From Catalinimonas alkaloidigena (lineage in GTDB: Bacteria > Bacteroidota > Bacteroidia > Cytophagales > Flexibacteraceae), in contig NZ_FNFO01000005.1 of the NCBI RefSeq assembly GCF_900100765.1, positions 62,001 to 126,000 on the forward strand: a DNA stretch of 64,000 nt, read 5' to 3'. Shown here piece after piece: positions 1-64,000 of this stretch. A program made the position numbers and the translations under genes. How positions within the stretch are numbered: position 1 is the first letter of the stretch; each line of letters opens with the position of its first letter. A model generated the notes under the pieces. That model did not search any database. It was not told where the DNA came from and saw nothing but the letters and a program-made list of their open reading frames with translations.

Positions 1-376
1 CCATCAGGCCCTCTTCGGCAGGACGCGTTTGCCCTTCTTTGTTGGTGTAAATCGTATTGACCGGGATGGTCCCGACCTGTTTCACGCGGTTGGTTTCTGT
101 ATCGACCAGCTTCACGCCTCCCTTGCGCTCCACAAAGAGCACCCGACGGCCGCCGTCCAGAAACGTCATTTCCATCGGCTCGTCGAGTTCGCCGGGTTGG
201 GTCAGCACTACTTTGGTGAAACGATTGTCTTCGGGCGGGCCGGTTTCTTCGGCGGCCGCGGTTTGTTCGGCAGGTTTGCAGTGGCTCAAAAGAACCAGCG
301 GCAAAGCGAAAAGTCCCCATTTCAGACAGGGCCGAAGCGCCCTCGGAATCAGGTGGTGGTACGGGTGTAAAAGCAT
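1..376 (-). CDS. PQQ-type sugar dehydrogenase-like lipoprotein, N-terminal part
   Basis: Only the first 125 codons are in the window; the gene runs off the left edge. The ATG at 376 is followed by basic residues, a hydrophobic stretch (GLFALPLVLLSHC) and a cysteine, so it is probably exported and lipidated, although His just before the Cys is not a classic lipobox. After an Ala/Glu-rich linker comes a segment with NRFTKVVLTQPGELDEPMEM and a FVERKGGVKLVD strand, the usual start of the six-bladed glucose/sorbosone dehydrogenase propeller. Such proteins oxidise sugars in the periplasm with PQQ, and in Bacteroidota are often fused to ThuA or cytochrome c domains. Those later domains and the cofactor ligands lie outside the window, so the enzymatic call is inference from the family-typical N-terminus. 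Confidence 0.7.
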   Translation of the reverse strand, partial: MLLHPYHHLIPRALRPCLKWGLFALPLVLLSHCKPAEQTAAAEETGPPEDNRFTKVVLTQPGELDEPMEMTFLDGGRRVLFVERKGGVKLVDTETNRVKQVGTIPVNTIYTNKEGQTRPAEEGLM

Positions 377-533
377 AGCACAAGATAGTTTCGTAGGAGA
401 AAGACGATGAATGGCCGATGCGACCAAAATCAATGTGTCTTTGGTACGCAATCTATCCATTTTACCAGAATCTTGCAGCGGAAATGGTCGAGAATATCGG
501 CCCAACGGTAGAATGCACCCGGCCCTACCGAAC

Positions 534-570
534 ACAAAACGACCCGATCGGACCGACCGGGTCGTTTTGT
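534..570 (-). terminator. Rho-independent-type terminator after the L-repeat T9SS gene
   Basis: Perfect 12-bp inverted repeat (534-545 with 559-570, 13-nt loop), GC-rich inside and ending in TTTTGT on the minus strand. It lies 27 bp past the stop codon of the minus-strand gene that ends at 598. Confidence 0.75.
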
Positions 571-597
571 GCCATCAATATCTGTAAGCAACTTGGT

Positions 598-3500
598 TTA
601 CTGTTTCACGATCCGTTCGGCAGCGTACCCCTCACGCTTCAGGAAATACACCCCGGCCGGCAGGGTACTCAGGTCCAGCACCTGCCGCTGGGTTACCCGC
701 CGCTCCAGCACCTGACTCCCCAACGCATTGTAGAGCCGGATCTGGGCCGGCACGTCGGTCTCGATCGTCAGCCGATCGTGTACCGGATTGGGATAGAGGT
801 GGAATACCTTCGCGTTGGGAAGCAACTCCGACGACGCCAGGCGGGCCTCTACGCAGTTGTCTGCTGCTTCGCCCAGCCCCACCGGAACTTGGTTGCGGGC
901 GGTGATGTAGACTTTGTCCATGCGCACATTGGGCTCGCGGAACGCAAACGTAAGTGTGTGCGCACCGGCTTTCAACCAGAAGCGGCGTCCCAGCACTTGC
1001 CCCCACTGGAAGTCGTACGACGGGGCCCAGCCGTTCCACAACGCCCACGATCCGCCGTCGACTTTCACCCAGAACGAGTTCTGCCCGCGTCCCAGCGAAC
1101 GTACCCGCACAAAGAACTGGAAGGAGTCCGCCTTCGCCACGTTGAATGCAAAAGAGACCTGATCGGCCGGGTCGTCGCTCGGTGTGTGTCCATAGTTGGG
1201 CAAGCGGACCGTTACATAGTGCCCCTGCGACGCATACAGGTTCGGCACGGTATCCCACCGGCTACCCACCTGCGCGCATTCCGCCTCGAACCAGAGGTCG
1301 CTTGTGGTCGGCGGCGGCACGGGCGTCGGATCGGCCACGCAGGCGGCCGCCGCCCCCCCTATTCCGGCAGGCCGGTCGTTGTTGGTGGTGAGGTACAGCT
1401 TATCGAGCAAAGCCCCGTCTTCACGGTACGCCACGTCGATCACATTGGTCCCCGCGACGAGGGCAAAGGGGCTGGACCCGAACTCTTTCCATACCCAGTC
1501 GGTAGTGCCGAAGAGGCTGTTCCACTTCAGCCAGTCGCCGCCGTTCACCCGAATCCAGAACGAGTCGTCGTTGGGATCGGGCGCTGCCACGCGCGCGAAG
1601 ATGCGATACGCTCCGCCCTGCGCCGTGAACGTAAAGCGCACCCGGTCGGCCAGCGCCGTGGGCGCAACGTCCAGGCTGTTCGAGCCCGCCGCGATGGTTA
1701 CGTAACCGCCGTTCGACGCGCTCACCGATGTATTGGTCACCCAGTTGCTGCCCACCTGGGCGCATTCGGCTTCGAGCCAGATTTTCTGCACCGAGGCCGG
1801 CGCGCAGGCTTTCTGAATGTCGGCGACGGAGTTGCAGCCCTTGGCGTTGTTCTGGATCGTGACTTTGCCTTGAGTTGCAGCAATCACCTCTTCCAGCACA
1901 CAACACGACGTCAGCGCAGGGTTATTGAACACGTGCAGTTCGCTGATCGAGGTGACGCCCTGTAGCGCCGTCAGGTTGTTCAGGACATTGTTTTCGCGGA
2001 TCACCAGAAACTCACCGATGGTGCGGACGCCGCCCAGTCCCGCAACAGATTCCAGCACCGCATTCTCGCGGATCAGCAACCGCACGCCGACCGACGTCAG
2101 CTGGCCCAGTCCCGCCAGGGTTTTGAGCCGCGTAGCACGAATCATCAGTGTCCCTCCGACCGACGTCAGGCTGGCCAGAGGCGAGAGGTCGGTGATGTCG
2201 GAAACCGTCGTATTGGCCAGATCGCCGATACCGATGACCAGATTTCCCTTCACCGTTTTGCAGGCAAAGGCGTTGACGTCGGCTTGGGTGGCGAGTACCA
2301 CCGTACCATCGCAGACATCCGGCGTCGGCTCGTCGGGAGTGCAGGCCGTTGCAATCTCGGTAGCCGAATTACACCCCGTGGCGTTGTTCTGGATCGTAAC
2401 CACCGACTGCGCGGCGGCGATGACCGATTGCAACACGCAACACGTGCTCAGCTGGGGATTGTAGGTGATGGAAAGCGCCCCGCCCAGTGTCTTCAGGCCA
2501 TTGAGCCCTTCCAGTGTGGCCAGTTTGTCGTTGTAATAAATTTGCAACGCACCACCTACCGACGTCAGCTTCCGAAACCCTTGCAGCGAGGGGAGCGCGT
2601 CGTTGTTGCCGAGGGCCAGTCCCCCGCCGATGGTCGTCAGGTTCTGTAGCCCCTCCAGGGTAGCCAGGGCATCGTTCTGCCCGATGTACAAATCTCCGCT
2701 GACGGAAGTGAGGCTGGCGAGTGGTTTCAGAGTTTTGATCGGATCGGCACTCCCTGTGGCCGTCACGATCGACAAATTTCCCGTAATGGCCTGGCACGCA
2801 AAGGCATTAACCTCCGCCTGGGTGGTCAGCATCACGTTGCCTTCACAACCGGAAGGCGCCTCGCAGGCAGCCATCAGGTCGGGGACTGAACTGCACCCCG
2901 CGGCGTTGTTCTGGATGGTGACCGAGCCTTTGGCCGCTTCGATCACCGACTTCAAAACACAGCACTCCGACAGTTTCGGGTTGCTTTGTACCAGCAACGA
3001 ACTCCCCACGGTGGTCAGCTTGTTGAGGCCCGTCAAGCTGGTCAGTGCAGCATTCTGGTAGATGGACAAATAGCCCCCCACCGTCGTGAGGGCCGAAAGC
3101 CCTTGCAAGTTGGGCAGCGCGGCATTGAACCGGATGTTGAGGTAGTCGCCCACGGAGACGATGCCGCTCAGTCCGCTCAGGGACGTCAGGACGCCATTAA
3201 AGCCGATGTCGAGCGCACCGCCGACCGCCATCACCTTCGCCAGCGCCTGGAGGTTGTTCAAGCTACCATTTCCGGCGATGCTCAGGTTGCCACTGACGGT
3301 CGTCAGGTTGTTGAGGCCTTCCAGGGTCGCCAGGGAAGCGTTGTCCTGGATGTTCAGGTTGCCGACCACCCGGGTCAAGGTCGTAAGCTTGGTCAGCGAG
3401 GTAATGGGATCGGCAACGGCAGACGCCGATTTGATGGTCAGGTTGCCCGTCACGACCGAACAGGCAAACGCATTCACTTGGGTTTGTGTCGAGAGGGTGA

Positions 3501-3606
3501 CGTCGCCCTCACAGGTTTGCGCACGAAGTGACAGCAACGCAGACAGGAACATCAGCCCGCAACACAGGAGCGGTCTGGCGACCCGGGGGTAGAGGTGGGT
3601 GTACAT
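598..3606 (-). CDS. T9SS-secreted protein with receptor-L-like repeats and two carbohydrate-binding-like modules
   Basis: 1002 residues. A signal peptide (about 1-30, ending SLRAQ) precedes three tandem units, each opening with a CEGxVxLxTQxxVNAFAC-like segment (about residues 32, 254 and 431) and continuing with irregular leucine-rich turns (LTSVGGxLxI-type) that resemble the receptor L domain. Each unit closes with a CCVLxxVI...VTIQNNAxGC segment. Two modules of about 145 residues follow (from about 610 and 782), both starting W(L/F)EAECAQVGS and containing an FWV(K/R)V(D/N)GG core, similar to CBM6-like jelly rolls. The last 75 residues are a T9SS type A sorting domain (LYPNPVHDRL, PAGVYFL). 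Predicted to be exported and attached at the cell surface; binding to a glycan or host polymer is inference. The paired Cys residues at the unit ends suggest disulfides. The same module recurs in the gene at 8354-10675. Confidence 0.85.
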   Translation of the reverse strand: MYTHLYPRVARPLLCCGLMFLSALLSLRAQTCEGDVTLSTQTQVNAFACSVVTGNLTIKSASAVADPITSLTKLTTLTRVVGNLNIQDNASLATLEGLNNLTTVSGNLSIAGNGSLNNLQALAKVMAVGGALDIGFNGVLTSLSGLSGIVSVGDYLNIRFNAALPNLQGLSALTTVGGYLSIYQNAALTSLTGLNKLTTVGSSLLVQSNPKLSECCVLKSVIEAAKGSVTIQNNAAGCSSVPDLMAACEAPSGCEGNVMLTTQAEVNAFACQAITGNLSIVTATGSADPIKTLKPLASLTSVSGDLYIGQNDALATLEGLQNLTTIGGGLALGNNDALPSLQGFRKLTSVGGALQIYYNDKLATLEGLNGLKTLGGALSITYNPQLSTCCVLQSVIAAAQSVVTIQNNATGCNSATEIATACTPDEPTPDVCDGTVVLATQADVNAFACKTVKGNLVIGIGDLANTTVSDITDLSPLASLTSVGGTLMIRATRLKTLAGLGQLTSVGVRLLIRENAVLESVAGLGGVRTIGEFLVIRENNVLNNLTALQGVTSISELHVFNNPALTSCCVLEEVIAATQGKVTIQNNAKGCNSVADIQKACAPASVQKIWLEAECAQVGSNWVTNTSVSASNGGYVTIAAGSNSLDVAPTALADRVRFTFTAQGGAYRIFARVAAPDPNDDSFWIRVNGGDWLKWNSLFGTTDWVWKEFGSSPFALVAGTNVIDVAYREDGALLDKLYLTTNNDRPAGIGGAAAACVADPTPVPPPTTSDLWFEAECAQVGSRWDTVPNLYASQGHYVTVRLPNYGHTPSDDPADQVSFAFNVAKADSFQFFVRVRSLGRGQNSFWVKVDGGSWALWNGWAPSYDFQWGQVLGRRFWLKAGAHTLTFAFREPNVRMDKVYITARNQVPVGLGEAADNCVEARLASSELLPNAKVFHLYPNPVHDRLTIETDVPAQIRLYNALGSQVLERRVTQRQVLDLSTLPAGVYFLKREGYAAERIVKQ

Positions 3607-4163
3607 ACAAAGTAGAGTTGGGTATGGAAGTGATATGGAAATACGACGTAGTCATGCCCTGAACATGAAGTGGCAGTTAAATTCAGATCGCGCTACAACA
3701 GAAAAGCCAGGCCCGCTGCTCGCGGGCAGAGCCTGCGAGCAGCGGGTGTTGGGGCACCGTCCCGCCAACACGCCATAAGGTACAATAAACCAGACAACAA
3801 GTTGATGATTTTCAACAAAATACGTCCCGCAATTTTTATATTTCTTACGTCGGGTCGCTGGCGCGTAGGTTAAAAAGTAGGACGCGCCACGTGGGCGTCT
3901 GGGGCGTGGATTCCATAACACCTTTTCACTCGAAAACCTTGGTCCCAATCGTTCCCTGAAGTGAGGAGCGTGCGATTCTGCGACCGCATGTCCATCGGTC
4001 ACCCGCAGGCAATTCCCGTCACGAAACGATGCAGGTCGGCACCCGCTAGGCACCGCACGAAAGCTGCCACCCCCTTACTAGTATACAAATTGTTATAAAA
4101 CTCAGACCATCGCCCGCTGATTCTGTTTTATAGAGCACGAAGGAGAAATGAACATAAAGCCGC
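3607..4163. other. Intergenic region with a 12-bp dyad, no supported gene
   Basis: 557 bp upstream of the L-repeat protein gene and downstream of the MFS gene. Reading frames of up to 133 codons exist on the minus strand, but their translation is Arg/Pro/Cys-rich and unlike any family, so I do not call them. The part at 3800-3870 is AT-rich. The only clear structure is the inverted repeat at 3712-3746. Confidence 0.6.
3712..3746. repeat. 12-bp inverted repeat, REP-like
   Basis: CCCGCTGCTCGC at 3712-3723 and its exact complement at 3735-3746 around an 11-nt loop. There is no T-run on either side, so it is not a typical terminator. It resembles the GC-rich palindromes dispersed in bacterial intergenic regions. 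No second copy was noticed in this window. Confidence 0.55.
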
Positions 4164-5465
4164 TTAGGCTCGCGCGGGGAAGGCCTCGGACGGCACCCGG
4201 CGCATCAGGTATCCGATCAGGATGGCGTTGCTCACCAACGTACCACCGGCGGCCAGCACCAGGAAAGGCGCCGGAACGAGGGGAAGCAGCCACCCCGACA
4301 GGTAAGCACCGGCCACATCGGCCAGGTTGATGAGGGCCATGTACGTGGTAAACTGCGACCCTTCCACGCCGGGCACACAAAGGGCCATCAGGATCGGAAA
4401 CGCAGCTACGCTGAACACCGGGTCCATCAGGTACGAGAGCGTCATGCCACCGGCCAGCCAGGCGGTGGTGTGGCTCACGGCCAGCAGCAGGGCGAACGTG
4501 AGCAGAAAAAGTCCGTTCCCCAGCCCCACTCCGGCCAGCATCCGACGCGCCCCCAGCCGGTCGGCCAGAATGCCCCCCGCCAGCGCCACGCCAACGGCCA
4601 CAGCCGTGCCGACCGTTCCCGACAGCAGCGACAGTTCGGTATCCTGCCACCCTAACTCCTGAATCAGATAAACGGCCATGGTCCGCTGAAACACGCTCTG
4701 CGCCAGATACACAACGGCAATGACGGCGAAAAAACGCAGGCTGACGGCTCGTGTCAGTCCCCGAAACAAGCGCAGAAAGAGGGTACGTAGCGTATGCGGT
4801 ACGTCGTACGAACACAGCGACGAAGCGCGTGCGGTGCCCGGCCACGTGATCCAACGATCGGCCCGTTGCTCCTTCAGAAAAAACGTAGCGAGCATCATGG
4901 AGAACAGTAGCACCGCTTGCAGGAGGGCCGCCGTGCGAAAGCCGTACGCCCGCAGGAGGTACGCAAAACCGGCTGCGCCCAGCGCGCTTCCCGTCAGCAT
5001 GCCTCCGCGCATAAACGCATTGACCCGCCCCCGCTCGTCGACCGAGGTGAGTGTAATCGCCATGGCATCGACACTAGCGTCTTGTATGGAGGCAAATACG
5101 CTGTGCCCCAAAAAAGCGCACGCCAGCAGGTTCAGTTGCGTACTCGGGTCGTCTATCCTCAGGAGCATGAGCGACGCCAGAAAGGCACACCCCTGTGCAC
5201 ACAATACCCACGGCCGCCGACGGCCCATCGGTGAGTCCTGAAAACGGTCGATCAGCGGTCCCCACACAAACTGGAGCGTCCAGGGCAACCCTACGATGGC
5301 GATAAAGCGGCCGATCTCCCAGGAGGGCACGCCTTCGGCCGCTAAGTAGTTGGCAACCGCCGTCAGGGCGAAACCCGAGGGTACCCCCTGCACGACATAA
5401 AGGGCAAAAAACGTTGTGTACCGTAACCAGCGGTGCTCCGCCAGTACAAAAGGATAAGCTGCCAA
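4164..5465 (-). CDS. MFS transporter, AmpG/PAT-like
   Basis: 433 residues with about 12 hydrophobic segments and no export signal, fitting a major facilitator. The first helix (YVVQGVPSGFALTAVANYL), the segment VGLPWTLQFVWGPLIDRF and the following GRRRPWVL loop match the pattern of the AmpG / acetyl-CoA transporter (PAT) branch. AmpG imports cell-wall anhydromuropeptides; substrates of Bacteroidota homologues are mostly untested, so recycling of muropeptides is only a possibility. A conserved intracellular loop DASVDAMAITLTSVDERGRV follows helix 4, as in AmpG. It lies 109 bp downstream of the FtsX permease gene on the same strand and may be read through from it, but nothing links their functions. 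Confidence 0.8.
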   Translation of the reverse strand: MAAYPFVLAEHRWLRYTTFFALYVVQGVPSGFALTAVANYLAAEGVPSWEIGRFIAIVGLPWTLQFVWGPLIDRFQDSPMGRRRPWVLCAQGCAFLASLMLLRIDDPSTQLNLLACAFLGHSVFASIQDASVDAMAITLTSVDERGRVNAFMRGGMLTGSALGAAGFAYLLRAYGFRTAALLQAVLLFSMMLATFFLKEQRADRWITWPGTARASSLCSYDVPHTLRTLFLRLFRGLTRAVSLRFFAVIAVVYLAQSVFQRTMAVYLIQELGWQDTELSLLSGTVGTAVAVGVALAGGILADRLGARRMLAGVGLGNGLFLLTFALLLAVSHTTAWLAGGMTLSYLMDPVFSVAAFPILMALCVPGVEGSQFTTYMALINLADVAGAYLSGWLLPLVPAPFLVLAAGGTLVSNAILIGYLMRRVPSEAFPARA

Positions 5466-5574
5466 GCGCCCGTATGATCTGTCGAACCCCCGGTGGTTCT
5501 TTCACATAACCGACCCGCACTCAAGTTGTTTCGACTGCACCCCGATCCGGATAGCGGCGAACGCCACACGCGAG

Positions 5575-7968
5575 CTATTCCGTTTTCAAGGCCTGTACAG
5601 GATTGATGAGTGCAGCACGGAGGGACTGGTAACTGACGGACAACGCCGCGACTCCGAAAAGCATCATTCCCCCGACCACAAAATAACCCGGATGAAGCGA
5701 AACGTGATACGGAAAGTCGCTGAGCCACTGCCGGAGCAGGTACCACGCCAGCGGGGTGGCGATCAGGAACGACAGCAGCGCAATCCGCCCGAACTCGCGC
5801 GAAACGAGGCTGACCACACTCGCCAGCGAGGCCCCCAGCACCTTGCGCACGCCGATCTCTTTGGTGCGACGCGTTACGACGAACGAAACCAGTCCGTACA
5901 GACCCAGACACCCAATGAAGATGGCGATACCGGCAAATACGCCGAGCAGTTGCGTGATGCGTTCTTCTCCCCGGTAAAACTCCGCAATTTCGTCGTCCAG
6001 AAATGCGTAGCTGTAGATTGCTTCGGGAAACGTGGCCGTCCAGGCCGCTTCGACGTGAGCCAGCGCCTGCGACAGCGGGACAGAAGGGGCCAGCCGAAGG
6101 GCCGCTTCGTAAAACTCGCGCGAGTCGGTCATTAACAAGGCGGGGTTGATTTTTTCGCGCAACGAACCCTGATGGAAGTCCTGCACGACGCCGACGATCG
6201 GTTTGGGTTCGCCGCCGCCCAGCCGCAACATGCGCCCAATGGCGTCTTCCGGCGTGGCGATGTCTACCACTTTCAGGAGCGCTTCGTTTACGACGTATTC
6301 GCGCACCGTATCGCTTTCCTGCAACATGCGCCCCGCCAGGAGGGGCAACCGGTACAGGTCGGCGTAGTGCGCATCGGTCATAAACAACTGTACGGACACG
6401 TCGGCATCGGGCTGATCGGCCATTCCGAAGTTGCTCATCCACCGGGAGTCGCTGGCGGGTGCCAGGTTAGAGAAGCTTATCTGCTGAAACTCCGGGTAGG
6501 TTTCCAGCCGCTGCCGAAATGTTTCCAGCGACGTGGGGCGGTTGTCGGGCAACGGGACGGTCACCACCGCCTCGCGATTGAAACCCATCTCGGCGGTTTG
6601 CAGGTAACGCGTCTGCGCCCAGACGACCAGTGTCCCGATCAGCAGCACCTGCGCCGCAACGAACTGAAACCCCACCAGGACCTGCCGGAGCGTCAGCCCC
6701 CCGACCCGCACGCCCTGCGCTCTTCCCTTCAATACCTGCGCGGGTTGAAATCCCGACAACAGCAGCGCCGGATAGAGCCCTGCCGCCACGGTGAGCAGAA
6801 GCGTCAACCCGACCAAGCCACCCAACAGCCACGGATCGCGAAGCGGCGCAAAGACCAACGCCTGCCCCACAAACTGGTTGAACGTCGGCAGCAGCAGCTG
6901 CACCGCACCCAGCGTCAACACCAGCGCACTGATCACAATCAGGGCTGTTTCGCCCAGAAACTGTGTGATCAGTTGCCCGCGTCCGCTGCCCAATACTTTA
7001 CGAATGCCGACTTCGCGCCCCCGCTGCACGGCCTGTGCGGTCGCCAGGTTCACGAAGTTGATGCACGCCAGCAGAATCAGAAAAAAGGCGACCATCGCAA
7101 GCATGCCGAGTTGGGCCTTCGAGACGGTCGTGCTAAAGCCCCCATAACGCTCGTCGAAATGCACCTCGCGCAAGGGTTGTAACGGATTGATATCCTGCCG
7201 TTGCGCACGTTCGTTCTTGTATTTTTTTGCCAGTTCGGGCATGCGGGCCTCTACCTGTTCGGGTGTAATGCCTTCGTGCAAGAGCACGTAGAGCTGGTGA
7301 TCGCTCGAAATACTCCCCCATTCCAGGTCGCTCGGATCAGCGAAATATTCTTCGAGCGATTGATAGGAAATCAGTGCCGAAAAGGGCAACGACGACTGCA
7401 CCGGCGGATCGTCCAGCACGCCGGTCACGGTTAGGTCGAGTCGGTTTGCCAACTGAACACTCTGTCCGACCGGGTTCTGCCGCGGGAAGAGTTTCTCGGC
7501 CAGGGTACGCGTCAGAAGGACCGTCCCCGGACGCGCCAGCGAAGCCCCTGCCTGATGTTCGACCGGAAAATCGAACACCTCGAAAAATTCCGGAGTCGCA
7601 AACAACATATCGTCTTCCCGAAAGCGGCGCGTCTCCGTTCCCTCCGTCACACTCATCAACCCGCTGGTGTGGTTAATCGGGGCCACCAATTCTACCTCGG
7701 AGAAATCCTGCCGTACTGCTTCTGCCATCGGGACGGGCGTGCCCGGAGAGCCGCTCCGCGCGCCGTTGGGTCGTTGCGAAGCACTCACGATGCGGTAAAT
7801 CCGGTCAGCCTTGGCGTGGCCGGCGTCGAAGCCCAGGTGGTACTGCACCAGCAGAAAAATGAGCAGCGCCGAGGTGATGCCCAGGGCCAGGCCCAGGATG
7901 CTGATGAGGCCGTAGCCTTTGTAATGCCGCAGGTTGCGCAGCGCGACTTTCAGGTAGTTGAGGAACAT
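5575..7968 (-). CDS. ABC transporter permease, FtsX/MacB family
   Basis: 797 residues in the double-unit arrangement common in Bacteroidota: a first TM helix right after the start (LISILGLALGITSALLIFLL), a periplasmic MacB-like domain (about 50-270), an FtsX helix bundle (about 285-410, with the GREVGIRKVLGSGRGQL segment), a second TM and periplasmic domain (about 425-640), and a final FtsX bundle (about 675-797) containing RRTKEIGVRKVLGASLASVV. It ends ALINPVQALKTE, the usual end of this family. These permeases act in mechanotransmission or in export of peptides, antibiotics or lipoproteins, with an MacB-type ATPase. No ATPase gene is adjacent, which is usual for these orphan permeases, so the substrate is unknown. 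Confidence 0.9.
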   Translation of the reverse strand: MFLNYLKVALRNLRHYKGYGLISILGLALGITSALLIFLLVQYHLGFDAGHAKADRIYRIVSASQRPNGARSGSPGTPVPMAEAVRQDFSEVELVAPINHTSGLMSVTEGTETRRFREDDMLFATPEFFEVFDFPVEHQAGASLARPGTVLLTRTLAEKLFPRQNPVGQSVQLANRLDLTVTGVLDDPPVQSSLPFSALISYQSLEEYFADPSDLEWGSISSDHQLYVLLHEGITPEQVEARMPELAKKYKNERAQRQDINPLQPLREVHFDERYGGFSTTVSKAQLGMLAMVAFFLILLACINFVNLATAQAVQRGREVGIRKVLGSGRGQLITQFLGETALIVISALVLTLGAVQLLLPTFNQFVGQALVFAPLRDPWLLGGLVGLTLLLTVAAGLYPALLLSGFQPAQVLKGRAQGVRVGGLTLRQVLVGFQFVAAQVLLIGTLVVWAQTRYLQTAEMGFNREAVVTVPLPDNRPTSLETFRQRLETYPEFQQISFSNLAPASDSRWMSNFGMADQPDADVSVQLFMTDAHYADLYRLPLLAGRMLQESDTVREYVVNEALLKVVDIATPEDAIGRMLRLGGGEPKPIVGVVQDFHQGSLREKINPALLMTDSREFYEAALRLAPSVPLSQALAHVEAAWTATFPEAIYSYAFLDDEIAEFYRGEERITQLLGVFAGIAIFIGCLGLYGLVSFVVTRRTKEIGVRKVLGASLASVVSLVSREFGRIALLSFLIATPLAWYLLRQWLSDFPYHVSLHPGYFVVGGMMLFGVAALSVSYQSLRAALINPVQALKTE

Positions 7969-8353
7969 AGCCAGAGGTTAGGAATGGTCTGTGGACACTG
8001 AAGGGACGAGTAGGCGAAAGTCGTGTGTGGCCGCAGAAGCCCAAATCACAGAAGGCTCATGCCTTAAAAATCCGGCTCCATGTTACAAGTAAGAAGCACC
8101 TGACAACCTCACCGAAGGCGCCGCCGTGTGTCTTTTTGATCCACCCGCAGCGCCCCTCAACCCCTTCGGCAAGCCGCCAAGAAACCTGCCAAAAGTGTAC
8201 AGAGCCGTTTGTGTGGCGCTGGTAGCACTTGGAGCAGCGTCAGTTGTTCAGAACTGAACAGGCATTGTACGGTTCTGGACAGAGGGGAATCAAATGCAAA
8301 AGGGAGCATGGCCCTGCCATACCCCCTTTTTTGTACCACCAAGTTATTTTAAT
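7969..8353. other. Intergenic region with a terminator hairpin
   Basis: 385 bp between two minus-strand genes. It holds the hairpin at 8298-8330 and a perfect 6-bp dyad with a 2-nt spacer (GTTCAG / CTGAAC) at 8246-8259. Short frames here have no family-like sequence. The part next to 7968 probably carries the promoter of the FtsX permease gene, but no convincing -33/-7 pair was found. Confidence 0.55.
8298..8330 (-). terminator. Hairpin after the tandem-module T9SS gene
   Basis: Two stacked stems: AAAAGGG 8298-8304 with CCCTTTT 8324-8330, and inside it ATGGC 8308-8312 with GCCAT 8316-8320. It lies 24 bp past the stop of the minus-strand gene ending at 8354. The minus-strand T-run is short; the plus strand carries a longer one (to 8332). 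Confidence 0.6.
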
Positions 8354-10675
8354 TCACAGCTTCTGAATTCTCTGATAAGTTGTGCCCTTTGTCTGTTGGG
8401 TGACCAGAATGTAAATGCCTGCGGGTTGTGTGCTGAGGTCGACTTCCCAACGGCCCGATGTCACCTGGTGCTCGTGTACGGTCACGCCTGTCATGCTCAG
8501 CACCTTCAAGACGCCTGTAGCCGGGGTCTCTTCCTCAAACGAAACCTGAAATACATCCCGGCTGGGGTTCGGATAGACCGTAAAGCCAGTTACCTGTGGC
8601 GAGGCGCCGGGGGAGGCACTTGCCACACGGGCGGGCGCTTCGCAGTTGGTTGCCGGCAACCCATACCCAATGGGGGCAGAAGTGCCCTGGGTGATGTAAA
8701 GCTTGTCGAAACGTACGTTGGGTTCGCGGAAGCTGAAATCGAGCTGGTGCGTTCCTGCCGATAAGGTAAAGGTACTATCGTCCATCACGCCATGCCACTG
8801 GTAATTTGGGTCAGGCATCCAGCCCCAGTTGTACCAATCGCCGCCATCGAGCCGTACCCAGAATGAATTTGCGTGCATGCCCAACGAGCGCAACAGCCCG
8901 TAGAAGTGGTAGTCACCGGCCTCGCTGGTGGTAAAAGAGAACTGCACTTGATCGGCCGGATTCTCACTCGGCGTGTACCCGTACGTGTTGGTGATGGTCA
9001 CATACTGGTCGTTTGAAGCATTTGCATCGGTTCGGGTCAGCCAGCTCCTGCCCACGGTTGCGCACTCGGCCTCCAACCAGGTATCTGTTTCGTCACCGCC
9101 ACAGTTGGTGGCAGGCATGCCCTGATCTGCTGGCGGGGTGTCGTCTCTGGTGATGTAGAGCTTGTCGAAACGCGCATTCGGCTCACGGAAGCTGAAATCG
9201 AGTTGGTGCACTCCTGCCGAAAGTGCAAACGTGCTGTCGTCCATCACACCGTGCCACTGGTACGTTTCATTGGGTCCCCACCCCCAGTTGTACCAATCGC
9301 CACCATCCAACCGTACCCAGAACGAGTTGGCATGACGCCCCAGCGAACGCAACAGCCCATAGAAGTGATAATCGCCCGCCTCGCTCACCGAGAACGCGAA
9401 TTGCACCTGATCAGCCGGATTCTCGCTCGGTGCGTATCCATACGTGTTGGTGATGGTCACGTACTTGCCATTCGAGGCCTTCCCATCGGTTCGGGTCAGC
9501 CAAGCACTGCCCACAGTAGCACATTCTGCCTCCAGCCAAAGGTCGGTAGCGCCACCACCCCCTGTACTATCGGCATTCACTTCTATGGTCACAACCGCTT
9601 GCGCTGACAGTGGCAAAGTTGAATTGTCATCAGTAGCAGTGAAGGTGACGTTAAATATACCACTTCCAGAAGGCGTCCAAGAGAAAGTGCCCGTAACGTT
9701 ATTGCCAACATTGTTTTGAACAAATGTGGCTCCCTGGGTGAAAGGTAATCCTGACGCCTGAATGGTTACATTCTCACCTCCCTCATCAGAGGCAGATACA
9801 TTAAAAGAAAGAGAGTTTCCTACAGTCGTTGTTTGCAGAGTGGAAATCGGCTCAAATTCAGGTGTATATGGATTCACGACCGCATTGTCAATAATAAGTA
9901 GCGTAAAATCCCGCTTCACCTGTGCTCCTGTTTTAACACCATTCTTTTTTTCTTCAATAAGCGTTGAAACGATCCAAAAGCCTGTCTGTGCTGCAGAAGG
10001 TGTCCATGCTATGGTGCCTGATTGTGAAATAGATAGACCCGCCATTTGAGAGTATGGACTACTTACTCCAATGACGTCATCCAACGAGTATTCCAGTACA
10101 TCGCCTTCAGGATCAGTAACGTTAAAACTAAAACTCAGGGGTTGACCTGCCGCAAAGGTAAAAATTGGGATATCAAAAAATTGTGGAGAAGAACTTGGTG
10201 AACTTGGCGTGTGGCTGATTGCCGCGGTAAGCCCCATCACATCAAATTCAGAATAATTTTTAGGACTATAGTCTGATACATCACTCCCATCATAACGACA
10301 ACAAGATCCCCATGATAGCTCGCTTATTCCAGCACTTGTGAATGTAACGACTCCTTCCTCAACAGAATAATACGTAATTCCATCAGGTAAAATTCCGTCA
10401 GATACCAAGGTCAAGTCTATCGTGCTTGCACTTACAGGCCCGGTTGCAGCCAGTGAAGCCAGTCTATCTTCTATAATGTAACTAGACCGCCAGTAAGCAC
10501 GCGCCGTGATTTTGTACTGATTGCTTCCTATGTATTCATAGGTTATCTGCCCTCCTTTAAAATGGGAAGCCCACGCTACAGTGCTTCCTAAAAAAAAGCA
10601 AAGCATCCAGCTAATTCGGCGCCAGTTAACGGGCGCTTGCACTAAAAAAAGCGTAGAATTCATCAAAGTTTTCAT
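8354..10675 (-). CDS. T9SS-secreted Ig-like protein with tandem carbohydrate-binding-like modules
   Basis: 773 residues. A signal segment (about 16-36, ending VAWASH) leads into the N-terminal domain that opens HFKGGQITYEYIGSNQYKIT, a pattern seen at the start of many secreted, adhesin-like Bacteroidota proteins. Two Ig/cadherin-like repeats follow (about 190-375, with FSFNVTDPEGDVLEYSL and FNVSASDEGGENVTI), then two nearly identical modules of about 149 residues (from about 376 and 530) starting W-LEAECATVG with FWVRLDGGDWYNWGW. A T9SS type A sorting domain ends the protein (VYPNPSRDVFQV ... PAGIYILV). Predicted surface glycan-binding or adhesion protein; no catalytic motif seen. The coding DNA for the N-terminal half is clearly richer in A+T than that for the modules, suggesting a chimeric origin. 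Confidence 0.85.
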   Translation of the reverse strand: MKTLMNSTLFLVQAPVNWRRISWMLCFFLGSTVAWASHFKGGQITYEYIGSNQYKITARAYWRSSYIIEDRLASLAATGPVSASTIDLTLVSDGILPDGITYYSVEEGVVTFTSAGISELSWGSCCRYDGSDVSDYSPKNYSEFDVMGLTAAISHTPSSPSSSPQFFDIPIFTFAAGQPLSFSFNVTDPEGDVLEYSLDDVIGVSSPYSQMAGLSISQSGTIAWTPSAAQTGFWIVSTLIEEKKNGVKTGAQVKRDFTLLIIDNAVVNPYTPEFEPISTLQTTTVGNSLSFNVSASDEGGENVTIQASGLPFTQGATFVQNNVGNNVTGTFSWTPSGSGIFNVTFTATDDNSTLPLSAQAVVTIEVNADSTGGGGATDLWLEAECATVGSAWLTRTDGKASNGKYVTITNTYGYAPSENPADQVQFAFSVSEAGDYHFYGLLRSLGRHANSFWVRLDGGDWYNWGWGPNETYQWHGVMDDSTFALSAGVHQLDFSFREPNARFDKLYITRDDTPPADQGMPATNCGGDETDTWLEAECATVGRSWLTRTDANASNDQYVTITNTYGYTPSENPADQVQFSFTTSEAGDYHFYGLLRSLGMHANSFWVRLDGGDWYNWGWMPDPNYQWHGVMDDSTFTLSAGTHQLDFSFREPNVRFDKLYITQGTSAPIGYGLPATNCEAPARVASASPGASPQVTGFTVYPNPSRDVFQVSFEEETPATGVLKVLSMTGVTVHEHQVTSGRWEVDLSTQPAGIYILVTQQTKGTTYQRIQKL
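8642..9548 (-). repeat. Tandem intragenic duplication of a ~450-bp module
   Basis: Copies at 8642-9088 and 9101-9548 encode modules from W-LEAECATVG to PATNC that are identical over most positions, with long matching DNA stretches. The offset is 460 bp. It looks like a fairly recent in-frame duplication. Confidence 0.8.
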
Positions 10676-11075
10676 GCGAAATAAGTAGGTTATAGTTTAA
10701 AAAAACAGATACAATTCAATTCAAGAGACGACACAAGCACGTATCAGTAAAGACAAAAAAGCGCATGAGGCGACACAGGCACTCGCCCCTGTATTGGATC
10801 GCCAAAAAGGAAGATTACTTCAGATGGTATGCAGAAACCATTCGCCTGTATATGAGTGGCTCACATACATTCTCAGGCAGATGCTCACGCCTGTTTTCCA
10901 AAAAAATATGCTCAACGAAAGTAGAGAAGGGAGCACTAAAAATAAATACCTACTTTTCAGTATTCAACTAAACAACACGCATACAACTCAAAACAAAAGA
11001 CAACAATTGAGTCTATACCTAATTTATACTGAAAAATAGGTAGTAACCCAGTAGGCTCAAATATAACGTTGGAGT
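10676..11075. other. AT-rich intergenic region
   Basis: 400 bp of distinctly A+T-rich DNA between the second T9SS gene and the MscS gene, both on the minus strand. Two overlapping plus-strand frames of 68 and 81 codons (10765-11039) have low-complexity, unrecognisable translations and no upstream signal, so I do not call them. The stretch next to 10675 must contain the promoter for the T9SS gene. Confidence 0.5.
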
Positions 11076-12089
11076 TTAGCGTTCAGTAGAGGAGGAACCG
11101 TTTTCTTTGGGAGCTGCGGAGGAGGCGAGTTGGTCAAAGCCACTGCGGAGGTGCAGGTCGCGTTGCGGGAACGGAATTTCTACGCCGTTTTCGCGAAACT
11201 TCTTTGCGATGGCGTAGTACAACTGACTTTTCAGGACACGGGGCGTGTCGGTGTAGCGGCGGGTCCAGACGCGCAAGTTGAAGTTCAGGGAACTGTCACC
11301 GAAACCATCAAAGAGCACGTCGGGTGGCGGTTCGTTCAGGACGCCGGTGTTTTCGCGCGCGACTTCCAGGAGAAGCTTCTTGATGCGCTCCGGTTCTTCG
11401 TTGTAGGATACCCCCACGGGAAAATTGAAGCGAACCGTGCGGTCGCGGTAACTCCAGTTGATGACTTTGGAGGAGATAAAATCGGAATTGGGCACGATGA
11501 TAGCGATGTTGTCGTTCGTGACGACCGTGGTGGCGCGGGCGCTGATGTCCACCACATTGCCGGTCACGTCGCCCACTTCGATGCGGTCGCCCACCTTGAT
11601 GGGCCGCTCAAACAGGATGATGATGCCGCTGATGAAGTTGCTGGTGATGTTTTGCAGGCCAAACCCAATCCCTACGCCCAACGCACCGGCCAGCAGGCCG
11701 AGGGCGCTCAGGTCTACCCCCGCCGTTTGGATGATGACGAGTAGCCCCAGCACCATGATGATGTAGCGCGTGATGGTCCCGATGATCTCCCGAATCCCGA
11801 TGTCCATGTTGTAGCGGATCAGGATGCGCTTGACCAGTAGCGTGCGGATTTTGCCCGAAACGGTATAGAGCAGAACGAGGCAGGTGATGAAAAAGATGAT
11901 GTCCCACAGACTCAGGCTAGAGGCTCTGCCCAGGCCCAAGGGCTCAGTAAAAAACTGCACGATGTCGCCGAGCCACTCTTTGAGCTGGTCCAGGACTTTG
12001 CTTTCTACTTGTCGTTCTTCCTCCATACGCAGGGGGCCATCGGCACTAGGCACCGGTGTAAACTTATGACCTTCTTCAGGCGCTTGCAA
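11076..12089 (-). CDS. Small-conductance mechanosensitive channel, MscS family
   Basis: 337 residues with three TM segments (about 61-80, 104-122 and 128-160), then the conserved pore helix and beta domain: LGLLAGALGVGIGFGLQNI (about 130-148), NFISGIIILFERPIKVGDRI (151-170) and V-GNVVDISARAT. The C-terminal alpha/beta part runs to about 320. MscS channels open under membrane tension to release solutes after hypo-osmotic shock. An alternative start at 12026 (MEEERQVESK) removes 21 weakly structured residues and is equally plausible. It is the last gene of the minus-strand MoxR-DUF58 run, 29 bp after the DUF58 gene, so co-transcription with it is likely. Confidence 0.9.
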   Translation of the reverse strand: MQAPEEGHKFTPVPSADGPLRMEEERQVESKVLDQLKEWLGDIVQFFTEPLGLGRASSLSLWDIIFFITCLVLLYTVSGKIRTLLVKRILIRYNMDIGIREIIGTITRYIIMVLGLLVIIQTAGVDLSALGLLAGALGVGIGFGLQNITSNFISGIIILFERPIKVGDRIEVGDVTGNVVDISARATTVVTNDNIAIIVPNSDFISSKVINWSYRDRTVRFNFPVGVSYNEEPERIKKLLLEVARENTGVLNEPPPDVLFDGFGDSSLNFNLRVWTRRYTDTPRVLKSQLYYAIAKKFRENGVEIPFPQRDLHLRSGFDQLASSAAPKENGSSSTER

Positions 12090-12118
12090 GCATCAGGGCA
12101 ACTCCCTGAGAATCTGCC

Positions 12119-13462
12119 TTATACCAACCCCCGGGCTTTCAGTTCCAGGTATTTGTTGACGGTTTTGAGCGTAAGTTGGTCTGGTGGAGTCAGGATCGAC
12201 TGGATGCCGTAACGGCTCAGCTCGCGGACGACCTGACGCTTCTCAAACGCGATTTTTTCGGCGATGGTCTGTACGTAAATGCCCGTCAGGTCATGGGACG
12301 GCTGTTCGATCAGATCACGCAGTTCCGTGTTTTCGAAGAAAACTACCACCAGCACGTGGTCGCGGGCCATCAGGCGCAGGTACGGCAGTTGCCGCTGCAG
12401 CCCCGTCAGCGTCTCGAAGTTGGTGAACAGCAACAACAGGCTGCGCTGGGTCACGTTGCGACGCAGGTGCTGGTACAACACCTCGTAGTTGGTCTCTTTG
12501 AAAGAAGTTTTCTCGTGATAGAGCGCCTCCATCAATTGCTGAAGCTGCTGGTTGCGGCGCGAGGCAGGCACGTGGGTAGCAAGACGATGGTGAAACGTGA
12601 TGAGGCCCGCCTTGTCGTCTTTGCGCAGGGCAATGTTGCTGATGACCAAGCTGGCGTTGATGGCGTAGTCGAGGAGGGTCATGCCGGCGAACGGCATTTT
12701 CATCACCCGTCCTTTGTCGATCAGGCTGTAGACCGGCTGGGCGCGCTCGTCCTGAAATGTGTTGACCATCAGGCCTCCCCGGCGGGCGGTGGCTTTCCAG
12801 TTGACGGTCCGGTAATCGTCACCGATGACGTACTCCTTGATCTGCTCAAACTCGCGATTCTGCCCGACACGACGGATTTTCTTCAACCCGAACTCGGTCA
12901 GGCGCGGCGACGCAGCCATCAGTTCGTATTTCCGCATTTGCAGAAACGAAGGATAGACCGGCACCCGCTGCCCCTGGTCCGTGCGGTACCGCCGACTGAC
13001 CAGCGCCAAGGGGCTGCGCACGAACACATTGACCGCCCCGAATTCGTACTCTCCGCGCCTGACGGGCCGCAGCAGGTAGCGGACGACACGGCTGGCCCCG
13101 GCTTTCAGCTGAAACGGAAACCGCAGATCGCGCAACTGGAACTGTTCCGGCAATTCGTCGATCACGTAGCCCGACACCGGAAAGGTGTATAGATTATCCA
13201 GATGAATGAACAATTCATTTTCGTCGCCGTTCGAGAGACGTTCCGGGCAAACACGGCGGGATTCGAGGCCAAACCGCCCTGCCCCCCGCCGCCCGTAAAG
13301 CAGCACCAGGTCGAGCAGGAGAAGCGCGACCAGCGCCCCGAAGCCGACCCACGCCACGCCGAACAGCGCCGGATAGGGAAAGCTCAGCAGGAACAGAAAC
13401 ACCACCAGGCCCACGCCCCAGAACAACCGATTGGTCAGGTATAATGATCGCAAGAGAGTCAA
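12119..13462 (-). CDS. DUF58 domain-containing protein
   Basis: 447 residues. Two N-terminal TM segments (about 12-30 and 34-56) place the bulk of the protein on one side of the membrane. The DUF58 signature is at about 204-230 (REFEQIKEYVIGDD, then YRTVNWKATARRGGLMVN). The C-terminal half has a von Willebrand A-like order (FSLIDKGR-type strand YSLIDKGRVMKMP, then LLLLFTNFETL). DUF58 proteins are the standard genetic partner of MoxR ATPases, thought to be assembled or remodelled by them. The MoxR gene lies 59 bp upstream on the same strand, supporting a functional pair at the inner membrane. The target is unknown. Confidence 0.9.
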   Translation of the reverse strand: MTLLRSLYLTNRLFWGVGLVVFLFLLSFPYPALFGVAWVGFGALVALLLLDLVLLYGRRGAGRFGLESRRVCPERLSNGDENELFIHLDNLYTFPVSGYVIDELPEQFQLRDLRFPFQLKAGASRVVRYLLRPVRRGEYEFGAVNVFVRSPLALVSRRYRTDQGQRVPVYPSFLQMRKYELMAASPRLTEFGLKKIRRVGQNREFEQIKEYVIGDDYRTVNWKATARRGGLMVNTFQDERAQPVYSLIDKGRVMKMPFAGMTLLDYAINASLVISNIALRKDDKAGLITFHHRLATHVPASRRNQQLQQLMEALYHEKTSFKETNYEVLYQHLRRNVTQRSLLLLFTNFETLTGLQRQLPYLRLMARDHVLVVVFFENTELRDLIEQPSHDLTGIYVQTIAEKIAFEKRQVVRELSRYGIQSILTPPDQLTLKTVNKYLELKARGLV

Positions 13463-13521
13463 AGACAGATTGGAAATTGCTGATTACACACAAAGGCCAG
13501 ATGAGGCGGCCGCCCTTCCTT

Positions 13522-14517
13522 TTACCGCGGCACTTCCACCTTATCGACCAACTGGCTGATGACGGTGTTGATGCTCGTACCCTCCATTTCGCGCTCGGGC
13601 GTCAGCATCAGGCGGTGGCGTAGCACCGGCGCTGCCATGCGCTTCACATCTTCGGGCGTCAGGAAATCGCGACCTTGCGTGGCGGCGAAGGCCTTCCCGC
13701 TGTTGAGCAGCGCAATCGAGGCCCGCGGCGAAGCCCCCAGGTAGAGGTCGGGATAACGACGCGACAGGTCCACAATGCCGGCGATGTATTCCATCAGTTT
13801 GTCTTCAACATGTACGGCCTGCACCTGTGCGCGTGCCCGTTGCAACTCCTCGGCCGTGAGCACCGCATCTACTTCGCCGACGGGCGCCTGCTGTCGCCGC
13901 TCGTGGTGCCCCCGCAGAATCATCGCTTCCTCCTGCATGGATGGATACGGCACTTCTACCTTGAACAAAAAACGGTCGAGCTGCGCCTCCGGCAGGCGGT
14001 AGGTTCCTTCCTGTTCAATGGGGTTTTGAGTCGCCATTACTAAAAAAGGCGCGCCCATCGGATAGGTTTTGCCGTCGATGGTCACCTGCCGCTCTTCCAT
14101 CACCTCAAACAGGGCGGCTTGGGTTTTGGCGGGGGCCCGGTTGATCTCGTCAATCAGCACAAAATTGGAGAAGATGGGACCGGGCTTAAACTCAAACCGC
14201 GACTCCGACAGGTTGAAGACGCTCGTACCCAGCACATCGGAGGGCATCAGGTCCGGGGTAAACTGAATGCGGGCGTAGTCCACCGCCAGTGTACGTGCCA
14301 ACAGCTTGGTCGTGAGCGTTTTGGCGACGCCGGGTACTCCCTCCAGCAACACATGTCCGTCGGCCAGCAGCGCCACCACCAGTTGTTCCAGCATTTCGTC
14401 CTGCCCCACGATGATCTTGCTGATCTCCGTTCTTACCCGCCGCACGCTGTCGCGAATCGGACTCAAATCCAACCGGCTTTCCAGTTGGCGCTCAAATGAT
14501 TCGTTCGTTTCTTCCAA
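13522..14517 (-). CDS. MoxR-family AAA+ ATPase
   Basis: 331 residues, the usual MoxR length. Walker A is GVPGVAKT (60-67), Walker B LIDE (121-124) followed by INRAPAKTQAALFEVMEE, the sensor 1 Asn is in MATQNP (165), and an arginine-finger/lid region follows (PEAQLDRFLFKV). The C-terminal lid ends with the ASPRASIALL segment typical of MoxR. These ATPases act as chaperones for vWA/DUF58 partners in metal insertion or membrane-complex assembly. It is the central gene of a run with DUF58 downstream and DUF4350, DUF4129 and SpoIIM upstream, a neighbourhood widely kept in Bacteroidota. Confidence 0.95.
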   Translation of the reverse strand: MEETNESFERQLESRLDLSPIRDSVRRVRTEISKIIVGQDEMLEQLVVALLADGHVLLEGVPGVAKTLTTKLLARTLAVDYARIQFTPDLMPSDVLGTSVFNLSESRFEFKPGPIFSNFVLIDEINRAPAKTQAALFEVMEERQVTIDGKTYPMGAPFLVMATQNPIEQEGTYRLPEAQLDRFLFKVEVPYPSMQEEAMILRGHHERRQQAPVGEVDAVLTAEELQRARAQVQAVHVEDKLMEYIAGIVDLSRRYPDLYLGASPRASIALLNSGKAFAATQGRDFLTPEDVKRMAAPVLRHRLMLTPEREMEGTSINTVISQLVDKVEVPR

Positions 14518-14539
14518 AATAGCGTTTCCTTTAGTTGAT

Positions 14540-15757
14540 TTATCGTTTTGATTCTCTCAACGGGCCTTGCTTCTCGGCCTTCTGAAAGGCCTCCAGTTCT
14601 TTATTGAGTTGCAAGAGATCGTCGGACGAGAACGGTTGCACGGCCTGCAGGTGATTTTCCCACTGCAACAGTCGCCGGAGAGCTTTCGCGTCGTGCCCGC
14701 TCAGTTCTGCCAGCCGATGTACCCACTCGTCAGGCGCCAGATCGGTCGACAGGCGGTAGTGCTGATGCAGGTGCTCGCGCCAGAACAGGAGCTTTTTTCG
14801 GGCGATGTCGGCCGGATGGCCGCGCCGCAGGTAAAGTTGCGCCAGCGTCTCGGCAAACTCGACTGAGCGGTTCCGCGGCGGTTCCACGACCGGAATGATG
14901 CGCTGTCGCCGTTTGGCTTCAAATGCAATGAACAACAGCAGAGCCCCCATCGTGATGAAATACGCCGCCCGCAACGGCGGCTGACGCAGGATGAACCGCA
15001 ACGGCGTTTGGGGCTCTTGCCGTCCCGTCTGGTAATATTCGGTCCAAAACACGTCCTGCACCGGCAGGTACGAAAGTGCCGCCTCGGCGTACCCCACGTT
15101 CGGGTTCAGCAGGTGGTAGTTGGTGAAAGCTGCCGGTGTCGAGCTCAACAGAAAAGCCCCCTCTCCCCACACCAGCCGTATCAACACAGGTTCCTGCGCC
15201 TCGTTGCGCGCCAGCACGGTCGTGCGGGCGGTGTCGTAGGATGTAAAGTGCGCGAAGTGGTAATACTGCCGGTAGTGAAAGTCGGTGGTGGGCATGCCCC
15301 TGCCCTCTAAGTGTAGAGCAATGGTGTCGACCAGTTTTCCCTCTTGCGGCAGGGTAAACGCGCTCATTTCCAGGTCCAGGTCGAGCGTATCGGCCAATTC
15401 GCCGCCCACATCGGCGGCGGCAATGAACGCCGTGTTGCCTGCGCCCACCCACTCGAGCAGGGTACCCGTCTCCAGCGAGTCGAGGTAAAAGCGTTCAGAA
15501 AGACTCAACAGATTGCCACGTCGATCCTCTTCAGTTTCGTGGAACAGCTCGTAAACCGTTTCGCTGCCGGTCTGTACGGCATGCGCGGGAAACAGGTCCG
15601 GCAACAGGTCATGAAGCACGTAAGTATCGAACGGCTGTTTGCCGCGACGCAGCAGCGACAGGTCCCAGCGCAGGGGGGTAGGCGCCAGCCATTCGACGAT
15701 GACCAAGACCAGAAACAGCCCGACCAGCCACGCGATGTATTTGCGGTTCTGTTTCAT
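14540..15757 (-). CDS. DUF4350 domain-containing membrane protein
   Basis: 405 residues. An N-terminal TM helix (about 9-25, IAWLVGLFLVLVIVEWLAPT) is followed by a GATase/ThuA-like extracytoplasmic domain (WDLSLLRRGKQPFDTYVL; ERFYLDSLETGTLLEWVGAG; VLIRLVWGEGAFLLSSTPAA), a second TM helix near 262-282 (AYFITMGALLLFIAFEA) and a cytoplasmic helical tail (RSVEFAETLAQLYLRRGHPADIA). This is the order of DUF4350 proteins, which lie beside MoxR and DUF4129 genes. It overlaps the upstream DUF4129 gene by 4 bp (ATGA-type junction at 15754-15757) and precedes the MoxR gene by 22 bp, so the three are almost surely co-translated. Molecular role unknown. Confidence 0.85.
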   Translation of the reverse strand: MKQNRKYIAWLVGLFLVLVIVEWLAPTPLRWDLSLLRRGKQPFDTYVLHDLLPDLFPAHAVQTGSETVYELFHETEEDRRGNLLSLSERFYLDSLETGTLLEWVGAGNTAFIAAADVGGELADTLDLDLEMSAFTLPQEGKLVDTIALHLEGRGMPTTDFHYRQYYHFAHFTSYDTARTTVLARNEAQEPVLIRLVWGEGAFLLSSTPAAFTNYHLLNPNVGYAEAALSYLPVQDVFWTEYYQTGRQEPQTPLRFILRQPPLRAAYFITMGALLLFIAFEAKRRQRIIPVVEPPRNRSVEFAETLAQLYLRRGHPADIARKKLLFWREHLHQHYRLSTDLAPDEWVHRLAELSGHDAKALRRLLQWENHLQAVQPFSSDDLLQLNKELEAFQKAEKQGPLRESKR

Positions 15758-16473
15758 CGGAGTTGCTGTTGCAATTGTTGGAAAAGTCGCCCGGCCCGCT
15801 CAAAGCCTGAAGCACCGACGGGAAAATCGCCGTACCAGGCGTATTCGTAGACGGTCCGCAGGTCGTGAAAGGGCTGACGCACCGCGGCATGAGCCAACTC
15901 ACTGTCGTATTCTTGGTTGGTTTTGCCGGGTTGCCAGCGAATCAGCCCCCGGTCGGTCAGGAGCTTGAGGGCATGCAGGTAGCGCATCCGCACCGCCCGG
16001 CGAAAGTCCTGGGCCGCCAGGGCGTCGGCCACTTCTTTCTCGAAATCTACCGCGTGGATGTTCTCTTCCATCACCTCAAACTTTACCTGTCCGGAAGCCC
16101 GGTTGCGGTAAAACAGGCCGCTCACGTCGGTGCCGATCACCCGTAAAACCACGTAGACCAGCAACGCGGCGGCCCCTACGTAGACCAACAGTCGGAACAG
16201 AAACCCGGAACCCTCGTATTGGAACACCTTCGCGATTTGGCGGTACAGCCAGTGCAGGAAACGCTCCCACCACCCCGCCGTCGGCGGCGCTTGTCGGTCG
16301 TACCGGAAATCGCGGTCGTGTAGAAAAACATCTCGCTTGGCCGGATCGAAATGGCGGATTTCCGGCGTTGCCGGGGGCACGTCTGTCGGCTGAGCACCCA
16401 CCTTCCCCCCACCCCACAGCAGGCACCAAAGTAGTAGGCCCCAAAGGCGGCAATGGTTAGTACAGCTCGGCAT
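15754..16473 (-). CDS. DUF4129 domain-containing membrane protein
   Basis: 239 residues. A signal-like first helix (LWGLLLWCLLWGGGKVGAQP), a central TM segment (about 112-132, LFRLLVYVGAAALLVYVVLR) and a C-terminal DUF4129 domain with the pattern ADALAAQDFRRAVRMRYLHA followed by LKLLTDRGLIRWQPGKTNQEY. DUF4129 is often a C-terminal domain of transglutaminase-like proteins, but here it stands alone. The gene overlaps its downstream neighbour by 4 bp and overlaps the end of the upstream membrane protein gene by 17 bp. The tight packing supports a single complex with DUF4350, MoxR and DUF58. Confidence 0.85.
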   Translation of the reverse strand: MPSCTNHCRLWGLLLWCLLWGGGKVGAQPTDVPPATPEIRHFDPAKRDVFLHDRDFRYDRQAPPTAGWWERFLHWLYRQIAKVFQYEGSGFLFRLLVYVGAAALLVYVVLRVIGTDVSGLFYRNRASGQVKFEVMEENIHAVDFEKEVADALAAQDFRRAVRMRYLHALKLLTDRGLIRWQPGKTNQEYDSELAHAAVRQPFHDLRTVYEYAWYGDFPVGASGFERAGRLFQQLQQQLR

Positions 16474-17299
16474 CGTCGCTTGTTTTGGAGAGCCCCACGG
16501 TCTGAATACGCGCCAAGAGGCCGGTGGCTTCGGTGCGTTCTACCTGACTATAATAATGCATGAGAAGTGCCAGAATGGGCAAAAGGTACAAAACATAAGT
16601 GGCTGACGAGAACAGAGCCGCCAGCCCGAGGAACACCCCCTGCCGCCAGGAGGCCGTTTCCAGCGCGTGTAGGCTCACCACCGAAAAGAGGTTGTAGTAG
16701 GCCAGCGAAAACGACAGGTTGATGACGTAGACTAATCCCCAAAACAAGAGAAGCAACAGAAACGTGGCCCACCACTGTTGTTTCAGCAGGATGCCCGAGC
16801 GCGCAAACCCGGTAGCGACGTTACTATCTTCCTGTACGAGCGCCGTGAAGGTCAGCGAGAAATCGACCGCAAGGTAGATCGCCGGAAACAGCAGCAGCAC
16901 GCCCGCCAGGGTCGATATTACGACGTAGCCCAGGCCAGCCCCCATCAGCCGCCCGATGAGGCGATTGGTAGCGCGCCAGGCCGCACCCACCGTTGGCGCC
17001 TCGCCCGCGACGTAGCTTCCTACGTATGTGCCGATCATGATGGTAAACACCAGGTACATCAGCCCCAGCCACAGCACATTCAGCAGCATCATGAACGCCG
17101 GCGACGTCAGAGGCGCTAGGTAGAACGGCAGAAAATTCGTACCCATACCCGACACCAGGGCCAAAGGCACCACGGATCGCGAGAGGTAACTTTTCAGCGG
17201 ACGGAACTCCTGGCGAATAAAGGCAAACACGTAGGCACCGCTTTCCTGAAAAGTCCGGATCTGGCGCAGGTCGAGTTGGGTGGTTAACGTTTCGCGCAT
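16457..17299 (-). CDS. Polytopic membrane protein, FIRQE family, copy 3
   Basis: 280 residues from the ATG at 17299. The open frame continues upstream into the neighbouring gene, but only this start leaves the neighbour intact and matches its paralogues. The N-terminus is soluble and carries FAFIRQEFRPLKSYL, followed by about six TM helices; the middle has FPAIYLAVDFSLTFTALVQE and an SGILLKQQWWATF loop. It is paralogous to the two genes directly upstream. The P-x-x-x-x-A-x-x-x-S helix and WW loop recall GPDPase_memb/YciC-like membrane domains; that link is inference. The stop overlaps the DUF4129 start by 17 bp. No catalytic residues are apparent, so a structural or scaffolding role in the MoxR cluster is most likely. 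Confidence 0.75.
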   Translation of the reverse strand: MRETLTTQLDLRQIRTFQESGAYVFAFIRQEFRPLKSYLSRSVVPLALVSGMGTNFLPFYLAPLTSPAFMMLLNVLWLGLMYLVFTIMIGTYVGSYVAGEAPTVGAAWRATNRLIGRLMGAGLGYVVISTLAGVLLLFPAIYLAVDFSLTFTALVQEDSNVATGFARSGILLKQQWWATFLLLLLFWGLVYVINLSFSLAYYNLFSVVSLHALETASWRQGVFLGLAALFSSATYVLYLLPILALLMHYYSQVERTEATGLLARIQTVGLSKTSDDAELY

Positions 17300-17316
17300 C
17301 AGCGTTGCTCCAGGGC

Positions 17317-18228
17317 TTAGTAGGTTTCGGTTTCGTCGGAGGGTTTGGACGTGCCGACGGACTGGATGCGTTCCATCAGCCCTACTGCCTCTTTGCGCTC
17401 GATTTGCGAAAAATACTGAAAGGCCAGCCCCAGCCCCAGCACGGCCGAAAACAGATACGCAGCCAACATGCCGAGCGTCGAGCCTACCACCATCATCACA
17501 CCCAGCCAGGCGGGTGCAGCAGTTTCGGTCGCTACCGAATGCTCCATGAACATGCCTGCGATGAGGCTCAGCGGAATGGTAATGGCCCAGATGAACACCA
17601 CAATTAGCAGATACAGTACTACCATCAGGCCGAACGTGCTCCACCATTTGCCTTTGATCAATTCGTAGGAACGCGACAGGGCTTTCGCAGGGCCTGCATT
17701 TTCGTGCACCACCACGAGGTAGGCGAAGGAAAAGCTGACGGCCAGCCAGATGCCGGGGAAGAAGAAAAACAAGGTCGCCAGTACAACCGCAAAATAGTAG
17801 AGGATGCCCGTTAGCAGCAGACGCCCCAGCCGAGGCCAGGTTTCTTGCCAAATCTCACTGACCTCGAACGAGGTAGCCCCGCGCACATACCGCGAAACGT
17901 ACACGTTCAACACCCCGGTGCTGACAATGAAACCCGCAACGAACAACAGCATCAGCAGAAGTTGTGAAAGCAGGTAAGTGCCACTTACCATCGGATTCGC
18001 CACGGTTGTCAGCGGATCGGAAGAGGTGGCGGGTATCAGCACCGACGAGAAAATAAACTGCTGAATCAGCCCGATCAGAATACCCGTGGCCAAAGCGAAA
18101 GGGCCTACGATAAAAAGCAGGGCTTTGCCGAGTGAGCGGATCTCCTGACGAATGAAGCCGAAGGTGGCGCCGACTTTGTCGCCGAAATCACGAACCCGGC
18201 GAAACTCAATGCGTTCTTGTGTTATCAT
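17317..18228 (-). CDS. Polytopic membrane protein, FIRQE family, copy 2
   Basis: 303 residues. It opens with a short soluble segment holding FGFIRQEIRSLGKALLF, then about six TM helices. Landmarks shared with its neighbours are FFPGIWLAVSFSFAYLVVVHE and ALSRSYELIKGKWWSTFGLM, and the tail FQYFSQIERKEAVGLMERI. The middle copy of three tandem paralogues, separated by 17 bp from the downstream copy and 21 bp from the upstream copy. The C-terminal tail after the last helix is conserved in all three (E-x-x-G-L-(M/L)-x-R-I-Q), suggesting a conserved cytoplasmic contact site. The function is not known; the context points to the MoxR-DUF58-SpoIIM system. Confidence 0.8.
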   Translation of the reverse strand: MITQERIEFRRVRDFGDKVGATFGFIRQEIRSLGKALLFIVGPFALATGILIGLIQQFIFSSVLIPATSSDPLTTVANPMVSGTYLLSQLLLMLLFVAGFIVSTGVLNVYVSRYVRGATSFEVSEIWQETWPRLGRLLLTGILYYFAVVLATLFFFFPGIWLAVSFSFAYLVVVHENAGPAKALSRSYELIKGKWWSTFGLMVVLYLLIVVFIWAITIPLSLIAGMFMEHSVATETAAPAWLGVMMVVGSTLGMLAAYLFSAVLGLGLAFQYFSQIERKEAVGLMERIQSVGTSKPSDETETY

Positions 18229-18249
18229 GCTGGTGTATAGAGCAAAGCA

Positions 18250-19125
18250 TTAATACTGTTCTTCGTGTGTTTGGCCGCCGGCAGTTATGCCTACCTGCTG
18301 GATGCGCTGCATCAAACCCACCGATTCTTTTTCTTCGACGAGGCTGAAATACTGAAACGAAAGCCCCAAGACAGGAATGATCATCAAAAAAGGGTACGCC
18401 ACCGTAACGCCGACAAACAGAAGCATCCGGATTATCTGAAAAAAGAAGGGCATCTCGATCCAGGAGTCGGTGCTGTGCATCTGGTACACACCGAAGAGCA
18501 GGCTTGGGATCATCGCGGCGATCATCGAGAGCAGCAGAATCATCCCCCAGAGCACCACGACAATGCCACAAGTCTCCCACCAATGCTCCTGAACCAACGC
18601 CCGCGACCGGCTAAAGGCTTCTCCAATGTCGGCGCGTTCCTGCACCACCACCGCATAGCCGAGCGACCACGCCACCGCTACCCAGACGCCGGGTATCAGG
18701 AAGACGAGCATGCTCAGCCCAATGCCCAGGGCGTAGAGAAACGCCGTCAGCAACAGCAACAGGTAATGGGCTTTTACCTGCCGCCACACGTCGTGTGGAA
18801 TTTGTTGTCGGTTGCCCGCCACGTAGTTAGCCACGTAGCCGTAACCGACTGCAAAGGCTAGAATGCCCACCATCCGATCGAGCACGGTCGCCACCACCTG
18901 CATCCCCATACCGGCAAACGGCAGGTCCTGCATCGAAAACAAAAGCACGTTTTCCTCATCGGTCAGGGCTTGCAACAACGCCGACGCCACGGCAAAAGGG
19001 CCGACGGTCACCAGCATCACACGGCCCAGAGGCCTGATTTCCTGACGGATAAAAGCAAAGGTGGCATGAATGATTTCGCTGAAGTTGCGGTGGTACCGAA
19101 ACTGGATAAAGGACGAATTATTCAT
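18250..19125 (-). CDS. Polytopic membrane protein, FIRQE family, copy 1
   Basis: 291 residues from the ATG at 19125, which overlaps the end of the SpoIIM gene by 8 bp; an upstream start at 19191 would add 22 residues read out of frame through SpoIIM and is less likely. The N-terminus has FAFIRQEIRPLGRVML, then about six TM helices. Shared landmarks are FLIPGVWVAVAWSLGYAVVV, AFSRSRALVQEHWWETCGIV, and a tail FQYFSLVEEKESVGLMQRI. It is clearly homologous to the next two genes. The overlap with SpoIIM implies translational coupling, so this family is made together with it. Confidence 0.8.
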   Translation of the reverse strand: MNNSSFIQFRYHRNFSEIIHATFAFIRQEIRPLGRVMLVTVGPFAVASALLQALTDEENVLLFSMQDLPFAGMGMQVVATVLDRMVGILAFAVGYGYVANYVAGNRQQIPHDVWRQVKAHYLLLLLTAFLYALGIGLSMLVFLIPGVWVAVAWSLGYAVVVQERADIGEAFSRSRALVQEHWWETCGIVVVLWGMILLLSMIAAMIPSLLFGVYQMHSTDSWIEMPFFFQIIRMLLFVGVTVAYPFLMIIPVLGLSFQYFSLVEEKESVGLMQRIQQVGITAGGQTHEEQY

Positions 19126-20083
19126 GCTTTTTCTGTAATTGGTAAGGATAGACCACAAAATACCACAAAATGAAGCTGGCCGACCCGCCAATGATGGCCA
19201 CTTTCACCGGCCAGGGCATGTCGGTCAGGCGGGTAACGAACGACTCCAGGAAACCTGCCACGATGAAAATCGGGACCAGCCCGACGACGATCTTCACGCC
19301 CTTGCGGGCACCCTTCCGAAACGAGACGCCCCGCGGATAGGTCCCGGGAAACAAGATGCTGTTGCCCATCACCAACCCGGCCGCCCCGGCAATCACAATC
19401 GCCGAGATTTCGAGCGTCCCGTGAATCCAGATGGTGAGGAACGAAGTCAGCAGCAGGCCCTTCTGGTAAAAGAAATACTGAAACGCGCCGAGCATCACGC
19501 CGTTCTGAAAGAGCATGTAGCCGGTCCCGAACGAAAGCAGCAGGCCCATCGCGAAGGCATAGAACGACACCCGGATGTTGTTGAAGGTAATGCCAAAAAA
19601 CATGTCCGTCTGGCCCGCCTGTTTGTAGACACCCATCGGATCGCCCTGTTCAATGTTGTCCAGGGTCATGTTGATGTAGGCATCGCCCAGGATCAGCCGC
19701 GCAAAGGTGGCGTCGTTCGCAGCCGACAGTGCCCCGATGACGCAGGCCAGAAAGAAGATGAGGAAGGAATAGAGTAAGGGCCGGCGTGCCTCGGCCATGA
19801 GGAGGGGGAGTTCCGTTTTCCAGAACTGCACCAGGCGGTTGCTGCGCTCGCGGCGGTTCCGGTAAATCTGCTGATGCACCCGTGCCGCCAGTTCGTTCAG
19901 GTAGGCCGTATTTTTACTGTTGGGGAAGTGCGTTTGCGCAAAAGCCAGGTCGTCGCTTACCTCGACGAACAGATTCGCCAGCAAATCCGGGTCAGCCGAC
20001 TGCTGTCCGTTCACGAGCGTTTCAAACTTACGCCACTTCTCGACATGGGTTTGGATAAAAGCGGCTTCGCGCATACCTTTCAT
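19118..20083 (-). CDS. SpoIIM-family (stage II sporulation M-like) membrane protein
   Basis: 321 residues; ATG at 20083, with a second ATG at 20074 (MREAAFIQTHVEKW) that matches the family start better. A soluble N-terminal helical part (to about 105) ends in RERSNRLVQFWKTELP, followed by about five TM helices with the conserved NDATFARLILGDAYINMTLD loop, FYAFAMGLLLSFGTGYMLFQ and the IHGTLEISAIVIAGAAGLVM segment. SpoIIM proteins form part of peptidoglycan-remodelling machinery in spore formers; in non-sporulating Bacteroidota the homologue is constantly near RDD and MoxR genes and its role is undefined. Its start codon is 19 bp from the divergent RDD gene. Confidence 0.9.
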   Translation of the reverse strand: MKGMREAAFIQTHVEKWRKFETLVNGQQSADPDLLANLFVEVSDDLAFAQTHFPNSKNTAYLNELAARVHQQIYRNRRERSNRLVQFWKTELPLLMAEARRPLLYSFLIFFLACVIGALSAANDATFARLILGDAYINMTLDNIEQGDPMGVYKQAGQTDMFFGITFNNIRVSFYAFAMGLLLSFGTGYMLFQNGVMLGAFQYFFYQKGLLLTSFLTIWIHGTLEISAIVIAGAAGLVMGNSILFPGTYPRGVSFRKGARKGVKIVVGLVPIFIVAGFLESFVTRLTDMPWPVKVAIIGGSASFILWYFVVYPYQLQKKHE

Positions 20084-20102
20084 CGAAGTTCAGCCAAATA
20101 TA

Positions 20103-20855
20103 ATGGAAAAAGTAAGCGTCGAAACGACCCATAATGTAAGAATTGACTACCCACTGGCGTCGGTAGGTGACCGGATCATCGCATTGCTGATCGATCTGAT
20201 CATCTTAGTTTCTTACGGAATACTTCTCACGTACCTGATCGGCCTTCTGTCCCTGCCCACCTCCGGGGCAGCATTTGTGATCTACTACCTGCCGGTCTTC
20301 CTCTACCAGCTGCTCTGCGAGATTTTCCTGGAAGGGCAAAGCCTGGGCAAAAAGCTGGTTAAAATCCGGGTGGTACGGCTGGACGGCGGGGCCGCCGGGG
20401 TGAGCAATTACCTGCTGCGGTGGCTACTCTACCCGGTCGATCTGTTGTTTTTCGGGGTAGCCGCCATCCTGACCATTCTGCTGAGTGGCCGGGGCCAACG
20501 TCTGGGCGATCTGGCCGCAGGCACCACGGTCATTCGTCTCAAACGCCCCGCCCAGACCTTCGAACATCCATCACTCGCCAACCTTCCCGCCGATTATGCA
20601 CCGTACTTCCCCGAAGTCGTGCGCCTCGACGACCACGACATCGAACTGGTACAGGAAGTGCTGCTGGCCTACCGACGGCAACAGCAAAGCGGCCCGGTCT
20701 ATGCGCTGGTGCAACGCCTCACCGAAACCCTACAGACCGACATGAAGGGCATGAATCCGGTAGAGTTCCTCAAAACCATCGTGCGAGATTACCACTTCAT
20801 CGCGACGCGTCCGGCGGCGACTCAAAACACGACCTCCACCGGCACCTGGGGATGA
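20103..20855 (+). CDS. RDD-family membrane protein
   Basis: 250 residues from the ATG at 20103; the open frame extends further upstream only through the divergent SpoIIM gene. The RDD domain covers about residues 15-150: YPLASVGDRIIALLIDLIIL, the QSLGKKLVKIRVVRLDG segment, and RGQRLGDLAAGTTVIRLKRP at the end of the domain. The C-terminal 90 residues are soluble and charged (LDDHDIELVQEVLLAYRRQQ), a tail common to the RDD proteins that sit beside SpoIIM. RDD proteins are small membrane proteins, some linked to ion transport. The divergent arrangement with SpoIIM (19 bp between start codons) is typical of this neighbourhood and suggests shared control. Confidence 0.88.
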   Translation: MEKVSVETTHNVRIDYPLASVGDRIIALLIDLIILVSYGILLTYLIGLLSLPTSGAAFVIYYLPVFLYQLLCEIFLEGQSLGKKLVKIRVVRLDGGAAGVSNYLLRWLLYPVDLLFFGVAAILTILLSGRGQRLGDLAAGTTVIRLKRPAQTFEHPSLANLPADYAPYFPEVVRLDDHDIELVQEVLLAYRRQQQSGPVYALVQRLTETLQTDMKGMNPVEFLKTIVRDYHFIATRPAATQNTTSTGTWG

Positions 20856-20993
20856 TAAATTCCCTTTTGAGGCCCTCCGGTTGTCATCCCGAACGATAAT
20901 GATCGGGCCGAGATCGTCTGCTTGTGCAACCAGCGTTCTCCCCACTGCGGCAGACCGCTGCGGTCGAGAGGACAGTAAGGTTGAACGAACGCG

Positions 20994-21947
20994 TTACGAC
21001 TGCATCGCTTTTTCCACGACGGCCTTCATCTTCGCCAGACCGGTCTTGGCGACCTGCAACGCGTCCTGTTTCCAGTAGGCTTCGTTGAACAATTCCAACG
21101 AAAGGAGCTTTGGTCCTCCCGCGCGGTACAACGTTTTGATGATTTCCACCAGCGGACCTGTGCCGTCGCCGGGATAGAGGCGGTGGCTGTCTTTCAGTTG
21201 CTCGCGCGGCGGGGCGGTCGGGTAATCGTTCATGTGGAACACGTCGATAGCCTCACCGTTCACCAGCCGCAAACTGGCAATGTCCGATCCGCCCCGGTAC
21301 AAGTGGTACACGTCTGGCAGGATGTGCGCCTGCGGATGTTGACTCGCAACGGCGACGAACATGACCTGCGCCAGCGTGTGCAGGTTTTTCGAAAAGCCCC
21401 AGATCTCGAGTTGAGGGACCACGCCGGTCTGATCGCCGATCTCCAGCAGAGCACGGTAGCGTTCGGCAGCGGCCATCAGGTCGAGTCCCGGTTGTTCGGT
21501 CGCGCCCATTGGCGGGGCAGCGGTGCGCGGACACCCGATTTCGGCCAGCAACTCCATTTCCTGTTTGGCCTGGTCCATGCCTTTTCGCCGGGTAGTGGGA
21601 TCGTCCACAATCCAGGTCGCAAACCCGATGGCGTCCTCGACTTTGATACCCAAATCGCCGATCATCCGGCGCACTTCCTGCGGCGTGTGGCCCTGTTTCA
21701 GGTACTCTTGCAGGCTGTTGATCCAGATTTCGACCCCGTCGTAACCGGCTTGTGCGGCCACTTCCAGTTCTTTGCGAAACCCCAGCTTCTGACCTCGTAA
21801 GGTGCTCATGTTCAGTGAGTACCGGAAGGGTGATTCGGTTGGGGGAGTTTTCGGACGACTGTGGAGGGAAAGGGGTAGCAAGCTGGCACTAGCGGCCAGA
21901 CCAATGCCAGCGAGGGCTTTGCGGCGGGAAAGGGAGGTGGTGTTCAT
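20994..21947 (-). CDS. Tat-exported sugar phosphate isomerase/epimerase-like TIM barrel
   Basis: 317 residues. The N-terminus SRRKALAGIGLAASASLLPL is a twin-arginine type export signal. The rest is a xylose isomerase-like (AP endonuclease family 2) TIM barrel: GYDGVEIWINSL near 70, the metal-ligand segments QLEIWG, LPDVYHLYRGG, IDVFHMNDYP and LLSLELFNEAYW appear in the expected order (Glu, Asp/His, His, Glu). Members isomerise or epimerise sugars, inositols or hydroxypyruvate-like compounds; export by Tat suggests folding with a metal in the cytoplasm and action in the periplasm. It stands alone between the RDD gene (convergent) and the lipoprotein gene, so the substrate cannot be inferred. 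Confidence 0.85.
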   Translation of the reverse strand: MNTTSLSRRKALAGIGLAASASLLPLSLHSRPKTPPTESPFRYSLNMSTLRGQKLGFRKELEVAAQAGYDGVEIWINSLQEYLKQGHTPQEVRRMIGDLGIKVEDAIGFATWIVDDPTTRRKGMDQAKQEMELLAEIGCPRTAAPPMGATEQPGLDLMAAAERYRALLEIGDQTGVVPQLEIWGFSKNLHTLAQVMFVAVASQHPQAHILPDVYHLYRGGSDIASLRLVNGEAIDVFHMNDYPTAPPREQLKDSHRLYPGDGTGPLVEIIKTLYRAGGPKLLSLELFNEAYWKQDALQVAKTGLAKMKAVVEKAMQS

Positions 21948-22006
21948 CCGCTAAAAATAGCACAAATCAGATGGTTTGCATAAGCCTCGCTTGCCGGGTA
22001 ACGAAG

Positions 22007-22042
22007 AAGCCGGAAGCGTTGCAAAAACATCACTTCCGGCTT
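22007..22042 (-). terminator. Hairpin after the lipoprotein gene
   Basis: 10-bp inverted repeat AAGCCGGAAG (22007-22016) with its complement (22033-22042), 16-nt loop, 35 bp past the stop codon at 22078. The T-run on the minus strand is weak (CTTCTTCG), so termination is plausible rather than certain. Confidence 0.5.
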
Positions 22043-22077
22043 ACTTTATGGCTAATTCAGGAAATTGCGGAACAAGA

Positions 22078-22815
22078 TTAGTTGGGTTCTACTTCGACGG
22101 TAATGGAATAGATACCCAGCGCTTCAGCACCCGGATAAATCGGATCAAAGCTGTCGGTCACCGAAGGGCCGTATGCCTGGTTCTTGTCGCGGATGCGAAT
22201 GTTCATCGGGGCATTGTCGGGCAGGTACCGCGCCGTGATTTTGTATTTGCCCAGGGGAATGTCTTCAATCATCGAAGATTGGGGTTGTAGCCTGAGGGTC
22301 TGTCCGGTACTGCCGTCGATCAGCGGCATGACCGGCTCCAGCGTCAGTTCGACCTGATCCACATCAAAAAATCCCAAGACGCCGATCACTTCCATTGAGC
22401 CCCCATAGTAGCCTCCACCCCCGAAATCGTCCGGTCGCTCACCGGTGAGTTTCCAGCGAAAGTTGCGCACCGCTCCCTCTGTCCCGGCGAAGGCATCACT
22501 GCTTTCCGGGTCCAGATCGAGCGTATACTTCTTGTTGTCGTAGGTGACGTCGATCGTGCCGATCACGTACCAGGAACCCGGCGTGACCTCCAATTGGTAG
22601 TTGCCTGCAGCGTCGGTTTTCCCCAGGATGTTGTCGTTGTAATACTGCGTATTGCTCACGACGATGTCGGCACCCGACAAGGGACGGCCCTGTGTATCGA
22701 CCACTTTTCCCGCCGCGTATTTTTTATCGTCGGCAGGGGCGGGCATGTCCGGGTCGGTACAGTTCAGCAAACCCAGCATGATACCGAGGTTGCCCAGAAG
22801 AAGAAGTTTTTTCAT
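22078..22815 (-). CDS. Lipoprotein with carboxypeptidase-regulatory-like domain
   Basis: 245 residues. The start KKLLLLGNLGIMLGLLNC shows a lipoprotein signal with the lipidated Cys at 19. A carboxypeptidase D-like beta sandwich follows (AAGKVVDTQGRPLSGADIVV, then GKTDAAGNYQLEV; about 34-90). The rest is beta-rich with no recognised family; it includes a Gly/Tyr-rich stretch (GGGGYYGGS, about 133-141) and a stretch on dissociable strands with the segment LPDNAPMNIRIRDKNQAYG. Likely on the periplasmic or outer face of the outer membrane. The gene is monocistronic by position: 130 bp from the isomerase-like gene and 92 bp from the beta-propeller gene. Confidence 0.75.
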   Translation of the reverse strand: MKKLLLLGNLGIMLGLLNCTDPDMPAPADDKKYAAGKVVDTQGRPLSGADIVVSNTQYYNDNILGKTDAAGNYQLEVTPGSWYVIGTIDVTYDNKKYTLDLDPESSDAFAGTEGAVRNFRWKLTGERPDDFGGGGYYGGSMEVIGVLGFFDVDQVELTLEPVMPLIDGSTGQTLRLQPQSSMIEDIPLGKYKITARYLPDNAPMNIRIRDKNQAYGPSVTDSFDPIYPGAEALGIYSITVEVEPN

Positions 22816-22907
22816 AGCCTTTGTGGAAAGAGGAGTGTTCCTTCACAAAGGTGCATCCGCACACGTCTCTCCTTCTTGTAGAAAGCCGACGCTCCGCGCT
22901 CGCCGGG

Positions 22908-25900
22908 CTAGTCGACGATCATTTTTCGCGACTGCGTTGTGGTGGCGGTTGTCACGCGGTAGAGGTACACGCCCGGACGCAACCCCGCACCAGAGACCGA
23001 AAGCGCGTGTTTTCCCGGATTCAGCACCGGTTCACGCACTGTTTGTAGGTGTCGCCCCTGCAAATCGAAGATGCTGACTTCGACGGGACCGCGTTCCGTC
23101 ACCGTGAAGGGAATGGTGGTGCGCGTGCGGAACGGGTTCGGGTAGTTTTGCTGTAACCACGACGTCGGCAGTTGTGTGCTCCAGTCGGTCAGCGCGGTCG
23201 GAAGCCCCTCGTCGGACCGGAAAAGTGTCAGAAAGCTATAAAAATCCTCGTTGTAGGTCTCGCCACCAATCACCAATTGCTCCTGCGCATTTTTCACCAT
23301 TTTTCCCGGAAAAATCGGGTTGCCCGCCTGCCCGGCAAAGGCATGCAGTTCGATGAAGGCCCCCGTGCTGTCCACCTGGCTCAGGGCCGCGGCCGAAAAG
23401 CCGGTGATGCTGAACAGATCGGCCCGTTGCGGGAAAGGGTCCAGCAAGACCTGCTGGAGAATGTAGCTGTTGTCTTCCCCGTCGGTTTCCAGCGAACGGT
23501 AGTAGAAATTCGGCTCCAGGGTGGTAAGCCACGCCTGCTCCCCATCGGGTGTATAGCGCATCAGCGCCGTTTTCACGCCTATTTCCCAGTTCAGGGTGTA
23601 GCCCCACACCAGCAGATCGCCATTCGTCAGCATTCGGATGCCGTAAGGCCGTTCGTCGGTCGAAGCTTCGCCGTAGCGCCGGGTCCACTGCCATTGCCCC
23701 GCTGCGTCGAGCTTCACCGTCACCAGATCGTTCAGGTACTCCATCGGATTGAGACTGATCCCGGCGGCGTAGATGCTTCCCGCGGCGTCTTCGGTCAGGT
23801 GCAGCGCAGTGCCGCGCTCGTTGGGTTCGGTCAGCACGGGTGTGGCCCAGACGGCCTCCCCTTCGGCATTGAATTTCAGTACGGTCAGGTAAGTGGTCTC
23901 CCCATCCGAAGCGGTGCCGGCCAGCAGCATACCGCCGTCGTTCGTCAGAAGGGTGTTCGTCGTGCCGCAGTTGGGCAGGGAATCGATCGCGTAATACGTC
24001 GCCCACTGCTCGGTTCCGTTCGCGTCGAGTTTGACCAGCGCAAAGGTCGGCATTCCATCGGGAGTTTCGGCGGCGGTTCCGGCCAGGTAGGTATTTCCGG
24101 CGGCATCGGTACGGGGAGCAACGACCTGTGCCCGCTGCAACGACGTCTGCGTTTCCCACGCCAGTTCTCCGGCGGCCGTGTATTTGCGGATTACCTGCAA
24201 CGTACTGTCGAAGCTGGTGCGCGGCAACTGCGTCAGATGAACGCGCAGGTCGTTATCGGCGTCTACCAGCACGCGCATGCCCTCAACCGATGCCACGTCA
24301 TCCCCAATAAACGTTTGCTCCCACACCAGCGCCCCCGTCGCGTCGTATTTCACCAGAGCATAGCCAATGTCGAGCCGGTTGACTTCGGCCTTGAACAGGC
24401 CGTACGTGGCCGTGACGTAGGTGTTGCCCAGCCCGTCGGCCACCATGTCGAGCATTTGCAGAGAAGCGTGTTTGGGTCCGGTGTAGCGGGTTTGCCAGGC
24501 CGGTTCGGTCAGCGAATCGGCGGGTGCAGCCGCGAACTTCACGGTTTCGTAGACATCGCTCAGGGACGAATAGGCACTGTGTACGGTCAGGTAAAACGCG
24601 CCTGTCGCGTCGCGGCCGAGGCCCACCAAACTTTGTAACGAAGCAGTATCGGCCACGATCTGCTCGAATACGGCATGCTGCACGACCGTTCCGTCGAGGT
24701 CGAACGTGACCGCAGAGGCGACATTCCCCAGTGTGAAGTTGAGGCTATCGGCCATAAAAAAGCCTTTGCCGCCCACCGTCGGACGTCCGGCGGCATCGAG
24801 GACGAAACCTGGGGCTGTGACTTCCATCATGCCGTTCGTCTCGGCCGCCCAGAGCGAATCGCCGGCCGTAGTGTAGGCCACCACCGCGTAGCCGTCGTCG
24901 CGAAAACCACCGTTGTGCTGCCCCGCCACGTACAACGTATCGCCGCCGTGGAGCGCCAGGTTATAGGCCCGCGTCGACTCGAACTCCTGCGGCGAACGGT
25001 AAGTACGCACCCACTGCTGTTCCCCGGCGGCCGTGTATTTCAACGTACCGAAACGGTCCAGGCCCCGATAATCGAAAATACCCGTGATGTACACCGCATT
25101 CTGCGCATCGATAGCAACGGCCTGCGGCAACGAATTCGTCGGAAGCGCTTCCTCCCCTTCTTCCAGGTGCTGGTAGTCGTAGCGCTGCTGCCAGAGTACA
25201 TCGCCCGCTGCGTCATATTTTATGGTATAGTACCCTACGTAGCCGCTTTCGTTCGGACTGTAGCCCGTGACCAGGACGTTGTCGTCCGCATCGACCGCGA
25301 CGGCCGTCGGTTCGTTCCACGTATTGTCGCCCAGCCCTGCGTCGCGCGCCACCCACACGACCTGTCCCTGTGGGTCGTACTTGATGACCAGATAGTCGAC
25401 GGACACGCCGGACCAACTGAACCCGGCTACGATAATATTGTTCTGACTGTCGACGGTGAGGGCGGCGGGCACGTCGATTCCTTCGGCGGGACCGCTGTAG
25501 ACCTGCTGCCAGACGAGTTGTCCGTTCGGATCGTATTTCAAGACTTGCAGGTCGTTGTCCGACCCGTTCCAGTAAGTACCCGAAACGAGAATGTTCTGAG
25601 CGCCATCCTGCGCTAGTTGCAAGCCGGCTTCGGCCGCAAACGGCGCGGCCGATTGCCGGGCTTGCCACACAACATCCCCTTCGGCATTGAGCTTGAGGGT
25701 GTACACCTCGTTGCCGGGCTGCTCGGTCGCCGAGCTGGTACCGGTGATAAACGTATTGCCCTGGCCGTCGCTGATGCTCGCCAACGGCTGGTCGAACCCG
25801 CCCTGGGTGCGCGGTGCATAGTAAGTATCCAGACGCCAGTCGTCCGGAAGGGCCTGAGGGAACAGGCCGGGTGCAGCGGTTCGGGAAAGGGTTGCCTGTC

Positions 25901-26105
25901 CGACGGTATTGCGGTGCATTAATCGGGTAGAATCGTGTGGTGCCTGGAGGCGTCCCAACACACCGGCCTGGTAGGCCACGGAAGCACCTCTGATGTGGCG
26001 TAGCACGGCAGAAGAAGGTTGTGCCCATCCATTCTGGGCGATCATCCCTAACAAAATAGTACAAATCAGCAAAAAACAGAAACGGGTCGAGGTCGGCATA
26101 CGCAT
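22908..26105 (-). CDS. T9SS-secreted beta-propeller (SBBP-like repeat) protein
   Basis: 1065 residues from the ATG at 26105; the frame reaches 26219 but only this start (or 26099) puts a signal peptide at the N-terminus (FCFLLICTILLGMIAQNGWA). The body is a long series of about 50-60-residue repeats of the form D-x-x-GNxxVTG ... YDxxGxxxWxxxY (for example VAVDADDNVLVTGYSPN and IKYDAAGDVLWQQRYD), characteristic of SBBP beta-propeller proteins; roughly 14 units give two seven-bladed propellers. The C-terminus is a T9SS type A sorting domain (QQNYPNPFRTRTTIPFTV ... GLRPGVYLYRV). Surface or secreted protein of unknown ligand. It lies 126 bp downstream of the TPR-HTH regulator on the same strand. 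Confidence 0.85.
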   Translation of the reverse strand: MRMPTSTRFCFLLICTILLGMIAQNGWAQPSSAVLRHIRGASVAYQAGVLGRLQAPHDSTRLMHRNTVGQATLSRTAAPGLFPQALPDDWRLDTYYAPRTQGGFDQPLASISDGQGNTFITGTSSATEQPGNEVYTLKLNAEGDVVWQARQSAAPFAAEAGLQLAQDGAQNILVSGTYWNGSDNDLQVLKYDPNGQLVWQQVYSGPAEGIDVPAALTVDSQNNIIVAGFSWSGVSVDYLVIKYDPQGQVVWVARDAGLGDNTWNEPTAVAVDADDNVLVTGYSPNESGYVGYYTIKYDAAGDVLWQQRYDYQHLEEGEEALPTNSLPQAVAIDAQNAVYITGIFDYRGLDRFGTLKYTAAGEQQWVRTYRSPQEFESTRAYNLALHGGDTLYVAGQHNGGFRDDGYAVVAYTTAGDSLWAAETNGMMEVTAPGFVLDAAGRPTVGGKGFFMADSLNFTLGNVASAVTFDLDGTVVQHAVFEQIVADTASLQSLVGLGRDATGAFYLTVHSAYSSLSDVYETVKFAAAPADSLTEPAWQTRYTGPKHASLQMLDMVADGLGNTYVTATYGLFKAEVNRLDIGYALVKYDATGALVWEQTFIGDDVASVEGMRVLVDADNDLRVHLTQLPRTSFDSTLQVIRKYTAAGELAWETQTSLQRAQVVAPRTDAAGNTYLAGTAAETPDGMPTFALVKLDANGTEQWATYYAIDSLPNCGTTNTLLTNDGGMLLAGTASDGETTYLTVLKFNAEGEAVWATPVLTEPNERGTALHLTEDAAGSIYAAGISLNPMEYLNDLVTVKLDAAGQWQWTRRYGEASTDERPYGIRMLTNGDLLVWGYTLNWEIGVKTALMRYTPDGEQAWLTTLEPNFYYRSLETDGEDNSYILQQVLLDPFPQRADLFSITGFSAAALSQVDSTGAFIELHAFAGQAGNPIFPGKMVKNAQEQLVIGGETYNEDFYSFLTLFRSDEGLPTALTDWSTQLPTSWLQQNYPNPFRTRTTIPFTVTERGPVEVSIFDLQGRHLQTVREPVLNPGKHALSVSGAGLRPGVYLYRVTTATTTQSRKMIVD

Positions 26106-26231
26106 GGGAAAGGAAAGTGAGAAAATTCCCTGCGACACGCCACGTACTGGCTCACCGGCCGGAGGGAAACACAAGCTTTCTGAATTCTGCGCAGAATGCC
26201 TAGCATCAGGCGTTGACAAAAGCGTTGACAG

Positions 26232-27842
26232 TTAGCAAAGTGCCTCTTCCAGAAACGTTTCGACCGAATCGTACTGGTGTCGCTGGAGTTTCTTCTTCAA
26301 CCGCAGCTTGCTCACCCGCACACTCTGCGGCGAAATTCCCAGCAGATCGGCCATCTCGCGGCTTGTCAGGTTCAGCTTGAACAGCACCATGTAGCGCACT
26401 TCGGCTTCGGTGAATGCGACCTTCGAAAGTTTCAATTGCGAAAAGAAACCGGGGTAGATGCTCTGGAACTTGGCTTTGTAGAGTTCCCAGTCTTCGTCCG
26501 TCAGAATTTTACGTTGCAACAACTCGTCTACTTCGGCAACCGGCACGGCTTCGGGTGCGGGACGACGTTGCGTCAGCGCCTCCTCCAACGAATGAATCAG
26601 GGAGCGTTGCGTCGACAGCGTAATGACGTACTCTTTCAGTTCCTGCTCCCGGGCGGTGAGCTGCTGCCGGGCCTGCACGAGTTGTTGCTCGGCCTGCCGG
26701 CGCTCGCGCTGTACCGTTCGCCACCGCCAGCGCCCGACCCAAACGCCTGCCAGCAGACCACCCAGCAGCACGGCCACGCCCCACCACACCCGCGTTTGCA
26801 TCGACGCCTGTGCCGCCTGCAAATCGCGGATCTTCAACTCTTTCAGTTCCGATCCCAAATGCGCCTGGTAAAATGCCACCTCGCTGGTTTGCGTCTGCGC
26901 ATGGAGGCTGTCGCTGAGTGCCTCGTAGGCTTTATGGTAGTACAGCGCCGAATCGAGTTGCCCGGTCTGTTCGTGGTACTCGGACAGGTTGGCAAGGGCC
27001 TCTTTGATGCGCAGGTGGTTATGGATTTCCTCGCTCAGCGCCAGGCTGTAGTGCACCGCGTCGAAGGCTTCGGGCAGACGTTGCGTGTGAAAGTAGATTT
27101 CTGACAGGTTGTTCAGCGACGTAGCCATGCCTTCCCGGTCGCCCAGCCGTTCCCGGAGGCGATGCGCCGCACGGTAGTAGTATTCGGCGGAGTCGTAGCG
27201 GGCTTCTATCTTGAAGGTTTGCCCCCGGTTGTTGAAAGCATTTGCCAGGTTTTTGTCGTCGTGGGTGCGGGTCAGGAGGGCGATGGCCTGTTGGTTGAAG
27301 GCGTAGGCCTTGGGCAGATCGCGCTGGTTCTTCCACAACAGGCCCAGGTTCAGGTAGTTGACGCCCAGCAACCGCTCGTCGTGTTCGGCTTGTGCCATCC
27401 GGGCCGAGGCCGTGAAATTTTCGATGGCCATGTCGCACTGCCCGAGTCGCCAGTGCACGAGACCGATGTTGTTCAGCCGGAGCGCCATGTTCCGGCGGTG
27501 GTTCAGGGCACGGTCCAGGGCAAAAGCTTTTTCGTAATAGCGCAGGGCATCGTAATACTGACTCAAGTACCAGTGGCTCAGCGCGATGTGGTGATAAACC
27601 TCGGTCAGCTGCAAGGTATCCTGGGGTGAGACGGTTGGCAGGTAGTCCCTCAGCAACCGTAGGGCCGCTTCGTGGTCGGAGGTGGTTTGTAGGTGCTCGA
27701 CCCGCGCCAGCACGGGCGCTTCTTTCGTCACCAGTTGCGCCTGCACCCGCACCGACAGGCTGCCCAGGCCACACAGTATACACAACAGGCGCGTCCATAC
27801 TACCAAAGAGTTCATAAGCAAAAGGCGGAGGGAGATGCTCAT
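26232..27842 (-). CDS. TPR-containing transcriptional regulator with C-terminal HTH
   Basis: 536 residues from the ATG at 27842; ATG 27815 is an alternative and 27884 less likely. Signal or TM segment first, then about six tetratricopeptide repeats (about 45-340; ALRYYEKAFALDRALNHRR, AFNNRGQTFKIEARYDSAEY), a TM helix (WWGVAVLLGGLLAGVWV, about 360-378), a coiled-coil (RERRQAEQQLVQARQQLTAR) and a C-terminal LuxR-like helix-turn-helix (EVRYMVLFKLNLTSREMADL then LGISPQSVRVSKLRLKKKL). The order matches membrane-bound regulators of Bacteroidota in which periplasmic TPRs sense a signal and the cytoplasmic HTH binds DNA. The target is unknown; the beta-propeller gene just downstream is a candidate. 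Confidence 0.85.
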   Translation of the reverse strand: MSISLRLLLMNSLVVWTRLLCILCGLGSLSVRVQAQLVTKEAPVLARVEHLQTTSDHEAALRLLRDYLPTVSPQDTLQLTEVYHHIALSHWYLSQYYDALRYYEKAFALDRALNHRRNMALRLNNIGLVHWRLGQCDMAIENFTASARMAQAEHDERLLGVNYLNLGLLWKNQRDLPKAYAFNQQAIALLTRTHDDKNLANAFNNRGQTFKIEARYDSAEYYYRAAHRLRERLGDREGMATSLNNLSEIYFHTQRLPEAFDAVHYSLALSEEIHNHLRIKEALANLSEYHEQTGQLDSALYYHKAYEALSDSLHAQTQTSEVAFYQAHLGSELKELKIRDLQAAQASMQTRVWWGVAVLLGGLLAGVWVGRWRWRTVQRERRQAEQQLVQARQQLTAREQELKEYVITLSTQRSLIHSLEEALTQRRPAPEAVPVAEVDELLQRKILTDEDWELYKAKFQSIYPGFFSQLKLSKVAFTEAEVRYMVLFKLNLTSREMADLLGISPQSVRVSKLRLKKKLQRHQYDSVETFLEEALC

Positions 27843-27897
27843 TAAAGGTAGACAAACTCGCCCGCAGAAACGAGGACGCCGCACAAAAGTCGCTGGC

Positions 27898-30015
27898 TCA
27901 GTGCACGGGGTTGAGTTGCGCCCATGCCCGAAGAGGCTCTGTCACAGGTTGTTGGCACACCTTGCGCCGACAGACGTAAATCAGGGTGTTTCCCGCTACC
28001 CATTTGTTTTCCAGCAACGGTAGGTTTTCGTCCGTTCCCCCCAAAAACAGACTCGTCGGCAGGTAGTGGCGTTGCAGCGCGGCACGTTTTGTTGCCGCCT
28101 CGGCTCCCACAATCGCCACTTCGTAAGGTTCGTAGGTCATCAGGCCCAGCAGGCGATCCCAATTGGCGTAGTAAGGACCACCGTCCGGGAGGTCCCCTTG
28201 CACCTGTTGCACCATCGTGCGGCTCATCGTCAGGTAGTCGGATTGATCGTAATAGTGACCCAACTGAAACAGGACGTGGGCCATCACCGAATTGGAAGCG
28301 GGCATCACGTTGTCGGACAGCTCCATTTTGCGGGCGATGAGGTTTTCGGCTTGATCGGACGTGTAGTAGAACAGCCCGCTGGTCGGGTCCTGAAAATGGG
28401 CCAGAACGTAGTCGGTCAGGGCACGCGCCTGCGTCAGCCAGTGCAGGTCGAAGGTCACCTGATAAAGGGCGATCCAGGCGTCGGCCAGCAATGCATAGTC
28501 GTCCAGAAACGCCGGAATCGTAGCCCTGCCGTCCCGGTAGTTTCGCCACAGCCCTCCCTCCTGCCGCAACATCTCCTTTTCCAGAAAATGTGCGTTGCGC
28601 AACGCCGTGTGCAGGTACGCCTCGTCTCCCAACGCCCGGTAGGCGTCCACGTAGCCCTTCAGCATCAGCGCGTTCCAGCCGGTCAGGATTTTGTCGTCGG
28701 TCGAAGGGCGCTCGCGCTGGTTGCGCACTTCCCGCAGCCGACGGTTCGCCGCAGCGAGCCGAGCCGTCCACACCGATTCCGTCAGGCCATGTTTTTGGGC
28801 AAACGTCGCTGCCGATGTTGTGCAGTACAGGATGTTGCGGCCCTTTTCCCAGTTTCCTTCCGGCGTCACGCCGTAGTATTCAGCCAGCAATTGCGCGTCG
28901 TTTGCGCCGAGCGCTTCGTGTAGTTCGTCGGCCGACCAGACGTAAAACTTGCCCTCTTCACCTTCGCTGTCGGCGTTGAGCGACGCATAAAAGCCACCGT
29001 TTTCGTCCTGCAGTTCACGTTCCACAAACGCCAGCGTTTCCCGAACTATGTCGGTGTAGCGCGGATTTTCGGTTACCTGAGCCGCATGGGCGTACAGACT
29101 CACGAGTTGCGCGTTGTCGTACAACATCTTTTCAAAATGCGGCACAAACCACCGGTTGTCAGTCGAATAACGTGCGAAGCCGCCGCCGATCTGGTCATAC
29201 ATTCCCCCCTGTGCCATCGCGTCCAGCGTGGTGGTGACGGCCGCCAGCGCTTTTTCATCACCCGTCAGGTAATGGTACTGCAACAGCCACTCGCCGCTTA
29301 CCGGCAGAGGGAATTTTGGCGCGCCCTTGAAGCCTCCCCGCTCGAAATCGAGCAGCGGCTCCCAGGCCGACAGCAAGTCTTCGTACAGTTTCTGTTGCAT
29401 GGCTTGGGCGGTATCGGCGGGCAGGGTAATCACGTCGTTCGTACGGATGCCTTGCGTAAGCCCTTCGGCTTGCTGCACGATCTTCTGGTGCTGCTCCCGG
29501 TACACCTGCGCGACCTGTTGCAGCACCTCGACCCACTGCGCTTTCGGAAAGTAGGTGCCCGCATAAAACGGCCGCCCGTCGGGCAGGGCAAAGGCATGGA
29601 GCGGCCAGCCGCCCCGGCCCGACAAAAGTTGCGCCGCTTCCATGTAAATCTGGTCCACGTCGGGACGCTCTTCGCGGTCGACCTTGATCGCCACAAAGTG
29701 GTCGTTCATCACGCGCGCCACGGCCGTATCCATAAACGATTCGTGTTCCATGACGTGGCACCAATGGCAGGCCGCGTACCCGATGCTGATCAGGAGTGGT
29801 TTGTTTTCGTCCTGCGCCTTCGCCAGGGCTTCCGGACCCCATTCGTACCAATGGACGGGGTTGTCGGCATGCTGCCGCAGGTACGGGCTGCGGGCCTGTG
29901 CCAGGTGATTCTGTTCGGCCTTTTCGGTCGGCGGTTGCTGAGCCTGCTGCGGCGCACACCCACTCACGAGGGCACCACAAAGCACCCACACCCGCCACCG
30001 CTTTCGATACTTCAT
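27898..30015 (-). CDS. Thioredoxin domain-containing lipoprotein, YyaL/SPATA20 family
   Basis: 705 residues from the ATG at 30015, chosen because it yields a lipoprotein signal ([14 protein letters not shown], classic lipobox); the open frame extends to 30144. After the linker comes a DUF255 thioredoxin-like domain with [18 protein letters not shown] and [19 protein letters not shown] (about 55-100), then an (alpha/alpha)6-barrel-like part typical of the N-acylglucosamine epimerase fold (about 250-640; [33 protein letters not shown]). The C-H-W-C motif is the conserved thioredoxin-like site. The family is widespread and its enzymatic role is unsettled. The lipid anchor is unusual for a protein usually seen without one. 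Confidence 0.88.
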
Positions 30016-30242
30016 CGGTATTCTGAAACGCTCAAACCAAAGGCAAACTACGGGAAAAGCATGAGAATCAGGAGGATGGGCTAGCCTCCTCCCCGCACTG
30101 GCGGCAGCAAAAAATCTCACCCTTACAAATGCAACCGATTGCATTACTTTCCTTCTTTTCTTACTTTGCTTCGGGTCGCACCGAACTCCCGTTGAGACAC
30201 GAAAGCGACCAATATTTTTTTTACACCCTACATTTTCACCTC

Positions 30243-32669
30243 ATGCAACACATTGCCTCCAAAGTGCTGGGCGCAGCATTGGTCTTTGGCTTTCCGTTTC
30301 TCGGATGGGCGCAGGGTCCGCCGATCACCGTTCAGGCCGAATCGGGCACCCTGGGAGCCGATTTCGCCACCCTGACCGAAGCGAGCGTCTCGTACATCAC
30401 TTCACAAACCGATTTTATCAACACAACCAATCCCGGCAGCGATGCTCGCGTGGTTACCTATTCGGTAACGTTTCCCAGCGCCGGTTCGTACGCCCTCTAC
30501 GCACGCGTGCGTGTGGGCCCCGGTGCGGGCAACGACGATAGCTTCTTTTACGGCAACGGGTTCGGCACCCACCCCTCGACCGACGACAATGGCTGGATTA
30601 CGGCTAACCAACTGGGTTCGGTCGGCTATACCGATGCCGACGCGGTGGTCGGTGCGGGCGGCAACGCGATGACGGGCGTCTGGAAATGGATCAAGCTGTC
30701 GGACTTCAACGGCGGCGAGGCCCCGCCTGCCTTTACCGTACCGGAAGGAGCCCTGACCCAGACGTTCCAGATCGGAGGACGGGAAGATGGCCTGGACTTC
30801 GATCAGTTCGCGTTTGCGCCGGTGGGCGTTTATTACACCGTCGCCAACCTCGATAGCGGGCAGGCCGGAACGTATTACCCGCCGCTGGGCCCGAACGAGC
30901 CCCGGCTGGTGGAAGCGGAACGGGGTGACCTGATTCTGGAGACCGATACCCCCGTTTTTGCCATCGCCACCGAAGGCGATCTCCAGTACGTCCGGGTGGT
31001 TGAAGATTTTGCCGCCACGCAGGCGCCCGGCGACTCGCTGCACGTCATCACCTACGAGGTGAATTTTCCCAATGCGGGAACCTACGATCTGTACGCGCGC
31101 ATCCGGGTCGGTGCCGGTAACTTCAATGACGACAGTTTTTACTACGGCAACGGATTCGGGGCGAAATCGCCTACGGACGAAAATGATTGGATCACCGTCA
31201 ACGGCCTGGGGGCGGCTGGATACGCCGACGCGACGGATGTGGTGGCCGGGGGCGGCTCTGACGGCACTGACGTATGGAAGTGGATCAACCTTTCGGAGTT
31301 TGCCGGACAAGGGGAAACGCCCATTACGTTTACCGTGACGGAAGAGGCGCTGGTGCAAACGTTTCAACTCGGAGGACGGGAAAACGGACTCGATTTCGAC
31401 AAGCTGGCCTTCGGGCCGGATACTGTCTATTACACGGTAGCCAACCTCGACAACGGCGAAGCGGGTTCGGTCACCCCACCCCCGCCGCCCTTCACGCCAA
31501 CGGGGCCGCCCATTGCCCAGGGCAAAAGCAAATTTCTGGGGAACGTCTACAGCGCCTCCCAGCGGCCTTACTTCGAAAATTACTGGAACCAGATTACGCC
31601 CGAAAACGCCGGCAAATGGGGCAGTGTGGAACGCATACGCGACAACATGAACTGGACCGAGCTCGATTCGGCCTACGCCCTGGCGAAAAACAACGGCTTT
31701 CCGTTTCACTTCCACGTGCTGATCTGGGGGTCGCAACAACCCAACTGGATCGACACGCTCGCGCCCGCCACGCAACTCGAAGAGATTGAGGAATGGATGT
31801 CGCTGGTAGCCGAGCGCTATCCGGACATCGAATTTGTGGAAGTCGTGAACGAGCCCCTCCACCAACCACCGAACCAGCCGGGCAACGGCCGGGGAAATTA
31901 CCTTGAAGCGCTGGGCGGCGACGGCGTCACGGGCTGGGACTGGATCATCAACTCGTTCCGCATGGCGCGGGAATACTTCCCGAATTCGCAACTGATGATC
32001 AACGATTACAGCATCATCAACGACGGGAACGCCACCCGGCGGTACCTGGAAATCGTCCGTCTGTTGCAGGAAGAATCGCTCATCGACATCATCGGCGTCC
32101 AGGGACACGCATTTTCGACCACCGGCCCGGAGGCCACGTTCAAGACCAACCTCGATTCGCTGGCGAGCACCGGTCTGCCCCTTCAGGTCACCGAACTCGA
32201 CATCGACGGCCCTACCGACGCACAGCAGTTGGCGGAATACCAACGCATTTTTCCGGTATTGTGGGAACATCCGGCCATGATGGGCATCACCTTATGGGGC
32301 TGGAAGCCCGGCCAGTGGCGCACGGCCCAGGGGGCGTTTCTGGCCCAGGAAAACGGCGCGGAGCGACCGGCGCTGGTCTGGTTGCGCGAGTACGTTTCCG
32401 GCCTACCGACGGCGCTCGACGAAAACCAGTTGATGCGTGCTTCGTGGCGGCTTTACCCGAACCCGTCCGTGGCCGGTCAGTTTACCGTAATGCGCGAGGG
32501 CGAGTCGCCCGCCACGCTTCAAATTCTGAACACGCAGGGACAGCTTCTGCAACAGCAAACCCTACACCGCTCGCTGGAAACTGTGCAGCACACGCTAACG
32601 CCAGGCCTTTATTTTGTGCGCGTGTCCGGCGCGCAGGGCAGCACGACCCGCAAGCTTCTGGTGCAATAA
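30243..32669 (+). CDS. T9SS-secreted endo-1,4-beta-xylanase, GH10
   Basis: 808 residues from the ATG at 30243, followed by a signal peptide (VLGAALVFGFPFLGWAQ). Two N-terminal beta-rich modules of about 190 residues each (about 23-205 and 212-400) share VTYSVTFP/VITYEVNFP, YGNGFG and VANLDxG(Q/E)AG and resemble carbohydrate-binding modules. The GH10 barrel follows (about 420-720): ENAGKWGSVERIRDNMNW, FHFHVLIWGSQQPNW, the acid/base Glu in FVEVVNEPLH (residue 537) and the nucleophile Glu in QVTELDIDG (651). The 114-residue spacing fits GH10. A T9SS type A tail ends the protein (LYPNPSVAGQFTV ... PGLYFVRV). It cleaves xylan chains outside the cell. A terminator follows at 32693. Confidence 0.92.
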   Translation: MQHIASKVLGAALVFGFPFLGWAQGPPITVQAESGTLGADFATLTEASVSYITSQTDFINTTNPGSDARVVTYSVTFPSAGSYALYARVRVGPGAGNDDSFFYGNGFGTHPSTDDNGWITANQLGSVGYTDADAVVGAGGNAMTGVWKWIKLSDFNGGEAPPAFTVPEGALTQTFQIGGREDGLDFDQFAFAPVGVYYTVANLDSGQAGTYYPPLGPNEPRLVEAERGDLILETDTPVFAIATEGDLQYVRVVEDFAATQAPGDSLHVITYEVNFPNAGTYDLYARIRVGAGNFNDDSFYYGNGFGAKSPTDENDWITVNGLGAAGYADATDVVAGGGSDGTDVWKWINLSEFAGQGETPITFTVTEEALVQTFQLGGRENGLDFDKLAFGPDTVYYTVANLDNGEAGSVTPPPPPFTPTGPPIAQGKSKFLGNVYSASQRPYFENYWNQITPENAGKWGSVERIRDNMNWTELDSAYALAKNNGFPFHFHVLIWGSQQPNWIDTLAPATQLEEIEEWMSLVAERYPDIEFVEVVNEPLHQPPNQPGNGRGNYLEALGGDGVTGWDWIINSFRMAREYFPNSQLMINDYSIINDGNATRRYLEIVRLLQEESLIDIIGVQGHAFSTTGPEATFKTNLDSLASTGLPLQVTELDIDGPTDAQQLAEYQRIFPVLWEHPAMMGITLWGWKPGQWRTAQGAFLAQENGAERPALVWLREYVSGLPTALDENQLMRASWRLYPNPSVAGQFTVMREGESPATLQILNTQGQLLQQQTLHRSLETVQHTLTPGLYFVRVSGAQGSTTRKLLVQ

Positions 32670-32692
32670 TCTTAAAGCAACCTACAAGTACC

Positions 32693-32728
32693 AGCGACTC
32701 GCCGCCCCGCGGTGGGTCGCTCTTTTTT
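32693..32728 (+). terminator. Terminator after the xylanase gene
   Basis: GC-rich hairpin 32693-32721 (AGCGACTC paired with GGGTCGCT, inner CCGC/GCGG) followed by CTTTTTT, 23 bp past the xylanase stop. It also lies just before the end of the convergent AraC gene. Confidence 0.8.
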
Positions 32729-32734
32729 AGGCTT

Positions 32735-33706
32735 TTATTGTTTCAACTCACTGGGCAGAATGCCATAGCACCGCTTGAAGGCGGCCGTAAAGTGCTGTGG
32801 ATTTTTGTAGCCTACGGCGGTAGCGGTTTCGGTTACCGTGCGGCCTTCGTGCAGCAACATCCGCTTGGCGTGGGTCATTTTCAGGTCGCTCACGTAACCG
32901 AAGATGGTCGTACCGAAGGTCTCTTTGAACCCTTTTTTCAGGCGAAATTCGTTGACACCGACCCGTTTGGCCAGTTGGACGATGGTCGGCGGACGCTGCC
33001 AGTGGTCGTCGAGGATCTTGCGGGCTTCCTGAAGCGGCCGGAATTCGGTCTCGGGCGACGTAGCGCTTTCGTCCCAACGCTGCGCCATCTGGGCCAGTTG
33101 CAACGTGAGCAATTCCAACACTTTTGCTTCCAGAAAGAGGCGTTTCAATACCCCCTGCCCGGCATAATGCTGCAACTCGTGCAACACCCACCGCACCTGC
33201 GGCGTCATCGCCAAGTGTTCGGCACACAAAAAACCGGGCTGTCCGTCCTGAAACGAGGCCAGAAAAGCCAGGTCGCTCGCCTCTTCGCGCAACAGCCGCA
33301 AAAAGTACGGCTTGGGCAGGTGAATCACCGTGACTTCGTACCGCCCCTCGTCGGGCACCAGCTCAATCTGTTGGGCGCCTCCCACATCGTAATACAGATT
33401 GTGTTGCGCTCCCCACAACGGTGCCGATGCCGGATTTTCGGAAGTTTCGGTACTGTCTCCACTTAACAGAAAGATCATCTCGACGCTTTCGCCGACGCTC
33501 GAACGCTGCAACAGCGCCGGCTGGGGCAGTTGCACTTGTGCCTGCGAGATGACCACCTCGCCAAACGCCAGTTGCACACACGACAACCGACCCGTTCCGG
33601 TCGTTTCGATGCGGTAGGTTTTTTGGGCCGACGCGGCCACCACCTGAAACTGACCGGGCAAGGTCAGCTCCTCGTTCCATTCCTGCAGGGACGCGCCAGG
33701 GGGCAT
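32735..33706 (-). CDS. AraC-family transcriptional regulator
   Basis: About 323 residues from the ATG near 33706; the open frame continues to a TTG at 33832, but this would overlap the divergent receptor gene and add an unlikely Lys/Arg-rich stretch. The N-terminal half is a sensory domain of beta strands without clear motif. The C-terminal 100 residues hold the double HTH of AraC/XylS proteins: RVGVNEFRLKKGFKETFGTT, IFGYVSDLKMTHAKRMLL, then TETATAVGYKNPQHFTAAFK. The gene diverges from a TonB-dependent siderophore receptor, the usual place for PchR-like activators of siderophore uptake. Control of the iron locus is inference from this layout. Confidence 0.85.
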   Translation of the reverse strand: MPPGASLQEWNEELTLPGQFQVVAASAQKTYRIETTGTGRLSCVQLAFGEVVISQAQVQLPQPALLQRSSVGESVEMIFLLSGDSTETSENPASAPLWGAQHNLYYDVGGAQQIELVPDEGRYEVTVIHLPKPYFLRLLREEASDLAFLASFQDGQPGFLCAEHLAMTPQVRWVLHELQHYAGQGVLKRLFLEAKVLELLTLQLAQMAQRWDESATSPETEFRPLQEARKILDDHWQRPPTIVQLAKRVGVNEFRLKKGFKETFGTTIFGYVSDLKMTHAKRMLLHEGRTVTETATAVGYKNPQHFTAAFKRCYGILPSELKQ

Positions 33707-33794
33707 GAGGTGAAATTTTTCGTTTTGCGTTAGTCGAATTCCCGATCGCGTTAACAGCTTCCGCGGCAGACGGGCAGTTTTGCGGCAAGATACA

Positions 33795-33817
33795 TTATTT
33801 GTAATTAGTCTAAATAA
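33795..33817 (+). promoter_or_regulatory. AT-rich dyad before the siderophore receptor gene
   Basis: Imperfect inverted repeat TTATTT...AAATAA centred on 33806, about 20 bp before the ATG at 33827 and inside the divergent AraC/receptor region. Position and size fit an operator for Fur, DtxR or the AraC regulator. It is supported only by symmetry and context. Confidence 0.35.
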
Positions 33818-33826
33818 ATAACTTAT

Positions 33827-36298
33827 ATGCAACGATTTTTTACACTGCTGGGCTTGCTGCTCCTCTTATCGCCTGCGGTGTGGGCACAAAACACCGCTTT
33901 TGTACAAGGGAAGGTCGTCGGCGACGATCTAACGCCCCTGTCGCCGGCCAACGTAATGCTGGAAGGCACTTCGTTCGGTACCTCGACCGACGACGCCGGT
34001 AACTTCCGCCTTTCGGGCGTTCCGGCGGGTGCCTATCAGGTAAGCGTCTCGATGGTCGGCTACAAACCACAGTCGCGGGCCGTGGTGCTGGAAGCGGGCC
34101 AGACGGCCGTCCTTACGTTTGAGTTAGCCGCCACCAACGCGGTGTTGGCCGAAGTGGAAGTTTTTGGTGTGCCCGACAAACAACCCGAGAAACTGGCGAC
34201 GATCACGCGCCTACCCCTGAAACCGTCAGACCAGATCCAGAGCATTTCGGTGATTTCGGACCGGCTGATCGAGTTACAGGGCGACCTGACCATCTCGGAA
34301 GCGGCCCGCAACGTGCCGGGGGTCTACACGTTTGCGACCTACGGCAACCAACGCGAGAGCATGTCGTCGCGGGGCTACCGGGGCATCCCGATCCTGAAAA
34401 ACGGCGTGCGCGTCAACTCCGACTTCCGGGGCATCGGCGTTCTGACCGACATGCAGGGCATCGAAAGCGTGCAGGTGCTGAAAGGAGCCGCCGCCATTAC
34501 GCAGGGCATCGCGACCGACCTGGGCAGTCCGGGTGGGGTGATCAACCTCGTGACCAAAACGCCGAAGTTTGAGGCGGGGGGCGCGGCAGCATTGCGCGTG
34601 GGCAGCTTCGGGCAACTGCGCCCGGCCTTCGATGTGTACGGTCCGCTGTCCGAATCGAACAAAATAGCGTTCCGGCTGAACGGGGCTTACGAGCGTACCA
34701 ACAGCTACCGCGTGGGCGTTTCGCTGGAGAAGTTCTACATCAACCCTTCGCTGGAATGGCGTCCGGACGACAAGACGAGCATCATTCTGGAGATGGATTA
34801 CCTGGACGACAGCCGTACGCCCGACCCGGGCACGATCAATCTTTCGACCAACGACGTCAACGCGATCTACGACCTGCCTTACGACAAATTCCTGGGCTTT
34901 TCGTCGAACCGCGTCACGACCCGCAACGCGACCTATTCGCTGCGGTTCCTGCGCCAGTTGAGCAGCCAGCTTAGCCTGCGCGCGGCTTACATCCGCTCTG
35001 ACCTAGACGTGGAGGGCATCACGACGGGCCTTTCGGCGGGCGGTCGCGGCCTGCCGAACCTGGAAACCCTCAGCCAGCGCTACCGCACCATTGGCGGTTC
35101 GAGCCGCCTCGACAACAACTCGGTCTTGCAGGTGGACCTGATTGGGCAGGAGATTCGTACCGGCGCGTTGAAACATACGTTTCAGGTGGGCGTCGATTTC
35201 CGCAACAATTACCTCGAAACGGGCGGCAGTTCCATGGCCTCCGGCACGTACGTGGACATCGTCGACGTCTTCGAACCGATTCCCAACACGCTGCCTGACC
35301 AGGGCTACGTGTACATCGCCCCCCAACGCGACGAAAACGGCAACATCGTAACGCCCGGACGCACCGAAGTGGCCCCCATCAGCCTCTCGGCCAACACGAC
35401 CGTCTCGTCGCGCAACACGTCCTACGGCCTGATGGCGCAGGATGTCGTTACCCTGACGCCCTGGGCGCGGGCTTTCCTGGGGCTGCGCTACAGCACGCAA
35501 CAGAGCACCGGCTCGGCTACCGAAACCGAAATTTCGCGGGGCGATGCCCTCAATCCGCAGCTGGGTGTGATGCTGACGCCGAAAAAAGGGCTGAACGTGT
35601 TTGCTTCGTATACGTCCAGCACCAGCCTGCGCGGCGCCGACAACGTGGACGTCAACGGCAACGAACTGGGCGACCAGCGCATCGACCAACTGGAGGCGGG
35701 CATCAAATCCGACTGGTTCAACAACCGACTGCGTTTCAACCTGACCCTCTTCAAAATCAACAACACCAACATGTCGCTGCCGGTCTACGACGCCAACTGG
35801 AACGCCACCGGCTACTACCAGAAAGGCGGCAACGACGAGCGCAAAGGGGTGGAAGTCGAGTTGATCGGCCGGGTGCTGCCGAACCTGGAACTGGTGGCGG
35901 GCTACGCGCACATCGACGCGCAGTACAAAGAGCACACGTCGTATTACGAAGGCTCGGCACCGCTCAACACACCACGCCACACGGCCAACTTCTGGGCGCA
36001 CTACACACTGCTGAAAGGCTTCAACATCGGCGTTGGCACGTACTACATCGGGAAACGGCCCGTCAACGACTGGGCGACCACGGTCACGCACCAGGGCATT
36101 GTGCCTAACCAGAAGCCTTTCGACGTGAAAGCCTACACCGTGGTGAATGCGCAGCTCGGCTACATGTACAAGCAGTTTGGCGTTCGGGTGCTGTTCAACA
36201 ACCTCTTCGACAAGATCGGCTACAACGCGTACCGCACGAGCTTCATCAACCAGACCGATCCGCGCAACTTCGCCGCGATTGTGAGCTACAAATTTTGA
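33827..36298 (+). CDS. TonB-dependent siderophore receptor
   Basis: 823 residues with a signal peptide (LLGLLLLLSPAVWAQ). An N-terminal carboxypeptidase-regulatory-like domain (about 24-105; VQGKVVGDDLTPLSPANVML), a TonB-box-like LAEVEVFGV (about 110-118), a plug domain (about 130-245; ISVISDRLIELQGDLTISEA, MQGIESVQVLKGAAAI, GGVINLVTKTP) and a 22-strand barrel ending in a terminal Phe (FAAIVSYKF). The plug-barrel sequence is of the FhuA/ferrichrome-type siderophore receptor group (NARNVPGV-like AARNVPGVYTFATYGNQ). Iron chelates are taken across the outer membrane with energy from TonB-ExbBD, which is not in the window. It heads an operon with the lipoprotein and PepSY protein and diverges from an AraC gene. 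Confidence 0.92.
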   Translation: MQRFFTLLGLLLLLSPAVWAQNTAFVQGKVVGDDLTPLSPANVMLEGTSFGTSTDDAGNFRLSGVPAGAYQVSVSMVGYKPQSRAVVLEAGQTAVLTFELAATNAVLAEVEVFGVPDKQPEKLATITRLPLKPSDQIQSISVISDRLIELQGDLTISEAARNVPGVYTFATYGNQRESMSSRGYRGIPILKNGVRVNSDFRGIGVLTDMQGIESVQVLKGAAAITQGIATDLGSPGGVINLVTKTPKFEAGGAAALRVGSFGQLRPAFDVYGPLSESNKIAFRLNGAYERTNSYRVGVSLEKFYINPSLEWRPDDKTSIILEMDYLDDSRTPDPGTINLSTNDVNAIYDLPYDKFLGFSSNRVTTRNATYSLRFLRQLSSQLSLRAAYIRSDLDVEGITTGLSAGGRGLPNLETLSQRYRTIGGSSRLDNNSVLQVDLIGQEIRTGALKHTFQVGVDFRNNYLETGGSSMASGTYVDIVDVFEPIPNTLPDQGYVYIAPQRDENGNIVTPGRTEVAPISLSANTTVSSRNTSYGLMAQDVVTLTPWARAFLGLRYSTQQSTGSATETEISRGDALNPQLGVMLTPKKGLNVFASYTSSTSLRGADNVDVNGNELGDQRIDQLEAGIKSDWFNNRLRFNLTLFKINNTNMSLPVYDANWNATGYYQKGGNDERKGVEVELIGRVLPNLELVAGYAHIDAQYKEHTSYYEGSAPLNTPRHTANFWAHYTLLKGFNIGVGTYYIGKRPVNDWATTVTHQGIVPNQKPFDVKAYTVVNAQLGYMYKQFGVRVLFNNLFDKIGYNAYRTSFINQTDPRNFAAIVSYKF

Positions 36299-36390
36299 AT
36301 GCGATAGATCAGGAAGTTCAAGTGTGTTGCAAACGGCTCCGGGGTTTCCCGGGGTCGTTTGTTGCTGTGTTTACCCCCTTACAAAACAAG

Positions 36391-36828
36391 ATGTTTTCCT
36401 TTTTTAAGTCCCTGACCTCGGCTCTGCTGGCGGCCTTCGTCCTTCTGCTCGGCGCCTGCGCCCCCGATGAGCCCGCCAATCCTCTGCGTTTCCAGGAAAG
36501 CGACCTGACGCTCTCGTCCTCGCACGATACCGTCACGGTGCAGTTAACGCTGGAGCGCCCCGCCGCCGAAAATACACCCATCACCCTCACGATGCAGTCG
36601 AACCGCCTGGTGCACGGCAATCAGTTTACGGTCGAACCGGCTTCGCTGGAAGTGAACGGCACGGTGTTTCTGGCCCTGGCCAAAGGCGCACAGACCACTT
36701 CGTTTCAGGTGGTGAAACTGGGCACACCGCCCCTCGAAGGCGACGAGCAAATTCGCTTTACGCTGGCATCTACCCAGAACGGCATCACGATCGGCACGCC
36801 GGCCAGCGTCATTATTTCCGTCCGGTAA
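36391..36828 (+). CDS. Small lipoprotein of the iron-uptake locus
   Basis: 145 residues from the ATG at 36391, chosen because it gives a lipoprotein signal (LLAAFVLLLGACAPDEP, lipobox LGAC); an upstream frame start at 36295 overlaps the receptor stop. The mature part is beta-rich (DTVTVQLTLERPAAENTPIT, EGDEQIRFTLASTQNGITIG) and looks like a single Calx-beta/Ig-like sandwich; the D-E-x-x-R-F strand fits Calx-beta. It lies 92 bp after the receptor and 29 bp before the PepSY gene, all on the same strand, so it is probably co-expressed and could be a surface partner of the receptor. No homologue is recognised. Confidence 0.75.
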   Translation: MFSFFKSLTSALLAAFVLLLGACAPDEPANPLRFQESDLTLSSSHDTVTVQLTLERPAAENTPITLTMQSNRLVHGNQFTVEPASLEVNGTVFLALAKGAQTTSFQVVKLGTPPLEGDEQIRFTLASTQNGITIGTPASVIISVR

Positions 36829-36857
36829 TCACGTTTCTACCCAAATCGCGTTCTATC

Positions 36858-38033
36858 ATGGCTTCTCCTTCCCCCTCGTTCAATTTGCGGAAACTTTTTA
36901 ACGATCTGCACCTGTGGCTCGGCATCGCCAGCGGCCTGGTTCTGTTTCTGGTGTGCCTCAGCGGAACGGTCTATACCTTCCGGTCCGAAATTGAGGAAGC
37001 CCTTGCCTCCGAAAAATACCGCATCAACGTCCCCGCAGAAGCGGTGCGCCTGTCGCCGGAAACCATTCTTCGGCAATTGCAACAGACGCAGGCGGGCGTG
37101 GTCGGCGCCATCACCGTCCCGGCCGACCCGGCTCGTCCGTACGAAGTCAGCGTCAAGACGTCGCCGGAAGAGCGACACGGCACCACCTTCCTGATCAATC
37201 CCTACACCGGCACGGTACAAGGCACTACCGAAAGCGCCGCGGCCGACTTCTTCATGTTCATGTTTCGGATGCACCGCTGGCTGCTGATGGAACAGAGCGT
37301 GGGACGCGTGATTGTGGGCGTGTCGACGCTGATTTTCGTATCTCTGATCCTGACGGGACTGGTGCTCTGGTGGCCGAAGAAACGCAAACAGTGGAAACAA
37401 GGCTTCACGGTGAAAACGTCGGGCAACTGGAAACGCATCAACCACGACCTGCACAACACGCTGGGCTTCTACGCTTTTGGGTTGTTGCTGGTCATGGCCC
37501 TGACCGGCCTGTGCTGGTCGTTCGAATGGTACCGCGACGGCTTGAGCAACGTGTTGGGGGCCAAGGTATTCGGCGGACGAGGCGGCAAACCGACGCAGGT
37601 GGCCCCCCACCCCGAGATGACCGCCCTGCCGGCTTCGGCGTTTCTTACCCTGGCTGACGAGCAGTTGCCTTACGAAGGCGATACACAACTTTCCCTCCCC
37701 AACGACCCGGAAACGGCGGTCACCGTGCGTAAGCATCGGGTTGGGTTCTTTGCCCTGGCGGCGTCCGACAAGCTGGAGTTTGATCCGTACACGGGCGAAG
37801 TACTGAAGCAGGAAATCTTTGCGGACAAACCTCTGAACGAACAGATCGCCGGCCTGATCCGCCCGCTCCACACCGGCGAAGTTTACGGCACCTTTTCCAA
37901 GATCCTTTACTTTCTGGCCTGCCTGATCGGCACCAGCCTGCCCGTTACCGGTACGATCATCTGGATCAACAAGCTGAAGAAGAAAGTCAAAAGACAAAAA
38001 TCGGCCGCGCGGCAACCGCAACCGGTACGCTAA
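36858..38033 (+). CDS. PepSY-associated TM protein (iron-regulated membrane protein)
   Basis: 391 residues, PepSY_TM family. First TM helix with FNDLHLWLGIASGLVLFLVC (about 12-31), a periplasmic part, a pair of central TM helices (VIVGVSTLIFVSLILTGLVL near 156, then FYAFGLLLVMALTGLCWSFE near 205), a second PepSY-like part (FFALAASDKLEFDPYTGEVL), and a last TM with PLHTGEVYGTFSKILYFLAC. The His residues in DLHLW, MHRW, DLHN and PLHTGE are conserved in the family and may bind haem. These proteins are linked to ferric-siderophore reduction at the inner membrane. It ends 8 bp before the convergent rhamnosidase gene. Confidence 0.9.
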   Translation: MASPSPSFNLRKLFNDLHLWLGIASGLVLFLVCLSGTVYTFRSEIEEALASEKYRINVPAEAVRLSPETILRQLQQTQAGVVGAITVPADPARPYEVSVKTSPEERHGTTFLINPYTGTVQGTTESAAADFFMFMFRMHRWLLMEQSVGRVIVGVSTLIFVSLILTGLVLWWPKKRKQWKQGFTVKTSGNWKRINHDLHNTLGFYAFGLLLVMALTGLCWSFEWYRDGLSNVLGAKVFGGRGGKPTQVAPHPEMTALPASAFLTLADEQLPYEGDTQLSLPNDPETAVTVRKHRVGFFALAASDKLEFDPYTGEVLKQEIFADKPLNEQIAGLIRPLHTGEVYGTFSKILYFLACLIGTSLPVTGTIIWINKLKKKVKRQKSAARQPQPVR

Positions 38034-38041
38034 GGCGGCCC

Positions 38042-40756
38042 TTAGCGGATCTCAAACGCGTACGTACCGGACATGAGCTCGTAGACGTGCGCGCCTTCCG
38101 ACGTGCTCAGGAGCCGAATGTTGAGGTTCCCTCTTTGGACCGGCTTGCCGCTTTCGTAGACTTTCTGGTCTTTGCCGACCGGCAGAGTCAGATGGGCGGT
38201 AGCGTTCGGCGGAACGGTCGCGGTGTAGAGGAGGCGTTTCCCCGTCTGTTTCCAGGCCGACCGAATCGTTCCGTACGGCCCGTCGTGCGCCGCCGTGAAG
38301 GCATCCAGGCCCGGCACCACGTGCGGCGTAAGTTGCACACGTTTGAAACCGGGCTGCGCTGGATCGGGATGGATGCCGCCCAGCCCTTTGTAAAGCCACG
38401 CCCCGATTTCCCCGAACATGATGTGGTTCAGCGAGATGTCGTTCGCCGCCTGGATGTCCCAGTTTTCGTACAGGGTGGTAGCGCCGTTCACGATCCACCA
38501 ACCCCACGACGGGTACGTTTCCTGTGCCGCCACCCGGTAGGCCACGTCGGCATAACCGTTTTCGCTGAGGGCGTTGAGAATGGCCTTCGTGCCGAGCAAC
38601 CCCACATCGAGGTGATAGTCATCGGCCGCGACCCGTTCTGCCAGGTTGGCGGCCACTTTGGCCCGCAACTCGTCGGGCACCAGTCCCCAGTATAAGGATA
38701 CGCTTAGCTCGGTCTGCAACCCGCTGCCGTACAGGCCGGTTTCCCGGTCCAGGTACTTGGCGTTGTAGGCAGCTTTGATCTTGGCGGCCAGCGCGGCGTA
38801 GTTCCGGGCGTCGTCGGGGTGCCCCAACAGGTGCGCCGCCTGTGCCAGAATGGTTGCATCCGCAAAGTAATACGCCGAAGAAGTTAACTCGACCGGCGAT
38901 TTCGACTTGACGGGCACCCAGTCGCCCAGCCCCCAGGCGGTCAGGCCCGTGGGGCTGAGGTCGGTGATGTGGTCGACGTACCGCCGCATGTTGTCGTAAC
39001 AGGCAGCCAGCAGCGTGGTGTCGCCGTAAAACAGGTAGATGTTCCAGGGAATGATGGCGATGGTGCTGGTCCAGTCGGGCCCGTTGCCCCACTCGTAGCC
39101 CCAGCCGTCGGTCGGAATGATGGAGGGCAACACGCCGTTCGGCTGTTGTTCGTCGCGGTGGTCGGCCAGCCATTTCTCGTAGATCGTGATGCCATCGAAG
39201 CTGTACAGCCCCGTTTCGCTGGCGATGTGCGCGTCGCCCGTCCAGCCGTTTTTCTCCCGTTGCGGGCAATCGGTCGGGTACCCGAACAGGTTGGCGAGGT
39301 ACGAGTGGTTCGTGGCCGCCCAGATCTGGTCGAGCGTCGGGTTAGAAGATGAGATTTCGCCGACGGGCGGCACATCGCTGTGCATGAAGTAGCCCGTCAG
39401 ACTTTCCTGCGTCAGGCGGACGGGGCGGTTGCTGGTCACCTCCACGTACTGAAAGCCTTTGTAGTTGAAGCGCGGCATAAACGTCTCCTCGCCCTTCCCG
39501 CTCAGGATGAAAATGTCGGTTTGGAACGGATCGCTCTCGTCGGTTGGGCGGTAATGAACATCGATGTTGGAGAGGTCGACGTGGCCGTTGGGATACACCC
39601 GCTCGCCGTGTTTCAGGCGCAGTACCGTCCCTGCCTCCCCCCGCGCCCGCAGTTGACTCACGCCCGAAATGTTCCGGCCGAGGTCGAACACGTAGGTCGT
39701 ATCGTTCAGGCGCTCAATGCGCTGCGTCGGCACCGTCTCTACGTTGCGAATGGGGTGCAATGCCTGGGCCACGATGTTTGGGGAAGGTGCACTGCGTAGC
39801 ATCACGTCGTGCCAGGCCGTATCGACAAACGCGGCGGTGTTCCAGCCGGGTTGTTCGCGTCGGGCGTCGTAGTGTTCGGCCGTATAAATGCTGTTGAAAA
39901 TCACCGGGCTGAGGTGCGTTTTCCAGTCTTTTCCGGACGAAATCGTTTCAACCGAACCGTCCTCGTAGGTAATGCGCAGGTCCAGGCAAAAGGTGGGGCG
40001 GTTCCGCCAGGGCGCTTTGTCGAAATACCAGACGGCCGTCGACTGGTGGTTGTACCAGCCGTTGCCCAACAGCACCCCGATGGCGTTATCGCCACGTTGC
40101 AGTTGCGCCGTGACGTCGTGCGTCACGTAAAGGGTCCGCCGGTCGAAGCGGGTGTACATCGGGTCGAGCCGGTGGTTCCCGATGGGCTGTCCGTTGATTG
40201 ACAGTTCGAACAAGCCTGCCGCGGCGATGTAGGCCCGTGCCTGTTTGATCTTTTTAGACACCCGAAATACCTTCCGGAAATAGGGTGCAGGTTTGAGGTT
40301 CGGGTCCTGGTTGTCGCTGATCCACGCGCCCTGCCAATTTGCTTGTGCCATCATCCCCATCTCGAAACGAGCCGCGCCCGCCGGCGTTTTGCGGGTTCTG
40401 TCCTGATCCCAGATCGTTACCTGCCAGTAGTACCGGGTGAACGGCTGCAACGGCTTTCCCGCGTAGCGCACCAGTTGTTGATTCGTCGTCTGCTTGCCTG
40501 AATCCCACACATCGCCCCGCCCCTGCATCACCGCCAGCGAATCGGTCCCGACGACCAGTTGATACGCCGTTTGCCGGGCACCCCGCCGGTCGTCCTCCAT
40601 CCGCCACGTGAAGCGTGGCTGTGCCGCGTCGAGTCCTAGAGGATTTTCCAGGTACTCGCACCGGAGTTGTACGGGTTGCGCACAAAGGAGGGTGGAAAAA
40701 AAACAGCTGAAGATCAGAGCAAAAAAACCAAGATACTGTGACAGGAAGGGTTGCAT
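38042..40756 (-). CDS. Secreted alpha-L-rhamnosidase, GH78 family
   Basis: 904 residues with a signal peptide (FFALIFSCFFSTLLCAQ). Fold order is that of Bac_rhamnosid enzymes: an N-terminal fibronectin-like domain (LRCEYLENPLGLDAAQPRFT), two jelly-roll domains (about 165-330: AWISDNQDPNLKPAPYFRK, then RAYIAAAGLFELSINGQPIG), a catalytic (alpha/alpha)6 barrel (about 440-780) with FGYPTDCPQREKNGWTGDAH and ETGLYSFDGITIYEKWLADH, and a C-terminal beta domain (RLLYTATVPPNATAHLTLPV). The CPQREKNGWTGD region carries the acidic residues used in catalysis by this family. It removes terminal rhamnose from plant glycosides or pectin RG-I side chains. It sits convergent with the PepSY gene; the promoter is in the AT-rich region after 40756. 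Confidence 0.9.
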   Translation of the reverse strand: MQPFLSQYLGFFALIFSCFFSTLLCAQPVQLRCEYLENPLGLDAAQPRFTWRMEDDRRGARQTAYQLVVGTDSLAVMQGRGDVWDSGKQTTNQQLVRYAGKPLQPFTRYYWQVTIWDQDRTRKTPAGAARFEMGMMAQANWQGAWISDNQDPNLKPAPYFRKVFRVSKKIKQARAYIAAAGLFELSINGQPIGNHRLDPMYTRFDRRTLYVTHDVTAQLQRGDNAIGVLLGNGWYNHQSTAVWYFDKAPWRNRPTFCLDLRITYEDGSVETISSGKDWKTHLSPVIFNSIYTAEHYDARREQPGWNTAAFVDTAWHDVMLRSAPSPNIVAQALHPIRNVETVPTQRIERLNDTTYVFDLGRNISGVSQLRARGEAGTVLRLKHGERVYPNGHVDLSNIDVHYRPTDESDPFQTDIFILSGKGEETFMPRFNYKGFQYVEVTSNRPVRLTQESLTGYFMHSDVPPVGEISSSNPTLDQIWAATNHSYLANLFGYPTDCPQREKNGWTGDAHIASETGLYSFDGITIYEKWLADHRDEQQPNGVLPSIIPTDGWGYEWGNGPDWTSTIAIIPWNIYLFYGDTTLLAACYDNMRRYVDHITDLSPTGLTAWGLGDWVPVKSKSPVELTSSAYYFADATILAQAAHLLGHPDDARNYAALAAKIKAAYNAKYLDRETGLYGSGLQTELSVSLYWGLVPDELRAKVAANLAERVAADDYHLDVGLLGTKAILNALSENGYADVAYRVAAQETYPSWGWWIVNGATTLYENWDIQAANDISLNHIMFGEIGAWLYKGLGGIHPDPAQPGFKRVQLTPHVVPGLDAFTAAHDGPYGTIRSAWKQTGKRLLYTATVPPNATAHLTLPVGKDQKVYESGKPVQRGNLNIRLLSTSEGAHVYELMSGTYAFEIR

Positions 40757-40862
40757 AGCAAGGGAACGGATTAGGCTCTAAAAGTAGAGAAGCGTCGTTA
40801 GTTGGCGTTAGAATGGTCGCCACACCTTCTAAAATTGTTTTTGCAGGGGCGTACACCTAATT

Positions 40863-40890
40863 CTATAAAAGCAAGGGTTTGCTTTTATAG
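40863..40890. repeat. Perfect 12-bp dyad at the edge of the AT-rich islet
   Basis: CTATAAAAGCAA, 4-nt loop GGGT, then the exact complement. It lies between the divergent rhamnosidase (ends of promoter side at 40756) and the orphan gene at 41047. There is no T-run, so an operator or a boundary structure is more likely than a terminator. Confidence 0.6.
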
Positions 40891-41046
40891 CAAAGTCAGA
40901 TGATTTGTAAGTTATTTTACTTCAGAATGGGCTTTTCATTCACTAAAGGAGCCATTCTACTCTCAAATCAATCTACAAATCAGATCGTTTTGCGATATTA
41001 CCGTTGGTTGCTATATCATTCAAATAGTTCAATCTCATAAGACAAA

Positions 41047-41394
41047 ATGATAAACATATATACTATTGACTTTGACGAATCAGCACCAACCATGGATAAG
41101 TTGATTCTTACCATGAACAATGCAGGTCTAGAAATTGAGTATCACCCCAAGGTTAATGCGACGCTGATAAGCAAAAAGAAAACCATAGATTACGCTGTAC
41201 ATGTTGATATGTTTGACAATGTTTATAGCGTATTCGCTTATCGAAATGAAATGTTTTATTTATTCGGTGCAACCATCTGTGCGTTGATTGATTTAGGAGG
41301 CAGCTTAAGAGGGACGTGGAATTTATATGATGTAGTACCAGAATCAATGATAAGCAGATGGGAGCAAGACAAAATAATTAACAATAACATATAA
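41047..41394 (+). CDS. AT-rich orphan hypothetical protein
   Basis: 115 residues with a sensible start (ATAAGACAAAATG) and no match to a family I recognise. The sequence is mixed alpha/beta with no signal peptide or TM helix (first strand INIYTIDFDESAP; ends RWEQDKIINNNI); it is predicted cytoplasmic. Codon use is dominated by A- or T-ending codons and the gene is far poorer in G+C than its neighbours, which suggests recent acquisition. Downstream, the gene for a DUF3037 protein is convergent (44 bp). Size and composition resemble small immunity or orphan proteins carried in islets, but there is no sequence support for such a role. Confidence 0.6.
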   Translation: MINIYTIDFDESAPTMDKLILTMNNAGLEIEYHPKVNATLISKKKTIDYAVHVDMFDNVYSVFAYRNEMFYLFGATICALIDLGGSLRGTWNLYDVVPESMISRWEQDKIINNNI

Positions 41395-41437
41395 ATAAAT
41401 AAAGTACCACCTGTCGTATTTCATTCGTCACTGTTTA

Positions 41438-41827
41438 TTACTCAATCGCGACCAGTTGCCTGAATAGCCGGTCGAGGGTTTCGGAAGGATCGGCGCTAAG
41501 GCCGGGATGGACGGGCGAGGTCTGCACGACGGTGCTGCGGGCGGCGGTGAGCCACCGGAACCGGCCGGCCAATGGAAACTGCCCGATGGGCCCTCCCTCC
41601 TTCCGACCGGCGCAGATCCGCTCAAAAGCCCGAAGCCGCTCCCGTAATTCTCCGCAGTCAATCGTGTTTCCAAAAGCGGCCAGCCGGACTTCCGACAATT
41701 CGTAGCGGATCTGCAAAAAGCCTTTCGGAGCGCACAACAGGATGACGCCCACGTTGAGGAACTCCTCACGCTCCACGCGCGGCACCACGCGGACGACGGC
41801 GTACTCAAACAAGTGCTTTTCGGGCAT
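41438..41827 (-). CDS. DUF3037 family protein
   Basis: 129 residues, the usual length of the family. It opens FEYAVVRVVPRVEREEFLNV then GVILLCAPKGFLQIRYELSE, a diagnostic DUF3037 pattern, with RLRAFERICAGRKEGGPIGQ and a segment FRWLTAARSTVVQTSPVHPG near the end. Soluble, no catalytic motif. It overlaps the upstream HipA-like gene by 23 bp on the same strand. That pair is a repeated gene order in diverse bacteria, so the two products are likely to act together, possibly with DUF3037 modulating the kinase; the mechanism is unknown. Confidence 0.85.
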   Translation of the reverse strand: MPEKHLFEYAVVRVVPRVEREEFLNVGVILLCAPKGFLQIRYELSEVRLAAFGNTIDCGELRERLRAFERICAGRKEGGPIGQFPLAGRFRWLTAARSTVVQTSPVHPGLSADPSETLDRLFRQLVAIE

Positions 41828-42614
41828 GTTCCGCAGCGTTTACAAACAGGTCCGACGCGGCAAGGCGCGTCGTCAGAAATTGAAAATAGACGTCTCGCTG
41901 TTCGTCCGGCGTACCGGGAATGGACGCGTCGGTTAGCCAGGCGTCGGGCACCAACGCGACGATGGCGGCGATCCGGTCCGGCGTCAGGCGTTCCCGAAAT
42001 TCGGCATCGACGGCTTCCAGTTCCGTCGCCCAGGGCAGTAAGACATGGTCTTTGATGGCGGCAAACGGGCGTCGGCTTTGCCCTTCCCAGCTTTCCCAGT
42101 TGTGATGAAAGTAAAGCGACGCCCCGTGGTCGATCAACCACAGTTCCTTGTGCCACGTCAGCATGTTGGTGTTGCGCGCCGTGCGGTCTACGTTGGTAAT
42201 CAGGCAATCGAGCCAGACGACCTGCGAGGCTAGCCGCGCATCGATGGTTGTTACCAGTGGATCGAACGTGATGGCTCCGGAGAGGTAATGCAACCCGAGG
42301 TTCAGCCCCTCGCTGGCCCGCAGCAGATCCTGAATTTCCTCGTCACCTTCCGAGCGCCCGAAGGCTTCGTCGAGTTCAGCGAAGACCAGCTCCGGTACGT
42401 TGAAGCCGAGTAGCCGGGCAATCTCACCTGAGATCAGTTCCGCAATCAGGGCTTTCGGCCCCTGCCCCGCCCCCCGAAACTTCAGGACGTACAGAAACTC
42501 GTCGTCGGCTTCGGCCAAGGCGGGGAGCGACCCGCCTTCGCGCAGGGGCGTGACGTAGCGGATCACCTGCACCGTCCGCAGTTCCGGCGCGCGCGCCATC
42601 GATTCATGTGCCAT
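41805..42614 (-). CDS. HipA-like kinase domain protein
   Basis: 269 residues. The order of conserved segments is that of the HipA_2 (HipA-like kinase) family: an N-terminal strand with LYVLKFRGAGQGPKALIAEL (nucleotide-binding region with conserved Lys), ISGEIARLLGFNVPELVFAE, a long helical linker, and the active-site part VVWLDCLITNVDRTARNTNM followed by WLIDHGASLYFHHNW, where NVDRTARNTN and LIDHG match the catalytic loop (D-x-x-x-x-N) and Asp metal ligand. It is about 170 residues shorter than the HipA toxin and lacks the HipB-type partner. Kinase activity is inference. The DUF3037 gene follows, overlapping by 23 bp. Confidence 0.88.
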   Translation of the reverse strand: MAHESMARAPELRTVQVIRYVTPLREGGSLPALAEADDEFLYVLKFRGAGQGPKALIAELISGEIARLLGFNVPELVFAELDEAFGRSEGDEEIQDLLRASEGLNLGLHYLSGAITFDPLVTTIDARLASQVVWLDCLITNVDRTARNTNMLTWHKELWLIDHGASLYFHHNWESWEGQSRRPFAAIKDHVLLPWATELEAVDAEFRERLTPDRIAAIVALVPDAWLTDASIPGTPDEQRDVYFQFLTTRLAASDLFVNAAEHARKALV

Positions 42615-42968
42615 ACATCACTTAATTTCTTTCGTCAACCCTGCAACCGGTGCGAAAGTTGGGTGGAAAAATAGCGTAAATTGTCGAACCCGGCGTAACG
42701 GGGCGTTGCGCGAGATGCCCTCCGGAGAAGCCTCACGGGTTCGGCCCGTCCGGCCCATTGTACTAAAAACAGGCTTGGTCTGCCGTTGAGAAAGGCCTCG
42801 GTCGACACATTGAACTTCCTTCCTCCTTAACAGAGCTGGAGGTACGAGAAGAAAGCATTGCTTTCCAAGGCCTTGAAACAAAATTTGTTAATCTCGTACA
42901 ACCAAAGTGAGTGGCGTGGGCTTTCTTGAAATGCGCATGCCCTCCACACAACTTTATAAGACAACAAC
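42615..42968. other. Divergent intergenic region with nested dyads
   Basis: 354 bp between the HipA-like gene (minus) and the aldo/keto reductase gene (plus), so it should hold both promoters. The plus-strand half contains the nested inverted repeats described at 42842-42899. No coding frame here is convincing. Confidence 0.6.
42842..42899 (+). promoter_or_regulatory. Nested inverted repeats before the aldo/keto reductase gene
   Basis: Outer 7-bp repeat GTACGAG (42842-42848) with CTCGTAC (42893-42899) encloses three more: GAAAGC/GCTTTC (42851-42865), the palindrome CAAGGCCTTG (42866-42875) and AACAAA/TTTGTT (42877-42889). Drawn as RNA it would be a cloverleaf-like leader 70 nt before the ATG. 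No known riboswitch is recognised. Confidence 0.4.
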
Positions 42969-43973
42969 ATGCACTACCGAACTTTAGGAAAATCAGACCT
43001 GGCGGTCTCTGCAATCACCTTCGGCGCCTGGGCAGCCGGCGGCTGGATGTGGGGCGGCAACGATCGGAAAGACGCCATTGAAGCCATCCAGGCGGCGTAT
43101 GACCTGGGCGTCACTTCCATTGATACCGCGCCGATCTACGGCATGGGGAACAGCGAAGAAATCGTCGGCGAAGCGATCAAGGGACTTCCGCGCGACCAAG
43201 TACAGCTCCTGACCAAATACGGCATGCGCTGGGACCTGGACCAGCCCCGAGGCGATTTTGCGTTTAAAACGGAAACGAACGAGCGGGAGAAAGTAGACGT
43301 CTACAAATACGCCAGCCGCGACAGCATCCGCCGTGAATGCGAAAACAGCCTCCGACGGCTGGGTGTCGACTACATCGACCTCTACCAGATCCACTGGCCC
43401 GACTCCACCACACCGATTCAGGAGACCATGGAAACCGTGGCGGAACTTATCAAGGAAGGCAAAATTCGCTACGCCGGGGTGTCGAACTACAGCGCCGCGC
43501 AACTGGCCGAGGCGCAACAGTACGTCGACGTGGTGTCCAACCAGGTACCTTACAGCATGGTGAAGCGCGACATTGAAACCGAACTGGTGCCTTATTGCCT
43601 CGAACACCAGACGTCTATCCTGGCGTACAGTCCGCTGCAACGGGGCTTGCTGACCGGTAAAATGAAGCCCGGCTACGAGTTCGGCAAAGGCGATCACCGG
43701 GCGGGGATGTCGTACTTCACCGACGAAAATCTGCAACGGGTGAACGCCTTCCTGTCGAAAATAAAGCCGCTGGCCGACGAGAAAGGTGCTACGCTGAGCC
43801 AGTTGGTCATCCGCTGGACGATCGAACAGCCCGGCATCACGGTGGCGTTGGTCGGTGCCCGCAACCGGCAACAGGCCGAACAAAACGCCCAGGCGCAGAA
43901 CCTCCACCTCTCTTCTGAGGAACTGAACCTGATCTCCGAACACCTGGAACAGCTCGAACTGGCGGAAGCTTAA
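42969..43973 (+). CDS. Aldo/keto reductase
   Basis: 334 residues. The catalytic tetrad segments are in place: DTAPIYGMGNSEE (Asp and Tyr), VQLLTKYGMRW (Lys) and LYQIHWPDSTTPIQE (His). The NADPH-binding C-terminal part holds VALVGARNRQQAEQNAQA. N-terminus HYRTLGKSDLAVSAITFGAW is that of the general stress/aldo-keto reductase (YhdN-like) group. It reduces aldehydes or sugars using NADPH; the substrate is unknown. It stands alone on the plus strand and is followed by a strong terminator. Confidence 0.92.
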   Translation: MHYRTLGKSDLAVSAITFGAWAAGGWMWGGNDRKDAIEAIQAAYDLGVTSIDTAPIYGMGNSEEIVGEAIKGLPRDQVQLLTKYGMRWDLDQPRGDFAFKTETNEREKVDVYKYASRDSIRRECENSLRRLGVDYIDLYQIHWPDSTTPIQETMETVAELIKEGKIRYAGVSNYSAAQLAEAQQYVDVVSNQVPYSMVKRDIETELVPYCLEHQTSILAYSPLQRGLLTGKMKPGYEFGKGDHRAGMSYFTDENLQRVNAFLSKIKPLADEKGATLSQLVIRWTIEQPGITVALVGARNRQQAEQNAQAQNLHLSSEELNLISEHLEQLELAEA

Positions 43974-43992
43974 GCGCTGGCGATAACCCATT

Positions 43993-44037
43993 AAGGCCGC
44001 TTGAAACGTCTCCTAGCAATGCGTTTCAAGCGGCCTT
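43993..44037 (+). terminator. Terminator between aldo/keto reductase and GMC oxidoreductase genes
   Basis: Perfect 16-bp stem (43993-44008 with 44022-44037), 13-nt loop, 19 bp past the plus-strand stop codon. It lies between convergent genes and can act in both directions: T-rich GTTTATG on the plus side, TTAATG on the minus side. Confidence 0.85.
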
Positions 44038-44072
44038 GTTTATGGGTAAAGCAGTATTTCGCCGGAATTGGA

Positions 44073-45638
44073 TCAGCGCCCGCTGGCTTTCAGGATCGCG
44101 GTTTCGTTGGCGGAGAGGGCGGCGGTTCGATGTTCTTCTACGATGACAGAAGCGAGGTAATGGGCCAGGTTGACGATCAGGTGCGTGGGGTTCTCCACAC
44201 TGCCGGTAGGAAAAACCGAACTTCCTACCACAAACAAATTAGGACAGCCGATCACCCGCAGAGATTCGTCCACGACGGCCCGGTCACGGTCGATGGAATA
44301 GCGGGTGCCTCCCAGATGATGCGAAGCGTCCGTATAATTCGCAGAGGTGCGCAGCGCTTGTTCCTGAAAGGTAAGCGTACCGCCCAGCGCGGCCATGTGG
44401 CGCTGCAAGTCACGGTACAACTGCACCGCCTCTTCCATCGCTTCCGGGCCGAGACGCATGTGCAGTTCCGGGGTGGGCAGTCCGTGAGCATCGGGCGTGT
44501 CATGGCGCAATACCATCCGATTGGCGGCCTCGGGCCGTTGCTCCACGTAGCAAACCACCCGAAACCAGTTGTCTTTCTTTTTAGAGAACAGCGCCAGGGA
44601 TCGCAAACGGTAGAGAAACGCGTGGGGGATCAACTCTTTCGATTCCAGGTGGACACTGGGGATGCGTTGAGAAGGCTCGGGCAGGGCACCGGGTCCGCTT
44701 AGGTTTTTCTTCACCCTTTTGTAAAGACTCATCGCCTGGGTAAACCATTTGCTCAAAAGCGTAGGCTCGGTTTCGATCAGATTGGCGTACGCCCGAACGC
44801 CGGTACGAGGGTTTACGCGTTTGAGACCGTATTTGAGCTTTCCCTCCTTTGCCACCTGCATTTTCAGTTTTTGCAACGAGGCCGGGAAGTTCTCAAAGTA
44901 AAAAGACCCGTGCACAATTTTAGGGTGGTCCATGAGGTACTTCCCGACATTCCGGAAATTGGCTCCCATGCGAGGTTTCAGCACCTCCTCCATCAGCAGC
45001 AACGTCCTGGCATTCTCGATGCCGCCCGCCGCCAGCACAAAATAGGCAGCCTCGACCGTAATAGACCGCCCGTTAGCAGCTTGAAACTCAAAAGCCGTAA
45101 ACCGCCCCTGCCGTTCGGTGGCCTTTGCCCGGTACGTCAGGTGGTAGACCAGCTCAAAATCGCCTGCACGAAGGTGCGTGGACCGTCGGTTGAATCGCTC
45201 AATTTTTTTCCCCCACAAACTCACTACTTCGCCCTCGCTCACCGGACATGCCGCCACGAAACGCTGCGCAATGCCCAGGGTAGCATGCGCCCGACTTTTT
45301 GAGGCTTCCAACAGGGCAGGCAACGTGCCCCACTCCCGATCCAGCACCGGGTGAAACTGAAAAGACACTACCCGCCCGGCCCACAGGTTGGCCGTACCGC
45401 CGACCTGACGACACCGGTTCGTATGATGCGGACGATACGTAAAATTAGACGTGTAATCGATAGCATTCAACTGGTTGGCCGCCTCTTCGGATGCTATCCC
45501 GCCACTCTCGGCCACCAGCACGCGTAGCCCTTCGGCCGCAAGTTGCCGCGCCAGCGTGATGCCGGCGGGGCCTCCTCCCACAATGCAGACTTCTGTTACC
45601 AGGGTCTCGGACGAAAGCGAATTGGCATCAATTAGCAT
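44073..45638 (-). CDS. GMC-family FAD-dependent oxidoreductase
   Basis: 521 residues. N-terminal FAD-binding Rossmann segment CIVGGGPAGITLARQLAAEG with LVAESGG (about 16-45). A second signature is NRCRQVGGTANLWAGRVVSF (about 72-91). The C-terminus holds the GMC_oxred_C region SHHLGGTRYSIDRDRAVVDE with FVVGSSVFPTGSVENPTHLI, where His and Asn form the active-site pair. These enzymes oxidise alcohols or sugars. It is soluble with no export signal. The methyltransferase gene ends 20 bp upstream on the same strand, so they are probably co-transcribed. Confidence 0.88.
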   Translation of the reverse strand: MLIDANSLSSETLVTEVCIVGGGPAGITLARQLAAEGLRVLVAESGGIASEEAANQLNAIDYTSNFTYRPHHTNRCRQVGGTANLWAGRVVSFQFHPVLDREWGTLPALLEASKSRAHATLGIAQRFVAACPVSEGEVVSLWGKKIERFNRRSTHLRAGDFELVYHLTYRAKATERQGRFTAFEFQAANGRSITVEAAYFVLAAGGIENARTLLLMEEVLKPRMGANFRNVGKYLMDHPKIVHGSFYFENFPASLQKLKMQVAKEGKLKYGLKRVNPRTGVRAYANLIETEPTLLSKWFTQAMSLYKRVKKNLSGPGALPEPSQRIPSVHLESKELIPHAFLYRLRSLALFSKKKDNWFRVVCYVEQRPEAANRMVLRHDTPDAHGLPTPELHMRLGPEAMEEAVQLYRDLQRHMAALGGTLTFQEQALRTSANYTDASHHLGGTRYSIDRDRAVVDESLRVIGCPNLFVVGSSVFPTGSVENPTHLIVNLAHYLASVIVEEHRTAALSANETAILKASGR

Positions 45639-45658
45639 TGGGACTCAACTTGAAGTAT

Positions 45659-46330
45659 TCACTTGGTGGCAATGACCTGCACGTTGCTCGGCATCATGGA
45701 ATCGATGAGGTGCTCGTTTGTTTTCGTACGGCCGTCGTATTGCCGGATGACCAGACCATCGAGCAGCGTAATCGACCAGGCCAGCGCCTCGATAAGGGGC
45801 CTGAACACAAACCGGACTTCTGCCTGGAGGAGAATGCGTTGCAGCAAAATGCCGATCGTACGGAAAGGCCCACACGCCCCCCGGATGTCGAGGTGTTGCC
45901 AGGCGCACTGCTCGAACAGATGGCGGGTGCCGTATTGTGTCAGGTGATAGTAATCTTCCGGGCCCCGATGCACCGCAAACACGCTGCTGACCGACAGGTA
46001 GAGCTTTCCGCCCGGTGCCAGAATGGAGTGGCATTGTTTCACCAGACGGGCCGGGTCTGACATATGCTCCAGCAATCCGGTACAGATGATGGTATTGTAA
46101 GACGCCGGTGCAATGCCCTCCAACAGCTCGTAATAGCGGTCGGTTTGGTACTGGTATTGAGGCAGGATGTCGTACTCCTTGATGATGTCCTCAAACTCAA
46201 ATTCGATGTAAACAATCAGCGTTTTAGGCTTAGCCTCCACCCGCTTGGCAAAGGCTCTCAAATCGTAATAAGAGATTTTTCGGGGGACCAGCGTGGCTGT
46301 CCTCAGGAGTTTCAGCGCCTTTTTTAACAT
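45659..46330 (-). CDS. Class I SAM-dependent methyltransferase-like protein
   Basis: 223 residues. The recognisable part is the middle of a Methyltransf_11/23 fold: YNTIICTGLLEHMSDPARLV (motif II/III area), then HSILAPGGKLYLSVSSVFAV and YYHLTQYGTRHLFEQCAW, the usual order. The N-terminal SAM-binding motif I (D-x-G-x-G) is not seen: the corresponding stretch reads TLIVYIEFEFEDIIKEYDIL, and the preceding residues are basic. It may be a short or divergent family or a degraded one. The GMC oxidoreductase gene follows in the same direction by 20 bp, suggesting a two-step modification of one compound. Confidence 0.75.
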   Translation of the reverse strand: MLKKALKLLRTATLVPRKISYYDLRAFAKRVEAKPKTLIVYIEFEFEDIIKEYDILPQYQYQTDRYYELLEGIAPASYNTIICTGLLEHMSDPARLVKQCHSILAPGGKLYLSVSSVFAVHRGPEDYYHLTQYGTRHLFEQCAWQHLDIRGACGPFRTIGILLQRILLQAEVRFVFRPLIEALAWSITLLDGLVIRQYDGRTKTNEHLIDSMMPSNVQVIATK

Positions 46331-46645
46331 AAATCCGTTTGATTGGGATAAGATGATCGGACCGCCACCAGCAAGACGCCTTCGAGGAAGCCGAAGCGCT
46401 TTCTGCCGAACTGAGATCAGCCCAGGGCACCCTTATCAGCGGACAACCCCTAAAGCATTCGCAGCCTACTGACCTATAGAGAATAGCTTTCCGGGCCTCT
46501 GTATAGCTGTTGCTTTTTGGAAGGGTGAAATCCCACGCGCCTCTGTACGTGTATCCTCTTTTTAACTCTGCGTTTCCTTGAAGATAGGTAGCAATGAATA
46601 GTAGGTCAGCATGCGCCAGCGCCTGGAGCATCCTTTCAATGTCTC
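46331..46645. other. Intergenic region without a supported gene
   Basis: 315 bp on the promoter side of the methyltransferase. A minus-strand frame of 175 codons (46230-46757) spans it and also overlaps both neighbours; its product is rich in Ser, Cys and Trp and matches nothing. No hairpin with a T-run was found. It could be a relic of a broken gene. Confidence 0.5.
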
Positions 46646-47065
46646 CTACGCTGCTACTTTCAAGTTCTTTGTGTGATAGACAACCACCGACCGTGCTACC
46701 ATGTCGTGAATCGCTTTTCCCTGTTTGTGGCCCATCACGGTTACCAGCGAAATCCAACCTAGCGTCGCTTTCACCAGAAACCTGACCACAGCGACCGGAA
46801 ACAGAATGTTTTTGCCTTCGTGGTTGTCTCTTTTCACCCGGAGACCAAACACCATGTGGCCTATGGTCCCTCCGACCGAACTTGTCAAGATGGGGTCATA
46901 CAGGCCGAAGATGAGTACAAAGGCCAGAATTCGGTACAGGTCCGGTACGGCTTCGAAACTAGAAAACAGTTCCGTCACCATCAGCATCAGTAACATCAAC
47001 ACAAAAGAATCGAGGACGACGGCCTTCACACGAACAAACACGCCCGGAATTTCTGATTGTACCAT
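46646..47065 (-). CDS. Small RDD-family membrane protein
   Basis: 139 residues from the ATG at 47065, which lets the RDD domain begin in the first helix (IPGVFVRVKAVVLDSFVLML); upstream ATGs exist at 47083 and 47095. RDD landmarks are FGLYDPILTSSVGGTIGHMV, FGLRVKRDNHEGKN and the C-terminal GKAIHDMVARSVVV. About three or four TM helices. It is single-domain and distinct in sequence from the RDD protein at 20103-20855. It has no obvious operon partner: the tRNA gene lies 246 bp upstream on the same strand. Confidence 0.85.
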   Translation of the reverse strand: MVQSEIPGVFVRVKAVVLDSFVLMLLMLMVTELFSSFEAVPDLYRILAFVLIFGLYDPILTSSVGGTIGHMVFGLRVKRDNHEGKNILFPVAVVRFLVKATLGWISLVTVMGHKQGKAIHDMVARSVVVYHTKNLKVAA

Positions 47066-47260
47066 AACTTGAAGTTTTAGCATACAATATAGCAATCAGG
47101 AAAGAAGCATGAAAGCCCAAAGCACGAAAGGGAGTCGTCAGGGTCGTCACTAAAATTTCGAATGATTCGCTAAATCCCTCGGACTCAATCGAATAAAACT
47201 TTAAGAGTGAGAGTGATTTAGTTTAGAGAGGTAAAGGGGACTTGGATAATTTTTATCCAC

Positions 47261-47300
47261 AAACAAAAAACCCTTGCAAGTGCTTGACTTACAAGGGTTT
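47261..47300 (-). terminator. Terminator of the tRNA-Asp transcript
   Basis: 9-bp stem AAACCCTTG (47268-47276) with CAAGGGTTT (47292-47300), loop 15 nt, then TTTTTTGTTTG on the minus strand (to 47261), 11 bp past the tRNA 3' end. Clean factor-independent terminator. Confidence 0.85.
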
Positions 47301-47311
47301 ATCCTTATGAG

Positions 47312-47388
47312 TGGCGGTCTGGACGGGACTCGAACCCGCGACCCCATGCGTGACAGGCATGTATTCTAACCAACTGAACTACCAGACC
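47312..47388 (-). tRNA. tRNA-Asp (GTC)
   Basis: 77 nt including an encoded CCA. Acceptor GGTCTGG (5') pairs with CCAGACC; anticodon stem CATGC/GCATG with loop CTGTCAC, giving anticodon GTC. The T arm GCGGGTTCGAGTCCCGT is normal. G is the discriminator base, as required for Asp. Confidence 0.97.
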
Positions 47389-47427
47389 AACTTTTGTTTT
47401 TGTTCTCCCTTTCGGCGAACGTGGGCA

Positions 47428-47457
47428 CAAAAGTAGGTGTTTTTTGTTTGGATGCAA
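47428..47457 (-). promoter_or_regulatory. Bacteroidota-type promoter of tRNA-Asp
   Basis: On the minus strand the -7 box is TACTTTTG (47435-47428), matching TAnnTTTG exactly, and TTG (47457-47455) lies 19 nt upstream, fitting the -33 element. The -7 box ends 39 bp before the tRNA 5' end at 47388. Confidence 0.65.
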
Positions 47458-47538
47458 GCGGGGGCTGAAAAAAATTAAAATAATCGGTCAGGCGTGCGGT
47501 ACGCATCTCCTGCGCCCCTTTTTCGTTGTTCTAGTGAT

Positions 47539-48516
47539 ATGCCTCTTGTTGCTTCCCCCTACCGTGCGCCGCGCCTTCTGTTCAATGGGCACCTGCAAAC
47601 CATCGCGCCCCACCTGTGGCGACGCCAGCCCCCCGTGGCTTACCGGCGGGAGCGCCTGGAACTCCCCGATGGTGATTTTCTGGATCTGGACTGGGTAGAT
47701 GCCGCTGTGGACCAGAATCGGCTGGTCGTGCTGTCGCATGGTCTGGAAGGGGACAGTTCCCGGGCCTACATGGTCGGGATGGCGCACGCGTTTGCGGCAC
47801 AGGGCTGGCACGTGCTGGCGTGGAACTGCCGGACGTGCAGCGGCGTGATGAACCGTCTGCCCCGCTTTTACCACCACGGCGATGCCGACGACCTGGCAGC
47901 CGTCGTGCAGCACGCATTGGCACCAGGAAAATACCGGCAGCTTGTGCTGATCGGTTTTAGCATGGGCGGCAGCATGACCCTAAAGTACCTGGGTCGGACT
48001 GCAGCTCCCGTCCCTGAAGCCGTTCAAGGGGCCGTGGTATTTTCGGTTCCTTGCGACCTGTACAGCAGCATCGTGCGCCTGCACCACCCCCACAACGTGT
48101 TGTACCGCCGCCGCTTTCTGCAGAAGCTCAAACAGAAAATGGTGCGCAAAGCGCTTCAGTTTCCTGACCAGGTCAACATACGTAACCTGGACCTGATTCA
48201 GGACTTTCCTTCGTTCATCGAGCGGTTTATGGGGCCGCTGCACGGCTATCGGGACCTCGCACGGTTTTACCACGAAGCCAGCGCCGTCCACTACCTGGCG
48301 GGCATCCGGCGGCCGACGCTGTTGGTCAATGCGCAAAACGATCCCATGCTGGCGGGCAAATGTTTCCCGGTCGCCGAAGCCCGCGACCACACTTTCCTAC
48401 ACCTGGAAATGCCGCTGACCGGCGGCCACGTCGGTTTCACACGCTACGGCTTTCGTCTTAACTGGGCTGAACAACGCGCGCTGGAGTTTGTTGAGTCATT
48501 GGGCCTGACGTCCTAG
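47539..48516 (+). CDS. Alpha/beta hydrolase, YheT family
   Basis: 325 residues from the ATG at 47539, at the family-typical start SPYRAPRLLFNGHLQTIAP. The alpha/beta hydrolase landmarks are HGLEGDSSRAYM (oxyanion region), CRTCSGVMNR, the nucleophile elbow GFSMGGSMTLKYLG, an acid segment VNAQNDPML and the catalytic His in GGHVGFTRYG. YheT-like proteins are thought to be esterases with unclear substrates. It begins a short plus-strand run; the next gene, an alkyladenine glycosylase, starts 22 bp after it. Confidence 0.9.
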   Translation: MPLVASPYRAPRLLFNGHLQTIAPHLWRRQPPVAYRRERLELPDGDFLDLDWVDAAVDQNRLVVLSHGLEGDSSRAYMVGMAHAFAAQGWHVLAWNCRTCSGVMNRLPRFYHHGDADDLAAVVQHALAPGKYRQLVLIGFSMGGSMTLKYLGRTAAPVPEAVQGAVVFSVPCDLYSSIVRLHHPHNVLYRRRFLQKLKQKMVRKALQFPDQVNIRNLDLIQDFPSFIERFMGPLHGYRDLARFYHEASAVHYLAGIRRPTLLVNAQNDPMLAGKCFPVAEARDHTFLHLEMPLTGGHVGFTRYGFRLNWAEQRALEFVESLGLTS

Positions 48517-48538
48517 CCTGCCATTTCACCACAACACG

Positions 48539-49159
48539 ATGTTTCCCCGACTCCCCCGTTCATTTTATACCCGCGATGATGTAGTGCAGCTTGCCCGCGA
48601 GCTGCTGGGCAAGTACGTCTTCACCCGTTTTGGCGGGGAGCTGACAGGCGGGAGGATTGTGGAAACGGAGGCGTACCATGGCCGCGACGACATCGCGACA
48701 CAGAAGCATCTGGCCAAGGGACATGCGCGCACGCAGTTGCTGTACCGGGAAGGTGGGTTGCTGTACATCTACGCCGTCTACCGCATTCATCATTTGTTCA
48801 ACATTGTGACGAATCGCGAAGGATTGGCCGACACGGTCCTGATCCGGGCCCTTCAACCGACCGACGGCGTAGCGACGATGCTGCAACGGCGGCAGATGAC
48901 CGAGGTGAAACGCAACCTGACGGCCGGCCCGGGCGTGATGACCCAGTCATTGGGGCTCTCCAAGGCGCATTTCGGAACCGATCTGGTTACCAGCCCTGAC
49001 GTCTGGCTGGAAGACCGCCACGCGTCGGTACCGGACGCACAAATCGTAGCCGGACCTCGTGTCGGTATACCTTATGCTGAAGAACACATCGACCTGCCGT
49101 GGCGCTTTTCAGTACGCGATAGTCCCTGGGTCAGCCCCGCCAAAGGCGGCACGCGTTAG
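48539..49159 (+). CDS. 3-methyladenine DNA glycosylase (AAG/MPG family)
   Basis: 206 residues, normal for the bacterial AAG fold. Key segments in order: LARELLGKYVF, RIVETEAYHGRDDIATQKHL (Glu and Tyr of the active site), ARTQLLYREGGLLYIYAVYR, NIVTNREGLADTVLIRALQP, and NLTAGPGVMTQSLGLSKAHF. It removes alkylated and deaminated purines by hydrolysis of the N-glycosidic bond in base excision repair. The N-terminal Y-Y/H base-intercalation region reads RIHHLFNIVT, as expected. It ends 37 bp before the convergent uracil-DNA glycosylase gene; another repair gene next to it is a natural context. Confidence 0.9.
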   Translation: MFPRLPRSFYTRDDVVQLARELLGKYVFTRFGGELTGGRIVETEAYHGRDDIATQKHLAKGHARTQLLYREGGLLYIYAVYRIHHLFNIVTNREGLADTVLIRALQPTDGVATMLQRRQMTEVKRNLTAGPGVMTQSLGLSKAHFGTDLVTSPDVWLEDRHASVPDAQIVAGPRVGIPYAEEHIDLPWRFSVRDSPWVSPAKGGTR

Positions 49160-49196
49160 GTCTTTTTTGCCCGCAACGGCCAATGCACAAACGGAC

Positions 49197-49859
49197 CTAC
49201 CAATCGATTTCCGCTTTGCCGTGCTGACGCAGGTATTCGTTGGCCTGGACAAAATGGCGATTGCCGAAAAAACCCCGGTCGGCGGCAAAGGGCGACGGGT
49301 GCGCCGACTGGAGTACCAGATGCTTTTTCCCGTCGATCACGGCGCCTTTTTTCTGTGCATATGCCCCCCAGAGCATAAACACCAGGTGCTCTTTTTGCTC
49401 GGAAAGGGTTTTGATCACCGCATCGGTAAAAATCTCCCAGCCCTTTTTCTGATGCGATCCGGCCTGGCGTGCGCGCACCGTCAGCGTGGCGTTCAGCAGA
49501 AGGACACCTTGGTCGGCCCACCGTTCCAGATTACCCGATTTCGGTACTGGCTTGCCCGTCTCCTGCTCAATTTCCTTGAAAATATTGATCAGCGAAGGCG
49601 GCTTGGTGACCCCGTCGGCGACCGAGAAGGCCAATCCGTTGGCCTGGTTGGGGCCATGGTACGGGTCTTGTCCCAGAATCACCACCTTCACCTCGTCGAA
49701 GGCACAATGGTCGAAAGCGTTGAAAATCAGATTGCCCGGCGGATACACGGTGGTCGTTTTGTATTCTTGCTTGACGAACGAAACCAGTTCGCGGAAGTAA
49801 GGCTTCTCAAATTCCGGTTGCAGATGGTCTTTCCAGGAAGGGGCAATTTTTACATCCAT
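49197..49859 (-). CDS. ung: Uracil-DNA glycosylase
   Basis: 220 residues, family 1 UNG. The water-activating motif is ILGQDPYHGPNQANGLAFSV (Asp 65), the intermediate WADQGVLLLNATLTVRAR is the Asn motif, and SAHPSPFAADRGFFGNRHF holds the catalytic His (187) and DNA-intercalation loop. It excises uracil from DNA. Start MDVKIAPSWKDHLQPEF is standard for Bacteroidota ung. It lies 114 bp from the divergent apaG gene and is convergent with the alkyladenine glycosylase gene. Confidence 0.96.
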   Translation of the reverse strand: MDVKIAPSWKDHLQPEFEKPYFRELVSFVKQEYKTTTVYPPGNLIFNAFDHCAFDEVKVVILGQDPYHGPNQANGLAFSVADGVTKPPSLINIFKEIEQETGKPVPKSGNLERWADQGVLLLNATLTVRARQAGSHQKKGWEIFTDAVIKTLSEQKEHLVFMLWGAYAQKKGAVIDGKKHLVLQSAHPSPFAADRGFFGNRHFVQANEYLRQHGKAEIDW

Positions 49860-49973
49860 AGGTAATTTTTTTAGCGTAAGGAAGCTTGCGGTTATTAGGT
49901 GTTAGGGTTGACAACCCAAAACTTATCTTTAATTTTAGACGTTTCCTGCTGTATACGTAAAACTTTCCACATT

Positions 49974-50363
49974 ATGGTCACTCAAACTACGCAAGGCGTC
50001 CGGGTAAGTGTTGTGACCGAATACCAGCCTGAGTATTCTAATCCGATACAAGCTCATTTTGTTTTCACATACAAGATTACCATCGAAAACTGTAGCGACC
50101 ACACCATCAAGCTCCTGCGGCGGCACTGGTTCATTCACGATGCGCACAACCTGACGGCCCGTGAGGTGAAAGGGGATGGCGTGGTGGGCCAGCAACCAAC
50201 GCTGGAACCCGGTCAGACGCACGAATACGTATCGGGATGTAATCTAAAATCGGGGCTGGGCAAAATGTACGGCACCTACGAGATGGAACGCATCATGGAC
50301 GGCCACCTGTTCGAAGTGCAGATCCCCGAGTTTACGATGGTGTCTCCTTACCGGCTGAACTAG
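49974..50363 (+). CDS. apaG: ApaG (Co2+/Mg2+ efflux protein)
   Basis: 129 residues from the ATG at 49974, the standard length; an upstream frame start at 49899 would add 25 residues. The conserved fibronectin-type fold reads HFVFTYKITIENCSDHTIKL, LLRRHWFIHDAHN, then EVKGDGVVGQQPTLEPGQTH and YVSGCNLKSGLGKMYGTYEM, each diagnostic of ApaG. The function remains poorly defined (linked to Ap4A and cobalt/magnesium in E. coli). It is followed by a methyltransferase gene with 8 bp between. Confidence 0.95.
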   Translation: MVTQTTQGVRVSVVTEYQPEYSNPIQAHFVFTYKITIENCSDHTIKLLRRHWFIHDAHNLTAREVKGDGVVGQQPTLEPGQTHEYVSGCNLKSGLGKMYGTYEMERIMDGHLFEVQIPEFTMVSPYRLN

Positions 50364-50371
50364 CGTCCCCG

Positions 50372-51151
50372 TTGTCCATTTCGCAGGTTCTAGGCACGCT
50401 TTACCGCTACGCCCGTTTCCGACAGCACGCCGGTGACGCCCACAGCATTCATTCGCCGTTTGTTTTTCATTTGTACACGGAAGTGTTGCGGCCCGACAAG
50501 CAGTATTATGCGTTTGAGGGCATTGAGCAGCACCGGCAGCGTTTGCTGCGCGACACCCGCTCGCTGGAGATCACCGATTTCGGGGCGGGTGCCGCACGTT
50601 CCCGTCAGCGCACGGTGCAGGAACTGGCTCGCCGGTCGGCGCAACGCCCCCAACGCGCCCAACTGCTGTTTCGGCTGGTAGAATTTCTGCGCCCCGCTTA
50701 TCTGGTCGAGCTCGGCACGTCCTTGGGCCTCACCACGGCGTATCTGGCGGCACCGAATCCCCAGGCATCTGTCGTAACGCTGGAAGGATGCCCGGCCACG
50801 GCGGCCCTGGCGCGTGAAACGCTACGCGATACCCAGGCACAGCTTGTGGTAGGTCCGCTGGAAGAGACCCTCGCTCCTGCCCTGGCCCGCCTACCGCACG
50901 TCGATTTCGTGTACTTCGACGCAAACCACCGCCGGGAGCCCACCCTCCGCTACTTTCGTCAGTGCCTTGCCAAAGCGCACGAAGCAACCTGTTTTGTGTT
51001 CGACGACATTCACTGGTCACGCGAAATGGAACAGGCCTGGCAGGAGATTCAGGCGCATCCGGACGTTACGCTCACCCTCGATCTGTTCTGGCTGGGTCTG
51101 GTCTTTTTTCGGCAGAAACAGCCCAAGCAACATTTCCGCCTACGCCTTTGA
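50372..51151 (+). CDS. Class I SAM-dependent methyltransferase
   Basis: 259 residues from a TTG at 50372; no ATG would preserve the conserved N-terminus HSIHSPFVFHLYTEV. SAM-binding motif I is AYLVELGTSLGLTTAYLA (about 109-126), with VVTLEGCPATAALAR after it, and the product side VDFVYFDANHRREPTLRYFR and TCFVFDDIHWSREMEQAW (metal-binding D-D-I of the class). The order is close to O-methyltransferases of the Methyltransf_24 type; the substrate is unknown. The gene is 8 bp after apaG, so they share a transcript. Its 3' end overlaps the convergent PolX gene by 12 bp. Confidence 0.85.
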   Translation: MSISQVLGTLYRYARFRQHAGDAHSIHSPFVFHLYTEVLRPDKQYYAFEGIEQHRQRLLRDTRSLEITDFGAGAARSRQRTVQELARRSAQRPQRAQLLFRLVEFLRPAYLVELGTSLGLTTAYLAAPNPQASVVTLEGCPATAALARETLRDTQAQLVVGPLEETLAPALARLPHVDFVYFDANHRREPTLRYFRQCLAKAHEATCFVFDDIHWSREMEQAWQEIQAHPDVTLTLDLFWLGLVFFRQKQPKQHFRLRL

Positions 51152-52840
51152 GCGGCGCTTTTGCAACCAGGTTTCTACCTTGTCGAGCGGCCAGGCATTA
51201 AACGTTTTGTCGGCGGTTAGCCCGCCTTTTCGCCCCATGCAGACGCCGTAGTACATGTCCGCGTAACCCGCCTTTTCGTGCGCATCGGGGTTGATGCTGA
51301 TCAATACACCTTTCTCCAACGCATACGGCACCCAGCGCCAGTCCAGGTCCAGTCGCCAAGGATTGGCGTTGATTTCGATAATTACGTTGTGTTCGGCACA
51401 GGCATCGATGATGCGCCGGAAGTCGAGTGGATAGCCTTCCCGACGCAACAACAAACGGCCCGTCGGGTGCCCCAGCATGGTGGTATACGGATTTTCGATG
51501 GCGCGCAGGAGGCGGTCGGTGGCGTGGGCCTGATCCATACCGAGGTTGGAGTGCACCGAGGCCACCACAAAATCGAACGAGGCCAGCACGTCGTCGGCAT
51601 AGTCGAGCGAGCCATCGCCGAGAATATCAGATTCAATCCCTTTCAGGATCTTGAAAGGCGCGAGTGTTTTGTTCAGCCGGTCGATCTCCTCGTGCTGTTG
51701 CTGCACCCGAAACTCCTGCAAACCACCGGCGTAAGCTGCCGTTTTCGAGTGGTCGGAGATGCCCAGGTACTGGTATCCTAATTCCTGACAGTAGCGTGCC
51801 ATCTCTTCGAGTGTATGTTTCCCGTCACTGTAAGTCGAGTGGTTGTGCAAGATGCCCTTGAGATCGGCCATTTCGAGCAAACGGGGCACCTCGCCTTGTT
51901 CCAATACCTGCGCTTCCAACATGCCTTCGCGCAGTTCCGGCGGAAAGGCAGGCAAAGCCGCCTCCTGATAAATAGCTTCTTCGGAAGCAAATGCCCCGTT
52001 GCGCGCAACCGAGACCAGTGCATGTCCGCTGGCAGCCGCCCATTGCAGGTGGGCATCGGCCGACGATAGCAGGAGCCACTCACCAGCAAATTCCTCAGGT
52101 CGACACGTCAGAATGGCCACCGGTACGTCTGCCTCGGTCAGGTGCCCGCGCCACACAAAAGGCCCGGAAGCGCTTTCGTCTTTGGCCAGCATCACGTGGT
52201 TTTCCAGCGCCTTCCACAAAACACTGGGCTGTTCGATCGCCGCCAGCAGCTCCAGTTGGTCAACGATTTCGAGTTTCCGGCGTGTCTGCCCGGCAATTTC
52301 TACCCGCTGTACGGCCCCGGTATCGAGCAGAAGTTGCCGCACCTGTTCAGCCAGGGCTTCGGCCGCCGAAAGATGTAGCTTTCCGGCGTTGCGCATGGAG
52401 AACAAGATGGATTCGCGAATCGACTCCTGCGTTTTTTTGCCGAACCCTTTCAGCGCGGCAACCTGATCGTTTTCGCAAGCTTCCAACAGGGCCTGTTCGC
52501 TTTCCACCTTGAGCGATTGCCACAGCGTCCGGACTTTTTTGGGTCCCAGGCCCTTCAGCGAAAGCATCTTTACCACCCCGGGCGGCGTCTGGGTGAGCAG
52601 TTCGTCCAGCTCAGGAAAGCTTTCGGTTTCTTCCAGGCGGGCGATGCGCTCGGCCATGCCCTTACCGATGCCTTCGAGACCCGCCACTTCGTCGGGCGTC
52701 ATGCCCAAGAGCGGCTGCTCCAGGCGCTCCAGGTTAAGGGCGGCATTCTGATACGAACGAATTTTGAACGGGTTGGCGGCGTGTAATTCCAGCAGGCTGG
52801 CGGTCAGCTTAAAGGCACGAATGATGTCGCGGTTGGTCAA
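51140..52840 (-). CDS. PolX-like DNA polymerase/PHP exonuclease with degenerate polymerase site
   Basis: 566 residues from a TTG at 52840; the frame continues upstream but through a terminator hairpin, so this start (LTNRDIIRAFKLTASLLELH) is preferred. Order: helix-hairpin-helix domain (about 50-110, EGIGKGMAERIARLEETESF, SLKGLGPKKVRTLW), a family X nucleotidyltransferase region (about 150-300) and a C-terminal PHP domain (about 335-560; LHNHSTYSDGKHTLEEMARY, AEHNVIIEINANPWRLDLDW). In the polymerase palm, IAGQTRRKLEIVDQLELLAA (near residue 180-200) replaces the usual G-S-x-R-R ... D-x-D signature, and no DLR-type third Asp is seen, so the polymerase is probably inactive while the PHP part keeps its metal ligands. 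Confidence 0.85.
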   Translation of the reverse strand: MTNRDIIRAFKLTASLLELHAANPFKIRSYQNAALNLERLEQPLLGMTPDEVAGLEGIGKGMAERIARLEETESFPELDELLTQTPPGVVKMLSLKGLGPKKVRTLWQSLKVESEQALLEACENDQVAALKGFGKKTQESIRESILFSMRNAGKLHLSAAEALAEQVRQLLLDTGAVQRVEIAGQTRRKLEIVDQLELLAAIEQPSVLWKALENHVMLAKDESASGPFVWRGHLTEADVPVAILTCRPEEFAGEWLLLSSADAHLQWAAASGHALVSVARNGAFASEEAIYQEAALPAFPPELREGMLEAQVLEQGEVPRLLEMADLKGILHNHSTYSDGKHTLEEMARYCQELGYQYLGISDHSKTAAYAGGLQEFRVQQQHEEIDRLNKTLAPFKILKGIESDILGDGSLDYADDVLASFDFVVASVHSNLGMDQAHATDRLLRAIENPYTTMLGHPTGRLLLRREGYPLDFRRIIDACAEHNVIIEINANPWRLDLDWRWVPYALEKGVLISINPDAHEKAGYADMYYGVCMGRKGGLTADKTFNAWPLDKVETWLQKRRSKA

Positions 52841-52886
52841 GGGAAATGAGTGATTTGCGTGTGGTGCGCACACGGTGAAATGACAT

Positions 52887-52923
52887 AAAAAAGCCGATCC
52901 TTCTTCGGCGAAAAAGGATCGGC
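52887..52923 (-). terminator. Terminator after the M43 protease gene
   Basis: 10-bp stem GCCGATCCTT (52893-52902) with AAGGATCGGC (52914-52923), loop 11 nt, then TTTTTT on the minus strand. It starts 20 bp past the M43 gene stop codon and lies before the TTG start of the PolX gene. Confidence 0.85.
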
Positions 52924-52943
52924 AAAGTACGGAAATCTGTGCG

Positions 52944-55019
52944 CTATTGCCGCACCAGACGGATGGTTCGTGTGACTTGATCGGCCACGACCTGCACAAA
53001 ATAGATGCCGGGTGCCGCAACCTGAATTTCATCTTCCTGCGTACCCGCCCCGCGCCAGAGTTGTCCCGAAGACCACACCCGACGGCCCAATACATCGACC
53101 ACCCGTAGTTCGACCGCCTGCGGCGACGTCAGCTGGTAGCGAAGCGTTGATGTGCCCGCCGTAGGGTTGGGGTATAGCTTCAAGCCGCTCAGTTCCGGCA
53201 GATCGTCGGCCGAAGAAGTGGGCGGATCGCCGATGGAAATCTGATCGAGGTAGAGGCTTAACCCGCGTTGCGACGTTACGTCGAACTGCACCAGCAGATA
53301 CTGACCCGCTACGGCCGACGGGAGGGGGTACACAAACTCCTTCCACTGGTCCTCGGTAGGCACCCAGTCGCTGCTGGTCTGCTCCGGCGCCGTCGCCATC
53401 AGCGCTGCCGACAAGACCCGCACCTTGCTCCAGCTACGTCCGCAATCGGTCGAGATGTTGATGTTCATCACCTCTTCTTTGGTATCGTTCGGGCGGCGCG
53501 CATACGCCATGTGAAAATAGAGTTTCGGGGCGGTGGTCTGACCGGTCAGGTCGATCAGAGGCGAAGTCAGGTAGTGGTGCGTTCCCTCGGTTGCCCGGTT
53601 GCTGAGCTGGATAGACGCCGCCCCCTGCGACGAAGCCGTGACCGTACGATTCCACGTAAAGTTGTTGCTGGAGACTTCGGGAGATGCCTGAATCTGCCAA
53701 CTGTTGGCGGGATCGTTGTTCAATACCGGGAACGTAGCGCTTTCGGCATACTCCACGAACGGAAAGGGTTTGTTCTTGGAGCGGTCGCGCACGCGCACCA
53801 GCCCTTCCAACGACAAGGTATCGGCTCCGGCACTATTGCGGACGATCAACTGGCCGCTGAACGTTCCCGAGCCGGAAAACGCAGGCGTAGGATTCTGGGC
53901 GGTAAATTCGTTCTGGGTGGCCTGCGGAAAATACCACTCGTACGTAACCCCCGACAGGTCGGTGTTGTACAGGGACGCTGAAAATTTCACGGCCGTGTTG
54001 TCGCAGATCAGGGTATCGGCCGGGTAAAAGGTGTCGATGCGCGGCGGGCAGGTTCCGGCTACGTAACCGTCGTTTGTACCAGTCGCCACCAGATTGGCCG
54101 AGGTCACCAGACTATTCAACACGCCATTGTCCGGAGTGTCGGTCAGCAGTTCGCGCATGCGGGTGCCCTGGCCTTGCGTGAACATGATGCCGCAACTGGA
54201 GTAGTCCATGATGTTCTGCACGTTGTCGAGCGACCCGCAGGTGGTTTGCTGCAGGTTACAGGCGCCGATGGGCGATCCGAGGGTGTTCGGTGTATCGTCA
54301 ATGCCATCGTCGGTGTCGCAATTACTTTCTACCTGCGGGTTGTTGGTAGCACCCCACGGGTGCGCCAGTCCCAGGTAGTGCCCCAACTCGTGGGCGATGG
54401 TGTTGTCGAAAGCGCTGCCGGCCCGGAACACGGCCACGGCCGGGCGACTCCCTTCGTAACTCACGTACCCGGCGATCACCCCCTCGCTGCTGGCGAAGAT
54501 GTCTTTCAGCACGTAGATGTTGATGTACTTGTTTCGATCCCAGCTCACCAGGTCGATCAACTCGTTGGTCAGGTTCGCCCGGGTGCCCGTAGCGGCTTCG
54601 CCGTTGGTCAGCGGCGAAAAATGGCGCGTAATGCCATCGGTACAGTTCCCATTCGGATCGATTTGCGCCAGCCGGAACTCGATGCGTGTATCGGCCGCAA
54701 TGGGTTTGAAGGCCGCCACAATGCGCGACGTATCGGCACGGTTGCGCCGGTAATAGTCGTTTACGATTTTCAGCGCCCGCGCTACTTCCGACTTGCTGAG
54801 ATTCTCCGACCCGTTCTGATGCACCACATGGAACACCACCGGCACAACGAGCACCTCGTCGGCAGCCGTGCGCAGCGCGTTCGTTTTCGGATTGCCCAGC
54901 CGGCCGGGGGTGGGGATACTGGGCATTTCGGTCCCACAAATGTACTGGGCATGCCCTACTTCGGGGACGGTCGTTCCGAAGAGCGCCCCGAACAGAAAAG
55001 CGTAAAGAATTTTTTTCAT
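52944..55019 (-). CDS. T9SS-secreted M43-family zinc metalloprotease
   Basis: 691 residues with a signal peptide (ILYAFLFGALFGTTVPEVGHAQ). The pappalysin/cytophagalysin (M43) domain covers about 50-330: VPVVFHVVHQNGSENLS, NEFLxQ-like INIYVLKDIFASSEGVIAGY, then the metal motif HELGHYLGLAH (His 210, His 214, His 220, with Glu 211 as base), and the Met-turn region YSSCGIMFTQGQGTRM. After it a PKD-like/beta domain (about 345-430) and a MAM/jelly-roll-like domain (about 440-600) precede a T9SS type A tail (LYPNPTAGTSTLRY ... PGIYFVQVV). It cleaves proteins outside the cell. A terminator follows at 52887. Confidence 0.9.
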   Translation of the reverse strand: MKKILYAFLFGALFGTTVPEVGHAQYICGTEMPSIPTPGRLGNPKTNALRTAADEVLVVPVVFHVVHQNGSENLSKSEVARALKIVNDYYRRNRADTSRIVAAFKPIAADTRIEFRLAQIDPNGNCTDGITRHFSPLTNGEAATGTRANLTNELIDLVSWDRNKYINIYVLKDIFASSEGVIAGYVSYEGSRPAVAVFRAGSAFDNTIAHELGHYLGLAHPWGATNNPQVESNCDTDDGIDDTPNTLGSPIGACNLQQTTCGSLDNVQNIMDYSSCGIMFTQGQGTRMRELLTDTPDNGVLNSLVTSANLVATGTNDGYVAGTCPPRIDTFYPADTLICDNTAVKFSASLYNTDLSGVTYEWYFPQATQNEFTAQNPTPAFSGSGTFSGQLIVRNSAGADTLSLEGLVRVRDRSKNKPFPFVEYAESATFPVLNNDPANSWQIQASPEVSSNNFTWNRTVTASSQGAASIQLSNRATEGTHHYLTSPLIDLTGQTTAPKLYFHMAYARRPNDTKEEVMNINISTDCGRSWSKVRVLSAALMATAPEQTSSDWVPTEDQWKEFVYPLPSAVAGQYLLVQFDVTSQRGLSLYLDQISIGDPPTSSADDLPELSGLKLYPNPTAGTSTLRYQLTSPQAVELRVVDVLGRRVWSSGQLWRGAGTQEDEIQVAAPGIYFVQVVADQVTRTIRLVRQ

Positions 55020-55246
55020 AATGACTTACGTCCTGACCTGGCCGTTCACCTCGCGTCTTCTCCGGTCAGTCTTACAAAAATAACGTGAAATTGCGCAACA
55101 CACGCCCGTCTCTTTGTCAACTTATTTTACACCGCCGGTTTCAGGCAAGGTAACAACACAACGCTCCGGAACGGCTAATTTATATCCGGCCGCAGGCCTG
55201 TTGAGGGGAAAAATCAGGCGATTGGCAGATTTTTCCTCCCTGCCGG

Positions 55247-55909
55247 TTACTCGTTCCAGCCCAGCTTTCCTTTGAGGGGAACAAACCGATATACTTCAAA
55301 CTCCTCTTTTCGGATTTCGTTGCCCGCCAGTTTGGTCAGGCGAATCATCCGCTGCTGTTGGTCGTCGCCCACCGGAATCACCAGCTTTCCGCCCAGGCTG
55401 AGTTGTTCGAGCAGCGCATCGGGCACAAACGGCGCGCCGGCGGTGACCAGAATGCGCTCGAACGGCGCCCGGCTTTTCCACCCCAGGGTTCCGTCGCCCA
55501 GGTGCAGCTGCACCGCGTAGGGCAACCGCCGAAACAAGTGCAGGGCTTTCTGGTACAGGGCCGGAATGCGCTCCACGCTGAACACCTTCGCGCCCAGCAG
55601 CGCCAGCACCCACGCCTGGTAGCCCGAGCCGGTCCCGACTTCCAGCGTTTTCATGCCGGGGCCTACGTCCAGCAGTTCCGTCTGCCGCGCCACGGTGTAA
55701 GGCTGCGAAATGGTCTGCCCCTCGCCGATCGGAAAGGCTTTGTCCTGATAAGCGTGTTCCAGAAACGCAGCGTCGAAAAAGATGTGACGGGGAATTTGGC
55801 CGATGGCATGCAGCACCCGCTCGTCGTGGATGCCCTTTTCTCTCAGTTTGCCCAACAACGCCCTGCGCATGCCCCGGTGGCGATAGCTATCCTCAATGGA
55901 CTCTCTCAT
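55247..55909 (-). CDS. pcm: Protein-L-isoaspartate(D-aspartate) O-methyltransferase
   Basis: 220 residues, the usual PCMT length. The landmarks are GKLREKGIHDERVLHAIGQI, FPIGEGQTISQPYTVARQTE (conserved Ser/Thr-containing isoAsp-binding segment), motif I TLEVGTGSGYQAWVLALLGA and RILVTAGAPFVPDALLEQLS. It methylates isoaspartyl residues for repair of aged proteins using SAM. The gene is alone on the minus strand between the M43 protease and the exopolysaccharide genes. Confidence 0.94.
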   Translation of the reverse strand: MRESIEDSYRHRGMRRALLGKLREKGIHDERVLHAIGQIPRHIFFDAAFLEHAYQDKAFPIGEGQTISQPYTVARQTELLDVGPGMKTLEVGTGSGYQAWVLALLGAKVFSVERIPALYQKALHLFRRLPYAVQLHLGDGTLGWKSRAPFERILVTAGAPFVPDALLEQLSLGGKLVIPVGDDQQQRMIRLTKLAGNEIRKEEFEVYRFVPLKGKLGWNE

Positions 55910-56359
55910 ATACTGCGCTAAAGGTAGGGCTTTCCCGTTGGATAAAAAAAAACCTAATTTTGAGGCTTCTATGCTTCAATCAGCTTTCTTGCGACACGTG
56001 TCCGCACGAAGAAGTTTCGAATTTTCAGACATGCGGTTCGCTTCTTTCTTTGCGCTTCGGGCGTTGTGGCCTGCGCTTTTCCTACTATCCCTGCGTCCGT
56101 CCGCACGACGGGCAGAAATCCGGGAGAGGTGCGCTTACTTCCGTCGCGCCAGCCGTACTTACCTACATATGCCTGTAGAGAGGACCTGCGCCGCTTTACA
56201 GCACGCGATGATTTCTGGCAAAAACTACCTCCGGATGCTTGCTCCGTCTCTTTTCAGGTCAGCCACACGGGCCAGCGCGCCACGGGCCGTCGGCTTTCTT
56301 TTCGTGACTGATTTCCTTGTCTGTGGTTCCTCATCCATGCATTTCGGGAGTTTAGGCAG
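55910..56359. other. Intergenic region with ambiguous short frames
   Basis: 450 bp between pcm (minus) and the glycosylphosphotransferase (plus). A plus-strand frame ending at 56311 has a lipoprotein-like stretch (VRFFLCASGVVAC) then a charged part (ACREDLRRFTARDDFW), but no start codon precedes the hydrophobic part. Another frame (55896-56363) overlaps both neighbours. No gene is called; it may hold a small secreted protein or a decayed gene. Confidence 0.45.
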
Positions 56360-57757
56360 ATGAAGAAAGCAGCCTTTTCCATCAATTACCTCATTGCCGA
56401 TTTTCTGGCCGCCTTCCTTGCCTGGATCGCATTTTACATCTTCCGCAAGTACCTGCTGAACGAAATCCAGGTGGGCGTTTCGTTCTCACTGCTATACAGC
56501 GCCCTACCGATCGCCACGTTCTGGACGCTCCTGTTCGCACTGTGGGGCACGTACGTCGACGTGATCCGAAAATCGCGGGTGAAAGAACTGTTTTCGCTGT
56601 TCACGGCCTGCCTGACCGGGGTGGTGGTCATCTTCTTCGCGCTGCTGCTCGACGACGAGGGCGTCAGTACGTACACCCAGTACTACAAAACGGTCAGTAC
56701 GTATTTCCTGCTCCACTTTACCGTGGTCGCCCTCGAAAAGATGGTCGTCATGACCTACACGAAGCGGCTGATCCGGCGGCGCAGCATCTGGTTCAACACG
56801 CTTCTGATCGGCTCGGAGAAGAATGCGCTGGAGATTTACCAGGAAGTAGATACCAACCACGATCTGCTCGGGCTGCGGTTTATGGGCTACGTACACGTGT
56901 TCCGGAAAGAGAGCCCGGTCGAACATTTTCTGCCCTGCCTGGGCGATTACCGCGACCTGGAAGAAATTCTCAAAAAGCACAAGATCGAACAGGTGATCAT
57001 TGCTGTGGAGCCGTCGGAACACAAGCGGATGGAAGAAATTCTGACGCTGCTGGAAGGTGCCGGGGTGTACATCAGCATCATTCCTGACCTGTACCAGATC
57101 CTGCTGGGGTCGGTCCGGGTGCAACACATTTTCGGGACGCCCCTCATCGAAATTCGGCAGAACCTGATGCCCGTCTGGCAACGGGTTGCCAAGCGCCTGT
57201 TCGACTTTCTGATTGCCCTGCTGGTGCTGGTGCTCGGGGCTCCGCTCTACCTGATTGTGGCGCTGATTACGCGCGTCACGTCGCCTGGGCCTTCGCTCTA
57301 CTCGCAGGAGCGCATCGGCAAAGATGGCCAGCCTTTCCGCATCTACAAGTTTCGCAGCATGTACATCGATGCCGAAACCAACGGCCCGGCCCTTTCGTCC
57401 GACAACGACCCGCGCATCACTCCGTGGGGGCGCATCATGCGCAAAACCCGCCTCGACGAAACGCCGCAGTTTTTCAATGTGCTGAAAGGCGAGATGTCGA
57501 TCGTCGGTCCGCGGCCCGAGCGTCAGTACTTCATCGACCAGATCACCGCCCGCGCCCCGCACTACAAGCACCTGCTCAAAGTTCGCCCCGGCATCACGTC
57601 GCTGGGACAGGTTAAATACGGCTATGCCGGCAACGTGGACGAAATGGTGCGGCGCATGAAATACGACATCATTTACATCGAAAACATGTCGCTGGCCATG
57701 GACATGCGCATTCTGCTCTATACGATCATGATCATTCTGCAAGGCCGCGGCAAATAG
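56360..57757 (+). CDS. Exopolysaccharide polyprenyl glycosylphosphotransferase
   Basis: 465 residues. Four N-terminal TM helices (about 5-105; INYLIADFLAAFLAWIAFYI), a CoA-binding-like Rossmann part (about 135-255; NTLLIGSEKNALEIYQEVDT), a fifth TM helix (about 276-305, FDFLIALLVLVLGAPLYLIV) and the C-terminal Bac_transf domain: SPGPSLYSQERIGKDGQPFR, IYKFRSMYIDAETNGPALSS, TRLDETPQFFNVLKGEMSIV then GPRPERQYFIDQI. This is the layout of WcaJ/WbaP-type enzymes that transfer a sugar-1-phosphate to undecaprenyl phosphate, the first step of capsule or exopolysaccharide synthesis. An FkbM methyltransferase follows 68 bp later; the remaining pathway is not here. Confidence 0.92.
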   Translation: MKKAAFSINYLIADFLAAFLAWIAFYIFRKYLLNEIQVGVSFSLLYSALPIATFWTLLFALWGTYVDVIRKSRVKELFSLFTACLTGVVVIFFALLLDDEGVSTYTQYYKTVSTYFLLHFTVVALEKMVVMTYTKRLIRRRSIWFNTLLIGSEKNALEIYQEVDTNHDLLGLRFMGYVHVFRKESPVEHFLPCLGDYRDLEEILKKHKIEQVIIAVEPSEHKRMEEILTLLEGAGVYISIIPDLYQILLGSVRVQHIFGTPLIEIRQNLMPVWQRVAKRLFDFLIALLVLVLGAPLYLIVALITRVTSPGPSLYSQERIGKDGQPFRIYKFRSMYIDAETNGPALSSDNDPRITPWGRIMRKTRLDETPQFFNVLKGEMSIVGPRPERQYFIDQITARAPHYKHLLKVRPGITSLGQVKYGYAGNVDEMVRRMKYDIIYIENMSLAMDMRILLYTIMIILQGRGK

Positions 57758-57825
57758 CAACCGGGGCGGCAGCACGGCCCTCTGGTCGGCGCACCCGAAG
57801 CCTGAACCCTCTTTCGACACCCCTG

Positions 57826-58548
57826 ATGAATTTCAAAGACCTTCTCCGAGAAACGCTTCTGTTTCTTCGCCTCGACCTCACCAAGAACCTGGAATACGAC
57901 CGGCTCACCCGGCTGATCATGCAACGCGTCATCCATTCCCGGTCGAACTGCATCGACGTGGGCTGTCATAAAGGCGAAATTCTGCAACAGATCCTGACGT
58001 ACGCGCCGGACGGACAGCACTATGCGTTCGAACCGATTCCTTACTTTTTCAAGCAATTGCAGGCGACCTACCCGCGCCGCGTCACCCTGTACCCGTACGC
58101 CCTGGCCGACCAAGCGGGCACTTCGTCGTTCCAGTTCGTAAAAAACGCACCGGCCTACAGCGGCATTCGGCGGCGGCATTACGCAGTAGCGCAGCCCGAT
58201 ATCGAAGAGATTGAGGTTGAAATCGCAACGTTGGACGACCTCATTCCGGCGGATGTGCCGATCCATTTCATGAAAATCGATGTGGAAGGCGGCGAGTTCG
58301 CGGTGCTGAAAGGCGGGAAAAAGCTATTGAAACGCCACAAGCCCGTGGTGGTGTTCGAATGCGGCCTCGGTGCCAGCGACTATTACGGTACCGATCCGCT
58401 CGAACTGTACACGTTTCTGACCCGAGAGGTGGGCCTGAAGCTAGCCACGCTCAAAGCGTTCGTGCAGAGCAAGGAAGCCCTATCGCCGGAAGCGTTCAAA
58501 AACTACTTTCACAACAACCAGGAGTATTACTTCATCGCTTTTCCGTAA
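57826..58548 (+). CDS. FkbM-family methyltransferase
   Basis: 240 residues. The FkbM pattern is complete: motif I CIDVGCHKGEILQQILTYAP (about 44-63), YAFEPIPYFFKQLQATYPRR (acid of motif II), LAD-QAGTSSFQF, then VPIHFMKIDVEGGEFAVLKG (motif with D-x-E-G) and KPVVVFECGLGASDYYG. These enzymes O-methylate sugars or polyketide-like products. Lying 68 bp after the polysaccharide-initiating transferase it probably modifies that polymer or its precursor. No signal peptide; cytoplasmic. Confidence 0.9.
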   Translation: MNFKDLLRETLLFLRLDLTKNLEYDRLTRLIMQRVIHSRSNCIDVGCHKGEILQQILTYAPDGQHYAFEPIPYFFKQLQATYPRRVTLYPYALADQAGTSSFQFVKNAPAYSGIRRRHYAVAQPDIEEIEVEIATLDDLIPADVPIHFMKIDVEGGEFAVLKGGKKLLKRHKPVVVFECGLGASDYYGTDPLELYTFLTREVGLKLATLKAFVQSKEALSPEAFKNYFHNNQEYYFIAFP

Positions 58549-58573
58549 GCGCAGGCCCCAGCACAGGAGGCGT

Positions 58574-59533
58574 TTACACCACGACGATGAACACGTAGTA
58601 GAGGTACAATCCCAGCAGAAAAGTGCCTTCCAGCCGGCTGATGCGCCGGAACGTCCACATAACGGGCAACAGCACCAGGGTGATGCCCAGCATCCACCAC
58701 ATGTCCACGTCCAGGATATCCTGGCTCACGTCGATGGAGCTGATCACACTGGTAATGCCCAGAATCGAAAGGATGTTGAAGATGTTGGAACCCAGCAGGT
58801 TGCCCAGCGCAATGTCGGTGTGGCGCCGGTACGCGGCCACGATCGACGTGACCAGTTCGGGCAACGACGTGCCCACGGCCACCACGGTCAGACCAATGAT
58901 GCGCTCGCTTACGCCTAACGAAAGGGCCAGCTTTTGCGACCCGTTCACAAACCAGTCGGCTCCCCAGAAGAGACCCACGCAGCCCAACCCAATGAGCAAC
59001 ACATCTTTCCAGGGGCTGCTGGAAGGCGCTTCCGGTACTTCTACCGCTTCGGCCTGCTGCTCCAGTTCCCGATTGGCGCGGGTTTGCTTGCGCGAACGGC
59101 GGATGATCCACACGATGTAGGTCACCAGAATGGCAACGAACAGGACGCCTTCGTACCAGCGCAGTTCACCGTCGAGCGACAGCAGGTACAGCAAGAGCGA
59201 GCACCCCATGGTCATGGGCCAGTCTAACCGCAGTGAATCGCGCTGCACGCCCACCGGATAGACCAGCGCCGTAGCGCCCAGCACCAACGCCAGGTTGCAG
59301 ATGTTGGAGCCAACTACGTTTCCCATGGCCAGGTCGGAACTGCCGCGCAGCGCCGACGTGACGCTGATCAGAAGCTCGGGCAGCGACGTGCCGAACGCAA
59401 CCACAGTAAGCCCGACCACCAGCGGTGACATGTCGAAACGCAAGGCTACCGACGAAGCGCCCCGCACCAGCAACTCGGCCCCGCCGATCAGCACCACCAG
59501 TCCCAGGAAAATTTGCAGAAGAGTAAAGGTCAT
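58574..59533 (-). CDS. Calcium/sodium antiporter, CaCA (YrbG) family
   Basis: 319 residues from the ATG at 59533; a frame reading to 60118 is not plausible. Two inverted alpha repeats are clear: GGAELLVRGASSVALRFDMS with GLTVVAFGTSLPELLISVTS and GNVVGSNICNLALVLG (about 17-87), and FVNGSQKLALSLGVSERIIG with VAVGTSLPELVTSIVAAYRR and GNLLGSNIFNILSILG (about 190-260). The GTSLPEL and GSNI motifs hold the ion-binding residues of this family. About ten TM helices with an acidic loop in the middle (EAVEVPEAPSSS). It exchanges Ca2+ for Na+ (or K+). It ends 25 bp from the convergent FkbM gene. Confidence 0.94.
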   Translation of the reverse strand: MTFTLLQIFLGLVVLIGGAELLVRGASSVALRFDMSPLVVGLTVVAFGTSLPELLISVTSALRGSSDLAMGNVVGSNICNLALVLGATALVYPVGVQRDSLRLDWPMTMGCSLLLYLLSLDGELRWYEGVLFVAILVTYIVWIIRRSRKQTRANRELEQQAEAVEVPEAPSSSPWKDVLLIGLGCVGLFWGADWFVNGSQKLALSLGVSERIIGLTVVAVGTSLPELVTSIVAAYRRHTDIALGNLLGSNIFNILSILGITSVISSIDVSQDILDVDMWWMLGITLVLLPVMWTFRRISRLEGTFLLGLYLYYVFIVVV

Positions 59534-59641
59534 AGATAAGCAGGAACCGCATCCTTTCGCCACCGTTGGCGGGCAAATATACAACGCCCCCCCGTTCCTC
59601 TGCGTAAAGTTTCTGTCCGCATCCTGTTTTGCCATCGTGCT

Positions 59642-60196
59642 ATGCCGTCTACCGCCCTTCACTTTCTGGCCCTGGTTCCGCCGTCGCCGCTGCAGGAAGA
59701 AGTGACGGCGTTTAAGCGGGAAGCCGCCCGGCAATTTCAGACGCAGCGGGCGTTGCGCTCGCCCGCGCACATCACGTTGATTCCGCCCTTTGCCTGGGAC
59801 GATGCCGAAGCGCTGGCACCCTTTCTTCGGCAGTTTGCCACCCGCCACGCACCGTTTCCAGTCACGTTGCGCAACTTCGCCGCGTTCGCACCGCGAGTCA
59901 TCTACGTAGACGTGGTCGGGTCGGAGGCGCTGGTCGCCTTGCAGCAGGACCTGGCGCAACAGATGCACGCTGCCGGGCACCTTCCCCTGGGTCAGCCCGA
60001 CCGGCCGTTTCATCCGCACATGACCGTAGCCTTTCGCGACCTGACCCGCTCGAAGTTTGTAGCGGCCTGGGCCTACTTTTCGACCTGCTCGTACGAGCGC
60101 TCGTTCCGGGCCGATCACCTGGCGCTATTGCGTCACGATGCGCAGAAATGGCACATCATCGCCACGTACCCGTTGGGTCCCACTTCGGCTAAATAA
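59642..60196 (+). CDS. 2'-5' RNA ligase family protein
   Basis: 184 residues with the two HxT/S motifs of the 2H phosphoesterase fold: SPAHITLIPPF (about 41-51) and FHPHMTVAFRDL (about 122-133). The beta strands between them (FPVTLRNFAAFAPRVIYVDV) are as in LigT/ThpR-like proteins. It may cut or join 2',5'- or 2',3'-cyclic phosphate ends of RNA; the natural substrate of these bacterial proteins is unsettled. It is divergent from the antiporter (108 bp) and followed by a terminator. Confidence 0.88.
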   Translation: MPSTALHFLALVPPSPLQEEVTAFKREAARQFQTQRALRSPAHITLIPPFAWDDAEALAPFLRQFATRHAPFPVTLRNFAAFAPRVIYVDVVGSEALVALQQDLAQQMHAAGHLPLGQPDRPFHPHMTVAFRDLTRSKFVAAWAYFSTCSYERSFRADHLALLRHDAQKWHIIATYPLGPTSAK

Positions 60197-60590
60197 AGTA
60201 ACTTTGCCCGTAAGGCGCAGAAATAGAGGCAAATCCCGGGCGTACCGGGATATTTTTGAGGATGCCGTGCCTCTTACGCGTAGAAAACAGGCTTTATGTT
60301 GGGCGCTCCCGATTGCCAACGATTTTCGGAAAAAGCCTGTTAAAGTACAGTACAAACTGGATTAATATTTTTACTTTTCGGCGATTTTTCGTTTGAAAAC
60401 CTGTTTAGAAATCATTTTTCAAACCTTTGCCCACCCGGGTGCGGATAGACGACGCGTTCTCTAGACAAGATGTCGTGTTTTATCGAAAAGCAAACGTTTC
60501 GTTTTGAACGTTACCGCGATTGACGAATAATACTCCGTGCCGATTTTTCACCTATTGGCAGAAAACCCCTTGACGATTAGCTTAGCCCAC
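60197..60590. other. Intergenic region upstream of the SAP-domain gene
   Basis: 394 bp. The first part holds a terminator hairpin (60233-60257). The rest is A+T-rich with several T-runs and is probably the promoter and leader of the SAP-domain gene. No other gene or clear repeat is seen. Confidence 0.5.
60233..60257 (+). terminator. Terminator after the 2'-5' ligase-like gene
   Basis: 7-bp stem ATCCCGG (60233-60239) with CCGGGAT (60245-60251), 5-nt loop, then ATTTTTG. It is 36 bp past the stop codon. Confidence 0.7.
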
Positions 60591-61169
60591 ATGAGCAGAG
60601 AAAAAATCAAACTAGACTCAGGCATTACGTTAAAAGAATTCAAAAAACACGATTGGCTCAAAACCGATCTGATGTCGTATTGCCGTGATCACCAGTTATC
60701 CGCTTCCGGCTCGAAAGAAGAGTTAGAGCAGCGCATTATCAATCACCTGACGGTGGGCGAACGAAAGGTACGCCGCCGTTCCATGAATACAAAGACACGC
60801 GTGACGCGTCCCAAGCGCGCCCGACAGAAACTGGAGAAGCCGTCGCTCAAGACCGTGATCACGCCCGATTTCCGGGGAAGCCAGGTAAACCGTCAGTTTT
60901 TCCGCTCCATTCTGGGTCCGCAATTCCGGTTTACAACCCGCCTGACGCGCTGGATGCGTGCCAACGTGGGCAAAACGTTCGGCGATGCCATTCAGGAATA
61001 CCAGCGGGAACAGGAAGATCGACAGAAAGGGGTGTATCGTCCGCAGGCAGGTCCGCAGGCACGGTACAACCAGTTTATTCGCGACTACCGGGAAGCGCAC
61101 CCGGAAGCGACTTTCAAAGAGGCCATTGCGGCCTGGCACCGACACAAGCAATCGCAGCAGGTGGCCTAG
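60591..61169 (+). CDS. SAP domain-containing protein (DUF6434-like)
   Basis: 192 residues from the ATG at 60591 (MSREKIKLDSGITLKEFKKH); an upstream ATG or GTG start at 60537 would add 18 residues. A SAP DNA-binding motif occupies about 10-55: FKKHDWLKTDLMSYCRDHQL with SGSKEELEQRIINHL. A basic linker (KVRRRSMNTKTRVTRPKRAR) follows, then a C-terminal domain with DFRGSQVNRQFFRSILGPQF, RFTTRLTRWMRANVGKTFGD and ARYNQFIRDYREAHPEATFK, seen in DUF6434-type proteins. A cytoplasmic nucleic-acid-associated protein by domain; the role is unknown. Confidence 0.8.
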   Translation: MSREKIKLDSGITLKEFKKHDWLKTDLMSYCRDHQLSASGSKEELEQRIINHLTVGERKVRRRSMNTKTRVTRPKRARQKLEKPSLKTVITPDFRGSQVNRQFFRSILGPQFRFTTRLTRWMRANVGKTFGDAIQEYQREQEDRQKGVYRPQAGPQARYNQFIRDYREAHPEATFKEAIAAWHRHKQSQQVA

Positions 61170-61195
61170 TTTCCATCCTGCCGGTTATACGCTCC

Positions 61196-61229
61196 ATGCC
61201 CTTTGAACCAGACTCAAAGGGCATTTTTT
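61196..61229 (+). terminator. Bidirectional terminator sharing bases with the response-regulator stop
   Basis: Perfect 11-bp stem ATGCCCTTTGA (61196-61206) with TCAAAGGGCAT (61214-61224), 7-nt loop, then TTTTTA. The right arm starts with the reverse complement of the TGA stop codon of the convergent response regulator. Confidence 0.85.
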
Positions 61230-61621
61230 ATGTCGGCCGACAACAGGGCGTGCAACAAATCGCGACTGATGGGTTTCACAATGTAATCGGACACGACGCT
61301 CAGGTGCTTGGCGCGTTCGATATCACTGGCATTAACCGACGAACTCACCATGTAGATCTGGGTCTTCTTGCACAAACGCGGTACCAGTTCGCGGTAGCGT
61401 TCCAGAAACTCCCACCCGTCCATAATCGGCATATTGATGTCTACCAGCATCAGGTCGGGCAACCGGGCCGCCTCGGCCGCCGCCGCTTCCAGTTCCTGGA
61501 TGGCCAGTTCCGCATTCAGAAAGGCCTTTACTTCGCCGGCCAGTTGCGTCCGCTCAATTTCCAGGCGGATGGTAAATTGGTAGATATCGTCGTCGTCCAC
61601 TACCCACACCTTCTCAACCAT
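61214..61621 (-). CDS. Single-domain response regulator
   Basis: 135 residues: only a CheY-like receiver. Acidic pocket DDDDI (9-13), phospho-acceptor Asp 61 in LMLVDINMPIMDGW, Ser/Thr switch at SSSVNA (93-98) and Lys 116 in DYIVKPISR. There is no output domain, so the signal must go on by protein contact or phosphotransfer. The gene follows the sensor histidine kinase on the same strand with 19 bp between them, so it is likely its cognate partner. The last codons lie inside a terminator stem shared with the convergent SAP gene. Confidence 0.93.
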   Translation of the reverse strand: MVEKVWVVDDDDIYQFTIRLEIERTQLAGEVKAFLNAELAIQELEAAAAEAARLPDLMLVDINMPIMDGWEFLERYRELVPRLCKKTQIYMVSSSVNASDIERAKHLSVVSDYIVKPISRDLLHALLSADIKNAL

Positions 61622-61640
61622 TTGTGTTTTGTTTTAGCGG

Positions 61641-63209
61641 TTAAAATACGATTTTAAACGTAGTGCCCTCTCCCACACGGCTCTCCACCCCAATCGAGCC
61701 GCCCTGCGATTCGATCTGATTCTTGGTGATGAACAACCCCACTCCGCGGGCATCGGGGTGTCCATGGAACGTTTTGTGCAGTCCGAACAGCTTGGTACCA
61801 TGCCGTTCCAGATCAATGCCAACGCCGTTGTCCTGGCAGGTCAGTACCACGCGTCCGTCTTCGCTGCGGTGGGTCCGGAAACAGACCTGCGCTGTCCGAT
61901 CGGCAGCCCGGTACTTGATGGCATTGGTCAGCAGATTCAGCATGATGCTTTCCAGGTACACTTTCGGGTAAGTGACCGTCGGGCACTCCGTAAAATGGGC
62001 ACACACGCGCGCGCCACTCTCCTGGATCTGCGCCACCAGGCTTTCGTTCAGATGGCACAGCACTTCCTCAAAGCGCAGCTCTTCGCTCACCAGCGTATCG
62101 TCCGTCTGCACGCGCACCACTTCGGTCAGGTCTTTGACGGTTTCGGCGAGCCGCCCCGCCACTTTGCGGAGTTGTTGCAGCAGAATTTCTTTCTCTGCAC
62201 TGTGGGCACTGCGGTCGTACAGTTCCAGAATAGTCGCCAGATTAGTCACCGGCGAGCGCAGGTTGTGGGAAACGATAAACGCAAATTCCTGCAACATCTG
62301 GTTGCGGCCACGCAAGAGGTGCGTGGTCTCTTCCAGCGCCGCCACGTGGGTTTGCAGCTCGTGCTCCAACTGCTTCAGCAAGGTCACGTCGCGCGCCACC
62401 GTCAACACCGCGGGCGCGCCCGCTTCGGACAGCGACAACGGTACTGCCGAGATGACGTAATTGCGGCGGATTCCCCCCTCGCCCGGAATGCCCGACAGGT
62501 AGTCGAACGTACGGGCCTCGCCCGTCGCAATCACCTCCCGCACCTGCTGCACAAAGATTTCGGCCTGTGGCCCTGGTCGGCTCACCTCCTGAAACGTACG
62601 ACCCTCGATCTGGTCAGGCGATATGCCGGCCAGGCGGCGGATCGACTGGTTGATGAACTTGTAGCGCATGTCTTCGTCGAGGTACGCCACAATGTCCGGA
62701 TTGTGCTCGACCAGGGCTTTGAACTGTGCTTCGCTGCGACGCAGCTCCTGGTTGGCTTTTTCCAGCTCGGCCGTGCGTCGTTGCAGTGCCTCCTCCAGTT
62801 CGGCGGGGGTTTTCAGGGCCAGGGCCTGAGGCGCCACCCGGTACATGGCGATGAGCGTGGTCCACGACACCAAGCCGGTGCCCAGCAACAAAAGGGCATT
62901 GAACCGGTAGACCGGCACCCAGAACATGAGCGCGTCCATCAGGTGTGTCGCACCGCAGAACAAAATGAATGCGGTGAACCAGGCAAATATCTTCCGAAAG
63001 GGCAGATCGGGGCGCTTCCGCACCAGATAGAGTAACATGAGCGGAATGGCAAAATACGCGCTCCAGACGGCCAGATTCGCGCCGATGTACAACCACCCAT
63101 GCAGATCGCTCCAGCGACCGCAATGCCACCGAGCCGGAAAATCGGCGGTATCCCACAAATGCGTAAGAAAATGGTGTAGCTGATCCATAACCGGTGAGGT
63201 ACCCGACAA
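61641..63209 (-). CDS. Ethylene-receptor-like PAS histidine kinase
   Basis: 522 residues. Three N-terminal TM helices (about 38-63, 73-95, 101-124). Helix 1 includes SAYFAIPLMLLYLVRKRPDL and helix 2 FILFCGATHLMDAL, the latter matching the Cu(I)/ethylene site of plant ETR1 (C-G-A-T-H; here Cys 85, His 89); Tyr 52, Ile 55, Pro 56 and Ile 82 also match, while the helix-1 Asp of ETR1 is Asn 45 here. A coiled-coil (ELEEALQRRTAELEKANQEL), a PAS domain (about 160-280) and a kinase follow: His 315 in FIVSHNLRSP, N-box TNAIK (Asn 429), DNGVGI (460-465), GVGLFITK (489-496). It likely senses a small molecule at the membrane and phosphorylates the neighbouring receiver. A later start at residue 8 is possible. 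Confidence 0.88.
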   Translation of the reverse strand: MSGTSPVMDQLHHFLTHLWDTADFPARWHCGRWSDLHGWLYIGANLAVWSAYFAIPLMLLYLVRKRPDLPFRKIFAWFTAFILFCGATHLMDALMFWVPVYRFNALLLLGTGLVSWTTLIAMYRVAPQALALKTPAELEEALQRRTAELEKANQELRRSEAQFKALVEHNPDIVAYLDEDMRYKFINQSIRRLAGISPDQIEGRTFQEVSRPGPQAEIFVQQVREVIATGEARTFDYLSGIPGEGGIRRNYVISAVPLSLSEAGAPAVLTVARDVTLLKQLEHELQTHVAALEETTHLLRGRNQMLQEFAFIVSHNLRSPVTNLATILELYDRSAHSAEKEILLQQLRKVAGRLAETVKDLTEVVRVQTDDTLVSEELRFEEVLCHLNESLVAQIQESGARVCAHFTECPTVTYPKVYLESIMLNLLTNAIKYRAADRTAQVCFRTHRSEDGRVVLTCQDNGVGIDLERHGTKLFGLHKTFHGHPDARGVGLFITKNQIESQGGSIGVESRVGEGTTFKIVF

Positions 63210-63369
63210 GAGCAGTCAAGCTACCTGCAACAACTCTATTAAACGACGAATGAACGATAATAATAGACGAAACAACATTGCAATATACAAGATCGGCGCT
63301 AGTTCCTTGCATCGCATTTGCCGCGAATCCTCCAAGGTCATGTAAGTAGTGCCCTGATTTTCAAGCGTT

Positions 63370-64000
63370 TTAGAACAACGCGGCCACCTGCATGCGGCCG
63401 ATGTGGACCGGGGCGGTCGACTGTGCTTTGCGGCCTTCGTACTGAAAGGTGAGTTGTAGGCCGTTGGCCAGTTTCTGCTGCCAGTTGACGGCCCACGTAA
63501 AGTTGTTGCCCGGCTGGAGGGCTTCCAGCATTTCGTACGCCAGGGGCGAATTGGCGTTGCCCGTAAACGCAATGCGCACGTATTGGAGCGACGCATTGAC
63601 GCTGCGGACCGAGACTTTCTGCCAGCGCAGTTCGGTACCGGCTTTGCTCACCGTAGCGCGCTCGGCACCGTCGAGGTTCTGTTTGCCGGAGCGGCTCAGC
63701 AATCCCGTCAGGCGGAAACTGGCACCCGGCTGCCACGACAACTCCGGGTTGAGCTCGCGAATCAGGATGGTGTAGTTGCGGTTGTCCAGAAAATCGGAGC
63801 GTGACGTGCGTTGCTGCTGAAATGCGGCCAGTTGCACGTTGAACTTGCGTTTCAGGTTCAGGCGCATGTTCAGCCGCAGTTCGTCGGTCTGTCGCGCGTC
63901 GAACCCCGCCGTCAGCAATTGCTTCTGCCGTAGCTGCAACGTACCCATGTCCCACCCAAACTGCGGATTGGTGCGGTTGAAAAAGAGGGTAGAACGCAGG
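63370..64000 (-). CDS. C-terminal end of a large outer-membrane-type beta protein (partial)
   Basis: About 210 codons; the open frame runs off the right edge without an in-frame stop, so the gene is much longer. Translation near the edge reads LRSTLFFNRTNPQFGWDMG, then LQLRQKQLLTAGFDARQTDE and alternating strands (LRLNMRLNLKRKFNVQLAAF, ASLQYVRIAFTGNANSPLAY, FTWAVNWQQKLANGLQLTFQ, YEGRKAQS) that resemble the end of an outer-membrane beta barrel. It ends HIGRMQVAALF, with a terminal Phe. A large surface or secretion-related protein is likely; it is not recognised further. Confidence 0.6.
   Translation of the reverse strand, partial: LRSTLFFNRTNPQFGWDMGTLQLRQKQLLTAGFDARQTDELRLNMRLNLKRKFNVQLAAFQQQRTSRSDFLDNRNYTILIRELNPELSWQPGASFRLTGLLSRSGKQNLDGAERATVSKAGTELRWQKVSVRSVNASLQYVRIAFTGNANSPLAYEMLEALQPGNNFTWAVNWQQKLANGLQLTFQYEGRKAQSTAPVHIGRMQVAALF

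Follow-up and report, generated by a model that had tools for sequence, protein, structure and literature searches.

An ETR1-type histidine kinase of Catalinimonas alkaloidigena with Asn and Leu at the positions of the proposed Asp25–Lys91 bridge

The kinase gene, its partner and its neighbours

In the window, the whole stretch of 64,000 nucleotides analysed here, a sensor histidine kinase is encoded on the reverse strand at positions 61641–63209. The open reading frame and its frame were confirmed and give 522 aa when read from a TTG at 63209, and the coordinates, frame and residue numbers that the first-pass annotation had counted from this codon are exact. Translation more probably begins at the ATG at 63188–63186 (residue 8, giving 515 aa) than at the TTG, since a Met occupies the equivalent position in a related protein, L014. 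After 19 bases the kinase gene is followed by a second reverse-strand gene (61214–61621), which encodes a 135-aa receiver-only response regulator assigned to Response_reg by Pfam, as had been claimed for the gene directly after the kinase. The phosphoacceptor of this receiver would be Asp61, judging by its position in the fold. Lying side by side and with the phosphorylatable residues present, the two genes have the make-up of a two-component system, as far as sequence can tell. A gene at 60537–61169 on the forward strand, convergent with the receiver gene, encodes a 210-aa protein with SAP_new25 and DUF6434 domains.

The kinase begins with an ETR1_N membrane sensor (PF25487; residues 37–132, positions 62814–63101, reverse strand like all its parts), followed by a PAS_4 domain (residues 168–278, 62376–62708), a HisKA-like dimerisation and phosphoacceptor region with His315 in the motif SHNLR (residues 306–368, 62106–62294) and a HATPase_c catalytic domain (residues 419–521, 61647–61955). 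In the Pfam search of the protein, ETR1_N reached 106.5 bits against a cut-off of 27 (E 8.9e-31; 111.3 bits in the whole-genome search) and was the sole family passing E 0.01 on the sensor segment, a result that rules out a chance match or another sensor family for the membrane part. An NCBIfam MASE3-PAS-kinase model, found among the best 25 of 79 matches, spans residues 81–522 with 109 bits against a cut-off of 560. PAS_4 and HATPase_c are above their Pfam cut-offs, whereas HisKA stays below (18.8 versus 26.9 bits); across 28 aligned sequences the residues of the H-box (SHNLR), N-box and G-box vary little or not at all. The HATPase_c domain and these conserved boxes link the ETR1_N sensor to a histidine-kinase core, and the earlier description of an intact PAS domain and kinase core stands.

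An AlphaFold2 model (mean pLDDT 79.5, pTM 0.46) places helices at about residues 36–65, 72–95 and 102–131 (28–57, 64–87 and 94–123 in the model numbering, which is shifted by 8), so that the sensor is predicted to have the three membrane helices of its family, with the Cys and His in helix 2. With regard to other structure and fold resources, a PDB sequence search matched 35 sequences, none of them before residue 142, the best 50 of 452 hits of a BFVD fold search are mostly kinase and PAS proteins that do not inform on the sensor, and PHROGs matches fall in the kinase half, with one beginning at residue 73.

The neighbours of the gene pair comprise the SAP-domain gene, a phosphoesterase-type gene, an exchanger, a methyltransferase, a sugar transferase and a fragment lacking a Pfam match, and by Pfam none of the neighbouring genes examined points to ethylene, another ligand or copper. 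The presence of a xylanase and a rhamnosidase in the window had suggested the sensing of a plant-derived volatile. Both enzymes are real according to a domain search (a GH10 xylanase at 30129–32669 and a GH78 rhamnosidase at 38042–40756), but they lie about 29 kb and 21 kb from the kinase gene, and the sole match to ACC deaminase in the genome scores 25 bits against a cut-off of 392. The idea is thus not supported, and a link with the plant-polymer genes is rejected.

Distribution of the ETR1_N domain

The window genome carries one ETR1_N domain, while a Pfam profile search detected the domain in none of 14 control genomes and in none of 10 further genomes from its family. At E ≤0.001, it was present in 85 of 390 genomes sampled from the order (84 of them above the family cut-off), in 21 of 395 sampled from the phylum (21 over the cut-off), and in 10 of 341 and 16 of 244 from two other classes (8 and 12 over the cut-off, respectively); the window's own domain used as a query found matches in 17 of 395 genomes of the class, and the genome samples of these family, order, class and phylum surveys overlap. 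Among the best 80 of 452 loci from a scan of genome contigs, the domain profile found ETR1_N in four loci (L012, L013, L014 and L022). An ETR1-type kinase is therefore ordinary in Bacteroidota, though patchy; proteins of this kind are known from bacteria and fairly common there, the presence of the domain is in itself not new, and the view that it would be remarkable in a genome of this phylum is not supported.

ETR1_N-type matches were also found on 19 plasmid records. One of these loci, L142 on plasmid p2 of Novosphingobium sp. ES2-1, which is typed as conjugative, has an ETR1_N kinase and a receiver gene near a Cas9 gene.

The domain further occurs on viral records, where three loci were matched in viral contigs by the family alignment and none by patterns of the window's own domain. 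In the Maribacter phage Molly_1, gp065 (L138:3890–4759) is a 289-aa protein with an ETR1_N match of 60.9 bits against the cut-off of 27 and no kinase domain by Pfam; encoded directly upstream of an amidase endolysin, it keeps the copper Cys and His and has Asn at the Asp25 and Asp at the Lys91 position of ETR1. Proteins of this type are also found in Molly_2 to Molly_5 and Colly_1, and the words 'ethylene' and 'sensor' are absent from the main text of the Maribacter phage paper (PMC8776804). Two putatively viral IMG/VR contigs encode stand-alone domains that lack a kinase: a 139-aa protein (L249:3905–4324; contig of 349,660 bases, 121.3 bits) that retains Asp, Lys, Cys, His and the rest of the site and is flanked by DUF72, release-factor-like and DUF1003 genes, and a 140-aa protein (L250:3935–4357; contig of 21,718 bases, 84.4 bits) with Asn at Asp25 and Thr at Lys91. 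These kinase-less proteins may deserve a look of their own.

The sensor site and the covariation of its proposed bridge positions

Aligned with Arabidopsis ETR1, the window protein has Tyr52, Ile55, Pro56, Ile82, Cys85 and His89 at the positions of Tyr32, Ile35, Pro36, Ile62, Cys65 and His69, that is, six of the seven residues that ETR1 needs for ethylene binding, with Cys85 (62955–62957, reverse strand) and His89 (62943–62945, reverse strand) at the Cu(I) ligand positions. The seventh, Asp25, is replaced by Asn45 (63075–63077, reverse strand), and the helix-3 Lys or Arg that would pair with it is absent as well, its column, that of ETR1 Lys91, being occupied by Leu108 (62886–62888, reverse strand), a substitution which the first-pass annotation had missed. 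The ETR1 letters used in this alignment, and part of the seven-residue list, are taken as background; the same register is obtained from the database record of AzoEtr1, the ethylene receptor of Azospirillum brasilense, in which Asp35 and Lys98 anchor the columns. These two residues were aligned with Asp25 and Lys91 by the authors of the AzoEtr1 study (PMC11819568). Both the identification of an ETR1-type sensor and its proposed helix register are thus confirmed, the former by the Pfam match together with the residue alignment.

Natural Asn variants at the Asp25 position are reportedly mentioned in the abstract of Azhar 2023. In the available text of a review, such natural variants at Asp25 are described, a polar bridge between Asp25 and Lys91 is proposed for ETR1, and the change of Asp to Asn is said to leave a functional receptor with an affinity about 100-fold lower (PMC13012798), which supports the earlier remark that changes at this position reduce ethylene binding. 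The AzoEtr1 paper, in the part available, states instead that mutation of D25 abolishes binding in ETR1 (PMC11819568). Given these diverging reports and the natural variants, Asn45 alone would appear neither new nor surely fatal to function. What stands out is its combination with Leu108: the window protein retains the copper site, but the polar bridge has apparently gone altogether.

Since both ligand residues, Cys85 and His89, are kept, copper binding is likely. A rival reading is that the domain reports Cu(I) itself and not ethylene, with only the metal site remaining under selection once the bridge is gone. Such a copper receptor would explain why Cys and His are kept while the Asp25 and Lys91 residues are lost together, and it would fit the report that Cu(I) binding rigidifies ETR1 (in the accessible part of PMC12643061) as well as the four copper P1B-ATPase matches over the cut-off in the genome; yet all 14 control genomes have such matches too (13 of them over the cut-off), no copper gene lies among the neighbours examined, and the ethylene pocket likewise retains its Tyr, Ile, Pro and Ile, so that we hold this reading to be unlikely.

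To place the substitution in its family, 247 loci (up to 30 top-ranking places per search, plus 60 further places from the order-level search) were reduced to 145 distinct domains, of which 142 have letters at both the Asp25 and the Lys91 columns; three were dropped for a gap at Asp25 (L195, L006 and L218), and L248–L250 are outside the 142. Weak or degenerate domains are under-sampled in this set, 11 order-level places with E 2.5e-12 or weaker having been left out; L010, a match below the cut-off, did not reach the domain profile, and the only rows not from the phylum itself are those of 14 plasmid records and one phage record. Asp occurs with Lys or Arg in 114 of the 142 domains, with Leu in 4 and with Gln in 2, while Asn or Ser occurs with Leu in 15 and with Asp in 6, and Asn with Arg in 1. 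In other words, 114 of the 120 Asp domains have Lys/Arg as the partner and 21 of the 22 Asn/Ser domains have Leu or Asp, counts on which a Fisher value ignores relatedness. Four of the proteins with Asn at Asp25 and Asp at Lys91 (L122, L123, L238 and L240), which have open frames of 1234–1567 aa, look as if the acid had moved from helix 1 to helix 3.

The Asp25/Lys91 pair ranks 4 of 4095 by MI-APC over the 145 domains; in an earlier set of 139, where each column had the other as its best partner, it ranked 6 of 4186 by the same measure and 13 of 3274 under a different normalisation. A Pagel-type test preferred dependent over independent change (lnL -46.4 versus -65.2, LR 37.7, 4 df, p 1.3e-7), with one quick tree of 142 rows and a short numerical fit, while the well supported branches alone provide 2 independent pairs with a median p of 0.5, too few for significance; both tree tests use quick trees on fewer than 100 columns with few supported forks. 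On a 136-row tree, all 15 Asn/Ser–Leu sequences fall in one well supported group of 70, together with 51 Asp–Lys/Arg and 4 Asp–Leu sequences, and the Asn/Ser–Asp rows and the single Asn–Arg row lie outside it. On the best tree the Asn/Ser–Leu sequences fail to group as a single clade (5 changes), although the supported branches force only one change. We take these data as good support, short of proof, for the two residues changing together, in keeping with the bridge proposed for ETR1 (PMC13012798).

As to the recurrence of Asn45 in other Bacteroidota, which had been left for checking, Asn or Ser with Leu is found in 14 further distinct sequences, and a private mutation or a sequencing error is thereby ruled out. 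A change common to 15 distinct sequences of one well supported group, the window protein included, looks kept rather than decayed, and this would suit a sensor in which the same Cu(I) site binds a different small hydrophobic gas or alkene, Asn/Ser–Leu having altered its selectivity. The neighbouring genes examined indicate no ligand, however, and we give this alternative a low probability.

The 14 relatives with this combination (L171, L128, L013, L014, L207, L185, L007, L188, L189, L196–L199 and L211) are at most 66% identical to the window domain, L171 being the closest, and share the copper Cys and His except for L199. Ten of them have frames of only 370–394 aa, which would be too short for a PAS domain of the size seen in the window protein beside the sensor and the kinase. 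A receiver gene adjoins 11 of the 14 Asn/Ser–Leu receptors with enough downstream sequence, the window protein included (10 of 13 for the other kinases; one more is cut), and 38 of 94 Asp–Lys/Arg members (3 of the 94 are hybrids that carry the receiver within their own frame; a further 16 are cut). Judging from these genes, the Asn/Ser–Leu proteins look like maintained receptors and not relics. A degenerating receptor that binds no ligand and signals constitutively would be in keeping with the loss of two conserved residues and with the worse losses in related proteins, L199 having neither the Cys nor the Tyr of the site; we nevertheless regard it as very improbable, as the frame is open, the kinase motifs are kept, the regulator is paired, and 21 of the 22 sequences with Asn or Ser retain Cys, His and Tyr. 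The other such relative, L015 (L015:814–2769), is a kinase from a Cytophagales MAG that was matched over query residues 34–522, and its membrane part has neither a match to the ETR1_N profile nor a CGxTH motif.

Proposed mechanism and comparison with known receptors

The most likely reading of the gene pair is that of a two-component system whose ETR1-type sensor would be a copper-dependent receptor for ethylene or a small alkene, the putative ligand, with an affinity lowered by the replacement of the bridge by Asn and Leu; we assign it a probability of roughly 0.55. The three membrane helices would form a dimer in which Cys85 and His89 coordinate Cu(I), and the copper would bind ethylene, a plausible ligand, or another small alkene. 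The signal would then pass via a coiled coil and the PAS domain to the kinase, which would autophosphorylate at His315 and transfer the phosphoryl group to Asp61 of the adjacent receiver, a protein that lacks an output domain and is therefore expected to work through binding to partners. With Asn and Leu in place of the Asp25–Lys91 bridge, a lower affinity is to be expected, and the signal would have to leave the copper site by another route. Of this picture, the analysis shows the identity of the domains, the register of the residues, the pairing of the genes and the paired substitution, while copper, ethylene, the dimer, the phosphotransfer and the lower affinity are inferred.

This two-component reading draws on the ETR1_N, PAS_4 and HATPase_c domains with an adjacent Response_reg protein, on the six retained binding residues, and on AzoEtr1, a receptor of the same layout that is reported to bind ethylene and to signal (PMC11819568). 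It is also favoured by the pairing counts, the MI ranks, the dependent-model test, the retention of Cys, His and Tyr and the adjacency of receiver genes, as well as by the copper ATPase matches, though the controls share these. Against it stand the missing seventh residue, with the reported loss of binding on D25 mutation (PMC11819568), a neighbourhood silent on ethylene, the lack of the domain in the ten genomes of the same family, and a covariation tree that is poorly resolved and on which the Asn/Ser–Leu sequences are not one clade. In the literature searched, no binding data were found for any Bacteroidota member, no title dealt with ethylene receptors of Bacteroidetes/Bacteroidota or with the Asp/Asn/Lys question, and the paired loss of the Lys was not found, although Azhar 2023 and Aman 2025, the original studies of the Asp–Asn change, may already report it.

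The Asp25–Lys91 bridge is a current proposal for how ethylene binding is coupled to ETR1 output, in the available text of two sources (PMC13012798, PMC11819568). A possible, if somewhat doubtful, extension is that a set of Bacteroidota ETR1-type receptors signals from the copper site without the Asp–Lys polar switch proposed for ETR1, the bridge having been replaced as a unit and a second transmission route being used. If true, this could mean a different ligand or working range, with Asn/Ser plus Leu here and plus Asp elsewhere. Natural receptors devoid of both partners support the contact and offer ready-made tests of the part that the bridge plays in binding versus output. The gene itself is ordinary; the paired substitution makes it a testable handle on ETR1-type signalling, and Bacteroidota are added to the bacteria in which ethylene sensing can be tested.

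Among the known systems, Arabidopsis ETR1 shares the CGATHL copper site and the helix register with the window protein, at 37.5% identity over 104 aligned residues with the ETR1 letters used here. SynEtr1 and the other cyanobacterial ETR1-like receptors, reported to have a single N-terminal Cys (PMC6682694, in the part available), resemble the window protein, whose single N-terminal Cys is Cys30, in a likeness by description only; SynEtr1 is also described as sensing light, a feature of that receptor. The closest parallel in layout and size is AzoEtr1 (locus L137), a 525-aa ETR1_N-PAS-kinase protein which is reported to bind ethylene through its first 130 residues and to affect biofilm formation, and beside which a 135-aa receiver-only regulator, AzoRR-etr1, is encoded (PMC11819568). 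The Cys, His, Tyr, Ile, Pro and Ile of the site are identical in both proteins, whereas AzoEtr1 has Asp35 and Lys98 where the window protein has Asn45 and Leu108. The two kinases are 27% identical over 510 columns (E 2e-33) and the alignment of their receivers spans 22 residues only, which suggests that the same sensor sits on different kinase stocks.
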